64,000 nucleotides of DNA from Pascua guehoae (lineage: Eukaryota; Basidiomycota; Tremellomycetes; Trichosporonales; Trichosporonaceae), in the NCBI GenBank assembly GCA_001600415.1, contig BCJX01000003.1, positions 1,800,059-1,864,058 on the forward strand, given 5' to 3'. The notes under the pieces were generated by a model. The model saw nothing but the letters and a program-made list of their open reading frames with translations. It made no database searches and had not been told where the DNA came from. The position numbers were made by a program, and so were the translations under genes. This document shows positions 1-64,000 of this stretch, one piece after another. Position 1 is the stretch's first letter, and each line of letters opens with the position of its first letter.

Positions 1-20
1 CCCACTCGCCTAACCCGCAG

Positions 21-203
21 CCATCCCAGCGCCACGGCCTGCGCATCACCCCGCACGCCGAAAAGCCCCTCAGCGTCGCAGACTACGAATCCCAGACGGG
101 CAAGCAGGCAAAGGACTGGATCGAGGAGCGCTACAAGGCCCTCGGGATCACGGGTCCCAAGGGCGACGACGGCAAGACCATCGCCTCGGGCTTCCGTGAC
201 TAA
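21..203 (+). CDS. 3' terminal exon of an unidentified protein
   Basis: A 60-codon open stretch ends with TAA at 201-203. It is preceded by a classic fungal intron end, a CTAAC branch site at 9-13 and a CAG acceptor at 18-20, so the exon probably begins at 21 in phase 0. The visible C-terminus is hydrophilic and contains the segment ADYESQTGKQAKDWIEERYK followed by a Gly/Asp/Lys-rich end. I do not recognise the family. The rest of the gene lies left of the window. The codon use (strong C/G third positions) matches the clear genes further right, which supports real coding. Confidence 0.55.
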   Translation, partial: PSQRHGLRITPHAEKPLSVADYESQTGKQAKDWIEERYKALGITGPKGDDGKTIASGFRD

Positions 204-901
204 AAGAAAAGTTCGAGCGAGTACGCTTCGAAGGCGGCCGGGGCTCAACCTTTCGGCTGCGAGTTAGACTAGTTGCGTTGTACACATAGGGGGTACGGCG
301 GTAAACGCCCCTGGCAGGCTTCATCAGGCCTGCGTGGGTTAGATCTACATGTTATAATTGTTGTTGCCTAGGGAATGGGTGCTGGGTGCAGGCTGCAGGG
401 TGGAGGGTGCTTGTGTTTGTCGGTGCGTGCCCCAGAGTGGCGTGTCGAGCTTGCGTAGCTAGCGTCCAGGAAGCTTGTCGCGATCGCCGTCGTTGTGACC
501 GCACGCGAGGGTAATGGGCCAGGGCGAGATGCCGCCGGCTCGCTATTCGAGTTCTGTGACGCCTCCCCGTTCGCTCGTTCTCGTAACAGAGAGATGTGTA
601 CCACAGCAACACGGACCAGCACCGTCTCCGCTCTCTGTCCCATCCCCAGACCAATGCCGAGGCAACTGTTCAAGGGCTCATCAACTGTGCTCCCGCCAGT
701 CGACGGCGACGCGGTGGCGGGGAGTATGGCCGGGTCATTTGACGGACTACAGTATACCTGTGACCAACTGTGGTCGTTCCTGCGACGAGTGCCTTTGCAA
801 ACGTTGCCCACGAAGCGAGTGAGAAACGTCACAAGCAGCTCGACAACTCGATTGCAGCCGGCACACATCCGCCTGTCGTCATCTGGCGTTGGTCATGTAG
901 T

Positions 902-1234
902 GGGAGCCTGTAACGACCGTACCACTTTTTTCAGGTTTAACCGTACCAAACCCATATTTCTAATCGAATCATTTACAGAAGCAACAGATGATAATATATC
1001 CCCCCTAACCTCCTAATCCCCTAACCACCAAACCCCCTAACCTTCTAACCCCCTAACCACCTAAACCCCTAACCTCTCTAACCCCCTAACCTCTCTAACC
1101 ATAAAGGAACTTGGTGTGGGCGACTTGTAGAGTTGTAATAGCTAGCCATGCATGAGAAATATGGCGAAATATGGCTTCACAGTGGTTTGGTACGGTTAAA
1201 CCTGAAAAAAGTGGTACTGTCGTTACAGGCTCCC
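902..1234. repeat. 51-bp inverted repeat pair enclosing a telomere-like array
   Basis: The left arm at 902-952 and the right arm at 1184-1234 are reverse complements with a single mismatch over 51 bp. The arms begin GGGAGCCTGTAACGA and end ACCGTACCAAACC (left-arm orientation). The 231-bp spacer contains CCCCTAACC-like repeats. This resembles a small non-autonomous inverted-repeat element or a foldback structure. No target-site duplication or coding capacity is obvious. Confidence 0.8.
1000..1100. repeat. Degenerate CCCCTAACC (telomere-like) array
   Basis: About 100 bp made of short variants of CCCCCTAACC, CCTCTCTAACC and CCACCTAA. The motif resembles the C-rich strand of basidiomycete telomeres (TTAGGG or TTAGGGGG type). 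It is interstitial here and degenerate, and sits between the inverted-repeat arms at 902-952 and 1184-1234. Confidence 0.7.
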
Positions 1235-1601
1235 CATGTAGTGACACCCACAAATCGGCGTTGCCCGATAGGTGCCGGTTCGCCACCATCCGGATCACGA
1301 GCCCCACAACCCCTGCGTACTACGGTAGTTCTCATCTGACTGCATCGTTACGTCCATGGTGCACGACGAGACTGGTGCTGACAAACAAACAGCCAAGTGT
1401 GCGTATGCGGACAACATTCAGGCTATTCACAACAGTCGCGAATACAGTGTAAGCAGTCCGACATCGGCCACGTCCTTGACGGCACTTTGCTCGCTACCGC
1501 TCGCTTCGAAATCCGGCATTGCTGATTCCATACACTAGATACTACTGTAGATACTACTGCAAATGGCTCATTCGTACCATGTACACAGTCCACGTTCGTG
1601 T

Positions 1602-1680
1602 TCGTTTCACGTCGTCGTCGTCGCGTCCGCGTCCGCGTTGGTTTTTTTGGCGCCCGCGTCCGCGTCCGCGTCCACGTCCT
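1602..1680. repeat. CGT/CGCGTC simple repeat
   Basis: A run of CGT triplets passes into repeated GCGTCC hexamers, interrupted by a short T-rich segment and then resumed. It lies just downstream of the PEX11 stop. It is simple-sequence DNA with no supported coding function. Confidence 0.7.
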
Positions 1681-1813
1681 ATCGCCGTCTGATACTCCTG
1701 CTGCTCCTGACACTGCTGTCTCGCCGCCTGTGACCTTTTCCTTTCCAATAACTTGCCCCCGGGCGGCGCGACCGAGCTGTTGCGCGGGACGGCACCGACG
1801 CAACGGTGCCACC

Positions 1814-3242
1814 CTAGGCACGGCCCCACGCGCCCACGAGCTTAGTGGCCGCAATAACGGAGCCAATGCCTGCGGTAATGAGCGGGTTGGACCAGAGTGC
1901 GCCGTTTGAGCCCCACTGGATGGTGAGTGGGAGGTAGCCGCTGTGATGTGTTAGCAAGCGAAGTAGTCGGGTGTGAGACAGCAACACTTACAAGTTGAGA
2001 ATGGCCTGCATCTCCCATGCGGCCCAGTCGGCGTTGAGCTGCGCACGCGCAGCTGCCGCCTGCGTGCTGGAGCTGGTGCTCGCGGTCGACGACTCGGCCT
2101 TCTTTTCGTCCGTGAGCTCGAAGCCCTCGGCCTCGGCGGCCGACACGTCGGGGCGCGCGTTGCGGAGCTGGCGTTCGCGCGCGCGCAGCGAGCGCAGCTG
2201 GAACAGGAGCTTGCCGCACGAGAGGAAGACGTCGACGCTAAAGGGGTGTCAGTACAACGCGGCTGGGAGGAAGAGTTTTCGGTTAGTCGAGTTGCCAGAA
2301 GCGATGCGCTTCTGTCGACAACAAGTTGCGCCCTGCGCCATACGGTCTTGACCGATGGAAATCCGCCCCTTGGGCAACTGCAGCCGGCGGCCGGCAGCCG
2401 GACGCAGCCGACGCCATCTGGCGCTGACGCAGGGGCAAACCAAAACGAGCGTGTTGCAAACTGGACAACGGGTAAAACGAGAAACGGCTACTCACGCCCA
2501 GGTGCGGATGGACCCAATGACAATCTTGTTGATCGTCGCTTCCTGGAGGGGAATGACGCCCTTGCTGGCAAACCACGCAATGTGCTCCTGGACGTAGTAA
2601 CCGCAGAGCGCAATGATGCGGAACGTCGAAAAGACGCGCTCGTTGGAGAGGTCAAAGTTGGACAGGCTGGGGCGGAAGATCGCACCCGCCAGCGCCTTGA
2701 GGGGGTTGGGGTGGAGCTTGAGCAGCCAGTCAATCATGGGGATGAGGCCTGCGTATCAGCATTATTCTGGGCGCACGGGCGCATGCGAAGAATAAGGGGA
2801 GGAGCAGCGGGAGAGGGGATGGAGTAAGCCAACCAGGCGTAGAGTTGGACAGTTGGGCGAGACGTATCGCATCGCGTCATCCTCGGCCCCTCGCCCCAGA
2901 ACACTCTGCATGACGGGCGAGATGGTGAGGGTCTGCGTGCGCCCTGTAGCCCCCACTCCCGTCTCGGCGTCGTCGCGGCACCGACTTACCAAAGAGACGC
3001 ATCGCGGTACGCGCCTCGCCGAGCGAGCCGCCGGCGCGGATGACACCGGCCGCGAGGTTGGTGAGCGCGAGCGGGTCCTTGCCCGACTTTGTGCGGAGCT
3101 TGACGAGCGAGAGGATGGCGGTAGCGACGAGCGGCGAGCTGTACTGGATGGCCATGAGGCCGCCGTCGAGGCCCCCGACGGTCCCGAGGGTGCGCGAGAG
3201 GCGACCGATTGTCTCGGCGACGCAGCCTTCCTTGGTCGACAT
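1814..3242 (-). CDS. PEX11: Peroxisomal biogenesis factor 11 (PEX11 family)
   Basis: Four exons on the minus strand: 3242-2990, 2748-2496, 2237-1992 and 1940-1814. All three introns have GT..AG ends (GTAAGT, GTGAGT, GTAAGT donors) and the frame closes at a TAG after 292 codons. The protein starts MSTKEGCVAETIGRLSRTLG and continues with the amphipathic and hydrophobic pattern of PEX11, including GLIPMIDWLLKLHPNPLKAL in exon 2. A charged Ser/Ala-rich linker is followed by a C-terminal membrane segment in the last exon (FGYLPLTIQWGSNG). Length is close to the usual 230-290 residues. PEX11 proteins sit in the peroxisomal membrane and drive elongation and division of peroxisomes. The family is recognised by overall resemblance; which PEX11 paralogue this is cannot be told. 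Confidence 0.85.
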
Positions 3243-4840
3243 CGTGGTGGTAGAGACAGACGAGGGTGTGGTGTGGGGGAAAGGAGTGTGAATATTATTC
3301 GAGGGGTTGCTAGTGACTGATTGTTTGGCGAGATGAGAGAGATGGGAGACGCCGTCTTGTTATGAAGATGGAGAGAGTGGACAAGAGGCAGTGGTGGTGC
3401 ATTTGGAGCCATGGGGCACGGTGCACGGTGCTGGCCGTGGTGGTGGTGCAAGTGCGGGGCCTACACTGCCGACTGCTTGCATGCGGTTGCACGCTTGTAC
3501 GCTTGCTCGCCCGCCGGTGACCGCGCGGTGCGGCTAAGGCAAAGCCGGCAGGGCAGGGCGGGGCAGGGCGGGGCGGGGCGGTACAAGCAAGATGGCTCAG
3601 TGAAATCATGCATGCGCCCGCCAAACGCCCTCGGTCTCATTTGGCCATGCAACCGCAGCATCGGCCCCCGCCGCTAGCACCACCGCCACAACACTCTAAC
3701 ACTCTGTGCCTCTCTACCTGTGCAGCCGCGTGCCGCACATGTGGGCGCAATGCCAAGAAGTGAGCTCACGCACGCACGTCAAGCGAACCTGCTAGCGAGC
3801 ATCGCATGCATGGCAGTCTGCATAACATGCTAGCAATCAGGCTCTTTCGTCCTCTTCATGTCCTCTTGCCTCAGTGCAAAATGGACCATTTACGCGAATT
3901 ACAGCCGCTCGAGCCGACCTTTTCGGTGCCCACTTTCTCGGCAACCCTGAATACCGAGCTCCGAGCACCGAGCCGAATTCACCGCATCATTCCCCATCAC
4001 AGCCCACCAAACCACACATCTGTTCTGCTTGCAAGGTGGTGGGCTCACTCTGTGTATGGGTCGTTTGAAGCGCTCGTGTAGCAGCTCGACAGCTATCCTA
4101 CTTGCCCCGGATGTGACTAAACCTCCGGTTGTCGAGACCCTTTCCTGTCAGGACCCGTTCAGTGCGCTGGATCAGTGTTTACCCTCCGTATCGCCTTGCC
4201 TGTTGCGGCACAACAAGGAGCAAGATATCGCGCTGTGGTGTTTCGGACCAGTGTTTCGGAGTAGCTGGTAAAAGGTAATATGAACGTGTTGGTGAGTGAG
4301 TGAACACGGCAATCTTCTAACGGTTCGACTTCCATCAAACCTCTTACAAACAGCAAGTTATGACCAAGCCCCGATAAGCCCAATGACACTTTCCCACTCT
4401 CCGAGTTATTAATGTCCAGGTGGCAGCTCCAGATGGGTGACGGCTCATGCTACCGATTCTCACAGGCGTCATGCCCCCCGCAATGAGAACACGTCCGCGT
4501 GGCCAGTGCAGCGGACAATATCGTTTTTGTTGCAATCCAGCCGCTGCCACCTTCAGACGCAGGTCATCGAGACGTCTCTGTGTATTTTGAATAACATGGC
4601 ACAGGCGAGCCTCCCTCACTCACCGCTGTTAGCACGCACAGCACATCCCGGTCGACTCACTCCTCCCCACGGAAGCTGGTGACTGCAGCGGCACGTACTT
4701 CAACTTCGGTCGCAACGCCTCGGCAGCGGCGACAGCTCGCGTATACTCCATCATCCTCATCATCGTGGCCCGGATGGCGTCTGGAGGACCCACGCTCGGT
4801 CCGCGGCGGACGGCGGGGAGTCGCAAGTCCCATCGGAGAT
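3243..4840. other. Intergenic stretch, no gene seen
   Basis: The first part is presumably the PEX11 promoter and 5' leader. A G-rich degenerate GGGGC/AGGGC tract lies at about 3548-3582. No frame shows splice-supported coding or a recognisable domain, and no RNA gene was found before the tRNA at 4841. Confidence 0.55.
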
Positions 4841-4931
4841 GGCGATTTAGCTCAGTTGGTTAGAGCGCATGCTTAACACGAGATTTCTCGGGCTTCGCAT
4901 GAGGTCGGCAGTCCGACCCTGTCAAACGTCA
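4841..4931 (+). tRNA. tRNA-Val (anticodon AAC), with a 17-nt intron
   Basis: The acceptor stem GGCGATT (4841-4847) pairs with AAACGTC (4924-4930) with one mismatch and one G-U. The D arm is GCTC..GAGC. The anticodon stem CATGC (4868-4872) pairs with GCATG (4897-4901), leaving anticodon AAC at 4875-4877 and an intron at 4879-4895, immediately after position 37. The T stem is GGCAG/CTGTC around the loop TCCGACC. The discriminator is A4931, and a T5 run (4933-4937) acts as the RNA polymerase III terminator. The mature length is 74 nt. The T loop has C where a uridine (pseudouridine 55) is normal, and the acceptor has a mismatch, so a weakened copy cannot be excluded. Confidence 0.8.
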
Positions 4932-4937
4932 CTTTTT

Positions 4938-5354
4938 GGGCGGGAGCATGAGGACGAGATGTCTGATGAAGGTGACAAGGAAGTAGAAAGTGCTGAGAGG
5001 GGTCGTAAGTGTACAGAGGAAAAGTGGGAGTGTGGAGGGTAAAGTGCCACGGCCCTTTCGGGTGGTGTCGCCAATGGTGGTATGCTCTGCATTCCGTTTG
5101 TGGCACTCGGAGCTGGCCTCGAGAGCAGGTTTATCATGTGGCACGCTACGACCTGAGACATTCGCAAGATGACTCCACTCCCGACTTCCACCCTCACGAT
5201 GACTGTGCAACAATTCCAGGAGAGAAACACAATTACTGTCCATGACTATGGTTATGAAAGTCCGTGTGTTAAATACACTAGCATTGGCTTTTGCACACGA
5301 AAATGCGGGGACCGTGACCCTTGTTTGACCCGAGGCTCGGATGAACGTTGGCGA
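4938..5354. other. Intergenic stretch, no gene seen
   Basis: This lies between the tRNA-Val terminator and the 3' end of the heme peroxidase gene. It presumably contains the 3' UTR of that minus-strand gene. No coding or RNA feature is supported. Confidence 0.5.
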
Positions 5355-6605
5355 TTAGCACGAAAGAGCGCCAACCTCGCCGAGGTTGAGGCTACCGAAG
5401 AGGTTGCCGAGGGTGGAGGGGAACCAGCCGAGGAAGGAGCCGCCGACCGAGCAGCCGATAGCCTGGACGCTGTTGCCACCGTTGAACAGGCCGCCGAAGA
5501 AGTTGGAGAGCGAGCCAAAGGTGGGGAGGGGGATGAAGAGACCCTTGATGCCGAGGGACCAGCCGGGGAGAGTGGGCTTGAGGACCTCGAAGATGGCGGC
5601 CCAGCCCAGAATCTCGGGGATGGTCATGGGGATGATACGTGGCTGCCATCCGGCGGGGAAGCGCTCCTGGAGGAACCAGGCGTCGATCATGTCCTCGGTG
5701 AACTTGATGTTGTTGCCGCGGAGGACCTCCATGACGAAGCCCGACTCGGCGTAGGCGACTAGCATGCGCCATGGGTTGAAGTCAAAGTTCGGGTTGGTCT
5801 TGCGCGAGTCGTCCCAAGCCCAGTAGCGAGACTGGGAAAGCACCATGGGAGTGATGTCGCCGTTGCCGTACTCACGCATGAGGCTCTTGAGCTTCTCAAC
5901 GCGCGAAGGAACGACCGACCACTGGTTGCCAAAGTAGGCGTCCTTACGAGTGACTGAAGCATCGCCCTCGAGAGCACCATGGGCAGAAAGACCGTCGCCA
6001 AGACCGACCTTGCCGCCGATCGAAAGAGTGAGGGTGGTCATGTCACCCTTGAAGAGGAAAGCAACAATGGCAAGAACTGCACAGAGGTCGGGGGAGAGGT
6101 GGAGACCGCGCCAAGTGCCAACGAAGAGCTCGACGGGGTTAACGATACCGTTACGCGGCAGGTAACCGTGGTTGGCAATGGTGTTGAGGCCGGGGCAAGG
6201 ACCACGCATGTCACCGGGGCCGGGAGCCTGCCATGGGTGGTCGGCGTCCTCGCCGAGACCAAAGCCGAAAATGTCGGTGCGCTCGGTAAGGTTGCCCGTC
6301 TCCGGACGAGTGAGGCCGAACGCCTGGTAGATCTTGTCCTGGTTCATGTTCTTCCAGTTGGTGTTGAGGTAGTCGGAGCCGGCCTTGGGGATGGTAACAC
6401 CGTCGCCCATGTCGTTCTTGACCTGGTCAATACCAGCCTTGATCTGGTCACCGAGAGCGGCAATGTTGGCGGGCGAGAATGACTTGAACTTGGCAATCAT
6501 CTCGTTAAGCGTCTTGGTGTCGGCACCAGACATGAAAGGGAAGGCCGAGGCGGGCGCGACAAGAGTCGCGAGCGCGCCGACGGCGGTGAAGACGGAAATC
6601 TTCAT
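5355..6605 (-). CDS. Secreted heme-thiolate peroxidase / unspecific peroxygenase-like protein
   Basis: A single exon encodes 416 residues. The start at 6605 was chosen because it opens a textbook signal peptide (MKISVFTAVGALATLVAPAS, cleavage near residue 21), while further upstream codons add unrelated sequence. Residues 136-138 are the PCP motif whose Cys137 would be the axial thiolate ligand of heme, within GPCPGLNTIANHGYLPRNG. An EGD motif at 213-215 followed by Arg220 fits the PCP..EGD..R signature of long-type unspecific peroxygenases; Glu213 would be the acid-base residue. An N-glycosylation site NLT lies at 105-107. Such enzymes use H2O2 to oxygenate or halogenate organic substrates outside the cell. 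The C-terminal part is Gly/Phe-rich with a final Cys. The family call is firm; the substrate is unknown. Confidence 0.85.
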   Translation of the reverse strand: MKISVFTAVGALATLVAPASAFPFMSGADTKTLNEMIAKFKSFSPANIAALGDQIKAGIDQVKNDMGDGVTIPKAGSDYLNTNWKNMNQDKIYQAFGLTRPETGNLTERTDIFGFGLGEDADHPWQAPGPGDMRGPCPGLNTIANHGYLPRNGIVNPVELFVGTWRGLHLSPDLCAVLAIVAFLFKGDMTTLTLSIGGKVGLGDGLSAHGALEGDASVTRKDAYFGNQWSVVPSRVEKLKSLMREYGNGDITPMVLSQSRYWAWDDSRKTNPNFDFNPWRMLVAYAESGFVMEVLRGNNIKFTEDMIDAWFLQERFPAGWQPRIIPMTIPEILGWAAIFEVLKPTLPGWSLGIKGLFIPLPTFGSLSNFFGGLFNGGNSVQAIGCSVGGSFLGWFPSTLGNLFGSLNLGEVGALSC

Positions 6606-6715
6606 GATGAAGGAGGTCGAAGAATAAATAAAAAAAAAGGAGTGGAGGAGTGTTTGTCGGGTTGGTGAGTCGAAGAATTGGTCGAACTGGGGGACAAGAA
6701 GACGACGAGGGCTGT

Positions 6716-6727
6716 CCTTTTTATGCC
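6716..6727 (-). promoter_or_regulatory. TATA-like box upstream of the peroxidase gene
   Basis: On the minus strand this reads GGCATAAAAAGG, about 110 nt upstream of the start codon at 6605. Position and composition suit a fungal TATA element. There is no experimental support and the transcription start is unknown. Confidence 0.35.
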
Positions 6728-9236
6728 TTTTCCAACCGTGGCCATGGCCGTAACAGGCCACCACCACTTGTGTTGACACCACAGTTTGCTTTGCACAGCG
6801 AGAGACAAGCGCGTATACCACGCGTAGGGGAAACTGCGTACTCAGCAACAGCCGACGACGCGGGCCAAAGAGCGGGAACGACCCGAGGACGTTTCCAAGA
6901 AAGAAGTTCACTGTTGCAGCCCGTGTCGTAATAGGTTCGTAGTGCCACACACCCAAGCCAAACATAGGCTCGGAGGCTCTCCCTCGCGCCACCGCCTGCC
7001 GCGTCACTTTTCTGCCTGCCACCCAAATTCCTGTCACGCCCGACTGCCGATACTTGCGTAATGCCCCGAACCTCGGTGGTCCCGCGTTTTGACGGCATCA
7101 CGTGTGGGGGCGCTCACCGTGCACTTGGTCTGAACAAGGTTGTCGTCACCAATCCAGGCCCCCGAATTTTATTTTCCCGGCACCCCTAGCTTTACGCCTT
7201 TCTGATAAACGTGTGCTGCCGTCACTCTATCGGCCCGGGATGTTAGTACACCTTGTGCAAATGGGATTCGATGGCTTTTGTGACATGCACCTGCGTTTTG
7301 ATACGTTGACAGCGTTAACCGTGGCGTCCTGCCCGTTTGTTTGAGTTTGAGACCGACATCGAGCGACCGAACACGCCTTGACGACGTACAACACACAGAC
7401 GTGCACCAGAAGCGGTTTGCCCGAAACACAAAAGCCGCAGCCGCAGGTGGCCGCATTCGGCGTCGTAGACGACAGCCCGATCGATCGCGGCAGCACTCTT
7501 CGTGTAGTCGCTCACACTAAACTGTGCAAGGGGTTCCATCGCTCCACCTCCCCTTTGTATTGCCAAGCCGATGCTTCCGGCACAGCATTCATAACCCTGC
7601 TCAGCCCCGAGGTTAGCACAAGGGACGAGGGGACGGAATGTGTAATGAGTGGGTCTCCGTTCGCCAAGATCATGCCCCGACACAATCACCCCCAGGCCTG
7701 GAGAAGCCTCGCGTCCCCTATGGGCTCCGCTTATGAGGCAATGTGGCTTAGGTGCCCAGCTTCCCATCGGGCCGCAAACAACAGTTGCTCCATGTGCCCC
7801 GCTCAAGGTGGTTTGCGGGAGCGGCGGTTGCTAGTCTCAACTGTAACCAACCACGGCGCTCGAATTGCACCCATGGCCTTCGTTCCTGAGCGGCGCTGCT
7901 TTGACTAAGATGCCGTTCCTCGGCACCAATTGGACGCGCCACGCGTTTTCGTAACTTAAAAGTCTTGGGTGTCAGCCGGGCGGGCAAGCGGCACTCTTTG
8001 TTCGCATGGTCGGGAGCACTAGGTACGGGGTCAATTTGTTAGATCCGGCTCGAGGCAAGCATAGCTAAGCCACTCAGGGTATGCGCAGCATCTTTACTCC
8101 GGTCGTCATGTATCNCCCTGCCACTAAACTAGGCCAAAGCACGAAACCCCCACGCTTGCAGCGCGTTTAAGGCGGTTCCAGCCATTCACCTCATCCACCA
8201 TTACCCTGTGGAACACGGGATGTTATCCGCAATCACAACCACAATCCAGCCAAACGTCCCACACAAAATACTCCACCCCCTGTTCACGTTGTTTGACCGG
8301 GCTCCACGGGATGACACGACTGTAGGGTCGTCAGCCTGACGATCCTCTCGAACTCCGCCCCTTTACGCAACCCCTTTGACTTGTTTCGCACCTCATGATA
8401 CAGTCATTGTTTACACAGACTGAGTCCACCCCCGGGTTCGTTTAGTTCCCTGAACGAAGACAACGTTTGTTTAATGAAGGTCCCTTCTACCTCCCCTCCC
8501 CCTTGGAGAGCCCATCACAATTTACTCCTGTGCCAGCCTCGTCCATCCCGCTTGCTCCACCACACTAAAGTGGAACATTTGTTAGGCACCCCCAACCTTT
8601 GTCCTTCGCCTGGGCAATGGGCTTGACCAGTACACCTCCAACCAGAACATGACGTGTCATGACGAAAGCTTGAGCTTGTTTGGCGGCCCATACCAAGCCA
8701 CAGTCGGAGCTCTTACCCGCGTGGGGAATGGTGGGGGTTGTGCCCCACCGCAACCCCGAGGTCCGTCGAGGGCGGAGTACAGTAAGGTCCTTCCGTTGGA
8801 ATAGAACGAAGGCTTCTTCATGCTGTCTGCTCGTTACAGAACAGTAGTACTACCACTTGAGTTCAAATCAGACTAACCACATTTGTACTGGATATTCAAG
8901 GTTGTCTGACAGACGCCACAGTGCAGTTTATTCCACCGGGGGTTTGCAATTGTTCGGAAGCGAATGTCCCCAGCCATTAGTGCAATGGTGCGGGCATAGA
9001 CACGACCCGTTCACCATACGGCCCGCTTGGGATGAGGTAACCACGCGTGGGACGGGTCGCGTGGAATGCCGTACTTCTCGCTTGGGGGTGACAAATGCAC
9101 AGCCTCCCGCTGGCCAAGCGCCACGGCCACTTTTTTTCGAGTCTTTTCCGAGCCAAACTACAGCAGGCTAGAACAAAATACAACTCGCGTGCGTTTCAAG
9201 TATACACTACACCAAGGGCAACGGGATTATGCTCGA

Positions 9237-9365
9237 CGGGCATAGGTATTTGTAACCATGAGTGCAGCAAAGTTGTGACGGGCATTGGTTTTTGTACCAG
9301 CTGTGCGGCAAAAGTGTAACGGATATCTGCATTTGTAACAATTGCCGAGTGCAGCAACGCTGTAA
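9237..9365. repeat. Three-copy degenerate tandem repeat of 41-46 bp
   Basis: Three consecutive units (9237-9278, 9279-9319 and 9320-9365) share the layout CGG-GCAT.GGT.TTTGTA followed by GTGCAGCAA and a TGTAA or TGTGA end, then a fourth start CGGTT. The units differ by substitutions and small indels, so this is an old minisatellite. Confidence 0.6.
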
Positions 9366-12300
9366 CGGTTCTCTCCTTTCCCCGAGGTAATCCATTGTCA
9401 AGGCCTCCAAGGACTTGCCAGATTGTGCCGTTATCCCAGGCAAACACCCACAGAATCCTCGCTGCTCCACACTGGCTCAGGTCCTGTCATCTTCGTCATT
9501 CTAGTGGCACATCAGCTGAGTGCCTGTCCAGCGCCAGAAGCCCCCTGATCGGCGTGTGGAACTTGTGGAACAAGCTTTACTAAATCACCCCTCCCATCTG
9601 CCCATCACGCCCACATTTTTCGGAGCAAGCTGAGGTCACCGCAGTTCCCGAAAGCGCCACTTCGGGACATGTCCGGGACCAGGGGATGCCGCAAACGGCC
9701 GACTCGGCTTGCCGATCAGTGCTTTCTGGCAATGACTGCGACTGCACATGTTACTGCCCATTCACGTGTGGTGCCAAACACTCCACTGCGCCCCAGTGGA
9801 TATCGGAAGCAGATGGGCAGATCTGATATCGAGAACCTGCACGTCACAATGCCAAGCTCCAACGAACAAGGTTGAATGTACATCATTCAGCGGCGATTGA
9901 TGGTATTTGCCAATCACGGTAAGCGCATTACCTCACTTTGGTCGCTAGACCTCACGTCGATCAACTGCAGCAGTATCTCTACAGGTGGGTGCTGCTCACT
10001 TGCCAATGATGACGACCCTATTTCTCTTCAGTCCCCTGCCCAGCAGAAACATTCTATTACCGCGCGCAACGTCACTGTGACATGTCAAGTATGTTCACTA
10101 GCCTCCGGTAAACCCGCTGCTTGGAGACAAGTGAGTTCGGCATCTTCCGACGTCGGAGTACCCTGTGGCTTTAAGAATCGTGAGGTTAGGGCCCGCGATA
10201 GCGGTCAGTCACGGTGGAGCATTGTTCCCTTCCTGAGGGTTCATCTTCGAGATAGCGGCGATCACTACGGCACGTGAACTTGCTCACCCCGTTCCTCCGG
10301 GGGCCGCCGTGAGTATCATTCTGACCGAGTGTGGTTGCCGAACATTCGTCGATTGCTGTGACTGGCGCTTTCCTCTCCCAGTGTTAGCCCGGAGCTTGAT
10401 CGCGCCAATGATGGTCCGACGGAGTGCGATGTGTTGATGACCAGTGCCCGTTTTTTACATGAACACCTGACCAGTACAGCATGGACTATTTCGAATTACA
10501 CATGGTATATAAGATGACCTTAATTGCGTGGGATGGTGGGAGTTACACTCATAGTACCGCATCCTTCTACAATGTTGGGGGCTTGTTTGCTTGACGAGAA
10601 TTAACCCGTATGAGACATTCAGTTGCAGGTTGGAACACAAGCCACAAAGACCACCACTTTGAGGTTGGGCGTACGCACAGATGCAAATTGAGTGTTGGAG
10701 TGAGGTGTGGGTTCGTGCGCGTGGGATAGTGATTCACTCCCGCGCATACGTCTAAATGACGGCCCCTATTGGAAGTGGCCGTCTTCAAACTTTGTGTGCC
10801 CTATCTGTGCTGGGAAGCGAAATGGGCACCGCGAAAGTCTACAGGTGCTTGAGACTGCCACTTTGAGCTCTGTCCAGCCAAAGTTGTGCATGGACACTCT
10901 CTAGACCAATGTGATGGCACAGAATGTGGACACACTGCTGTTTCCTGCTTGATGTATCCCATACGTCCTGTGCGCCTCCCTGTACATGGACAGTGAGTGT
11001 GCCCGAGCTTAACGGTGGTTGTCTCGTGACTCTTCACACCTGTATGGCAACTTTCTCAACTTAAAATATTGTGGGCACTCTTGGGGTATGTCGCCCACAA
11101 ACGTTCTCCGTGATGGATGGGAGCTGCCGATTCCAGTGGGAATCGATATTCAGTGCATGAAAACCACCTGGGACTGCCCCCCCGTAATTTGGGTATCAAT
11201 GACACCCCACCCTCCCGCCCACCCAGCACAAAGTAAAACGGAAGCACCAGTCTGCGTTTTAAGCACACGGGCCTCGGCAGGCCATCATTGACTATTCATA
11301 GAACAACCTGCAGACCTCGAATTGAAGACTAAGTGTCGGGCCAACAGTAGGTGGGGGACTGTCCATGTCGTAGGTTAGAATAGATAGGGAGAAGACCTCA
11401 TGGCTGCGAGGCGACATCACTCAGATCCCACGATTTGGGTTGCGAATTGGTCTGCCTTTTTGGCAGGATTCACAATTGCAAACTCATTGAAGTGCGATAT
11501 AGTCACTGTTGCTGACATGGAAATGAGACGGATGTGGAGATGCTGGCTATGGGTTACTATGGTCTCACGAGTCCACTTTTGGAGTCGTAGAAGGTTGTAG
11601 TCGGATGAAAAAGGACAAAGGAATTGTCATTCCAAGGAGGGTGGGGAGGTGAGCTTTCAATATTACCTGGCTGACCAGTGCCAAGTCAAATTGTTCTCGG
11701 CAGAATTTGTATATGTGAGACTATCACTGGCTCTGCTGTTGCCACAAGATATACCTAGGAAGTCGCAGCTGCTCGTGAGCGGAGAAAGCAACGGCTTTTT
11801 TACAAAGGCAAACCCACGAGGAGCTGAACTGCAAAAAAAATCCTCCATAACGCAAATCGGCCCTGGACGACAGTTAAGATTGGTTGTAATTGTCACAATA
11901 ATGCTATGCTTACCAGTCCGCCCAGCCCATGCCACCCCGCAGTTCTCGATTGCAGGCAATATCACCCTCATGGAACCGTTGCCTCAATGCCACTCAGGGC
12001 AGCAACTCAGGCGTGACTTGCCACACCACCCATTCCTTAAAGCACCTCAAACGATGCTGCTAGCCCTAAAGCATGCACGCAGACGAGAGTAATCTTTCCA
12101 TGTAGTTCCCAGTACTGAGTGCATAGTGTGCAACACGGGCTGTCTGACACCACAAAGCTGTGGCAGATTGTGGTGTGGCACAGTGCGATGCGCCGAGACA
12201 GGCACGTCGGCAAATTCGGACATGGCCGAGCCGGCCGCCGGCATTCATCTCTCCGACACGCCGCCAACCTCGCCAAGCGACCAAACGACCATGCACAACC

Positions 12301-12400
12301 ACAACGTCCTATGCTCTCTGGGCCGTCTTCTTGCCTCGACATACAACAACCATAATCTCAGAGATCGCAATACCCCCTACTCCTCCCAACCCCGGAAACA

Positions 12401-13757
12401 ATGTCAGCCCCACCGAAGAAGGTTGGTCCAATGGACCAGGCGCACGTCATGGATTATGACATCCTCCACTTGAACCACCCACCTGCGAGCAAGCGGACGG
12501 TGACGCTGGTCGACCTCGAGGTCAACGTATTTGGCCTTGATGAGATTCAAGGGAGCACACGTCCAATTGCTGCCATTGTACGTCGCCGTTACCTCCTGAC
12601 TGGTATCTTATAGGAGAGCGTCCCCGCTCAATTTGGGCTTGGCGGACAGTCGTGACGCAGCCTGACCAGCCATCTGCTGGTGGAAACGTGCTAATGGCAG
12701 ATCCTGGGACACGGATGGATGGGCAAAGCCAGCGTTCTCGACCAGATGGCCTCAGGGCTGCTCGGGGAGATCCGCAGACTCGACGCGCAGGCGAAGAGGA
12801 GCACACGCGACGTTATCGTCGTCACGATGGTGAGCTACACATTTCGACGGCCCACACGCGCGGTGAGCGAGCAGCTGATGCCGCAGGACCAGCGTAACCA
12901 CGGCCACCGGCAGCGGAACAACGACGGCTTGTCGTTTGACACCAGTCTAAACCGCCTGTGAGTGTACTCGGAGCGCGTTATGGGCGTGCGCTTGTACTGA
13001 CACCAATTGTTCGTTGCCTGAACCGTGATTCTGCTCTCCAGTGCGACCATGGCAATCACCGTCTGTGAGTCTGCAATCCAGGGGCACAGGTACTTGGCTG
13101 ACAAATGCAGACGGTGGCATGCAGGACCAGCAGCTCCTCATGGACTTCCTCCCGGGGTACCTCTTCCCGCACGACGAGCGCGAGGTTGTCGAGTGGATGA
13201 CGGCGGGCATCTCCATGGGCGGTGAGTGACGCAGTGAGGTCAACGGGTCCTGTTCGCCGCGAGACCGATCACGGGTACTCGCATACCAGAGTTCTATCAG
13301 CCAGATCCCCTCGTCCTTCCGTACAGCTACAAGACTGACCACAGGCCACGTCGTATGGCGCCTTCTGCGCGAGGACCCGCGTATCCGCATTGGCGTACCG
13401 ATCATCACCGTCCCCGGCGAAGCGCTCGGCAACCTGCTGACCACCCGCTCGCGGCGCAACGACACGCTCGGCAAGTCGTCAGGCAAGGCGGCCGCGCACT
13501 ACCCCGCCGCGACGCGCGAGTACTACGAGGCCGCCCCCCGACCCGATGTCTACGACGGTAAGAAAATCCTCGCGCTGTGCGGACAGCTCGACCGTATGCT
13601 CCCACCCAAGTTTGGCGATGCGGTGTTCAAGGACATCCAGGCCCGAGTCGGCCCGGACTGCCAGATGTGGGTGCAGGAGGATCGCGGGCATGTCGTCTCG
13701 CCCGAAATGGTGCAGAGGGCCGCTGAGTGGTTCTACCGATGGGGCGTATGCGCGTAG
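12401..13757 (+). CDS. Alpha/beta hydrolase (serine hydrolase, dienelactone hydrolase/prolyl oligopeptidase-like)
   Basis: Six exons: 12401-12577, 12701-12829, 12887-12957, 13042-13064, 13111-13221 and 13345-13757. They join in frame to 307 residues, and one exon is only 23 nt. The first intron could be divided differently, but joining 12577 to 12701 gives the expected beta strand and oxyanion segment PIAAIILGHGWMG. A DQRNHGHR motif follows, then the nucleophile elbow G-I-S-M-G-G with Ser168. Asp253 (GQLDRMLPP) and His286 (DRGHVVSPEM) complete the likely triad. There is no signal peptide, so the protein is probably cytosolic. The substrate cannot be inferred. It converges on the MFS permease gene, with 245 bp between the stop codons. 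Confidence 0.8.
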
Positions 13758-14002
13758 GCCTGCGTTGTGTATGTGTAAAGATTGGGGATAGCCATGCAAG
13801 TGTTGTCAAATCCCGCTGCATCTGTCTGCAGCGGAGCAGCCAGGACAAGTAGACCACGATCTTCTCGCATCCAACACATTAACGGGGCACGAACGAGCCA
13901 CACTCCATCTGGGATCGACACTAAAAAAATAACAGTATGTTCCAATACACCACTGACAAGCTAGCTCAACTCTCAACTGGTTTCAACAAGACCACCCACG
14001 CC

Positions 14003-15706
14003 CTACGTGTAGTAGCGGAAGCCAGGCGCCTTGTCGTGGAGATTGGCGGGCACCACGACAAGCTCGCCATTGTTCTTTTCGTCGTCCTCGTCGTGGTGCG
14101 CGTCTCCGAGCTCGGCCTCAGCCATCTCGCGACGCTTGTTCTGGCGACGGTAGTAGATCGTGAGGTAGAGCGCAGTGATAGCGGCGATCTGAGGGTAAGT
14201 ACGGGCACAAACACAACTGATCTACTATTTCACCATCGAAAATATCTCGACTCACTCCGTTGAACGTGAGGTTGAGGGCAAAGCCCTTGTGCCACTTTGG
14301 ACCCTCTGCAGCTGGAAAGACAAACGACGCAAGGATGGAGAAACACTGGCCGATCGAGTTCATAAAGCCGAGACGCACTGCCGAGGCCGAGTTGCTACCG
14401 GCCGTGTTGGCGGCCCAGGACAACATGAGCGGAATGTTGCTAAACGCGCCGAGGACGACGAGGAATGTGGCAAAGTAACGCGCATGGTTGTTGTGGGGCA
14501 CACCGATGAGAATGGCGAAACCGATCGCGCTGAGGAGCATGAGGGTGACGACAAAGGGCCCACGGGTGCGGAAGCGGTCCGAGAGGAACGAAAAGGTAAT
14601 GGTGCCGACGAACGCGACCGCGTACGGTGGGACGGTGAAGAGCTGTGCACGCGAGTTGGTATAGCCAAACGACTTGATAATGGTAGGGAGGAAGCCGGAC
14701 ACGGAGCCAAGGGACAGGTTGAGTCCCATGTAGATGAGCGCGTTGAGGTAGGTCGTGTGGCGTGTGAAGGCAGCACGGAACGCCGACCTGTCAAACGTGT
14801 GTGCGTGGGATACGCCGGCATCGTACAGTCTGCGCCGGATGATAACTCGCTCCTTGTCCTTGATGAAGCGCGACTTCTCGGGCGTACTGGGGAGCAAGAC
14901 CACAATCAATGCTGCGAGGAGGAGCGTCGGCAGACCCTCGATGAGGAACAGGATGCGCCACATCGCAATGTGTGAATGGATAAACGAGACGCCGTACGCG
15001 ATCAGACCGCCAAACGCGCCCGCAAGTGAGCCGGCACCAATGTAGAACGAGAGGCGGACGGCAATCTCGTTGCGTCGGTACCACAGGCCATAGTAGAGCG
15101 GTACGGCCGCACCGAATGCGGCCTCGCCGACACCGATGAAAAGGCGGCAGACAATGACGCCCGCATAGTTGTTCGCGCCGGCCATGGCGCTCGACGCAAT
15201 CCCCCACGTGAGCGCGCCCAGTGCGAGCGCATAGTTGGGCTGGATGACCGAGACCAGGATGTTTCCAGGGACGTTGAGCACAATGTAGGTAATGTAGAAT
15301 GAACTCAGTGCCATCGCAAACCTCGTGTCCTGAGTCTCCTTGGGGCCCAAAATGTCGATAAGACCCTGGAGCTTGGCGTTACCAATGTTGCCGCGGTCGA
15401 GGCTGGGTGGTGTCAGCGGTTCGTGGCGGAAGCGTGTGTGGCGACGAATCACGCGGCGCGCGTTCCCTCAGAGTCCTCTTCACACTCACAAGGCCGAGAG
15501 GTACAGCAGCGCGGTGAGGGGTAGAATGAGGCACTGCATCGAGTCAGCGACACCGGCAACGTCCATCCCAACCCGGGTGTTTAGCCACTTACATCCAGCT
15601 TGAGGAGGAGCTTCTTCTCCACCGCACGGTCTTCATCGGTCAACTCGCCCACAGCGTGCTCGCTGTGGTGCGCAACGTGCTGCCGCACCCCCTTGTCGTC
15701 TTGATA
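14003..15706 (-). CDS. MFS permease, allantoate/nicotinate (Dal5/Tna1)-like
   Basis: Exons on the minus strand are 15706-15593, 15533-15490, 15402-14256 and 14188-14003, all joined in frame with GT..AG introns. The joins restore the Dal5-family signature: ALLYLSAF spliced to LDRGNIGNAKLQ at the end of TM1. About 12 hydrophobic segments follow, and the hydrophilic tail ends in RYYT. Such proteins sit in the plasma membrane and import organic anions such as allantoate, nicotinate, pantothenate or small peptides by proton symport. The start exon is not certain. The first firm exon opens at a CTACAG acceptor (15707-15708) with no in-frame ATG. A phase-compatible candidate is 16097-16068 (MAQLGPKPVH, donor GTGAGC), which would give 506 residues and a 361-nt intron. 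Confidence 0.8.
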
Positions 15707-16716
15707 CTGTAGTCGCCATGGGAAGAGGTGTTGTCAAAGAATGCGGGGGCGGGGGCTCCACGCTTGGCGAGGTCTATATCTAGCAATAGCCCCTCAGCTC
15801 GGTATTTGTCGGCATTCAAAGCTTCGACTCGCATGTCTTCCATCCACAAGGCTAGCCTCACATCGCAACCACATGGCTTGTCAGGCCGTGACGGTGAGAC
15901 TACAAGAACGCCGACTCCGGGCCGGCCCGGAGAAGATGTGAACAAGCTCAGGACGGCGTTGTCTGCAACCGTGCCTCTCGTTGCCCACTGTACCGCCGGG
16001 TATTTGGCCAACGTGGTGTCTAAAAGAGGACTAGATGGCTAGCGCGACAAGATCCACCAATGCTCACGTGAACAGGTTTGGGGCCTAGCTGCGCCATGCT
16101 GACCGTCGGCGGCGGTCGAGGCGGTCGGCCGTCGCCGTCTCTCCAGTTAGCGAGGTACGTACGCCGCCGATCCCCGAGCTCGAATCGATGTTGACACAAA
16201 GCCGAGTAGCGTTGTTTACCCATGACGTCATGGTTTGCCCCGCCCTTTCGGATGTCCGACGATGGCTGCGATATGGATGCGGCGATGAGTGTGAGTGAGG
16301 TACGGGGCGGAACCAAGCATCCCTCCCATGCAAGGGTAGGACGTGCACAAGGCTCGGAGCCAGCCTGTTTATCCATCTCGCGCCGTTTCCGCCATCGAAT
16401 GACAAATGTCCTTCGAACCAATACTGATACCAGTCTGATGCCAAGAGCAACGTTCGCTGATCGAAAACGTGCCAGTGGCGTTGTTGGGACCTGTGCATTT
16501 GTTCCTACCAAAAATAGCGACGCGCTTTGCTGGTCTGGTGGCGCGTGGTTTGCTTGTGTATCTGCGATGTCTGCCGTCTGTCATTGCTAAACCAGCACTC
16601 GCAACTCGATTCTCGACCTTTTCGTCTTCATGTCACCGCTTCTCCAACCATGATCCTGATCATTATGTCATCTGATTCTATCTAAATGTCCTTGGCGTTG
16701 TGCAGCGACCCGTAAC
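15707..16716. other. 5' region of the permease gene and intergenic DNA
   Basis: This stretch should contain the permease start exon (best candidate 16068-16097, minus strand), its long first intron and promoter, and the 3' UTR of the membrane-protein gene that ends at 16717. Nothing else is supported. Confidence 0.45.
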
Positions 16717-19030
16717 CTACACTCTGGGGTGACGGGGAGAGAACTTGACGTCCGGCGCAGCTGGATATCCACTCCGGGGATCTGCCAAGGCTTCGACATC
16801 GGACCACTCGGGGTATCCGCCTGATGGGGCTGTGGACGATCTGGGAGGCGGCCCAGGCTTGGATGAACGGGGGTAGCCTGGCGAAGGCTGCTGGTCCCAA
16901 TCCGAGTATGACTGAGAGCGCTGGCCTGACGGCCTGGGCGTGGGCCAAGCTGTGTGCCCACCGGACGAAGGACCGGCAGAAGAGCCAGCCGATAGAATAG
17001 GAGAGGGCCAGTCTGGGGGAGGTGAGGGAGCAGAAGACGCAGTCCACGGTACGGGGGACCAAGCCGAGGATCGGTCGCCGTGGAGGTAGGCCATGTACTC
17101 CTTGTCGGAGAGACCTGGGGGGCGGACAGGTCCCGATGCCAACACCGACGGATCCGACGCGGACGTGGGCAAGACCCAATCGGGGTTGTAGCAGGGCGGG
17201 ACATGTTCGACGTTGATATGGCCGCCGTCGTGGTGTTGAACAACAATATCGTCCGTCGGGCTACGTCCTGTGCTTGCTGTGCCGTACTTGGAGTCGGGTG
17301 ATGGGGCCATGGAACCCCACGAGCCGCTTGTAGGCATCGATCCAGCCCACAATCCCGAGAGCGCCGACGAGCTGGTCTGTGTCTGCAACCCGGGTTTACC
17401 GAATGTGGGGCTGTCAATGTCAGTGCATGCGTTCTAGCGGTCTTTGATACTCACGACAAGTATCCCATTTCGTTGACTCCGCTGACTCTAGCACTGGGGA
17501 TGCTGTCGCTGCCTGCGAGCACGTACGGGGACAACTTCTCGCTGCCGTCCACGTCCACGACAAACATGCCTTGATCTGCAAGTCGCGAGCGCTGGCGGGC
17601 GTTACGGAAGTAGAGGAAGATCAACGCGCCAACGAGTAGGATGGCCCCCACGCCACCAACCTGCTATTAACATACTGTCAACACAACCTTCAATGACGTA
17701 CCACACCGCCCACGATCACGGGAACCTTCTTTTTGGTCGAGTCTGTAGATGGCGATGGGGATGGGGATGGCAACGGGGGCGGGGACGGTGATGCAAAAGA
17801 AGCGGTCGAGTCTGGAGACGCGATTGAGCCTGACGCCACAGCGGCGGCACCGTTGGTTGCCGACGTGTCGTCATCGAGCGGGCCGTCGCTACCAAGGTTA
17901 ACTATCGCTCAGTTCACAAACCACAAGACGTACTAGAAGTAAGAATAGAACGTAACGCTGTGGAAGTTGCCTTCGAGGGTCAACCGGTAGGCCAGAGATG
18001 GGTCGAGGGTGGCGACAAACAAGATCGCCGGGGCCTCCCATCGGTTATAGTCATACTGAGCTGGGCTTGCCTCGCCGCCGGCGTCGGTAAGCAACCATTC
18101 CGTTTTGGGGGTCAACCATGGTTGACGTCGCTTGCCATTGGGGCCCACGGTCCCATTCACCATCATAAATGAGGTGTTGGATGGAACCACAAAAGTCACA
18201 GTTGATCCCAGCAGAGTTGGGTACTCAACCGGTTGCTGTGCACCTGTTGTTCAATGTCAGCATGGGGTGATTTTGTCCAGAGTTACGAACCTGCGCCACC
18301 AATTGTCAATGAAGTGTTGGGAGCCGAAGGCGAGCTGGGGTCTCCTTTCCAAAAGAAAGGATTGATTGAACCGTCGCTGAAGATTGCATACTCCACCGTG
18401 GTGTTGACCTTGTCAATTGAGGGCCTAATGACAGTTAACGCCGGTCAGGACGAGAATCAAGTTGCCTCACGCCTGTGTCTTCATGGCCATCGTGTATACA
18501 ATCGAATCGACTGTCGCATTTTTGCCCTGGTCCCAGTAGAGGTAGAGCTTGTGTCCTCCCCAGCGCAAGTTTGTTGCCTGTCCGAACATGCCAGGAGGAC
18601 TGTCCAAATCTTGGAGGTTGGTCGTATCGTCGATTCGCCACACCGGGTTCGCACTTTGCGTGACTGGCTTGCCATAAACGTACACAGACGACCATGGAAG
18701 GTAGGACGTTAGGGAGACATTGCCGACGGTGGGATTGACGGCCCCAGTGCGATGGGAGGCTCCAAGCCCTGCCATGCCTTCCATGTAGTTGAACGACTCA
18801 TCGAACGTCGTGATCCATTCGTTAGTGGGCAAAGTTTCCTCGTCGGGTGCACTCGAAGAGGAAGGGAGATTGGCGGGTTCAAAGATGTTGATGGGATCCA
18901 CGACGCTTGTCGTCAAGTTGAAGTAGAGGGTGGGTTCAAACGGGCCCCCATCGCCTGTCGTCTGTGCCACTACCATCCCCCGCAAGACGACAGCAGCGAC
19001 AAGCAGCGACGGAACGACGGGGGCGACCAT
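16717..19030 (-). CDS. Single-pass type I membrane protein with Pro/Ser-rich cytoplasmic tail, function unknown
   Basis: Six exons on the minus strand: 19030-18471, 18424-18291, 18243-17934, 17888-17702, 17660-17455 and 17410-16717. Together they give 696 residues with consistent phases. The start at 19030 opens a signal peptide (MVAPVVPSLLVAAVVLRGMVVA); an upstream in-frame ATG at 19093 would hide it. The luminal or extracellular part has N-glycosylation sites (NLT, NVS, NAT, NTT, NTS, NGT) and aromatic-rich beta-type segments. A Ser/Pro/Asp stalk and the lysines KKK precede one membrane span (VIVGGVV..VGGVGAILLVGALIFLYF), then an Arg-rich stop-transfer. The long cytoplasmic tail is rich in Ser, Pro and Gly. 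This layout suits a cell-surface sensor or adhesion-type protein of tremellomycete yeasts. I recognise no catalytic domain. Confidence 0.75.
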
Positions 19031-19164
19031 GGTCGAAACGCTGTTAACGGTAGATGAGAGAAATGAAGTAGATGTGATGAAGATGCGCTCCACAGTTGTG
19101 ATGTTCTCTCATTATTCTCGCCTCGGTGGCGGGGGGACAGTTGGGTGTCTCGGCCGTCATTCTT

Positions 19165-19265
19165 GTTTGACAGCCCATAGCCGCTTGTCACTTGCTTCAA
19201 GTCTGGAGCTGTGCTGCGGCGGCGGATAGACTGACCGCCTCAACTGCGGCTATGGGATGTCAAAC
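19165..19265. repeat. 20-bp inverted repeat in the promoter region
   Basis: The arms GTTTGACAGCCCATAGCCGC (19165-19184) and its reverse complement at 19246-19265 match at 19 of 20 positions, with a 61-bp spacer. The pair lies 135-235 bp upstream of the start codon at 19030. Confidence 0.7.
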
Positions 19266-19486
19266 AACGCCATCATCGGCCCCATCTGACCTGCCCTATG
19301 GACCTAAGTACGGTAGATTGACGAGATGCATAAAAGGCACGGTGGCCCAGTTACCCATTACTCACTACCGTTTGGGTAGGTCAGATGCGTCCCTCGTTCG
19401 TGTTGTTGTTGGTTTTTGCGGTCAAGTGCTGGTGTGTCGCTCGTCAGGGTGGGAAAATCAGGCACGCTACACGGGGAAAGGATTAA

Positions 19487-19522
19487 GGTTGCTGGGTCGC
19501 TTTGAAACGCGACCCAGAAACC
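19487..19522. repeat. 14-bp-stem hairpin built on CTGGGTCGC
   Basis: CTGGGTCGC (19492-19500) pairs perfectly with GCGACCCAG (19509-19517) across an 8-nt loop. After one mismatch, GGTT/AACC extends the stem to 14 positions. Further CTGGGT or ACCCAG copies occur on both strands between about 19570 and 19755. Confidence 0.65.
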
Positions 19523-21146
19523 AGCCATCCGACGGTTCCGTTTATTGCCAGTCTCGAACAGCTCAGCGAAACACTGGGCGGCGACCCAGTTGGATTGTAG
19601 GAGAGGAAGGAAACTATATTCTGGGTTCCAAGGGGAGGCTACTGGGTTAACCTCCTGTTGTAGTCATCAAGTTTACCTTGGATTGGCCCAAGTCACTTGA
19701 ATGCCGCAACCGTGGCTGAGCTCTGTTGTTCCCACCAGGCTCGTTCTATCAGGACCCAGTTTGAGCGCGGGCGGCATGTCTAAATACAACAGTTAGTGTG
19801 AGAAACGGGAGGAAGAGACGAAGGTACAGACAATTGGCATCCAAGCGACTCCTACCCCTCCAGGGCTATCCCCTTGGGGCCAACAGCAGGCATTGGGACT
19901 CCAGCAATGGGAGGCAGCCCAGGCGGATGAACGTAGCAACAAGATGTGTGGAGACGGAATGAGAGAAGCGGTGCGAGAGGGAGAGCCTCTTCTACTCCAC
20001 AGGTGGACCTCGTCATCTGGTACCCACTTGTAGTACGTCAACCAGTGGTCCTGGAACGTATTGCAAGTCGGGTCGGGACCCCCTAACTATCCTGTCACGC
20101 TTCTCTACATCAGGCCCTGCTTGGGACCTCGCCATTGCTATTGTGGATCAGTAGCCAAAAGACCCGAGGTTGAACATATAAGCCAAGTAAGGGTTCTCGA
20201 GTGCTGGAAAAGCGGTGCTGGGATGACTGTCCAGACCATCGTCGTCTGCGGCTTGAAACATAGCTGAAACCATACTAACCCCTCAAAGGCCGGTGCCGCG
20301 GCTAAAGGCCCAAGCTCATCCCCACAAGCAGGACCAACTAGGGCCAGAGTCGCCTTGGCCGCCATCCAGGGCTGTAGGGGCCATAGGCGGTGCCCCTTCG
20401 GCGCATCTCCTCAAGCAGAACAGGAGCACAGAGCAGGGCAAACCATCAGAGGCATTCATCGTCTGTCTTCCACTCTGCCAGTCAAGCGACAGCTTCTAAC
20501 CTCTCATCAGCTCCTGCTGGCTGTCACTGCTCCGATCAAGCTACTGGTCGTGCCTCGAGAGCCAGCCCCATGTTGTAATGTCATAAGAATACCAGGTCCC
20601 GCTCCTTGCCTTCTCTCAAGCCGCTGTCATTAGCAATCGTCTGTCGACAGCATGCGCAGCTGGCCGGTCCACGGCACCAAGTCCAGAGGTGAGAGTATCA
20701 TAACGATCACAGAAACCAACAATTCTACATGCTGACCAGCTGTGGTGCGATTACTTTAGCTAGGTAACCATGTACCGAACTTGAAACTCCAGAGCAAGCA
20801 GTGCAACGGACTGGAACAAGCAGACTGACGAAAAGTGACGTGTTGCTCAGATGTACCACAAAATGGTGAGATTTACATTGCCGAGTTGTCACCTTAAATG
20901 CCAAGCTGTATATGACCTGTTGTACCGTTGTGAGAGAAAGATGATGGGCGGAGTGAATGGGCACCGCGGCTCGAAATGCAGGGGTGCAGCTTTCCTGTCA
21001 GTATTGTCATTGAGAGTGGAGCGACTCACCGTGCCCTGGGGACCCCGGAGTAAGTGAAGGCGCATCGTGACTTCTCTGTATGTAGGCCACGTACGTAACC
21101 ATGGCCAGAGCAACACACTGCCTGCTTGCACCATACCCAACGACAG

Positions 21147-21686
21147 CTAGAGCTTCGCTCCGTTCTTGACGTTCGGGCCGGTTCGACCAGCTCGCCAAGC
21201 CATCAGGTGCGTACCGGACGCGATCTTCTTCCCGGTGTCCCACTCGGTAATGTGGCAGTGGGCGTTTGCGAGCGTGCCCGACATGCGGTCGACGGTGACG
21301 ACGATGCGGACTTTGGTCCCCATTGGTGCGGGGTTGAAGTAGGTGAGGTCAATGGCGAGGCTGACACCGCCGGACATGGGTGGTCCCCACCATGTCGGGG
21401 TCTGGAGTTGCTCGGTCGCCAGTCCAGTGAGGTTGTCGACAATCCACCCCACGCACGCACCGTGGATCGAGCCGTATCCGTTACACCATTTGGGCCCCAC
21501 AATGCCCTCGTACACGGTCGTCCACCCCTCGACGTTGTCTCGGCCGCCCTTGGCGTTGATCGGTGGGATGGGGTCGATGGTGTACGGCGTGATCGTCTCG
21601 CCGATGCCGCACGTCGAACCGAAGCCTTCCCAGCTGTTGACGGTGCGCTGGAACTCGTCCTTGTCCTTTTGCGTCGCGTACACCAT
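21147..21686 (-). CDS. Hotdog-fold acyl-CoA thioesterase-like protein (PaaI/4HBT superfamily)
   Basis: A single exon encodes 179 residues from ATG at 21686 to TAG at 21147. The central motif GSIHGACVGWIVDNLTGLA (His75-Gly76..Asp84) matches the HGG...D/E signature of hotdog thioesterases of the THEM4/ACOT13/PaaI group, where the Asp or Glu on the long helix is catalytic. It is followed by an AIDLTYFNPAPMGTKVRIVV strand typical of the fold. These enzymes hydrolyse acyl-CoA thioesters. No targeting peptide is evident, so the location is uncertain. The length fits the family. The gene is divergent from the zinc-cluster regulator (start codons 425 bp apart), which leaves room for a shared promoter. 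Confidence 0.8.
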   Translation of the reverse strand: MVYATQKDKDEFQRTVNSWEGFGSTCGIGETITPYTIDPIPPINAKGGRDNVEGWTTVYEGIVGPKWCNGYGSIHGACVGWIVDNLTGLATEQLQTPTWWGPPMSGGVSLAIDLTYFNPAPMGTKVRIVVTVDRMSGTLANAHCHITEWDTGKKIASGTHLMAWRAGRTGPNVKNGAKL

Positions 21687-22111
21687 GGTGTTGTTGTCAA
21701 TAGCAGCTCGGCGTCGTTCACCTGGCCGCTACTTATTACAGAGCTGCCAAAGAACCCTCGGGGTCCCCACCTGGCCCCGGCCACGGCTAGCCGGCGCCGC
21801 CGGAACTCACCGACGGAAATCACCGACAAAATAAAGGTGGGGATGAATTAAATACCTCCATGTGGTATTACGTAGCTCGGAGTAGGCTGTCCCTGAAACT
21901 TAATGCGTCCCCCCAGTAAAAGTTTAACAATCGCCACCCCTCACCATCACAAACACGTTGCTCGCTATCCCGCATCGCAACAAACACCCCCACCCATCCC
22001 ACTCCTGAGCCTACAGCGACACCCACCGACGGCAGAGCCGGCCCCCTCGCATTTTGCGCTTTCGAACGATACCACATTCGCCATATCTCGTCGTCATCGG
22101 ACTTTAGGCCC
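21687..22111. promoter_or_regulatory. Divergent promoter region between thioesterase and zinc-cluster gene
   Basis: These 425 bp separate the start codons of two oppositely transcribed genes and must hold both promoters and 5' leaders. No specific element can be assigned with confidence. Confidence 0.45.
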
Positions 22112-25100
22112 ATGAGCGACAACGCCGGTTCTGGCGATCCGATCCAGGGCCAGGTCCAGCAGGACCACCCCAACAACCCACCACCACCAGACCCCATCAC
22201 CACCCTCCATGAAGCCACCGATCCCACCGATGCTCTTGCGGACACCATTCCAGAGGACGACGATGCAGCTGCCGATGCCGCACTCACTGCCGCGCTCGCC
22301 TCGGCTGCTGCTGCCGTTCCTGATGCAAGTCCGGATCCCGGCGCGGTGATTGCGGATGACGTCCCTGTCGGCGATGATCTGAGGGCCGCCATCGAGGGAG
22401 CCACCAGTGCGCCCGACGATGCCCCTGACATGATCGATGATGCAGATGAGGCAGCACTCACTGCTGCGCTTGACGCGGCCGCGGCTATCATGCCCCACGC
22501 GAGCCCCGATAACGCCGAGGACACCACAGCCGGCCATAGTGGCGAGGACGTAACAGACGGGCCGACAGACGCGTCTGACGTTTCCCCTAATATGGACGAC
22601 ACTGCAGCCGAAGCCGAAGCAACTGCTGTTGAACCCACAGAAGCAACAGAAGCAGCAGCAGCAGAAGCAGCAGCAGCAGAAGCGGCAGCAGCAGAAGCAG
22701 CAGCAGTAGAAGCAGCAGAAAACGATGCAGCTGCTATCATCGCTGCCGCCACCAAAGCAATCATCGACGACACGGATGGAGCCGCAGCTGAAGCCACCGC
22801 CGACGATACAGTTGCGACCGCTGTTGAATCCGCCGCAGACGACACAGCTGCAGACGGTGAAGCGGCTGCCGCTGCCGATGCGGTCGCTTCTCTGGAAGAA
22901 GCGGCTGTTGCTGCTTCTGGTCTCGACGACGTGGACATGGACTCGGGCTTGTCTGGCCTTGCTGAGGCACTGGGCAACCTTCCTTCCGAGGAAGAGATGA
23001 ACCAGCTTCACGACCTGGACGATGGCCCTCCCCAGTTTGACCCCGACACACTGGCCAACCTGGCGGCCTTGAGTCGCATCACGGCCGACGAAGAGGAGAC
23101 CGACGCCGCCAACCTCGCCTCCCTTGGTCGTATGCACGACGACCATGACGCGCATGCCAACGCTATGCACCTGGACCATGGAATGGTCGACGATCACGAC
23201 TACTCGAGTCTTATTATCCCACCTCCGCCAACACTCACGCGTGACCAGGTGCAGGAGCTGGTCGACAATCTGCGAGCCGTGCGCGATGAGGAAGATGAAG
23301 GCGAGCTTGACACGTCGGCAAACGAGCAAGACGAATTGGAGGAGGCGCTCACAGATGCCCACACCCCGGCACAGTACACCGACTCTGTGGATGACGGAAG
23401 CCAGCGCGGAGACGGAGACTATGAGGGACCAAAGATGTTCCAGACGGGAAAGAAGAAGCGGAAGAGGAATAGGACGGTTTTGTGAGTGGCGAGCAGGTGG
23501 CTTGCATGTGCGTGGAGCTGACGGGTTTCTAGGAGCTGTACCGAATGTCATCGCAGGGTGAGTTTCTTACACATACTGAAGGGCGTTCACTGACAACATC
23601 GCAGAAGCGTGAGTGTACTATTGGAGACGGCAGAGAAGGTTGCTTACCACCAACGTTCCCTTTACAGAACATGTGAGTTGCCGTTTACTCCAACGAAGTG
23701 TGAAGCTAACCCACCCAGTGTGATCGTAACATTCCGTGCAGTCGATGGTGAGTAGCGACGCTGTCAATGCCGCTGACAGCCTAGTATCAAACGTGGTGTG
23801 CCGAGCATGTGCCGTATGGAAACGCCTACCGTCCCACAACGAAAACGCAAAAAGTAGGCATTGTCCGTACTGCCTTTACTGACTGCTTAGGATGACCGAT
23901 GACAGCCCTATCAACCGAGAACTGGGCCTTCGGGTCAAGGCGCTAAAATCACTCATCCGTTCGGGTTCCAACTTGGACGATGCCCAAGCAGACGATGCGG
24001 CGAGAGAAACGATTCTCCAAGCTCAACGAGCCGCAAATAGTGGCCAGCCCGAGGCCGTCAACGCCTTGGCCCAGCTCTCGCAGAATGCCCTGGGCATTCC
24101 CGAAATGAGCCAGGACGCCCAGAGTAGCCTGCTTCTCGACGTGCTGCAGCAGCTCTCGGCTGCCAGCATGGGGCGCCCGTCGCCATACACCAATGGCAAT
24201 GACCAAGCGAGCATGCTCGAGCTGCGGGAGACGTGGTCGTCAGTGGCTGCAGCACAGCAGGATAGGTGAGTTACATCGTGTCTGGGCTGGAACTGACAGT
24301 ACAGCGCTGTTCAGATCGCTACCGCATTTGCAGCTGACGTAGAGGAGTCAAAGATCAATGTCGCGCTGGCGGGTGTGCGCGACGACAATGGCAAGATTTT
24401 CCTGCCACCGACTGTGCGATACGCCGAGAAGAAGCTGAGGGAAGAGTCCCTGCTGGCACACGAGACCTTGCCAGTCGAGGGATTTGCCTCGTTCCTCGAG
24501 TCGGGTACCCGCTTTGCGTACGGCGAGGATAGCGCGTCATTCAAGAACAAACGCATCGCCGCCATCCAGACAATGTCGATCACCGGTGGCCTGCATATGG
24601 CGTCCACCTTCCTCTCGCGCTTCCCCGTCACTGCCACCCAACGATCAGTCTTCATGCCCATCCCAACGAGTGCAGAGGACACTGCCGCACTCCGCGATGG
24701 TGGCCTCGACGTCAAGCATTATCGCTTCCTTGACCAGAAGAGCGGAGGAGTCGACTGGGACGGCATGCGTGAGGACCTGCAAATGGCTGCCCCCCAGTCT
24801 GTGGTCCTCCTGCACATTAGCGGGTCTGTGCCAACGGGCGCCGAGCTCGCGGCGCACCAATGGCGTCTTCTTACCACTCTCTTGCAAGAACGGCATCTCA
24901 TTCCTTTGATCGTCATGGCGTTCCAGGGGCTGTCCAGCGGTGACCCCAATCGTGATGCTCAACCGCTGCGATTTATGGTTCACGAGGGTCTTCCCGTGGT
25001 GCTCGTCCAGGGCTTTGATGCTGTGGGTCCGGAATCTCCTTGAAAGAGCAGAGCTGACCCTACAGATGATGGGCCTATACGCCGATAGTCCATCTATCCT

Positions 25101-25914
25101 CTCGGTCGCGACGCAAAGCTCGGATGACCGTGATCGTATCGATTCGCAGCTGCGCAGCATTGCACGGTCAATGTACTATCACCCGCCTGCTTGGGGTGCT
25201 CATCTTGCACACACTGTCCTGTCTGATTCGAAGCTGTTCCCGGCATGGTGGGTTTCGTTTTCACCGGCAGCTCTAACCCAGCAGGCTTGCAGAGATCCGC
25301 GCTATTTCCGACCGTCTGCGCACGGTTCGAGAAAAGCTCTTCGACTTGCTCGCAAACAAGCTCAAGACACCCGGTTCTTGGACGCACATCAAACGAGCTG
25401 CTGGGATGTACTGGTATGTTAAGCCTTTCGTCCGGATCTGACAGGCAGCACGCTCCTTCTGCCCACTTCCCAAATCAACGACCTCACCACCAAGCGACAT
25501 ATCCACCTGCTGCCGGAAGGCTGCATTTCGCTCGGCTGTCTAAACGTTGCCAAGATTGACGCACTCGCGCGCGCCGTCGACTATGTGGTGCGCGAGGGCA
25601 TCCGCGAGGCCGAGGAACAGGCCGCCCAGCAGCTGGCCATGGAGCTTGCTTTCCAGGCCGCCAAGGAGCAGCAGGAACGCGAAGAGGCCGAGGCACAGGC
25701 CGCCGCAGTGGCAGCCGCCGCGGCCGCTGCACAGGCAGAGGACACGCTCCTCATGGAGGAGTCGATCGCGAGCGCACTCGAGGCCCAGCGCGCCGCCGAG
25801 GAGGAGGAGCGGCGCCAGAACGACGAGCAGCGCCTCCTCGAGGAGCAAGTGCGCAAGGCGGCCGAGCGCGCAGAGATTGCTCGGCAGGCAGAGCTTATTC
25901 TGGCTACTATTTGA
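22112..25914 (+). CDS. Zn(II)2Cys6 finger fused to an aspartate-aminotransferase-like (inactivated) domain
   Basis: Eleven exons: 22112-23481, 23533-23557, 23605-23608, 23668-23672, 23719-23747, 23785-23853, 23891-24265, 24305-25022, 25066-25247, 25285-25413 and 25449-25914. They total 3372 nt, one frame of 1123 residues. Residues 1-450 are acidic and Ala-rich. Residues 459-487 form a full zinc cluster, C-X2-C-X6-C-X5-C-X2-C-X8-C (Cys459, 462, 469, 475, 478, 487), followed by RKRKK and a probable coiled coil (NRELGLRVKALKSLI). Residues of about 626-1020 align with aspartate aminotransferase: RDDNGKIFLPPTVRYAEKKL, the MGLY segment, RSMYYHPPAWGAHL and the AGMY region. Key residues are changed. 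The PLP-lysine position is Ala865, the HNPTG Asn is Val801, the Asp pairing with PLP N1 is Val829, and the substrate Arg of GRIS is Cys994. A charged Ala/Glu coiled coil ends the protein. It is probably a nuclear regulator, not an enzyme. The alternative is two genes split at the 23854-23890 intron, the second starting at ATG 23892. Confidence 0.75.
22639..22720 (+). repeat. GCA/GAA trinucleotide repeat inside the coding region
   Basis: Repeated GAAGCAGCAGCA blocks encode an Ala/Glu-rich run in the N-terminal part of the zinc-cluster protein. Such tracts vary in length between strains. Confidence 0.75.
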
Positions 25915-27326
25915 TCGCGGATGTAATTCGGCAGAAGCAGGCCCGGGCACGTGCTGTAGATGTGTCGCGGGGTGCCCATGGGATGGAAGGTGCTCATTAT
26001 TGTAGATGTTTGTTCATGATTGTACAATGTTGTCATTTACGTGCGACGGGCACGGGTATCTATGGATGTGATATAATGCGCACCATAAGAGGGGAAGAAA
26101 GAACATGTGCCTGTCGATGAGCTGGGAATGGCTGTTGGAGCATGAAAGCGGTGCAGGCACCCCGTTGAATAATGCAGAACGCCGTACAAAACAACGAGCC
26201 TATTCGTAGCGTGCCCTCTTCGTGACGAGCATAATTATTTCAAGGTGCAGTGCTGATCAGTATGGCGGCATCGAGCGCAGACAGTTGGACTAGCACTTCT
26301 GATTCGACCTCTTCCCGCCACGTCACCCTTCTTGGGCCCCATGGGCAGATCGTGTCACTCCCTGACCAGGTTGCCCGGGCGTGGAATGTGTCTTTGAACC
26401 TGGCACAAAGACGCTGAAGGCGAATTCATCTCTGATATCAGAGTGGTGTTGTGGCAACGCCTGGGGACGTGGAGCCAATCCCGCCTGGCCGTACGGCGTC
26501 TGACAACGTGGAGGAGGGTGGGTGTTTGTGTGGAAGGCATGGCGCTGGGAACACGCTGAGCCTGGCAGTCGCGGTGCGGAGACGTGGGATCGAAGGCAGA
26601 CGATGACGAGGGAGTAACGGGAAAGGAGGAATGGCGACAAGGATGACAGGGCGAGAATGGCGGCGAGGATAATGAAAAGAAAACGGTGACGAGTATGATC
26701 GGAGATTGGTGACGAGTATGACAAAGCGAAAAGAGCGGTGGGAGTGCGAGGGTGGCAACAGCGGGAGACAAAGCCTGCACCCACATCCCGTGCTAGGCAG
26801 CAACCAAAGAAAAAGCAACGACATGCAGACTCTCTGCGGCGTTGTTGATATGGGTACGGGAAAGCAAGCGAGGAACGCGCCCGTGAAGAACGTGCCGTGG
26901 TGGTGGCATGGAAAGCATATTGATGAAGAGTAAATGGAGAGGTGGCGAGCGAGAATCAAGTGACCTGCAGCCCCTTTGGGGTATCGTCTAGAGACATTCA
27001 CGCGGCACCAAGCAAGGCAAGGCAACGAGGCCACTATCCTCGAGCAGGGGAGGCAATACTCCACAGTTGACAGCCGCCAACAATGCCCACAGCCTCCTGG
27101 TGTCGCCTGGAGGCCGGGAGCACTTTAAAAAGGACCGACCGGCATTCTAGCAACAAGCGCAGTGACACGTCTCTTTGGCTGTGTGGTTAGCGCGCCTGCG
27201 GGTGTAGACAAGAGGTCAAAGTCGTCGGCTTTAGGCTCTGCTGCTCCTCCTTGCCTCCCTTTCCCAGGGGAGGTTTGAGGGGGTCCAGCCGTCCCCATCG
27301 CCGATAGCCGTGAGGCTTTCCCGGGT

Positions 27327-27351
27327 TCGAACCCCGGCGTCCGTAGCTTTT
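27327..27351 (+). other. tRNA 3'-half-like sequence with B box and T5 run
   Basis: CCGGGTTCGAACCCCGG forms a perfect T arm (5-bp stem, loop TTCGAAC) and is followed by CGTCCGTAGC and a T5 run, as at the 3' end of a tRNA gene with its Pol III terminator. No 5' half able to pair as acceptor stem (ACGGACG) is visible within about 200 bp upstream. It is therefore called a fragment or relic, not a tRNA gene. Confidence 0.35.
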
Positions 27352-28163
27352 TGGGTCTTGCTGGGCTCTTTTTCTCGGGACTGGAGACTGGGGGAGGTCA
27401 CGAGAGGCGAGGAGAGGGGGAGGGGGGAACGGGGGGGAGGTTTCGAGGGCCTGGGGGCAGTGGGTGGGACCAGAATCGAGGGTGGCTCGCCGTGTGTGGC
27501 CGGTGGCGTCGGGGTCGCCAGAGTCGGGGTGTGGGTGTGGGTGCGTGCCGGTGCCGCTGTGGTGTGGTGGTGTGCGCGGCGTGCCCGACCCGATCCGGTG
27601 ACTATGGGGCAGGGGTGGGAGCACCGACAGGCACCAGAATGGGGGCGGGTGCGCACGCCGTCGCGGTGGTGGTGTGCGGCACGTCGTGCCTTGCAAAAGC
27701 TTTGTGTCCTGTCGGGTGTCCTTTGGGGAAGACTGGTTCCTGTTGTTTGTTTTTTAGCGGACGATCGGGCTCGGTACGGCGACGAAACGGGGAGAAACGG
27801 GGTTTAGGATGGCAAGTTGGTGATTTAAAAATTCCCAGAGCCTCGGTCGTGAGCCAGGGTGATGGGGGCGGCAGCAGCTTTTCCTACTCACCCAGCTGGT
27901 CATTCACGGCGGCCCGGCGCTCTGTAACATTATCCTAGGACTGTCTAATGCCGGGTAATCCATATGTTTGACACCGTTCACGACGTCCTATCCGATACCA
28001 ACCCAGTGTCTCATATTGGGGAATGTCACTGCTGCTTGTCTCGAAGGTTGTGTCCGAGCGACAAGGCAGGTGCGTGTGCCACGCAGGGCATGACTGTGGC
28101 GATGTGGCACTCGACAACACACGATCAACTACACAGGCACACCACCGGCGGCCTGTGCGTTAT

Positions 28164-28218
28164 CCCGACCCTGGTAAACCCGACCCTGGTAACCCCGACC
28201 CCTGGTAACCCCGACCCG
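28164..28218. repeat. 15-bp minisatellite, about 3.5 copies
   Basis: Units CCCGACCCTGGTAAA, CCCGACCCTGGTAAC and CCCGACCCCTGGTAAC are followed by a partial CCCGACCCG. It is intergenic. Confidence 0.75.
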
Positions 28219-29952
28219 AATGTCTGGTTGCCACCCCCGACGCACACCCTCGGTACTTGAGCGCGTTATTACGGCCCAGAAAATGCCAGGCCCGCCCACT
28301 GCCCAGACATTGCTCCCACTCGACAACTCAAGCGACAAGTCATGTCTGACTGTGCTACAAAACAGGACCGAACAAGGGGCGGGGAGAATCTCGGCCCGCC
28401 GAGCTCTCTCAAACGTCATCCGATGACCTGGCTCACCCCACATTCCTCCGATACCTGCCGCCCGGGCCCCCGCTCGAGCCCCCCCTCGTGCCTCACCATG
28501 CCACAGATTTGTACAACGGCCCACAATACAAATATGACTGTACTGCCCGATGGGACAAATTTGGGATGTTGTAAACCTTGCATGCCCACGTTGTCTCGGT
28601 GCAGCGGAAGACACTTTGCAGGCGATAACACGTTCGGGTTCAGACGTGTGCAATATGTACAGTAGGTGGTTCTGAGCCGTCCGAGCGGTTCCTTGGAACG
28701 GGACACGCATTTATCGTCGGCGTATTTCTGACGAGGACGCGTCATTATAATCTCCGCTGACGTAGTCCTGCAGCGACTGAACACAACCGTGAGCTATATA
28801 TCCCCGCTCTCTGCATTGCGCGACTCGAGCGCGACTGATTTTTCAAATTTCTTGCAACCGAACCGCAGCGGCTAAAACACGATGCGAGCAAGACAGTCGC
28901 GGGCACGGTCCTGGCATGAGGTAAACCTGGCCATAATTACATTCCCTATTGCCCTGCTGAGAGTCGAGCAGATATCAGGTTTTGGATAGGGGGGTCTACC
29001 TTTGTTATTCACATGCCTCGGTAAATCGGTTTTGTCGGTGACTTGCTGGGGTGTGGAAGGGTGTCACGCAAGGAATGCCAGACGCTTGGACGCTTTGGAG
29101 ATTGACGAATAAACGAGGAATACCTGTTTCTCTGGGTGACATTCCTCATTCAAGTCGGCTGGTAAAGTGGTTTATTAAGCGGGCAAGAGACGGATTTGAT
29201 GGCCGCTCCCCCTCATTGACGACATCGTCACGTTGTCTCTTTTGGAATCTGAATACCCACCAGGATGGGGTGCAGATTACTCTTCTGGAAACGAGAGCCC
29301 AACCACAGTGGTCCGTTTTAGGTAGGCAAACTGCGATACGACGAATGCTTCTATCTGATTTCCAACATGGAACTACACGTTGTCATGCGAGCGTGCGCAT
29401 CATGACCCTTTTGTCGACTTCCCCCTGCTCGTCCGTCCACCCAGAAGTTCCTCATCAACGACTCTTCATCCAAAGTCGAGATAAAGATGTCTTGGAGCTG
29501 AGCGCATGCGAGGAGAACGTGTCGTAGGGGTCTGTAATCGGGCGCGGGTTGGCATAGCAGGGCGGTCGGTCGAAATGTTCTAGTCGCCGACTGTGTTGAC
29601 CCCAGCTATTTGGTGTCGTGAGCAAAGTCATTAAAACAGAAACCCTTATGGAGGGAAAGGAGCGAGCGCAGCCGTAATAGCTGCTGGAATGGGTTGTCGT
29701 CGTCGGTAAAAGCGTCCACAACGAACGGCGACGTTTAGATAGGCGTCGGAAGAATACAAGACCGAAATCAACAACTCTTTAGCAATTTATGACTACACAA
29801 TACATATATACCCCTCGGGGCCCAACCCAGGAGACTATGAAGCACTGAAGTATGATATTGTTTCCGTGGTGCAGACCAAGTCTGGTGTCACCATGCTCTT
29901 ACTCATCAAGAACAGCTTACAGCCCTCAGTCCACAGCTCTCACTCGGCACCT

Positions 29953-30090
29953 CCATCACACCTCGGACATAAAGGTCCCTCCGTGGCACAAAAGCGACAC
30001 TGAATAACCAGATTGTACAGGCATATCAGCAGCATGAACGGCCGCATGCCTCGGCATCACTGTGGCTTTCCGCGGACCTTTATGTGATGG
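29953..30090. repeat. Imperfect inverted repeat, possible small foldback element
   Basis: ACATAAAGGTCC (29967-29978) is the exact reverse complement of GGACCTTTATGT (30074-30085). Outside these, CCATCACA (29953-29960) matches TGTGATGG (30083-30090), with a 9-bp insertion in the left arm. The spacer is about 95 bp with no coding content. Confidence 0.5.
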
Positions 30091-30485
30091 TTGTAAGAGG
30101 GTGGATCCAACCGGCCTCGCGTCGTCTATGCTCTTATCATTAACTGTGGGTCCCCTCCTCGCCCGCTAACCCCCACCCTCCGGCCAATCCCCAGTTTCGG
30201 AACGAACAAACTTGACCCCGACATGTCGTCGTCATAGCTTCTGCTGTCCTATTGTGACCAGTACACGCGTGTCTCACGGAGGCCGACTCAACTTCCCTTG
30301 GCTGTGCTATCTATTGGAATTGTACCCGTCTTACAGTCCAGTCATAATTTGTCCCAGGTGCATATCACCAGTCGTGTCATGCAGACAGTGCAGAAGGAGA
30401 GCAAGAACATGCATAGAGACAGGCAGAGAAACAACGATCAACTGTTGTCGGCCGCCACACTGCCTGCAAGTCCCGTTACGTAATC

Positions 30486-30580
30486 CTCTCGATAGCTCAG
30501 TTGGTAGAGCGTCGGACTGTAATTGGCTAACAATCTACTTCATAATCCGCAGGTCCTGTGTTCGACTCACAGTCGAGAGA
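30486..30580 (+). tRNA. tRNA-Tyr (anticodon GTA), copy 1, 22-nt intron
   Basis: The acceptor stem CTCTCGA (30486-30492) pairs perfectly with TCGAGAG (30573-30579), with discriminator A30580. The D arm is GCTC..GAGC and the A box is canonical. Anticodon GTA is at 30519-30521 and the intron at 30523-30544, after position 37. The T arm is CTGTG-TTCGACT-CACAG. Mature length is 73 nt. A T5 run at 30589-30593 is the likely terminator. The anticodon stem has one unpaired outer position. Confidence 0.9.
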
Positions 30581-30726
30581 GTGATTCCTTTTTACTGTCT
30601 GCCGTTCACTCGAGCGAGGACAGAGGGGGGAGAGACGACGAGAGAGATGGTGAGGACTGAGGATGGAGCAAGAGTAGGTTACTCCCTCACCCTGTGCACA
30701 TTGTCACGTGACTGCGATTGTGCATC

Positions 30727-30819
30727 CTCTCGATAGCTCAGTTGGTAGAGCGTCGGACTGTAATTGGTTAACTAGCTACTTTGATCCGCAGGTCCTGTGT
30801 TCGACTCACAGTCGAGAGA
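30727..30819 (+). tRNA. tRNA-Tyr (anticodon GTA), copy 2, 20-nt intron
   Basis: The exons are identical to those of the copy at 30486-30580, but the intron (30764-30783) differs in sequence and is 2 nt shorter. Anticodon GTA is at 30760-30762. Acceptor CTCTCGA (30727-30733) pairs with TCGAGAG (30812-30818), and a T5 run lies at 30828-30832. The two genes lie 146 bp apart in the same orientation with unrelated flanks, so each probably has its own transcription unit. Confidence 0.9.
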
Positions 30820-31597
30820 ATGATTCATTTTTGGGCTTGGTGGAGCTGGATGTTCCGGTATGTTTGGATTCTGAGGTATTCAAAACTCATTCAGTTGAGT
30901 CTAATACAAGTACAGTAGTACACATAATGATTTGGTGCGAGAAAACGGTCCGGCAAGCAGGGTGTTATTTTGGGACAACGGGAGGTGGCGTCCAGGGCAC
31001 AAGTCGGGGGAGGACAGCCGCGCAGTGGGCCTCGACGGGCGTGGGCGGGCAAACGAAAGCTGTGACAGACAAATGGTGGCAGATCCAGGACTGTAGTGTC
31101 TTACCTACAATAGTGTCACGTATCGTCTGCATCCTGTTGTTGCGCATGTCCCGACTTGCAACCGAGGTGATGCCGATACTGCACGAACAGCGAAGTGCGC
31201 CGCTCTTTGCAGTCTGTCAACAAGACTCGGTCGTCGAATGGGTGGAATGACGCCCAAGGCCCAGCAGGCAGAGTATTCTATTAACGGAATCAATGTGGAT
31301 TTAGGATTAACCAAGAGATTGGCACGGGTCCCTGGACCGGAGGGGGTCGCGTCGATCGCGTGTTTGGACACCTCGATGGACGAGACGGGACAAGGCACCC
31401 CAGCGATGGACAAGGACTATGTATAGGTCACGTTTTGCATCTTGTTTCTCAACTCATTACCCATCACCTCAAACCTCACCTCTTTGACTCTCTCAGTCGT
31501 CGGCCTCGCCGGCCTTCCTTTCTCCTCCTACCCCTCAAACTCCCTTTCCCTTCTTTCGATTCGGCCCACGATCCCATCGGATACTTCTTGATTCACG
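30820..31597. other. Intergenic stretch upstream of the GH18 gene
   Basis: No gene is supported. The last roughly 120 bp before 31598 are pyrimidine-rich, as is common in basidiomycete core promoters and 5' leaders. Confidence 0.5.
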
Positions 31598-32941
31598 ATG
31601 CTCGTCTCGGCCGTTCTCCCCACGCTCGCTACCCTACTCTCCTTTATCGCCCCGTCGCTGGTCGTCTCGGCGCGCACGGTCCCTGTGACGGCTCCGTCGA
31701 AGCGCGCGTTTGGGTTCAGTGCACCCCACTACAGCCTGTACCTGAACGATGAGATGAGCTTTGACAGCTGGCCGGGTCCGGACAAGATTCAGCCGTACAA
31801 CCGCGTCCTGCTGGCCTTTTGGCTGACGACCGAGACGCAGGCTGCGCCCACGTCGTGGGTGGGCTTTACGGACGCGGAGCGCCAGTCGATTCTGAGCAGC
31901 TACCACGATGCGGGGATTGCGCTCATGGTGTCTGCGTTTGGCGACGACGACAAGGTTATCACGGCCAAAAAGGACCCGGTGGCGACTGCGCAGAGCCTGG
32001 CGGCGTTTGTCAAGCAGTACAGCCTCGACGGTGTCGACATTGACTTTGAAGACTTTACGCCGCTCCAGACCGACCAGGCGTATGCGCTCGAGTGGCTGAC
32101 AAAGTTCCACACCGAGCTGCGGTCCCAGCTGCCCGCCGACAGCTATGCCATTTCGTCGACGCCCACGGCGTGGATGTACGGATCCGTCTTTGGCTCCGAG
32201 TCGTCCGTCTACTGCCAGCTCAACAAGGCCGTCGGCTCGACCATTTCCTGGTACCAGATGCAGCTCTACAACGGCAACCCGGGTACCTGGGACACGTGCG
32301 AGAACACCATGTGGAAGGGCGCCGACCCGGGCTTCCTCTCGGTCAACGAGATTGCCACCATGTGCGACATTCCCCTGAGCAAAATCTCCATCGGCAAGCT
32401 CTGGGACAAGTCGGACCTCGCAAAGGACGGCATCGAGGCCGAAATCCCCACCCCGGCAGACTTTGCCCAGTGCATTGTCCAGTCCAAGGCCCAGATCTCG
32501 TACCCCGACACTGGCATCATGGTCTGGGCCGCCCACCTCGACAACTGGAACGGCGCCATCGACTTCCTCAAGGACACGCTCGCCGCACAGGCGACCAGCG
32601 TCGCCACCGGAGTCGCGTCGAGCGCCGCCGCCGCCAGCGGCTCCGCCACCGCCTCGGGCTCTGCCGCCGCCTCGGGTGCCGCCGCCTCGGGTGCCGCTTC
32701 GGGCGCCGCTGCCGCTTCCGCCGCCGCCGCTGGTTCGGCAGGCGCGAGCGGCTCCCCCTCCGTCGCGGGCGCCGCTTCTGCCGCCTCGTCGGGCGTCCAG
32801 TCGTCCACAAAGGCCGGTTCGTCGGCCGGTACCGGAACCGCCGCCAACGCAGAGGCCTCCAACGCTACTTCGGCCGCTACCCGCGCCGTCCCCGCCGCCC
32901 TCGGCTTATTCGCCGCCATGGCCGCCGTCGCCGTCTTCTAA
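31598..32941 (+). CDS. GPI-anchored glycoside hydrolase family 18 protein (chitinase-like)
   Basis: A single exon encodes 447 residues. The N-terminus is a signal peptide (MLVSAVLPTLATLLSF.., cleavage near residue 25). The GH18 catalytic motif DxxDxDxE is intact as D144-G-V-D-I-D-F-E151, with Glu151 the expected acid, and a YQMQLYN strand follows in the barrel. After about residue 335 the chain becomes a long Ala/Ser/Gly-rich stalk. It ends in a hydrophobic tail (ALGLFAAMAAVAVF) preceded by small residues, the pattern of a GPI-anchor signal. It should therefore sit on the cell surface or in the wall and cut chitin or a related beta-1,4-GlcNAc polymer. Exact specificity (chitinase or endo-N-acetylglucosaminidase) cannot be told. 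Confidence 0.85.
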   Translation: MLVSAVLPTLATLLSFIAPSLVVSARTVPVTAPSKRAFGFSAPHYSLYLNDEMSFDSWPGPDKIQPYNRVLLAFWLTTETQAAPTSWVGFTDAERQSILSSYHDAGIALMVSAFGDDDKVITAKKDPVATAQSLAAFVKQYSLDGVDIDFEDFTPLQTDQAYALEWLTKFHTELRSQLPADSYAISSTPTAWMYGSVFGSESSVYCQLNKAVGSTISWYQMQLYNGNPGTWDTCENTMWKGADPGFLSVNEIATMCDIPLSKISIGKLWDKSDLAKDGIEAEIPTPADFAQCIVQSKAQISYPDTGIMVWAAHLDNWNGAIDFLKDTLAAQATSVATGVASSAAAASGSATASGSAAASGAAASGAASGAAAASAAAAGSAGASGSPSVAGAASAASSGVQSSTKAGSSAGTGTAANAEASNATSAATRAVPAALGLFAAMAAVAVF

Positions 32942-33368
32942 GACTGTTGCATCGTCACCTCGGCTGCGTCCAGCCTCGTCACTTGACACCTAGCACATCC
33001 TCCCGCCCCATCCGGCGCTGACGGACACTAGCTACCATTTTGCATTACTCTCCATTATTTCTTTTCGTACACGCCATGAACTCTTTCCCATTCCCTACAC
33101 CAACGGCGGGCTGGGTACTACATGACATAGCTAGGCTACCTGTGACTCCTTGCGCTTGACCCTCTTCCACGGGTTCCAAGAGCAGCTTGATCATGACCTC
33201 GTGGTATTAATTGTTACCGGACCGAGGAGACGGCGTGGGACCGATCTGCTACGCATGCTACGAGCTGATCCCGGGTCTCACTCCTCCTCCGACTGCAGAA
33301 TGCACGAGCCGCCAACCGCCGTTCCGCCCAAGTTGCCACAAGCTGCAGGAACAGAGTGCCCCGTCATC
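32942..33368. other. Intergenic stretch, no gene seen
   Basis: This lies between the GH18 stop and the end of the Gln/Pro-rich frame trailing the F-box-like gene. It presumably contains the two 3' UTRs of these convergent genes. Confidence 0.5.
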
Positions 33369-33608
33369 TCATACTGCAACCCCGGTCGTCGGCGGTTCCT
33401 GCGTCACGTTGGAGTTCTGAGATTGTTGGGGAGGTTGGAGAGGTTGAGCTGGCTGGGCTGGCTGGGCTGACTGGGCTGACTCGACTAGCTGGGTAGGATT
33501 GTCAGGTTTCGCAGGCTCGGTAGTTTGGGCGGGAGGGGCAGGTTGAGCTTGCTGGAATTGCCGAGTTGGCTGTATTGCTTGCTGGGGCGGCTGCATTCGC
33601 TCAGTTGA
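33369..33608 (-). other. In-frame Gln/Pro-rich extension behind a TGA stop
   Basis: Directly after the TGA (33611-33609) of the F-box-like gene, the same frame stays open for 79 codons. It is rich in Gln, Pro and Ala (for example QPAQPAQPLQPPQQ), and the last residues before the stop are also Gln/Pro/Ser/Ala. The DNA is a degenerate CTGGG/GGCTG repeat. It may be a former C-terminal tail cut off by a nonsense change, a read-through extension, or a repeat that is open by chance. Confidence 0.4.
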
Positions 33609-34868
33609 TCAGGCTTGCTGGGATGGCTGTATTATTCGCGGGGCGAGCTTGAGTTTAACCCTCTTCTGGGGCATAACCCGGTCGTGCTGCGGTCCCAATT
33701 CATCAACGACGGCGCGGCGTTCGCCGGGGGACAGGGCTAGTCCGGGGTCTCCGAGCGCGAGGTCTGGCATGGTGCACCATGCGGGGTACGTGACGAATCG
33801 AAGCCTGCTGTGGTGGCTGGGGTCAAAGGTGGTCTGCAGCCGGCTGCACATGTCCCGCGCACGCTCGGTTGCGTCGGCGAGCAGGTCGTCGACACGCTCG
33901 GGGGGCACGGGGACGGAAGTGTTTGGCCAGGCGCGGTGCATGTCCGCGCCCGAGCCGAGCAGGAAGGCCGGAGACAGGCGCTCGGCGCCGACAATGGTGA
34001 GGGCGTGTCCCTCTGCGACAAACTCTGCGAGCGCATGCACGAGAGGGTGCAACACGCCCAACGGTGTCCCCTCGGCCAGCCACGGGGGGAGCGTCATCAG
34101 GGGCGAGATTGGCACCCTAGCCGTGCGGAGCACGATGACGAGATCGGTAATGCTCTGGCGCCCTCTGTTGAACACGACTGTTCGGAAGGGTATGCGGTCG
34201 TCAATGGTGATATGGGCGACACATAGGTCCGTCGGGCTGATCTGCACTCCAGGGGGGGACAGATTGGGACCACCTATGGGGCCACTAGCATGAATGAGCG
34301 TCTTGGTGAGCAACGCCTCGGCGCCGGGCGTGAACAGCACATGGGGGTCATCAAGGGCGCCCACCTGCGAGTTGACGTGTTCGACACTGATCGTCCCCCG
34401 GGGATAGAATAAGAGATACTCTCCCCGCACCGTCCACCGTGGTGGGAGGGCGTGCGTAAAGGCCCGGTGGGTAAGGTAGAGGTAGGCGGATATCATGCCA
34501 AACGTCATTCCCAGCGGCTCGTCGACGGTGCGTATGAGGCAAACCTGGCGCCGTTGCGACGCACTGCATGCCGCGCTTGGCGCAGTGAGTGGGGTCTCCA
34601 CCCAGGGGATAAAGGGGAGGCGCTGCACACGGCCGTCGCTGCCGTCCCCAGTCGTATAGCCCAGACTCGCAAGCGCCGGAAGGCCAAATGCCAGCCCTCG
34701 TTGCTCGTACGGCAGCTTTTCCTCGACGAGGGCAACGTGCATAAACAGCCGCGCGTCAGCAGCGTCGCGATACTGCGTCGACGTCGTCCGCATGGCGAGC
34801 AGCGACCCCATGTCGGCGTGCGCGAGCACGAGGTCGACGAGGTGCGGGAACATGTGGTGGTCGAGCAT
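33609..34868 (-). CDS. F-box-like protein, lineage-type, function unknown
   Basis: A single exon encodes 419 residues if translation starts at ATG 34868. This start puts the F-box-like helices (MLDHHMFPHLVDLVLAHADM, then LLAMRTTSTQYRDAADARLF) at the extreme N-terminus, as is usual for this kind of protein. The frame is open for 81 codons further upstream but that part looks non-coding, and a TTGCAG just before the ATG could be an acceptor. The remainder has alternating hydrophobic strands (LVIVLRTARVP, ALTIVGAERL) without a domain I recognise. F-box proteins usually recruit substrates to SCF ubiquitin ligases, but members of such expanded families in these yeasts are mostly uncharacterised. 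The C-terminus ends abruptly in IIQPSQQA at a TGA followed by an open Gln/Pro-rich frame. Confidence 0.65.
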   Translation of the reverse strand: MLDHHMFPHLVDLVLAHADMGSLLAMRTTSTQYRDAADARLFMHVALVEEKLPYEQRGLAFGLPALASLGYTTGDGSDGRVQRLPFIPWVETPLTAPSAACSASQRRQVCLIRTVDEPLGMTFGMISAYLYLTHRAFTHALPPRWTVRGEYLLFYPRGTISVEHVNSQVGALDDPHVLFTPGAEALLTKTLIHASGPIGGPNLSPPGVQISPTDLCVAHITIDDRIPFRTVVFNRGRQSITDLVIVLRTARVPISPLMTLPPWLAEGTPLGVLHPLVHALAEFVAEGHALTIVGAERLSPAFLLGSGADMHRAWPNTSVPVPPERVDDLLADATERARDMCSRLQTTFDPSHHSRLRFVTYPAWCTMPDLALGDPGLALSPGERRAVVDELGPQHDRVMPQKRVKLKLAPRIIQPSQQA

Positions 34869-35375
34869 ATTGCCTGCAATTGCCTGTTGGTGAGTCAAGG
34901 ACCCTCCCAGAGGGGGACAAGGAGAGGATACAAGTCCAGTCATGCCAGTCAGGCTCTTGGGCCACAATCGACACCCTGATGATCGACCGTGTTTCATGGT
35001 CGAGTCACGTGAGTGAAACGTGACACGTGGCACCTGCGAGGCGGAGAGGCACATGGATGCCCACATTGGCCACATCGCACCCATCTCTCTCTTTACCTGC
35101 CTCTCCGTCATCCGCTCGTCAACAGGTTAATTAGCTCGACCCGTCTGCAGCACTTACGCACATTGTAACTGTATAGACCTCGTAGACTGGGTACATTAGA
35201 TTTCCCACCACTCCACCCACTCCCAGCTCATCTCCGGGGCAGGTGGGGCATGCTGGACACCTGGTGTGCCCCCATATGCACCCCTGCTGCTTCAGCCCAT
35301 CCGTCCACGCCCACAACCGCCTCTCTGGCTCTCCGAGCGGTCCGGCCGTCGTGGGTCCCAATGGACATTGTAACA
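34869..35375. other. Intergenic stretch, no gene seen
   Basis: This contains the promoter and leader of the F-box-like gene and the upstream flank of tRNA-Ser. No coding region is supported. Confidence 0.45.
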
Positions 35376-35456
35376 GGCAACGTGGCGGAGTGGTTAACGC
35401 GGTTGACTCGAAATCAACTTCCTTCGGGAGCACATGTTCGAATCATGTCGTTGTCG
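35376..35456 (+). tRNA. tRNA-Ser (anticodon CGA)
   Basis: A type II tRNA of 81 nt without an intron. The acceptor GGCAACG (35376-35382) pairs with CGTTGTC (35449-35455) with one G-U, and the discriminator is G35456. The anticodon stem GTTGA/TCAAC flanks the loop CTCGAAA, with anticodon CGA at 35409-35411 reading UCG. A long variable arm (TTCCTTCGGGAGC) and the T arm ACATG-TTCGAAT-CATGT follow. The G discriminator and the large variable arm are serine identity elements. Confidence 0.9.
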
Positions 35457-36024
35457 TGAGCGTATCTCTTTTGGCATTCGCTGGGTGTGCTTTTGGCGTC
35501 GGTGAGCGGTTGGAGCCGTGGTGAGTATGGGAGGATGTTTGGACGGGCAGCATGGCGATGGAACTGGTTGGATTGGTTGTGGTGCGCGTTGCTCTGATTC
35601 AGAAGGGGTGGGAAGAAAAGCACCGTGACGAGCGCAGAGAAGGAAGGCCTCTGCGAGGCACGCGAGTTTGGGTGCCGTATGCCAACGCAGAGTGTCCAGT
35701 TGCACCACTGCGGTAGATGTTCGCGCACTCGAGGGACATGTTATGTGGTCGCTGAAGTATGGCGTGTAGGTAGGGCATGACGTAAGAGCCTGCGTCGGAA
35801 GTGATCGTTGGTGGCTTACGAAATTGCAGTGGGGGGTTCACGGCTTGCCTGGTACCGAGTCTCCTGGCTGGGGTGAGCAACAGTCTTGTCGTCCAACGGT
35901 CTCGGCGCTCTCAGCAGGTTCCTGGATGATTCGTACAAAGAGACGTAGAAACACGGGGAGCAACAATCCAGACGCGGGATGAGATGTGATGGCGTGCATG
36001 CTAGTGATGTGGTTCGTGTCTACG
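35457..36024. other. Intergenic stretch, no gene seen
   Basis: This lies between tRNA-Ser and the 3' end of the small coiled-coil protein gene. Nothing beyond the expected 3' UTR is supported. Confidence 0.45.
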
Positions 36025-36817
36025 CTACTTGTCCTTCTTGTTCTTGAGATCGTCGGCCCAGACGACTTTGGCTTTATCCCCGGCTTCCTGTGGGGTTAGT
36101 GGGAGGTGCGGGGGTAAGGGGCTCGAGGGGAGTGGGAGGGGTAGTGAGGGATGGTGGGAGGGGCGGTGAGGGACAATGGGGGCGATAGTGGGGGGCAACA
36201 GTGGGTGACGACACTGTGCCACATTGGAAGTGGATTGTTGGAGGGACAGTCGGGGAGGATGGTTAGGATGCAGTACACCAATCCACGAGGGTGATCAACG
36301 GGTAGCACCCGCAGCATCCCGATCCGGGAAGAGGAGAATGACCCAGTACCAGTGTGTAGGACACCTCGAGGCGGGGAGAAGCAGAGATATCGCAAGATGG
36401 ACAGCAAGCGATGAGCCGCGAGAGAACGCCCTCTACCCCCAACGTCACTGCCGGTCGCCCCAACGAGCCCATAGCACAGCACCACGCCGAAACACAGCAA
36501 AAACAGCAAACACAGCAAACACAGCAAACACAGCAAACACAGAAGACACACACCTGGAGCTGGGCTTGCAACTCGTTGCTGGCTGCTTGGCGCTGCCTCC
36601 GGACGTCGTCGACCTTCTTTTTCAGTTCTGGCGAGAGAGACTGGAGGGACGAGTCCAAGCGCAACAGGCGGGGGCGTCGAGCAGTGGTGGTTGTGGGCCA
36701 GGCGGATACACGGCACAGGTTGTAGATCACATCATGGGGAACGTAGAGGACGTCGGGGTCGCACAGGGAGAGTACGAGCAGGCCGTGCCAAGGTGCAAGG
36801 TTGCGCCGCGCGTGCAT
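36025..36817 (-). CDS. Small coiled-coil protein, function unknown (two-exon model)
   Basis: Two exons on the minus strand (36817-36554 and 36087-36025) join in phase 0 to 108 residues. The confident part is the coiled coil LSPELKKKVDDVRRQRQAAS..LQAQLQ, spliced from a GTGTGT donor to a CCCCACAG acceptor and continued by EAGDKAKVVWADDLKNKKDK and TAG. The N-terminal part from the chosen ATG (MHARRNLAPWHG..) is less certain. A CTCCAG at 36643-36638 could instead be an acceptor, with the true first exon further upstream. The intron is 466 nt, long for this window, and carries a 9-bp repeat. I recognise no family. Confidence 0.45.
36490..36542. repeat. 9-bp tandem repeat AAACACAGC, about 6 copies
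   Basis: Six near-perfect copies of AAACACAGC (one variant AAAAACAGC) lie in the intron of the small coiled-coil protein gene, ending about 10 bp from its 5' splice site. Confidence 0.8.
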
Positions 36818-38537
36818 GGGCGGGTAAATGTCACAGCCCGTGCGTGGGGAGTTAAGAATTGGGGAGGGGGAGGCAAGTAAGTGGGGTATCGGAGCAAGCG
36901 TCAGGTTCCAAACTCTGGGTCTAGGTGGCACACACGTTGTAGAACTCTTCCTCGCTTGGTGTCGTCGCTGAGGTCAGCGTTCAGTCTCCGTGTGTCACGT
37001 CGCAAGCGAACTCGGAGACGTCTCGGAGCGTCACGCGGCACTCGTGGGGGCATGTTCGCAATGAGTGGCACCTGGCGTGATACTCCGAACACATGCGCTC
37101 TACCACCACACACCGACATTGCCAACTTTTGGCCATTGAGTTCACGCTCCTCCCCCAGCCATCCAGACATTTGGCCATGGAAGCGCCGAGCGAACGCAAG
37201 CGCCCGAAACTTGCCGACCCCAAGACGTGCTAACAACACACGCTCGGTGAGTCGAGTACACTCTCGGTACCAACAGTGGCATCCAGCGCCTACCCGCTCC
37301 GCATCCAACACGTCCCCCACCTCTGGACGACCACTCGTTTGGCCACCCGCCAAGCCTGGGATTGATTCGCTTCCAACGGAGCAGTCACACTCACCCGTCA
37401 TAATACCGTACCCGGTTCCAATGACTGAATGTCAGTGTATCGTCCTGCATAGTTTCGATACTGGATACACACTAACAGCCGAGACGGCGAGGAACCTGTC
37501 GTCAGCGGTCAACTCTGTTGAGGACGAGGGGGATAAGCGGACACGAGGCGAGCTGCAAACGACCGTTGGTGGCTTAGATGCACCGTGTGCTCATGGTCGT
37601 TGTATGCGTATGCATGTCGTGTTAACTCACCGTCCCCACAAGATTTTTCCGGTCATGGGTATTGTTTTGTTTTTGTTGTCGTGTGGAAGTGGTATTGTCT
37701 AGGTGGTCGTTTGAGATGGCAGACGAGTGGTTGGTGCAGTGAGTCTGTGTCTGTCACAATCCTCTTGGCCTGCTTGGTTGTTGTAATTTCTCGTGCGTCA
37801 TAATTCGGTGGGTGAATATAATTGCCTAATGCGGCAGTTTATGCCCCTGCCAATGGGCACTGGGCCTAGGCATCAGAGAGAACCACCAAAAAGCAGGGCA
37901 GAAATGCCACGAGCCAGGATGCAGGATGCCCATCTGCCCAGGGCATGCAAAGGCAGAGAGGCGGCCAGGCTGCAGGCTGCATGGCTGCAGCCTCGTGAAG
38001 CTCGTGAGTTTGTGTCGAGCGTCACCACCCATTCCTGTGGGTTTGTTGGGCATCATCAGTTTGGACCAATGCAAAATGTCAGTCGTCAGTCAGTCAGTCG
38101 AGTGAGGGAAGGTCCCTGCGCCACCCCTCCCTTGGTCAAAGTCCCTATCGCAACTCCCACGGTGCACCACCACACACCACACACATCCACAACCACTCCC
38201 TCCCTGTCCCTCTCCCCTCTCTCCCGCTGTCGACTCCATCCCAACTCTACTCCACCCAACTCGTCATTGCTCGTTATCACTCCCACCAACACCGCTTCTC
38301 AACCTCGGTCACCACCCATCGACCACCACCTCTTTGCCGCCCCGCCCCTCCGCCTTACGGCTGCGACACCAACGCAGCTTGGTATCACTCCGCAACAACG
38401 GCCCGCGCCCACCGCCACCTCGTCACCACCACCTAGTCATTCACTGGCCCACCTCCGCTCCCACTCAACCGACCCCGCTTCTTGGGTCTTGACTGGACTC
38501 GGTTGATTGCGATCCATTCGCCTCTTGACTCTACCTC

Positions 38538-38585
<48 letters not shown>

Positions 38586-38587
38586 CC
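36818..38587. other. Intergenic stretch, promoter of the 6-phosphogluconolactonase gene
   Basis: No gene is firmly supported. A short plus-strand frame at 37177 (MEAPSERKRPKLADPK) has protein-like composition but no convincing downstream exon. From about 38160 the plus strand is strongly pyrimidine-rich, ending in a 45-base poly-C run (38539-38583), which fits a basidiomycete promoter or leader for the gene starting at 38588. Confidence 0.45.
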
Positions 38588-38614
38588 ATGCCCCCCCCCC
38601 CCCCCCCCCCCCCC
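38539..38614. repeat. Two long poly-C tracts flanking a start codon
   Basis: A run of 45 C (38539-38583) is followed by AACCATG and another run of 24 C (38591-38614). The second run encodes eight prolines right after the start Met. Homopolymers of this length are error-prone in sequencing and unstable in vivo, so the true lengths are uncertain. Confidence 0.85.
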
Positions 38615-40350
38615 GTCTTCTACTCGTTCAAGGACAACCAGACCCTTGTCGGTGGGTATCGCGTCACCCCGTGCACCGAGGGTGTGGATGGGGCGCTGCT
38701 CGTGTTGGGGTGTATTTCCTGCAGCCAAGCGTCTCTGCTGGCAGTTTTGTTCTCCCCTCTCCGCCACCCTTGCTCACCTCGCCCCTTTCACCTCCTGACC
38801 TGATGCTCTATCTCCAACTGGCCCTATTTTGCCATTTCACTCCGCTGACGCCAAGACTCCCTTGCCAACTTTGTCATCAAGGCGCAACGCGACGCCGTCG
38901 ACAAGCGCGGCAAGTTTACCCTCGCGCTCTCGGGCGGTTCGCTCGCTGCCAACCTCCGCGGCCTCGCCGACCAGCAGAACGTGCAGTGGGACAAGTGGTA
39001 AGTGCCGCTCCGTGATCACGTGTGCGCGTTCGGCTTTGCACTGCGGCAACAGACTGGTTGGTCACCCCTCGAGCGCGTCACCTGCAAGTGGGCGTGTCTT
39101 GCCACCGGCAGCTGCATCATGTCGTCTGCCGTCGGATGTCCCGCCGCCAGGTTTGGCCGATGGAGAGACCCAACCAGGGAGGTGGTGGCAAACCGATGTT
39201 GCGAGTGTCACGTACGCCGCTGCACAAGCAGCCCTCTCGCACCTCGCACCCGCCGCCTCGCACCTGTCGTGTTTCAAGCCCGGTGCATGTTGTCAATCGA
39301 CCACCACATTCCGTTGGCGATCAGTGTCTTGGTTCCGCACGTGACTGGGAACACCTGCTCGCGCTACTCTATTTTCCGTGGTCATGCTGCTCACACCCAC
39401 CCCAGGGAGGTCTTCTTCTGCGACGAGCGTGCTGTTCCCCTCGACTCGGAGGACTCGAACTACCACTCAAACTATGTGTCGTTCCTGCAGCACGTCCCGA
39501 TCCCCGAGAAGCAGATCCACGTCATCAACCCCCAACACCTCGACGACCTCGAAGAGCTCGCGGACGACTATGAGAAGCAGCTCGTCAACCACTTTGCTGC
39601 ATCCAATGCCGCACGCTACCCGACCTTTGACCTCATGCTCCTCGGTATGGGCAAGGAGGGCGAGACGTGCTCGCTCTTTGCCGGCCACGAGGTCCTTTCC
39701 GAGCGCGACGCGTGGGTCACCAGCCTCGACGACGCGCCTAATGGGCCCCCTCGCCGTATCACCATGACGTGAGTGTGCCCCACCACCGCTGTAACCAACT
39801 CCGGAGCTAACTCGTTTGCAGCATCCCCGTCCTGACCCACTGCTACCGCGCCGTCTTTGTCGTCTCGGGCCCCGAAAAGGCCGAGCTCCTCCACACCGTC
39901 CTCGACGAGCCCGAGACGGGTCTCCCGTGCTCGCGTGTGCGCCCTGCGTGAGTACTGTCTGCCTCTTGCGTGCTGTCTGCCTCTTGCGTGCTGTCTGCCT
40001 CTTGCGTGTCTTCAACAACGCTTGCGAAGCATTCTCCTGACGTTGCTCTTCGATTCGCACCGCCTTGCTGTGGTCGTGCTCGCCTCCTTGCCGTGGTCGT
40101 GCTTGCACCGCAGGATCCCCCCTCCACAAACTTCACCTCGCACTCCATGTTCTCTGCTCCCATTTCACAACTGACACACAGTGCGCCCGGCCTCGTGTTC
40201 TGGTTTGCCGATGCCGACGCTGCGTCCCTAACAAAATACCCCCCCACGACCTTCCGCTGGATCGACAACCAGAAGGAGGCCGAGGAGGCCGTTGCCGCCG
40301 CCAAGAAGCGTGCCGAGCAGCGCGCGGCCCGCGCCGCCGAGGACCAGTAA
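38588..40350 (+). CDS. 6-phosphogluconolactonase (PGLS/SOL family)
   Basis: Five exons: 38588-38651, 38856-38997, 39406-39768, 39822-39947 and 40182-40350, 287 residues in frame. Family motifs in order are LALSGGS, the [10 protein letters not shown] strand, [28 protein letters not shown] and [13 protein letters not shown], with a charged Ala/Glu tail. The enzyme hydrolyses 6-phosphogluconolactone in the oxidative pentose phosphate pathway, in the cytosol, and helps supply NADPH. The usual GMGPDGHT active-site motif reads GMGKEGET here, so the conserved Asp is Glu153 and the catalytic His is Glu155; activity is therefore in question. The start codon is followed by eight Pro codons encoded by a pure C run. 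Intron 4 holds an 18-bp triplicate repeat. Confidence 0.9.
39955..40008. repeat. 18-bp perfect triplicate in an intron
   Basis: CTGTCTGCCTCTTGCGTG occurs three times head to tail (39955, 39973, 39991) just inside the 5' end of intron 4 of the 6-phosphogluconolactonase gene. Confidence 0.85.
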
Positions 40351-40699
40351 GCGGTGCGGCGGCTGGGAGCGAGCGGGCCGTGGACAAAAAGAGGTCGCGA
40401 GCGTGAAGACGAAACGAGCGCGCACACGAGCGACTACTGCGACTAAACAGCGTCTACGCGGCCCGGACCAACCATTCAACACATTGGCGCTACGCCATCC
40501 CACGCACCCCGCCAAAATGCCTCGCCTCGTGCTCGTAGTCTTTGAACCGTCGATGCCCAGCCTACAGATTCTGAGCCCCGACACGCAACCCGAGCTAGTA
40601 GTACCAGAGAACGCGTAGAACGGATGAAACCGCATACCGGTGGACCATCTATGAATACCAAGTGCCTTGCTGTGGGGCGTTGGGGCCTGGGTAGAGGTT

Positions 40700-40769
40700 N
40701 NNNNNNNNNNNNNNNNNNNNNNNNNNNNNNNNNNNNNNNNNNNNNNNNNNNNNNNNNNNNNNNNNNNNN
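40700..40769. other. Assembly gap (70 N)
   Basis: Seventy unresolved bases. The flanks are G/A-rich (GTAGAGGT on the left, GAGAGGGGGTAG on the right), so a simple repeat may have blocked the assembly. Confidence 0.95.
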
Positions 40770-41070
40770 GAGAGGGGGTAGAGTTGTGGGCTGGCAAGTG
40801 GGAAGAAGGAAGTGGGAGATTAGAGGTAGGAAGATGGAGTAAGGGAGGGCTTGGGGGAGGGCACGACGCACGATCTGGGAGAATGCCAGTACGCCAGGAC
40901 AAGGACAGTGGGAGAGGTAGGCAAAACGAGGTCGGTGGCAAGTGTCCAGCAGGCGCGTGCACGCTGGCAAGTCGTTGCAGCACACTGCCCAAACTGTAGA
41001 GGACGGCGCGGGCACGGACGGCGACGATAGCCCTTTGCTATGCCATACTCGCCCCATGCCATACCCATGC

Positions 41071-41200
41071 CATGTCCCGCCATGTCCCGTCATGCCCCAT
41101 CATGCCCCATCATGCCCCATCATGTGCCATCATGTGCCATCATGTCCCACCATGCCCCATAACGTCCCATCACGTCCCATCATGTAATGTCATGCCCCAC
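41071..41200. repeat. 10-bp minisatellite CATGCCCCAT, 13 units in register
   Basis: Thirteen consecutive 10-bp units, each starting C-A-T-G or a one-base variant and ending CAT, CGT or CAC (CATGCCCCAT, CATGTGCCAT, CATGTCCCAC and so on), with no length drift. It is intergenic. Confidence 0.85.
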
Positions 41201-41974
41201 CACGCCGACTCCTGCCATCTCATCTCATCCAAGCCATGCCACGGCATCTCATCAAACATCAAGCATATCCCCCAACCGTCCGAGACACGTGCCGCCAATG
41301 AACAATTGACACCCGAGACGGGCGCCGCCAACTGTGCAGCGCGTGACAGATCTCGGGCATTTTGTGCCACTGTATGGATGTGGTTCGGTGGTTCGGTGGC
41401 TCTGTGGCGTCTTCATGGCCACCGTCCACAAGGACGGTGTGGACGGACCGCACGACCATCGTGCCACGGGCCGAGCATGCCAGGAGAGCGCTGATCGGGC
41501 CGTCGGCACGACGGCCAGAACAAACGTCCCCTGCACAAGTGCCCGGTGTCCGACGTGTGTACGGAAAATGCGCTGTGGAATGGGAATATTGTAGCCCCCC
41601 GCTGGCATTCTTCGACTGCGATCCGACGACGCACAGAACGCCCGGGGGGGGGGGGGGGGTTGGCGTACTGGGTGTCCTTTATTTGACACTCGTTGCAGTG
41701 GTTCGTAGACAAGGTCATGCAAGTGTAGCACATACGTGTTGGTGGTGTGGTGGCTAGGCTTTTCAGTCGACAAGGTCGACATGTCCCTGTCAAAACCCCG
41801 TGCTTCCAGACAGGTGGATACCGTTGTTTGTTGTATTGTCTCGAACTGCCTTGTTGCTCGCCTGTGGCAGTTTTCTCATGGGATGCATGTCTACAATTGC
41901 GAGATGCCTTTTTTTCTACCTCTGTATGCCACCCAAACTACCTACCACCGCGCAGACCACGCCGAGCCCCACGC

Positions 41975-44228
<2,254 letters not shown>

Positions 44229-44522
44229 TTTTGAGCTAGCAGCTAAGGTGTAAGAGTGAGGGAGAAATGAGAGTGAGTGAAGAAGAGGAGAAACGCGTCC
44301 AGCAGCAGTTGCCCAGCACCGCAGATAAAGTCGGAGTCGATGGTGGCTATGTGGCTTTGCATTTCAAAACTCGGCCGTGAGGGGACCGGTGACGTGCCTG
44401 GGACAGACTCTTTTTGTCGCCTGTTCGGATCGCCAGGCCGAAAAAGTCCGTCACCGAAACTTAGCTTGGTCGCCAGTGTTGTACCGTACATACCCCCCCT
44501 CGTCACCTACACTACCGGTACC
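44229..44522. promoter_or_regulatory. Bidirectional promoter between LYS12 and PGS1
   Basis: Only 294 bp separate the two start codons of these divergent mitochondrial genes, so the promoters must overlap or be shared. No defined binding site could be assigned. Confidence 0.5.
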
Positions 44523-47500
44523 ATGTCGCTCGCGGGCCCGTCCCGCCTCGCCGCCGGCGCCGCAGGGCATGTACGGCATGCGCGCCGGCGCGGCCCGGAA
44601 TGTGTGCGCGCGGCCGTGTGCGCACCGAGCATGTGCTCCACGCCGAGCTCCACTGGGGTGGTGACTCGGCGCCAGCTCGCGACGTGCCCCGTGCTCGCCT
44701 CGAGCTCTCGTCCCCGCCCCCACCCCCGCCCGTTCTCCACTGCCAGCGTGGTGGGCGCGGCTGCTGAAGCGCCCGCTGCCGCGCTCCCGCCGGCCTTTGC
44801 CCCGCTCGCCGCGACACTCTCGGGCTCGCAGCCGTGTTTCGGCATGCATGGCGACAATGTCGAGATCATCCCAAACCCCACCGCCTTCCATGCGCGCCTG
44901 CTCGAGATGATTGGGCGCGCGCGCAAGAGGATCCTCATTAGCTCGTTGTATATCGGCATCGAGGAGGAGTCGCTCGTGCGTACTGTCGTAATGTTTGGCG
45001 AGCTGGGCTGACGGCGATTCTTGACGGCGACCTGTTTCTGTCCTCCGACATTTGCTGTTATTCCAACCTTGGTATACCCCGACCTCCCAACCTCGATCCC
45101 ACGACCTCAACCCATGGACACCCTTGTCTCTGACCGTGTACCGCCCATGTTCCTGCACCCACAACCTCAACCCCACGCACCGCGCTCCCTAACCCTCATG
45201 ACCCATTAACACGCGTCCAAACTCCAGGTGGATGCAATCAGCACCGCGCTCGCGTCCAACCCCAGCCTCCGCGCGACATTTGTGCTCGACTACAACCGCT
45301 CGACGCGCGCCACCCGCGGCCCAGGCCCAGCGAGCACCGCCCACATGCTCCTCCCGCTCATCGAGCGCTTTGGGGACCGCGTCGACGTCTGGCTCTACCG
45401 CACACCCAAGCTGAGGGGGCTCGCAGAGCGCATCGTGCCACCACGCTTCAACGAGGGGTGGGGCACGTGGCATGCAAAGTATTACGCCGTCGACGATGAT
45501 GTGGTCTTGACTGGGTGAGTAGCGGCTTGTGCTATTGCCTGGTGTGGACTGGCTGGTCCCGTGGTGTGTGGACTGGTGGTCCGGTATCATGTGCTGGTGT
45601 GCCTCGGGGTTGCGAGTTGGATGAGCTCGGGAGCAGTTGGTGAACGGTTGGTGTGACTCAGTCTGCGCCGTCTTATGTCTGGTGTCGTCGGCGCTGCGGA
45701 CTGTGCTGCCGGTCGTCTTATGACGAAATGTGGGCCTTGCACACTGTACAGCGACACCTTGGGTGCATTGGTGTAATGTGGTGACTATCCATCTGTTCTG
45801 AACTGTTGTCCAATCGCGTCAGGCTCCTGGCCTACTGACAGACGAGCTCTATGCGGCATCCAAAGAGTGCTACTAGACTTTGCATCGTCCACAATGAAGT
45901 GCACTGTGCCCTCTCGCTTCCGTCTCGTTTACGACGACTGCTTGAACCCTGTCACCTGCCCAGTCTCCTGCCTACCGCCCCCCACTTCCGCTGACATCCA
46001 GCGCCAACCTCGCCTCGTCGTACTTTACAAACCGCCAAGACCGCTACGTGCACATTGCCTCGCACCCGTCGCTCCTCTCGTACCTGTCGTCGCTCACGCG
46101 TCTCATCACGGACTACTCGTACAAGCTCGTCCCGCGGGTACGCGGCACATTAGCCGCGGGCGACGTGCTCCTCGACACCCTTGCCGGCAAGAGCGAGTCG
46201 AGCACCTCGTCACCCTCCTCCTCGTCCCCACCCTCCTCGACAGGGATCACAGGCCCGGCGCTGCTGTGGCGCGAGCGCTCCCTCCCGCCACGCGGCTGGG
46301 CGCCACACGCGTGCGCGACGCTCAGCGCGTTCCAGCAGGCGTGGCGCGCGTCCAACAACGTCCGCGCGCGCGACGCCCATGCCGCAGGCGCAGATACGTG
46401 GTTCTGGCCCGTCGTCCAGGCGGGCGTCCTGGGGATCCGCGAGGAGGAGCGCGCGCTGGGTGCCGTGTGGGATGCCGTGCGTGCGAGCGCGAGCGTGGCG
46501 AACAGCACGGGCGGCACGGGCGTAGCCAGTGGTGCCAGCCAAGCTGGCCCCGCATCTCCCGTCGAGGTCGACCTCACATCCGGCTACTTTGGGCTGTACA
46601 AGGCGTACAAGCGCGCGGTGGTCGAGTCGCCCGCGCCCGTGCGCGTGATTGCGGCGTCGCCGCGCGCCAACGGCTTTTTTGGGTCCAAGGGCTTTAGCGG
46701 GCTCATTCCCGAGGGGTACACGCTGCTCGAGAAGCGGTTCTACACCGATGTCGAAAAGCACGGGCGGGTGTGGGATCCAGCGACTGGGGAGGGGGTGCGG
46801 CTGCAGGAGTGGGAGCGCGACGGGTGGACGTACCATGCCAAGGGTGAGTAGGGCGGCTCGAGGCGGAGACATCGGACGGGGTTGGTGAATTTGGGAGAGA
46901 GAGAAGGGGGGGGGGGGGGCTGGCGGGGGGTGGAGCATGAGGTTCCTTGGGTCGTCGTTGGTGTCCAGAGGATATGAGAACGATCCGGTTACGAGCGGGT
47001 TATGAGGATACGAGAAGGGGCGAACGGGGAGGCTGGACAGAGGTTTCGACGACGAGGTCGGACTGGCGCGCCAGAGCCGGACAGAGAACACCTGAACGGG
47101 CGCTGGGCAGAGGACATGAGTGCATCGGGCGAGGACGATGCGCAAGCCACTATAGCACACGCTGAGGGGCGGAACCCTCGACAGACCCAGGGGTCGACCA
47201 GAACCCAGCACAAAGTTGCTTGTCAACGAAGCACCTCCAGCCCACCATATCACTCAGTCCTCCCCCGCCCTCCCCACCCTCCCCTTCCTCAACCCTACCC
47301 ACACCTACCAAACCTACGCCCATCGCCAATCCCCACCCCCACACCCCCACACCCCCACTAACAATCGCAGGCATGTGGGTCTCCCCCACCGCATCCCCAC
47401 CCATCCTGACCTTCCTGGGCTCCTCGAACCTCTCGACCCGGAGTCTCGACCTGGACACCGAGCTCTCCCTCGTCGTCGCGACGCGCAGCCCGAGCCTCCG

Positions 47501-47639
47501 CGCGGCGCTCGCCGACGAGCTCGCCCAGCTCCGCGCGCACGCGCACGACGTTGGGCCCGCCACGTGGGCCGCGCCAGAGCGCAGGGTGAGCGTGCTTGCG
47601 CGCTTGCTGGTGGCGCTAGGTGTGGAGGGTATGTTGTAG
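44523..47639 (+). CDS. PGS1: CDP-diacylglycerol--glycerol-3-phosphate 3-phosphatidyltransferase (phosphatidylglycerophosphate synthase)
   Basis: Four exons: 44523-44975, 45228-45514, 46002-46843 and 47371-47639, 616 residues. The N-terminal 80 residues are rich in Arg, Ala and Ser, as in a mitochondrial presequence. The catalytic part carries two PLD-type HKD motifs. The first is His233-x-Lys235-x4-Asp240 in WGTWHAKYYAVDDDVVLTG, spliced to ANLASSYF. The second is His525-x-Lys527 in YHAKGMWVS, with FLGSSNLSTRSLDLDTEL after it; absence of the Asp there is normal for PGS1. The enzyme makes phosphatidylglycerophosphate, the first step to phosphatidylglycerol and cardiolipin, at the mitochondrial inner membrane. 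The middle contains low-complexity inserts. Introns 2 and 3 are about 500 nt. The frame is open upstream of the ATG, but that would extend into the promoter shared with LYS12. Confidence 0.9.
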
Positions 47640-48293
47640 GGGAGAAGGGTGCAGAGGAGGAGATGAGGGGAGGAGCATTGGAGGAGAGGGGAGGGGAGGG
47701 GAGAGCTGGGTAGCTGGGTGGCTAGATAGGTGGGTAGCTGGGCGGCTGGGTAGGTGGGTAGCTGGGTGGGTAGAGATGGTAGAGCCGGCCTTGGGCTGGG
47801 GCTAGAAATGCATCATTGACACTGCCGCGCTGCTGCGTCGTGGGATGGAGGCGAGTTGAGACTGGCCATGTCGCCCAGAGGGCATGGGCTGGAAGTTGGC
47901 ATCTCGACAAACGTGGCGATTCTGACCATGATATGCTGCTACGTTGGCACGTTACTCTATCTCTCCACGTTGTCTGGCGTCCACCACGTGCCACGGCCAC
48001 CATGTCATCTCAAGGACAACAACCACGACCACGACCCAGCCACGGCCACGACCCAGCCGCCCATCGCCCCGTCCCCTCGCCCCTCCCTCTGCCCACCGTT
48101 CCCGGCACACGCGCACACATGCATGCTGCCAACCTAACACAACAATGTACTGTAGCAAGGCCATGAATGTAACCGCAACTGCCAACCGCCAACTGTCAAC
48201 CACCACTGTCAACCGCCAACTGTCACCTATCTCTCGCCGAAACCTGCAACCTGGTTCCCCATCTAAACGAACACAACCCGTAGCGCAGCTGCA
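47640..48293. other. Intergenic stretch between convergent genes
   Basis: This lies between the PGS1 stop and the SET1 stop. A degenerate GGTGGGTAGCTGGG repeat at 47705-47773 is the only feature seen. Confidence 0.5.
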
Positions 48294-51200
48294 CTAGTTG
48301 AGGTATCCGCGGCACGTGGCTGCGCCACACAGACACGGGACGCGGAGCGCGGGGTCGCTCTCGAGCGGGAACTTGTAGTCGTACAGGATCTGGTGTTAGC
48401 CGTTAGGTTGAATGGGTGTGGGTTGGGTTGGAAGGCCAGAATGTGATAATGGTCCGGGCCGTACGGTCTGGACGACAGGCCCAGGCTGCGCAGGCCGGCC
48501 TCTCCTTCTTGCTTGGATACACGGCAGACTCTGGCGCCTGTGGCGCCGGCGCCGGCGCCGTCGCGTCTTCGCAGTCGCACTCACCTCCTCTCCCGGATGC
48601 AGCATACGCTTTGCGTAAATGACAATCTTGCTCTGTCCGTTGATGCTGATAATCTTTGCGCTCGCACTGGGATCGCAGCTATGGTTGATGAGGCGGGACA
48701 CGCTGCCGCGGAAGGTCGCGTCGCAGACAACGTCGCCGTCGATGCGGAAGAGATAGCTCGACCCGATACCTTGCTTTGTGTACCGCTTTTCGCGAATCTC
48801 GGCGACGGCCGAGCGGCAGAGCTCGCCGACATACTCGCAGACCATTTCGCCGGGCTGGATCGTCTCCATTGCATACAGGCCGTAGCCCTCGATGGCGGAG
48901 CGGGCAAAGCGGAGGGCCTTTTTGCGGATCCGGAGCTGGTTGAAGGCAAACAGGTCCGACTCGGCGGCGGCGACGGCCGTGGGGCCTGCGGCTTTGCGGT
49001 GGACCTCCATGTCGAGCACCATTCGGCGGCCGGCGATACGCGCCGTTCGGCCCGTGGAGACGCCGCCGGGCGCGGACGAGGCTTCCTCGGCAATCGCGGC
49101 AGCACGGTTGCGTTGAGGCAGGTAGGCCGACTTTTTCATGCCGGGAATCTTCTTCCACCCCTCGGCACGCCACGCGCCCGACGTGTGGTACAGCGGATGC
49201 GTGTCGTCCAGCTCGGGCTCGCCGTCCGATAGCCCCTCTGGCTCGGGCGCGCCGTCCGCACATGCGAGTGCTTGCGAGAGCCAGAACGCGTCCTCGTCGT
49301 CCACGATCGCGCCCGTGGCTGCGAGCTTGGCCAGCGCCGACGGCTTGGGCTTCTTCTTGGGCTTGGGCTTGGGTGCTGGCACGGGCGGCTCGGGCTCGAC
49401 AATGACAGTGATCTCGGCCACCGCTGGTTCCGGCGGCGCGGACACAGACACGTCGACCTCGACTTCGGCTTCGGCTTCGAGCTTTGCCTTCTTCTTGGGC
49501 TCCTTTTCCTGTGCCTTTGCGGGACGCTTTTTGGAGGCCTTGGGCTTGGCCACGACGGCAGAGAGGGGCACGGCCTCTTCGTCGTCACTCTCGTCAATGT
49601 CCATCGGCTCCGACCCAGGTTCAGCCACAGGCTCGGATTCGTCCACCTCGTCCACCTTGGGCTCATCCTTGACCGGCTCAATCTTGGGCTCCTTGTCCTC
49701 CTTGTCCACGACAGGCTTCGGCTTCACCGGCGGCTCGTCATCGTCGCTCTCGCTGCTCGTATACTCGACACTCCTTCCGCGTCGCTTGCGCTTCGGGCTC
49801 GTGATTATCGGGCGCCGCGGCGGGGCTGTAGGTCGCTTCTTGGTGATGGTGAGCATACGCCAGTCAGCCTTGACCGGCTGTGCAGGCGCGCTCTCGCCAG
49901 ACTTTGCCGCCTTCACCTCGAGCGCGAGGTTGTAGCCCATGCATGCGCTCTTGTTGAGCAGGATGGCTGCGCGGTGCGCCGTTCCGGCATCCGTAAAGAG
50001 CACATACCACCCTGCGCGCGCGTGCAGCACGTTGCTGGGCTTGAACGCGCGGAAGTGGTCGAGCAGATGCTCTTCACGCACGCGCCCGTGTGGCAGCGTC
50101 TTAGCGTCGATGGAAACATACGCGTGGCCGTTGGCGGCGAGGGCAGCCTTGACGCGCTGCTCGGCCGATTCGTCCGCCGCCTTCTGGTCGGCAGCGGCCC
50201 GAGCCGCTCCACGCGCCCGTCCCCGACCAGCACGCCCGTACGTCGGCGTCGCGTGCGAGTGGTGGTCGTCGTCGGAATCCGAGTCTGAGCGGCTCCGGCT
50301 TAAGCTCCGGCTCCGCGATCGTGAACGTGACCGCGACCGGGAGCGAGAGCGCGATCTCGAACGCGAGCTCGAGCTGACGTTTGGCGATGCCACATCCCAC
50401 CGACGCTGGAGCGGCGAACGCAGGTCGTGTCCGTACGCGGGCTCATTGAATGCGCGCGAAAAGTCTTGGATGCCTGGGCCATGGAACGCACGGCTGAAGC
50501 CTAACCCTTGTCGGGGGCCAAGACCAAGCGCTCCAGGACGCCGCGGCCCGGGACCCAGTGGCTGGAACCCGTTGACAGGGAGGGAGCGGTTGAGTGATGC
50601 AAAGTTTCGTCCGTGCGTGTCGAACCGTGGCCCACGCGGGGGTGGCCGGTATCGCGAGCCAGTCGTCACAACAGGCGTCGGCGTCATGGCCGAGGGTGGC
50701 TGGGGCGATGGTGCGGGCCCCGACGCTGCGGGCGCCGAGCCCTTCATCCCACTCTGGACACCCGCTCCAGAACCCGGGGGCACGACGCTTAACTTGGGTT
50801 TTGGCTTGTACCGCCGGTCCATCTCGTCCTTGACAGCCTTGGTCGTACGCGACCCGTCGCCGTCCAGCACAATCTTGACGCGTTCGTCTCCACTCAGCCC
50901 CACGCGTTGGCCCGTGCACTTGCGCACCACCTCGCGCGCGACCTCGTGCGCGCTTGCCTTGCCGAATGCGGGTCCAGAAAAGTCCACCCAGCAGATCCCG
51001 AGCATCATCCCCGACTTGAGGTCCATCTTGGCGTCAATCTGCTTGATACGTCCGTGCGGTCGCAGGAACTTTGTAATCTGGTCCGTCGTCGTGAGTGGGC
51101 TCAGGCCCGTGAGGCACACCGCTGTGGGCGGCGGGGGCGGTTTGGGACCTGGTGAGTTTTCGTCCCACTAGACATGTCAACAAACGGCGCCACTGCCTCT

Positions 51201-52989
51201 GGCGATAGCTACGCACCTCGTACTTGAGCTCGTAGAACTCTGATCTTGGACGCATCCCCCTCTTGGCACGCTCGCGCTTCTCGCGTGCCTCCCGGGGCTC
51301 GGCCTGCAGTTTCAAGCGCGGGTCCGATACGTCGACGACAGTACCGCTGTACTCTCCATCGAAGCGCTTGACGGGCTTGTCCCCGCCAGCTGGGTCCTTC
51401 GTGCGCACCCACGACCCATTGCCGGGCCGCCGGTGGAAGCAGCGGGGTTCCTTCCATGGGGCTTGAACTGGCGGTGGTGGAGGTCCTCCGTTGCCTGCTG
51501 GGGGGTGCCCCGGGGGTCCCCAAGGACGAGGCGCTGACGCAAATGCCGGTGCCGACCTCGGTCCAGAGGGTGGTCCTGGGGGTGGGAGTGGTGCAGAGGA
51601 CGAGGTAGCGCCATGCCCGTGTCTGTCTGATCTTGGGCCAGTCGGGGGGAACGGTGGCATAGATGGTGGCGGAGCACCTCCGACCGGCGATCTCCATGCT
51701 GCCGGCCCAGGGGGCGCCTTCTTGAAACCCATGACGTCTGGCCATCGCGACGGGTGGACAGGCGCGCTCCGCGGAGGTGGTGAAGGCGCGCGTGACGGGC
51801 CGGCCGACTCGGGCATGCCTGGTGGGGGTGGCGGCGGAGGTGACGCCGGCGGGGGTGGAGGATCGTCTGGTGGAGGGGGCGGAGGCTCGTCGCCTGGTGG
51901 TGGAGGAGGCAGGGGTGATGGTGGGCGAGGGGGAGGTGGTGGAGGTGCGGTAACAGGAGCTGGAGGTACTGGAGGTGCTGGAGGTGCTGGTGGTGCCGCC
52001 GCTGCAGGAGCTGAGGCTACAGACGGCGCAGCTGGCGGTGGAGGTGCATCGCGGCCATCGCGAGTGTCCTTGCGGGTCGCGTGCGGCCCATGACCGTTTG
52101 CACGCCTGTCGCGGTCTTTCTCGGGGCTCGGCAAGCGTACGGGACTCTTGTGCGGAGATAGCGAGAGCGATGTGCTGTCCCGCCGCCATCGTCTGTCTGG
52201 CGAATGGCGGTCGCGGTCGCGCCGGTCGCGGTCACGGTCACGGTCACGGCCACGGTCGCGATCGCGCATGTTGCGGCTGTCATACGCGTCGCGGTCGCGG
52301 GGGTGTGGGTCGCGTCGGTCGCGGTCGCGGTCTCGGTCTCGGTCACGGTCATCGCGTCGGTCTCGGTCGTCCCATCGGTCTCCGCGTCGGTCCCAACTCA
52401 TGCGCCTGTCGCGATCGCGATCGCGATCACGGCCTCGCATGTCACGGTCGCGGTCGCGGTCGCGATCACGCGAGTGGCTGGGACCATGGTCCTGAACAAT
52501 CTCACCGACCTCGCGTTCCGGTTCGCGGTCGCGCGACCGCGAGCGGCTGCGTGCTCGCCACCGGTCTGGTGTCGGCGAGCGTAGTGGTGGACGGTCGCGG
52601 CGCCCACGATCCGAGTGTCGGTCTCTATCCAGATGCCGGTCGCGATCTGTCCTATCTCTATCTCTATCTCCATCGCGGTCCCTGCCCCGCTCCCCGCGCG
52701 ACGGCCCGGCACTAGGTCGCGCGCGTGAACTAAACGCCGGGTGTGAGAGAGGGGGAGGCGGCAGTTGCGCCGGGCGCGCAGGGAGAGCGTGGGTGCTCGG
52801 CGGCTGGATACGAATACCTGCCGCCGACACGGATCCGTCGAGGGCTAATGGCGCAGGGAGTGTCTTTTGCGGCTTTGGCCTGGACGGAGCTCCGGGTAGG
52901 GCGATGGATACGGCGGGCCGGGAGCCGCTGCTCGACGCGAGGGACGCGAGGGACGGCGTCGGCGAAGTGGCCCCGGGCGGCGACATCAC
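48294..52989 (-). CDS. SET1: Histone H3 lysine-4 methyltransferase, catalytic subunit of COMPASS
   Basis: Three exons on the minus strand: 52989-51217, 51167-48585 and 48389-48294, all phase 0, 1483 residues. The first about 590 residues are disordered: Arg-Asp repeats, Arg-Ser stretches and long proline runs. Exon 2 begins with an RRM-like segment ([20 protein letters not shown]) as in Set1, followed by more disorder with RS repeats. A second conserved region is [20 protein letters not shown]. The N-SET segment ([20 protein letters not shown]) precedes the SET domain. There [47 protein letters not shown] and GEE spliced to ILYDYKF build the SAM and lysine sites. The post-SET cysteines [13 protein letters not shown] end the protein. 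It trimethylates H3K4 at active promoters in the nucleus. Confidence 0.93.
52196..52480. repeat. CGGTCG hexanucleotide-type repeat encoding Arg-Asp runs
   Basis: Imperfect GGTCGC/GGTCTC hexamers on the plus strand correspond to Arg-Asp dipeptide repeats in the N-terminal region of SET1 on the minus strand. Length variation here would not break the frame. Confidence 0.75.
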
Positions 52990-53580
52990 ACCTCCGCTTT
53001 ACTGGTGAGTCATGGGTGGAGGGGGAGGTGCCGCAGAGCGGGGAAAGATGTGTGGAGAACGAGGAATACTGCGCGCAGAAGAGAGGGGCCGAAAGAGGAT
53101 ACGAGGGGGTGGGGAATGTATGCTATGCTATGCGTTGAGGATAAACGACGAGCACGGCGAAGGGAGGGGGGTAGGTAGGATTGAGATTTGCGAGTGGAGT
53201 GGATATGAGAGAACTCTTTGTCGGTCTGTCTAAACGCAAAGGGGTACGGCAGTGGTGGGTGGCCATGGACGCATGCTTGCTTCAGGAACGCGCGCCGCTC
53301 GACGCCGCCACCGCCGAGAGCAGACAAAGGGTGAGCAACTAACGACAAAGACGCCGAAACACACCGCTTTTCATCTCAGGGTCAATGCCACGTGAATCCC
53401 ACATGTGACAAACTCACACCTCACAACGCACATGTGCACATGGCATGATGGTGGCATTTCTTCTCTGCACAGTGGTGCTCACCCAGTGTACGTACAACTC
53501 GCTGATGCGGCTCTCACTCTCTCATTGTATCAACCTCATACCACCTCAGACTACCACTCTTCTCGTACTTGTGCTCTTCC
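52990..53580. other. Intergenic stretch, promoter of SET1
   Basis: This lies between the SET1 start and the stop of the next minus-strand gene. No coding region is supported. Confidence 0.5.
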
Positions 53581-55710
53581 TCAGTGCTGGCGGATACGCT
53601 TGGCGGGATGGGCGACGTCGGTGCTGCGCGCCAGAACCTTTGCGCGGTTGCTGTCACGGCGTTCGGTGAGGCGTTGCTTCGACTCGAGGACCTCAGTGCA
53701 GGTAGTCTTGAGATTGTTGTAGCCTGCTGAGTTAGGTATGCTCCCATTTCCTGTTGGTCCCTCACTGGCGATAGTCTGCTTAATGAAGTCATTCATGGTG
53801 CTCAGCTCGTTGGTGATGACGTCTGTGGTGTGAGATACGTTGAGATGATGTTACTCACTGTCCATAGCCGGCTTCCAGACTTGAGTCTCAGGGTACTCCT
53901 TGTCGCGAGTCTCCTCTTGAGCCTTCGACCATAGAGTGTCGAGTGAGAGGTTGTGGATAGGGCTCATCGGATCCTGAAGTGTAGGACTGAGAAAGAGAGC
54001 CTCGGTGAGTTAGCAGAGTAGGGGGGATGTAAACCAACCTTGTTGTTGTCGGCGTTCTGGCCACTGGTGACGGTAGATGGGGTCACCAGGAGACCTCCAC
54101 CAGTTTCGGCCAGGAGTTCTGCAAATGTTTCCTCACGCGGCTGCTCTTCGGCCTTGCGCTTGGCCGATGGAACCATGGCCGATTTGTTGGAAGTCGACTG
54201 CGACTGGGTCGACGTGGTTTCGTCAGCTGAGGGGCTGACAGTGGGGTGTGCGGTGTCGTTGTGCATGGGAGTCACAGAAGAGTTGGTGAAAACCGGAGGC
54301 ATCGAGTTACGGTCGTTGTTGACATTAGAAGCCTCGTGGTTGGCACCCTGCAGACCGTTGGGGGTGTGACTACGCGGGCGACTCTGCGTGCGGGCTGGCG
54401 GGTGACTGGCGTGCTGACGCTGGGGCGGGTATTCGGCAGGGCTCTGCAGACGGTTGTGCGTGCGGCTCGTCGCGCGGTTCTGAGGGTGGCGCGCCCCGAC
54501 GTGGTTTGTGTCGCACTCCCGGGCATCATGAGGGAAAGCCCCGTCGTTAAATACGTTGTCGCTAGAGCCAGTGTTGCCAAAGCCGGTGTCGAGCCCGAAG
54601 TCTGCAGGAATGTTCGTGTAGTTGGTTGCGTGGCCACCCTGGAAAGTGTTGAACACGGCACTTTCCGAGTTGTCGAACGAGTGGAACGAGTTCGGCGGGA
54701 CCTCGCTTTCCTGCTTTGTTAGGGACACACTGTGTATACATCTTACGTCGTCGGAGCCACCATCCAGCGAGTCATCCACCTGTGGCGAGGTGGGGTTAGG
54801 AGCCGCATTCTGACGACGCCCCTCCGTCATCGGGCGCTCCATCGACACGGATTGACGGTGAAAGTTTGCTGGCTGGCTGGAGCGCGGAGTGTTGAACGAC
54901 TGCGATGCGCCCGGCGTTTGGCGATTGTTGCGACCCTCCTGTTGGTCGGTGACCTGCGCAGGCGGTTGACCAAAACCCGACTTGGTCTTCTTCATCGTGT
55001 GGGATGTGTGGCTGGGGATTTGCTTTCCCAGGCTGGGGGATGTGGTCTGATGGGACGGGCGAGGCTGGGGAAAGGAACCAGCCGGGGGGATGCGAGTGGG
55101 TTGGGCAGGCTCGTCCCGGGCGCCACGGGAGGTCTGGAGCTGGGTAGAAGGGCGAGCCCTTTTGGGGAAACCAATTGAAGGCTGGGGGGGAGGAGCTGGA
55201 AGTAACTTGCGTCCCGTATCGTTCTTGGGCGTAGGGCCGAGGAGGGCAAAAGCCTGTTGGGAGCCGCGGTGAGAGTGGCCACCGAATGCGTTGCTGCGGT
55301 GCGCTTGGGAATTGGCACGAGCCTGGTGGTCCTCATGATGGTTGTCCTCGTCAGAAGTTTCCTGCAGTTAGCGTTACCTTCTACATCCACGCCACCTTCC
55401 TCCAGAGTCAGTTCTGCCTTTCTTCCTCGCTCCTCCTCCCTAGCGTTTCACGGCAGGTACTTACCTCGTCGACCTCCTGTAAGCGTGCCTGCGGTAGATC
55501 CATCATCGACGAGGAGTGCATGGGTGCTTCCATAAACCCATTCCCGTCGCGGGAAGGGGTCATGCCCATCATGTTGACTTGAAAGACGGCCACCGGGGTG
55601 CCAAGGGAAGGGTGGGGATTGTATCCCCTCCTCGGCGTTCCGGGGGGCTCATTGAAATGGTCCTGCTGTTCACGACGCTCAGAGTAACCGCTCAAGAGGG
55701 ACCGCGTCAT
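53581..55710 (-). CDS. Largely disordered protein with a conserved-looking C-terminus, function unknown
   Basis: Exons on the minus strand are 55710-55465, 55361-54747, 54710-54039, 53973-53859 and 53822-53581, 629 residues. The start MTRSLLSGYSERREQQDHFN is chosen as the first ATG of a frame with several later Met. Most of the chain is rich in Ser, Pro, Asn, Gln and Thr, with basic patches such as PKRARPSTQ and SAKRKAEEQ that could be nuclear signals. The last two exons are helical and less biased (NLSLDTLWSKAQEETRDKEY and ELSTMNDFIKQTIASEG, ending in a basic RRDSNRAKVLAR helix). The layout recalls meiotic or chromosome-structure proteins, but no family was recognised. The 36-nt intron 54746-54711 is a multiple of three with no stop, so it could be retained without breaking the frame. 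Confidence 0.65.
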
Positions 55711-56717
55711 TCTTGACAGCTAGATAGGTTAGGTGTTGAGGATGTCGAGGAGAGTTATGGGATGAGGAAGGAGTAGAGCCGGAGATCAGTATCGAGGAAG
55801 GTGGTCGACTGGGTGTTCCGGTGGTCGATCGGTGGGATGACGGGAGTGCGACGATGGGAGAATGAGGGATTGGGTTGAAGCGAGGGAGAGTGAAGGATAG
55901 AGGAGAGGGATGGAAATGGAAATGGATGGAGGGAGGAATGGGGGAGAGTGTGTGAGAAGAGTGATAGCGAGGGAGAGTGTGTGAGAAGAGTGATAGCGAG
56001 GGAGAGTGATAGAGAAAGAGTGAAGGAGAGAATGAGAAATAGGACGAGGAGGAGTTAGGGAATGTAAGAGACAAGGAAGGGAAGCAAGGGAAGGAAGGCC
56101 ACCGCATCTTGAACAAGCGAGGAAGGAAAGGAAGGAAGGCCACCGCCTCTGTAGCCAGCTTTAGAGGAAAGGAAGGAAGAAGGGAAGGAAGAACGATTAT
56201 TGCACTCTTTGCCCATGGTCACTGTGGCGGCACTTTCAACCAAGCCTCCAGGCACACGGCTGGATCTGTGCATGCCAAGGAACGAGTCGCCACCCAGAAA
56301 GGCGTGCTGTGACATTTTGCGAAGTGTGCGCGCCTTTTCATGAAAAGTCCCAACCAGTCGGTCACCATTTCTGAAAAGGCCGTAGCGCGAGGCGCAAGAG
56401 TTGGGTTTCGGGCACATGTGATCAAGGTCACAACCACCACCACCAAATATCATCACCATAAGCCACACCATCCCTCGCCGCTCGCCGCTCGACCACTTCT
56501 CACCACAAGCACACAGCACCACCCCTCTATTCCACGGGATGCGCGCCACGGAGTGTGGTAGCTATTAGAGGTGAGGTCTCCCCTCTCCCATGTTGTCACT
56601 AACACCGCTCAGCAGCCCACTCCTCGCCTGCATCTGCCGCGCTCCTGGTGTACCAGCTGTCATCTTCTTCCCATCGCCTCTCGCTTCTCGCTGTCGCCCA
56701 ACTACCCGGCGGCGACG
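55711..56717. other. Divergent promoter region between two genes
   Basis: This separates the minus-strand disordered-protein gene from the plus-strand mitochondrial protein gene. It contains purine-rich GGAAGGAA and GGGAGAGTG repeats, including a 29-bp duplication at 55942-55999. The true leader of the right-hand gene may include upstream ATGs (for example 56571, in frame). Confidence 0.5.
55942..56023. repeat. 29-bp tandem duplication with a partial third copy
   Basis: GGGAGAGTGTGTGAGAAGAG plus GTGATAGCGA-type unit sequence occurs at 55942-55970 and 55971-55999, then degenerates from 56000. It lies in purine-rich promoter DNA. Confidence 0.75.
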
Positions 56718-59360
56718 ATGCGGCGTGTGGCCCCGCGCCTCGTGCGCGCCGCTGAGCGTGCACGCTTGGGGCCGTCCTCAGCATCATGTTCACGCACGGT
56801 GCTGCCGCGACCGCCATCGGGGCCGAGTTGCTCCCGATGGCTCTCGTGCACTTGCTGCCGACCAACACCATTCACACGAGCGATACCAGCGATTCCACCC
56901 CTCGAGGCACTTCAGCACATGAAGACGCCACACCTCCCCCTCCCCCCACCACTGCCGTGGTCGCCCGACTCGCAGCCGTTCTTGAGGCACCTGCAAATCC
57001 TCGCTCTCGCACTCCGCTCGCCATCGGCAGACGAGTCTTGGGACATTTACCAATCGTTGCATCCCGACATTCGCTCGGCGATACCGGACGACATATTCGT
57101 CTCTCTCATTATCCACCAACTTGAGGGAAAGGCCGAGGTTCCTCTGTGGGAGCGGTTGAGTGAGCTTCTGGCGCTCGCGACCCAGTGCAACATGGACTCG
57201 TCGGTACTCGGCGCTTCAGCAATGGAGGGCGCTCTTCAAGCCTTCTTTGAAGACTTTGAAAAGCGAAGAAATCCGAATGATGCGCCGTATGCCACTCTCG
57301 ACTGGCTATGGGCCGGCCTGTTACGTCTACGGCGCGACTCGCTCGCAGCTGTTCCTGTCACCATCCGAAAAGAGTGGCTCAGCCTCATGTCATTTCGCTA
57401 CCGCGATGATGTGCAGGAGGCACATAGTGAGCTCGAGAGGATGGTCGAGCACGGCGGAGGGCAAGGGATCGCGTCGAGAGCATCTCGCATTGTTGCGATG
57501 TACAGAGGACCCGACATTGCTCTGCACAAGGCGTCACTTCGCCTTGCGGCGTGGTGTCTTGCCCGCGGAGTTAAGATTCGCAACGACATCATTCGCGATA
57601 TGTTGGATCGATTGCGGGCAGCGGCATCTGAGGACGACGGTGGTGGCCTCGCCGAAATGCGCGAGTCGGTACAGGCGCTCGTCGACGAGTTGCAGGCTGG
57701 TGGTGCTACGGAGCCAGCAGCGACGATGCAGAACGCGCTCGATCGAGTACTCAAGTGGCATCGTACACCCGCTCAGGTGGCCAATGACCTTGCAGCCGAC
57801 CCCAAGGCCGACGTTACTCAGCTTGTGCGGGCCTTCCGCAAGCTCGACAACAGTCCCACCGACCTCGAAGCAGCAATCAACCTTTGCATACGTTCCATCA
57901 GTCTTGACAGCGACCCCGAGCCCCTCCTGCGACTTGCTATCCAGCGCCTGAACGATACAGAGGCAGGCGATGTGCGCAACGGTTTTGTCATCCAGCTCGC
58001 CACGGCCATGATTGGCGTCCACAAGGCTCGTCACTTCTCACCAGCCATCCTAGCGCGCCTCCTCTACCTTGTCACCTCCATCCTACCATCCGACGATGCG
58101 TACTCGGTCGCCTTCAAGCTCTACCCTCTCGTCCGTGCCAACAAGGCACCGGATAACCACAAGTGGCGTACGCAGGAGGCTTTCCTTTGGCGTAGACTGT
58201 TCGACACTTCGCTCAAGCGCCGCCATCTCCACTTCGCCTCGCGTCTCTATGCCGACTTGCAGGCTGACGGTCTGACTGTGCCCCGTGGCGCCGCCCTGGC
58301 CTTTATCCGTGCGATATCTGGCAGGAATAATGCTTCTCGCTTCATTCTTCTTGATCGTCACATCAAGGACTACCTCTGGGATGGCGACAAGGATACAGAT
58401 GACCTCGTCATTGCCTTGGCAGAAGGACTGGCTAGCACTGGATCCGACGCGGCCGCACTTGCTGTGCGAATGGCGCAGCGTATCCGACCGACCTTGCCCC
58501 CACGTGCCATTGAGGCCGTATTGACGCCGCTTGCGACTTCGAGCAATGCGCAATATCGCACTATGGCCACGGCTCTGCTGGACGACTTGCCGCCAAACGT
58601 CGAGGCACAGCGAGGCTACGACCTTGTCCTCTCTGCCATGCTCGCCAACGTGCGTCACACCACCCTCGACTCGATACTCCAGCTGTATCGCAGTATGATA
58701 GCGCGTGGCATTCCGCCGTCTGCGACCACCACTTCGACACTGATCGCCGCGCTGCTCAAGTCGGACAACCTCGAACTTGCTCTCGCCGCCTTCAACACTT
58801 CCGCCGACGCTGGCCAGGCCGCAAAGGCCGCACATGTCGGCAGTCTAATGGTGAACCTGGCGATGGCGGGCCGGTCCGACGAAGCCTACAAGGTAGAGGA
58901 CCGGTGGCGCGCGCTCTTCCCGGGAAACGGCCCGAAGAACGCCAAGGCTGTCACTGGCGCACGGCTTGCGGTGGACATCAAGGCATCAAAGCCCGTCGAC
59001 CTGACTGTGTACTCTGCAGGACCCGTCGGCCGCGAGCTTGTTGCTTACGAAGGCTACAAGCCGAATCGGCCATTCTACGAGTTCCTCATCAAGCTTCAGC
59101 GCGAGCGGGGTTTGGAAGCAAGTGGTGCTCCAACGGAAGAAACTGTGGTGGAGGCTGTAGAGCAGGTCTTGGCAGATGTCGAAGCCGTGACTGCACAGCC
59201 GGAGAGTGAAGATAGTGTGGCGGTGCACGGGTCTTCATGGCGTGGGAAGCCGGCAGTGCAACCCGTAACCCAGTCGTGGTCCAAGGCTAGCGGAGGTACA
59301 TGGTTGCTAGACCGCGAACGCGAGCGACGAGGAGTTGAGCTGTTTAGTAGCGTGTGTTAA
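56718..59360 (+). CDS. PPR-like helical-repeat protein, probably mitochondrial
   Basis: A single long exon. The start at 56718 gives 880 residues and opens a basic presequence (MRRVAPRLVRAAERARLG) fit for mitochondrial import; an in-frame ATG at 56571 would add 49 residues of doubtful quality. The rest is almost wholly alpha-helical, with repeating helix pairs of pentatricopeptide type. The clearest is TLDSILQLYRSMIARGIPPS followed by TTTSTLIAALLKSDNLELAL. Fungal proteins of this size and layout act in mitochondrial RNA processing, translation or ribosome assembly. The repeats are too degenerate to name an orthologue. The C-terminus has an acidic Glu/Val-rich segment, then a Trp/Arg-containing end. 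Confidence 0.75.
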   Translation: MRRVAPRLVRAAERARLGPSSASCSRTVLPRPPSGPSCSRWLSCTCCRPTPFTRAIPAIPPLEALQHMKTPHLPLPPPLPWSPDSQPFLRHLQILALALRSPSADESWDIYQSLHPDIRSAIPDDIFVSLIIHQLEGKAEVPLWERLSELLALATQCNMDSSVLGASAMEGALQAFFEDFEKRRNPNDAPYATLDWLWAGLLRLRRDSLAAVPVTIRKEWLSLMSFRYRDDVQEAHSELERMVEHGGGQGIASRASRIVAMYRGPDIALHKASLRLAAWCLARGVKIRNDIIRDMLDRLRAAASEDDGGGLAEMRESVQALVDELQAGGATEPAATMQNALDRVLKWHRTPAQVANDLAADPKADVTQLVRAFRKLDNSPTDLEAAINLCIRSISLDSDPEPLLRLAIQRLNDTEAGDVRNGFVIQLATAMIGVHKARHFSPAILARLLYLVTSILPSDDAYSVAFKLYPLVRANKAPDNHKWRTQEAFLWRRLFDTSLKRRHLHFASRLYADLQADGLTVPRGAALAFIRAISGRNNASRFILLDRHIKDYLWDGDKDTDDLVIALAEGLASTGSDAAALAVRMAQRIRPTLPPRAIEAVLTPLATSSNAQYRTMATALLDDLPPNVEAQRGYDLVLSAMLANVRHTTLDSILQLYRSMIARGIPPSATTTSTLIAALLKSDNLELALAAFNTSADAGQAAKAAHVGSLMVNLAMAGRSDEAYKVEDRWRALFPGNGPKNAKAVTGARLAVDIKASKPVDLTVYSAGPVGRELVAYEGYKPNRPFYEFLIKLQRERGLEASGAPTEETVVEAVEQVLADVEAVTAQPESEDSVAVHGSSWRGKPAVQPVTQSWSKASGGTWLLDRERERRGVELFSSVC

Positions 59361-61092
59361 GGTGCAAGATATGAATGATGGGAGCGGAATGATGCCGACT
59401 GAGAGCAATGGGCAGTTGCGCAGCACGCGCAGCAGCCGTGCAGAAGCCATGAGGCGACGCGTCCAAGGGCGAGCATTGTTCCTGGAGGTTTCATGACGCG
59501 TGGAGCTTGAACAATGGTGTTGCCCTGAAAATTGAAGCAGCTGGTGGTACCTGACCAAAATGTCCTGCCATGCCAAAAAGCTTGTGTCTTTAAGCGTGAT
59601 TAAGCAGCTTTTCAGTGCACTGCATCACGGCGACTGCGATTGCACTGTTCTGTGCCGCACATACGTACGTAGCTCTTTACCGGCATCTCGGCTCGTTCCC
59701 TTTGGGGTTGTCTTCCTTGCGAAGCGAAGAGGAAAGGAGATATTCAAGGTTGCGGGCCCCGAAAGAAAAATGTGCAGGGCCAAAGACGTGCTGTGTGTGC
59801 AGGGCCGTGTCCAAAGGTACGGGTTCAGACGGGTTCGGAATGGACGCCCCGGGGGCGAGGAGGCGTTGTCCCTACGATCCCTACCATCTCCCCTCCTCGT
59901 GGCGGACGGCGGCGCGCGGGCGGGCGGGCGCGTGTGCCTTTTGGCCATTTGACTACTCTTTTTTACCCTGACAATGTTCAAAAGATGGGACACGGGTGTG
60001 CGGGAGGGATCAGAAATAAGTGCCATGGTCGGTCCGATCCTCTGCGACGTGGACAGCAACCAGACCGACCAGACGGGTATCAAGGTCAGACACGCACGGA
60101 TGCTCTTGGACTCTTGTGCATTCATTCACCTAGTGTTGCTCTCACTCGACTCTCTCCACGCCGCGCGATACAACGTCGACCTCGGACTAGTGCGACTGGC
60201 GTGTTTAGGGACGTGTCGACGACCACCCCAGACTGGATTTACTCCGAAAGGCGCAGAGGAGTGGACGCGAACTGGGAACCGACCTGATCCTGCCTACGCC
60301 ATTGCCTCGTCCATTGCTCTCTCTCTCTCTCCCCTCTCCCCCTCGCCCCCTCGCTCCCTTTCTGTGCACTCTCTAGCAAGCCACACGACGCGCATAGACG
60401 GCCAGCTGTGCTAATTGTGTGACGGGTACGACGATTGTTGCACACGCGTACCACTAGGTGCACTAGGGCCGGGCGCCACCGCGCGCCGCGACCGACCACA
60501 CAGCCACACGCGCAGTGCCAAGCTCAAACCATTCAGCCAGGACGGGCGGTGCCAATCTCCTCTCTCCTGTCCAACTGCTGCTGCGGCTAGGCGGCAAGGC
60601 TGCAAGGCGACTGGGCTGCGAGCTACAGTACCTACCTGAGACACGTATCTTGGCCACTACCATCCCATCCTTTCAACCTTGGACGTTCTCGACCTCTCCT
60701 CACCCCNCCCCNCCCTTTGTCCCCCCCCCCTCCCCTTATTGATACACACGGACCAGCGCCCCCACACTCGATCTCCTTGCGTTGCCCCTGCCCACCAACA
60801 GGCCGCCGGGCTGCGCCACGGCTACCTGTCGCTATCGACATCGACACACCAACACTTGCCGTTGCCTGCCTCTTTGTTCACGTAAACTCGTCACCACCAC
60901 CACCTTGCCTTGCCAAGCCGGGCGCGGCTCGGACACGACAGCGTCCACGCTCCCCTTGGCGGCAACACCACCCTCGACATTGACACCACTGGGTTGCCAC
61001 CGTTCATCACCACCCCTACTGCCTTCCTTCCATCTGCATTTGTTCAACGAGTCACCTTTCCCTCCCCGTTCCCCTCGCCAACGTCGTCCCAC
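59361..61092. other. Intergenic stretch and flippase promoter
   Basis: No gene is supported. The last roughly 400 bp on the plus strand are pyrimidine-rich and include two Ns (60707, 60712) within poly-C, consistent with a core promoter and leader of the flippase gene. The flippase frame is open upstream to 60910 but lacks a better start than 61093. Confidence 0.5.
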
Positions 61093-64000
61093 ATGAACGA
61101 CAACAACGACATGGAGCACCTCGGTGCAACTGGCCCCAACAACGGACGGCATCAGTACGGCACAGGTGCAGGGCCATCCAACTACCTCACACACCCCCTC
61201 GAGATTGGCGCTCCTCAAGACCAGCGAGACCTCCGAAACCGCGGCTACAGCGACGCAACAGCACCGAGCTACAGCTATAGCAACGGCGGCGCCGACCTGT
61301 CCTACACTCCCTCGGGAGCGCAGTCAGTGGCGCCGCTCAACCCACCACACTCCTACTGGTACGACACGGACGAGGAGGAGCCATTTGACCGGGACGCGAT
61401 CGACCCCGCGCTGCGGCTCCGCACGACCCGCACCGCCCACTCTGTGATTGCCGAGTCGATCCGGAGCGAGGATGTTCGCACAAGGAGAAGGCGGTCACGA
61501 ATCTTTGCCACGCTCAAGCGTCGTGGGCGGAAGCCCAGGGCAGCAAGCGGCACCGCGTCGGATACATCTGCTCCAGGAAGGCTACGCTCAATAGCGAGCG
61601 ATGACGGCGGCAGCGACGGACCACCACCACCATCAGAGTCGTTCCAGTCCACCCGCGCGGACACAACCGTTACTGTGGAACCGGTCGTCGAGGGTGGCAA
61701 GGGGAAGAAGCCCTTGCCAAGACGAGCAGTCTATGTCAACCTACCGTTGCCACCCGACATGGTCGACAAGAAGGGAGAGCCGACCATGCGCTATGCCCGT
61801 AACAAGGTCAAGACGTCAAAGTACACGCTTGTCACCTTCCTCCCGCGCAACCTGTTTGAGCAATTCTACCGTGTTGCCAACATCTACTTTTTGTTCGTCG
61901 TCATTCTCCAGCTCTTTACAATCTTTGGAGCGACAACGCCCGAGATTGCCATGCTGCCCCTCGTCGCGATTCTGGGAATGACCGCGATCAAGGATGCCAT
62001 CGAGGACTGGCGCCGAGCGCAAATAGACGAAGAGGTCAACACAAGCGCCGCTACAAAGCTGGGCAACTGGAAGAATGTCAACCAACCGTCCGACCCACGC
62101 AACTGGTTTGAGCGGTTGTTCCAGCTTGGGCTCAGTGAGTGCGACGAGGATAACACATGGCTAACGTCAGACCCACACAAGCCGTCCAAGGGTGTCCGCA
62201 AACTTCGCGAGGCTGAGGCAAGAGCCGGCAAGCAGATTGTCATGGAAAGGGCAAAGGAGTCGCAGGACCTGGAGCGTCTGGCCTCACCTCCCGGAAAGAC
62301 ATTGCAACCGCCCGGACAAGCTTTTCCTCTGAAAGAGATGCCATCAGTGAGTGCTGGCTGCTTTCACAGTATTGACACCCAGTCCGACTCGCTCGATGCC
62401 TTGAATCTCCCGTTCCGTCCCAGAGCTGTTTCGACCTCTTCATCGGTTCCGAGTACAATGTCGAGCAACGGTGTGATTGACTACTCGCAAGGCACCTCCG
62501 GCACGGCACAGTGGGAGCGCACGCTGTGGAAGAAGCTCGAGGTCGGCGACCTCGTCTTGTTACGCGACAATGAGCAGGTGCCGGCCGACATTGTCGTGCT
62601 GGCCACGTCTGATCGGGACAATCTTTGCTTTATTGAGACCAAGAACCTCGACGGTGAGACCAACCTCAAGGTCCGCAAGGCGATGCCAGCAACGTCTGGT
62701 ATCAAGTCTGAGGAGGACCTCGAGCACTCGCACTTCTTCCTCGACTCTGAGCCTCCGCACGTCAACCTGTACGCGTACAATGGCGTTCTCAAGTATCGCT
62801 CAGCGGCCAGCGAGGGCAAGCATGGCGAGCTCAAGGTTGAGCCCGTCACCATCAACGAGCTCCTCCTCCGCGGCTGCACGCTGCGCAACACCAAATGGGT
62901 CATTGGCCTCGTCGTTTTCACTGGCGCAGACACAAAGATCATGCTCAACGGCGGCGACACGCCGTCCAAGCGCAGCAAGATCGAAAAGGAGACCAACTTC
63001 AACGTCATTATGAACTTTATCATCCTTATGGCACTGTGTCTCGCAGCGGGACTCCTCCACGGTTACTATCGCTCGCTGGACAACACGAGCGCCACTTCGT
63101 ACGAGATTGGCGCGGAGGCAGCGGAAAACATCTACCTTGACTCGCTCATCGTCTTTGTCGCTTGCCTGATCGTGTTCCAGAATATTGTCCCCATCTCGCT
63201 CTACATTACCATCGAGATTGTCAAGACGATCCAGGCGTACTTTATCCACCAGGATGTTGAAATGTACTATGCGCCTTGTGAGTAGCCATTCACAGTGCCT
63301 TTTGTCTGACTGTACAGACGACACGCCATGCGTGCCCAAGACGTGGAACATTTCCGATGACCTGGGACAGATTGAATACGTCTTTTCGGACAAGACGGGC
63401 ACGCTCACTCAGAACGTCATGGAATTCAAAAAGTGCTCGATCCAAGGCACAGCCTTTGGCGAGGGCATTACCGAGGCGATGCTCGGTGCCGCCAAACGCG
63501 AGGGCAAGGACACGAGCACGACAATGGAAGACCAGGCCGTTGAGCTCATCGAGTTCAAGGAAACAATGGTCGATACGATGAAGAGCGCTTTCAACAACCG
63601 GTACTTGCGAGAGGAGCAGCTTACATTCATCGCGCCCGACCTCGCCCAGCGGCTTGCCGACAAGGCCGACCCGATGCACCCCCACATTGTTGCCTTTTTC
63701 CGCGCCCTTGCCGTTTGCCACTCTGTCCTGTCCGACAAGCCCGAGCCAGAGAACAAGCCATACGTGCTCGACTACAAGGCTGAGAGTCCCGATGAAGCTG
63801 CACTCGTCGGTGCCGCGCGTGACGTTGGCTTCCCGTTCGTCACGCGTAACACGCACAAGATCGACATTGAGGTTCTTGGACAGCCAGAGCGGTGGACTCC
63901 GCTTCGCGTGCTCGAGTTCAACAGCACGCGAAAGCGCATGAGCGTGATTGTTCGAAGCCCTGAAGGCAAGATTATTCTCTACTGCAAGGGTGCCGACAGT
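61093..64000 (+). CDS. P4-type ATPase, phospholipid flippase of the Dnf type (3' end beyond window)
   Basis: Exon 1 is 61093-63277 and exon 2 runs from 63318 past the window end. The splice rebuilds MYYAPYDDTPCVPKTWNIS. Start ATG 61093 opens a hydrophilic N-terminal region of about 220 residues. The core then shows the P4 N-terminal motif RYARNKVKTSKYTLVTFLPR, TM1-2, a long insertion typical of Dnf1/Dnf2, the actuator motif NLDGETNLK, TM3-4 (VPISLYITIEIVKTIQ, with the P4 proline), and the phosphorylation site DKTGTLTQ with Asp754. The nucleotide-binding domain follows (SPDEAALV, KGAD) to the edge. Such pumps, with a Cdc50/Lem3 partner, move aminophospholipids or their lyso forms to the cytosolic leaflet at the plasma membrane and endosomes. 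A 36-nt segment (62347-62382) has GTGAGT..CAG ends and could be an optional intron. Confidence 0.92.

Follow-up and report, generated by a model that had tools for sequence, protein, structure and literature searches.

The gene at positions 22,112 to 25,914 of the window (the whole 64,000-nucleotide stretch of Pascua guehoae DNA that was analysed) is predicted to encode a protein in which an acidic N-terminal region and a Zn2Cys6 finger are joined to an aspartate aminotransferase (AAT) domain that has lost its catalytic residues. On balance, we read this protein as a single-chain regulator of Tremellomycetes in which the dead AAT domain would serve as a folded, non-catalytic regulatory platform. 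A core metabolic enzyme has apparently become part of a eukaryotic transcription factor and has been kept dead in three fungal orders, and the question of transcription regulation by an aminotransferase fold without PLP is thereby made testable.

Gene Model and Domain Organization

Table 1. Features of the predicted regulator gene, by position in the window.
Feature	Positions	Strand	Basis or remark
Whole gene	22112..25914	+	11 exons, 1123 aa + stop; model rebuilt base by base
Exon 1, acidic Ala/Asp/Glu-rich N-terminal region	22112..23481	+	composition
Conserved short motif DPDTLANLAALSRI, residues 310-323	23039..23080	+	within otherwise divergent N-terminal region
Conserved short motif LTRDQVQELVDNL, residues 375-387	23234..23272	+	pattern match
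Basic stretch KKKRKRNR, NLS-like (putative function)	23450..23473	+	directly N-terminal of finger
Zn2Cys6 finger CX2CX6CX5CX2CX8C, residues 459-487	23537..23812	+	split across exons 2-6
Microexon, exon 3, 4 nt	23605..23608	+	required for CX6C spacing
Microexon, exon 4, 5 nt	23668..23672	+	rebuilt model; relative models
37-nt intron	23854..23890	+	GT..AG; CTGAC 12 nt from 3' splice site
Exon 7 (residues 501-626), helical linker	23891..24265	+	four predicted helices, AlphaFold2
AAT-like domain, exons 8-11, residues about 626-1020 (approximate end)	24305..25602	+	Pfam, PDB matches
GFDAMMGLY, lost Schiff-base lysine site (Lys258 to Ala)	25011..25080	+	split by intron 25023-25065
C-terminal charged long helix / coiled coil	25609..25911	+	prediction in relative P0015

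The base-by-base rebuild bore out the preliminary description of a single 1123-residue frame made up of 11 exons with GT..AG introns. The coding length is 3372 nt including the stop codon, and all ten introns are short (35–59 nt each) with GT..AG borders. In nine of these, CTRAC (CTGAC or CTAAC) lies 11–15 nt from the 3' splice site, and the tenth has CTTAC instead, 25 nt before it; in a control, CTRAC was present anywhere in 3.4% of exonic segments matched in length to the introns. The predicted start fits the relatives, as MSD also forms the first residues in 19 of 38 relative models, and the C-terminal residues ...ARQAELILATI match those of the relatives P0015 and P0007. The Kwoniella pini relative, P0001, has 66% identity to the window protein over residues 440–1030.

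The in-frame TAG at 23,855–23,857, the very small size of some exons, the predicted nature of the exon model and the 24 of 38 relative models in which no finger can be read could all suggest that two adjacent genes had been wrongly fused by the exon model. We consider this highly improbable, however, as the TAG is predicted to be spliced out with the intron at 23,854–23,890, which joins the finger to the linker and has both splice and branch-site signals. In addition, a single chain carries both the complete finger and the AAT domain in six relative models (predicted, not transcripts), and more predicted models link the finger end to the linker, their sequence running uninterrupted from the finger end into the following residues. 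A gene-model artefact was rejected on the joining-intron signals and the one-chain relative models, and the fusion of the two domains in one chain is, judged from sequence, real.

A thioesterase-like ORF (21,147–21,728, minus strand) is the divergent neighbour of the gene, with Pfam matches to FlK (E 2e-5) and 4HBT (E 0.0016) that are just below the cut-offs. If this ORF starts at its first Met, it would share about 0.4 kb of upstream sequence with the regulator gene.

The N-terminal region has a net charge of -102 across 440 residues and is probably disordered; it is also the probable activation region. It aligns poorly with its counterparts in five relatives (27–36% identity in the aligned part) and, when searched alone, had no Pfam family at E<=1. 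Its two short motifs are conserved: besides the window protein, 23 of the 58 fetched proteins have the LxxLAALS core of the first, and 18 have the pattern of the second. A CAG-type tandem repeat at 22,638–22,718 (period 15, 5.4 copies) encodes an AEAAA-rich stretch of this region and is possibly variable in length.

The proposal that a complete Zn2Cys6 finger is joined to a fold-type-I AAT-like domain was supported by an HMM search of the joined protein, which found Zn_clus (PF00172) at residues 458–491 (E 5.2e-7, 30.1 bits against a cut-off of 21) and Aminotran_1_2 (PF00155) at residues 649–1010 (E 4.5e-32), both above their cut-offs. Zn2Cys6 fingers are defined by the six-cysteine motif CX2CX6CX5-12CX2CX6-8C, with which the window finger agrees. 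The fungal-specific transcription factor middle domain, which is common but not required in such regulators, had no Pfam match at E<=0.1 in the window protein.

Between the finger and the AAT domain, the AlphaFold2 model of the linker had pLDDT values of about 71–86 per block over the helices (whole-piece mean 68.8), and a Foldseek comparison of this model with the PDB gave nothing at E<=0.001. At the other end of the AAT domain, the C-terminal region is predicted to be a single helix in P0015 (residues 503–623, with falling pLDDT). Identity to the five relatives compared was 71–91% in the finger, 48–69% in the AAT domain and 56–82% in the C-terminal helix. In the divergent members P0029 and P0054, a long Pro-rich tail replaces the charged C-terminal helix.

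Distribution of the Fusion

Relatives were collected in three protein searches, each of which scored only about 8000 candidates, and within that scope members were found in Tremellomycetes. The search with window residues 440–1030 identified 29 proteins, among them ones from Kwoniella, Cryptococcus, Vanrija, Cutaneotrichosporon, Naematelia, Saitozyma, Cryptotrichosporon and a Tremellales isolate. A profile search identified 37 proteins at E<=1e-10 and added Dioszegia, Kockovaella and Papiliotrema, among others, plus canonical aminotransferases, and a search with the divergent P0029 identified 13 proteins and added Filobasidium and Naganishia. Kwoniella belongs to the Tremellales, Vanrija and Cutaneotrichosporon to the Trichosporonales, and Filobasidium and Naganishia to the Filobasidiales. 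Restriction of the gene to one species was rejected based on the matches in these searches; the DNA of the gene had no match among plasmids.

The total of 58 proteins included 38 members with a near-complete AAT domain (with gaps in P0028 and P0057). The other 20 were seven partial members, six canonical aminotransferases (P0042 and P0047–P0051, of which P0042, P0047–P0049 and P0051 were inspected) and seven proteins outside the inspected set (P0041, P0043–P0046, P0052 and P0053). The domain pair was found in relatives as well, where six of the 38 members (P0001, P0005, P0025, P0026, P0028 and P0058) combine, within one chain, an AAT domain and a complete finger of the same pattern as in the window; finger and aminotransferase are therefore not always separate in orthologues. 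Both Pfam domains were listed already in databases for five of the matches to residues 440–1030 and for one match of the P0029 search.

Exons 3 and 4 encode KQH, which precedes the third finger cysteine, and public annotations may often miss the finger because it is split by these two microexons. Eight of the 38 relative models, judged from the protein models alone, miss just the KQH residues (one of these, P0009, is also broken upstream), and in 24 others the finger is broken, truncated or absent, some models being late-starting. The finger end, KRGxPxMC, is kept in 23 of the 58 proteins. P0024 (Cryptococcus neoformans) and P0055 (Filobasidium) start just past the finger position, as truncated models would; from the start of P0024, it would follow that such regulators may be missing from transcription factor catalogues built by domain scans. 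We read most of the 24 models as annotation faults, but the finger, which was not found in the protein models of Naganishia P0056 and P0057 or of P0029 and P0054, may be truly absent from those four. The Filobasidiales models showed the dead AAT domain, but none of them a finger. Among predicted proteins, the fusion in one chain occurs in Tremellales, and in Trichosporonales it would be represented by the window together with near-complete fingers in Vanrija and Cutaneotrichosporon.

Loss of the Catalytic Residues

The AAT domain matched mitochondrial aspartate aminotransferase (5ax8) with an E of 7e-72 over residues 18–401 of 407, and the best 60 of 81 PDB matches were all aminotransferases by name, with no MocR regulator among them. 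Membership of the AAT family is indicated by sequence for the window protein, and the fold by prediction for the relative P0015 only. Pocket positions are given in AAT numbering, with residue roles as in the enzyme (Lys258, Asn194, Asp222, Arg386 and others). Alignment showed that all four replacements initially described, Lys258 to Ala, Asn194 to Val, Asp222 to Val and Arg386 to Cys, were right, and identified Tyr70 to Thr, Gly108 to Ile, Trp140 to Ser, Tyr225 to Phe and Arg266 to Ser as further substitutions.

The same losses extend across the family in an alignment of 39 members (the window and 38 relatives) and seven canonical rows. The Lys258 position is Ala in 29 members, Ser in six and Thr in four (one of these three residues is likewise present in each of the seven partial members), and Asp222, Trp140, Arg266 and Arg386 are absent in all 39, with Cys, Ser or His at the Arg386 position. 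Gly108 is replaced in 39 of 39, by Leu, Ile, Val, Thr or His; Asn194 and Tyr70 are kept in none of the 38 members with a letter there, Asn297 in none of 39 and Ser296 in four of 39. All seven canonical rows have Lys258, Asn194, Asp222, Arg266 and Arg386. P0029 and P0054 have Ser at Lys258 and His at the Arg386 position. Based on the catalytic residues being gone in the window and its relatives, the earlier view that catalysis and Schiff-base formation are lost appears correct, and lysine-linked PLP binding by the window AAT domain is, by its residues, impossible. An active aminotransferase to which a finger has been added would agree with the full length of the AAT domain but is virtually excluded by the lack of the Schiff-base lysine in all 39 members.

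Other parts of the pocket persist or have acquired new identities. Arg292 is retained in 39 of 39 members, and Ser107 and Thr109 of the phosphate loop in 37 of 39 each. Newly near-fixed are an acidic residue at 143 (39/39) and at 257 (37/39), Ser or Asn at 266 (39/39), His at 297 (35/39) and, also, position 265. The 24 pocket positions had a mean entropy of 1.03, compared to 1.07 for the domain, which was not below chance draws (0.395), and we counted this test as neutral between a scaffold and a remodelled pocket.

In MocR regulators, PLP is bound through the AAT lysine. A MocR/GabR-like sensor that instead binds PLP non-covalently and reports on B6 or amino-acid status would share the same type of architecture, a DNA-binding domain with an AAT fold, and could make use of the persisting Ser107 and Thr109. 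We regard such a sensor as very unlikely, since Lys258, Asp222, Trp140 and Arg266 are lost in every member, and with Gly108 replaced and Arg266 and Tyr70 lost the phosphate site is damaged.

Origin of the Aminotransferase Domain

A quick tree, built from 36 rows (seven aminotransferases and 29 members, ten Kwoniella rows being left out), placed the members on a single branch with an SH-aLRT of 100 and a stem of 1.53 changes per column. Nearest to them were the two AATs of the same genome, included as stitched fragments, and P0042, and then the fungal P0047 (forks 91–92). The window row clustered with P0015, Cutaneotrichosporon and Vanrija (96), and the tree program flagged P0048 and P0058 as long branches. 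A single descent of the domain from an AAT is supported by this tree as its probable origin. As every examined member is without the lysine, parsimony suggests that catalysis and lysine-linked PLP were lost before the sampled members diverged. A horizontal gift of a MocR gene is unlikely, given the fungal finger and the best 60 of 81 PDB matches, which are aminotransferases, although the tree of members and aminotransferases had no MocR row.

The genome search identified one copy of the fusion gene and, on C2 and C7, two AATs whose fragments retain catalytic motifs. It is conceivable that the dead domain pairs with the cell's catalytic AAT, coupling AAT abundance or state to transcription. Arg292 acts across the AAT dimer interface, as do Tyr70, Asn297 and Ser296, which also reach across, and the two AATs and the invariant Arg292 would fit such a pairing. 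We nevertheless find it improbable, as Tyr70 and Asn297 are lost and Ser296 mostly so, and as AATs, being metabolic enzymes, would be expected outside the nucleus.

Proposed Mode of Action

We propose that the Zn2Cys6 finger would bind DNA, as its family does, while the acidic N-terminal region with its two conserved short motifs would recruit the transcription machinery. The linker, the AAT fold and the long C-terminal helix would hold two chains together and offer surfaces to partner proteins; AAT enzymes are homodimers. The AAT domain would have descended once from an AAT, lost PLP chemistry early and then been kept folded and non-catalytic. Of the sensor, dimerisation scaffold and partner-binding module that were suggested initially, we lean towards the scaffold. 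The 24 of 38 relative models without a readable finger count against such a platform, as do the new near-fixed pocket residues, which could mean that a changed binding site has been kept.

Those residues, at 143, 257, 265, 266 and 297, together with Arg292, raise the possibility that the dead pocket has been remodelled for a small molecule instead of lysine-linked PLP (Arg292 could, for example, hold a dicarboxylate or an amino acid), and that binding of this molecule alters the dimer and DNA binding. Arg386 is the alpha-carboxylate anchor of AAT, and its replacement in all members argues against this sensor, as does the set of 24 pocket positions being no more conserved than the domain. A fungal precedent exists in QutR, GaaX and TanX, which are hypothesised to be catalytically inactive yet inducer-binding (PMC10512348). 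We hold the sensor to be a tentative alternative, and favour the non-catalytic platform over it. Equally tentative is the broader proposal that a Tremellomycete zinc-cluster family captured an AAT once, stripped it of PLP chemistry and made it an allosteric module that responds to a metabolite; eukaryotes would then have invented the MocR-type design independently, with a new chemistry not based on PLP.

Comparison with Known Systems

No description of a Zn2Cys6 and AAT architecture was found in the literature as covered by titles and the starts of abstracts, with subscription papers mostly outside this scope. A fungal transcription factor survey (PMC5415576) and two Cryptococcus transcription factor studies (PMC4391232, PMC13252557) have 0 occurrences of "aminotransferase" in their main texts, and the passages with matching words in Fusarium, Emmonsia and Magnaporthe papers treat other matters. 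The Cryptococcus neoformans list has 78 transcription factors with Zn2-Cys6, of which 40 also have the fungal-specific domain (PMC4391232). The window protein shares the finger family PF00172 with ordinary Zn2Cys6 regulators but, unlike those with the fungal-specific middle domain, has a helical linker and an AAT fold after the finger.

LCB1/SPTLC1 is a fold-type-I PLP enzyme subunit that has lost its lysine, is kept as a partner or scaffold and is not known to be fused to a DNA-binding domain. The window protein is similar in having a dead PLP fold but differs in the fused DNA-binding domain.

The fungal AROM-like repressors QutR, GaaX and TanX, putatively inactive as enzymes, are tied to Zn2Cys6 activators (PMC10512348). 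Like them, the window protein would be a fungal regulator related to a metabolic enzyme and linked to Zn2Cys6; in their case, however, the finger and the inactive enzyme are on separate proteins and the enzyme is AROM, whereas the window gene encodes one chain with an AAT. The AROM C-terminal domains had no Pfam match at E<=0.1 in the window protein, which matched only Zn_clus, Aminotran_1_2 and, below threshold, a PV-1 coiled-coil family. For the Zn2Cys6 activator QutA itself, an origin from AROM domains has reportedly been proposed. With fungi using enzyme-like, putatively inactive repressors beside Zn2Cys6 activators, the principle has a precedent, as separate proteins.

The preliminary description had called the protein a fungal counterpart of MocR/GabR, and this held for the joining of a DNA-binding domain to an AAT fold; homology to MocR and a PLP mechanism received no support. 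According to published accounts, MocR regulators have a DNA-binding domain fused N-terminally to an aspartate aminotransferase fold (PMC6917764, PMC4944035), and the characterised ones bind PLP (PMC5320631). Two of the three defining MocR/GabR features that we tested, the GntR winged helix (no Pfam match at E<=0.1 in the window protein) and lysine-bound PLP, were not found, and homology to MocR also received no support from the best 60 of 81 PDB matches or from a tree that lacked a MocR row. As in MocR, GabR and PdxR, one chain is predicted to carry a DNA-binding domain N-terminal to an AAT fold. The type of finger and the kingdom are different, and the window protein has lost the lysine and much of its cofactor site. 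The likeness is in plan only, and by that plan the Tremellomycetes protein is a natural counterpart of the bacterial MocR regulators.
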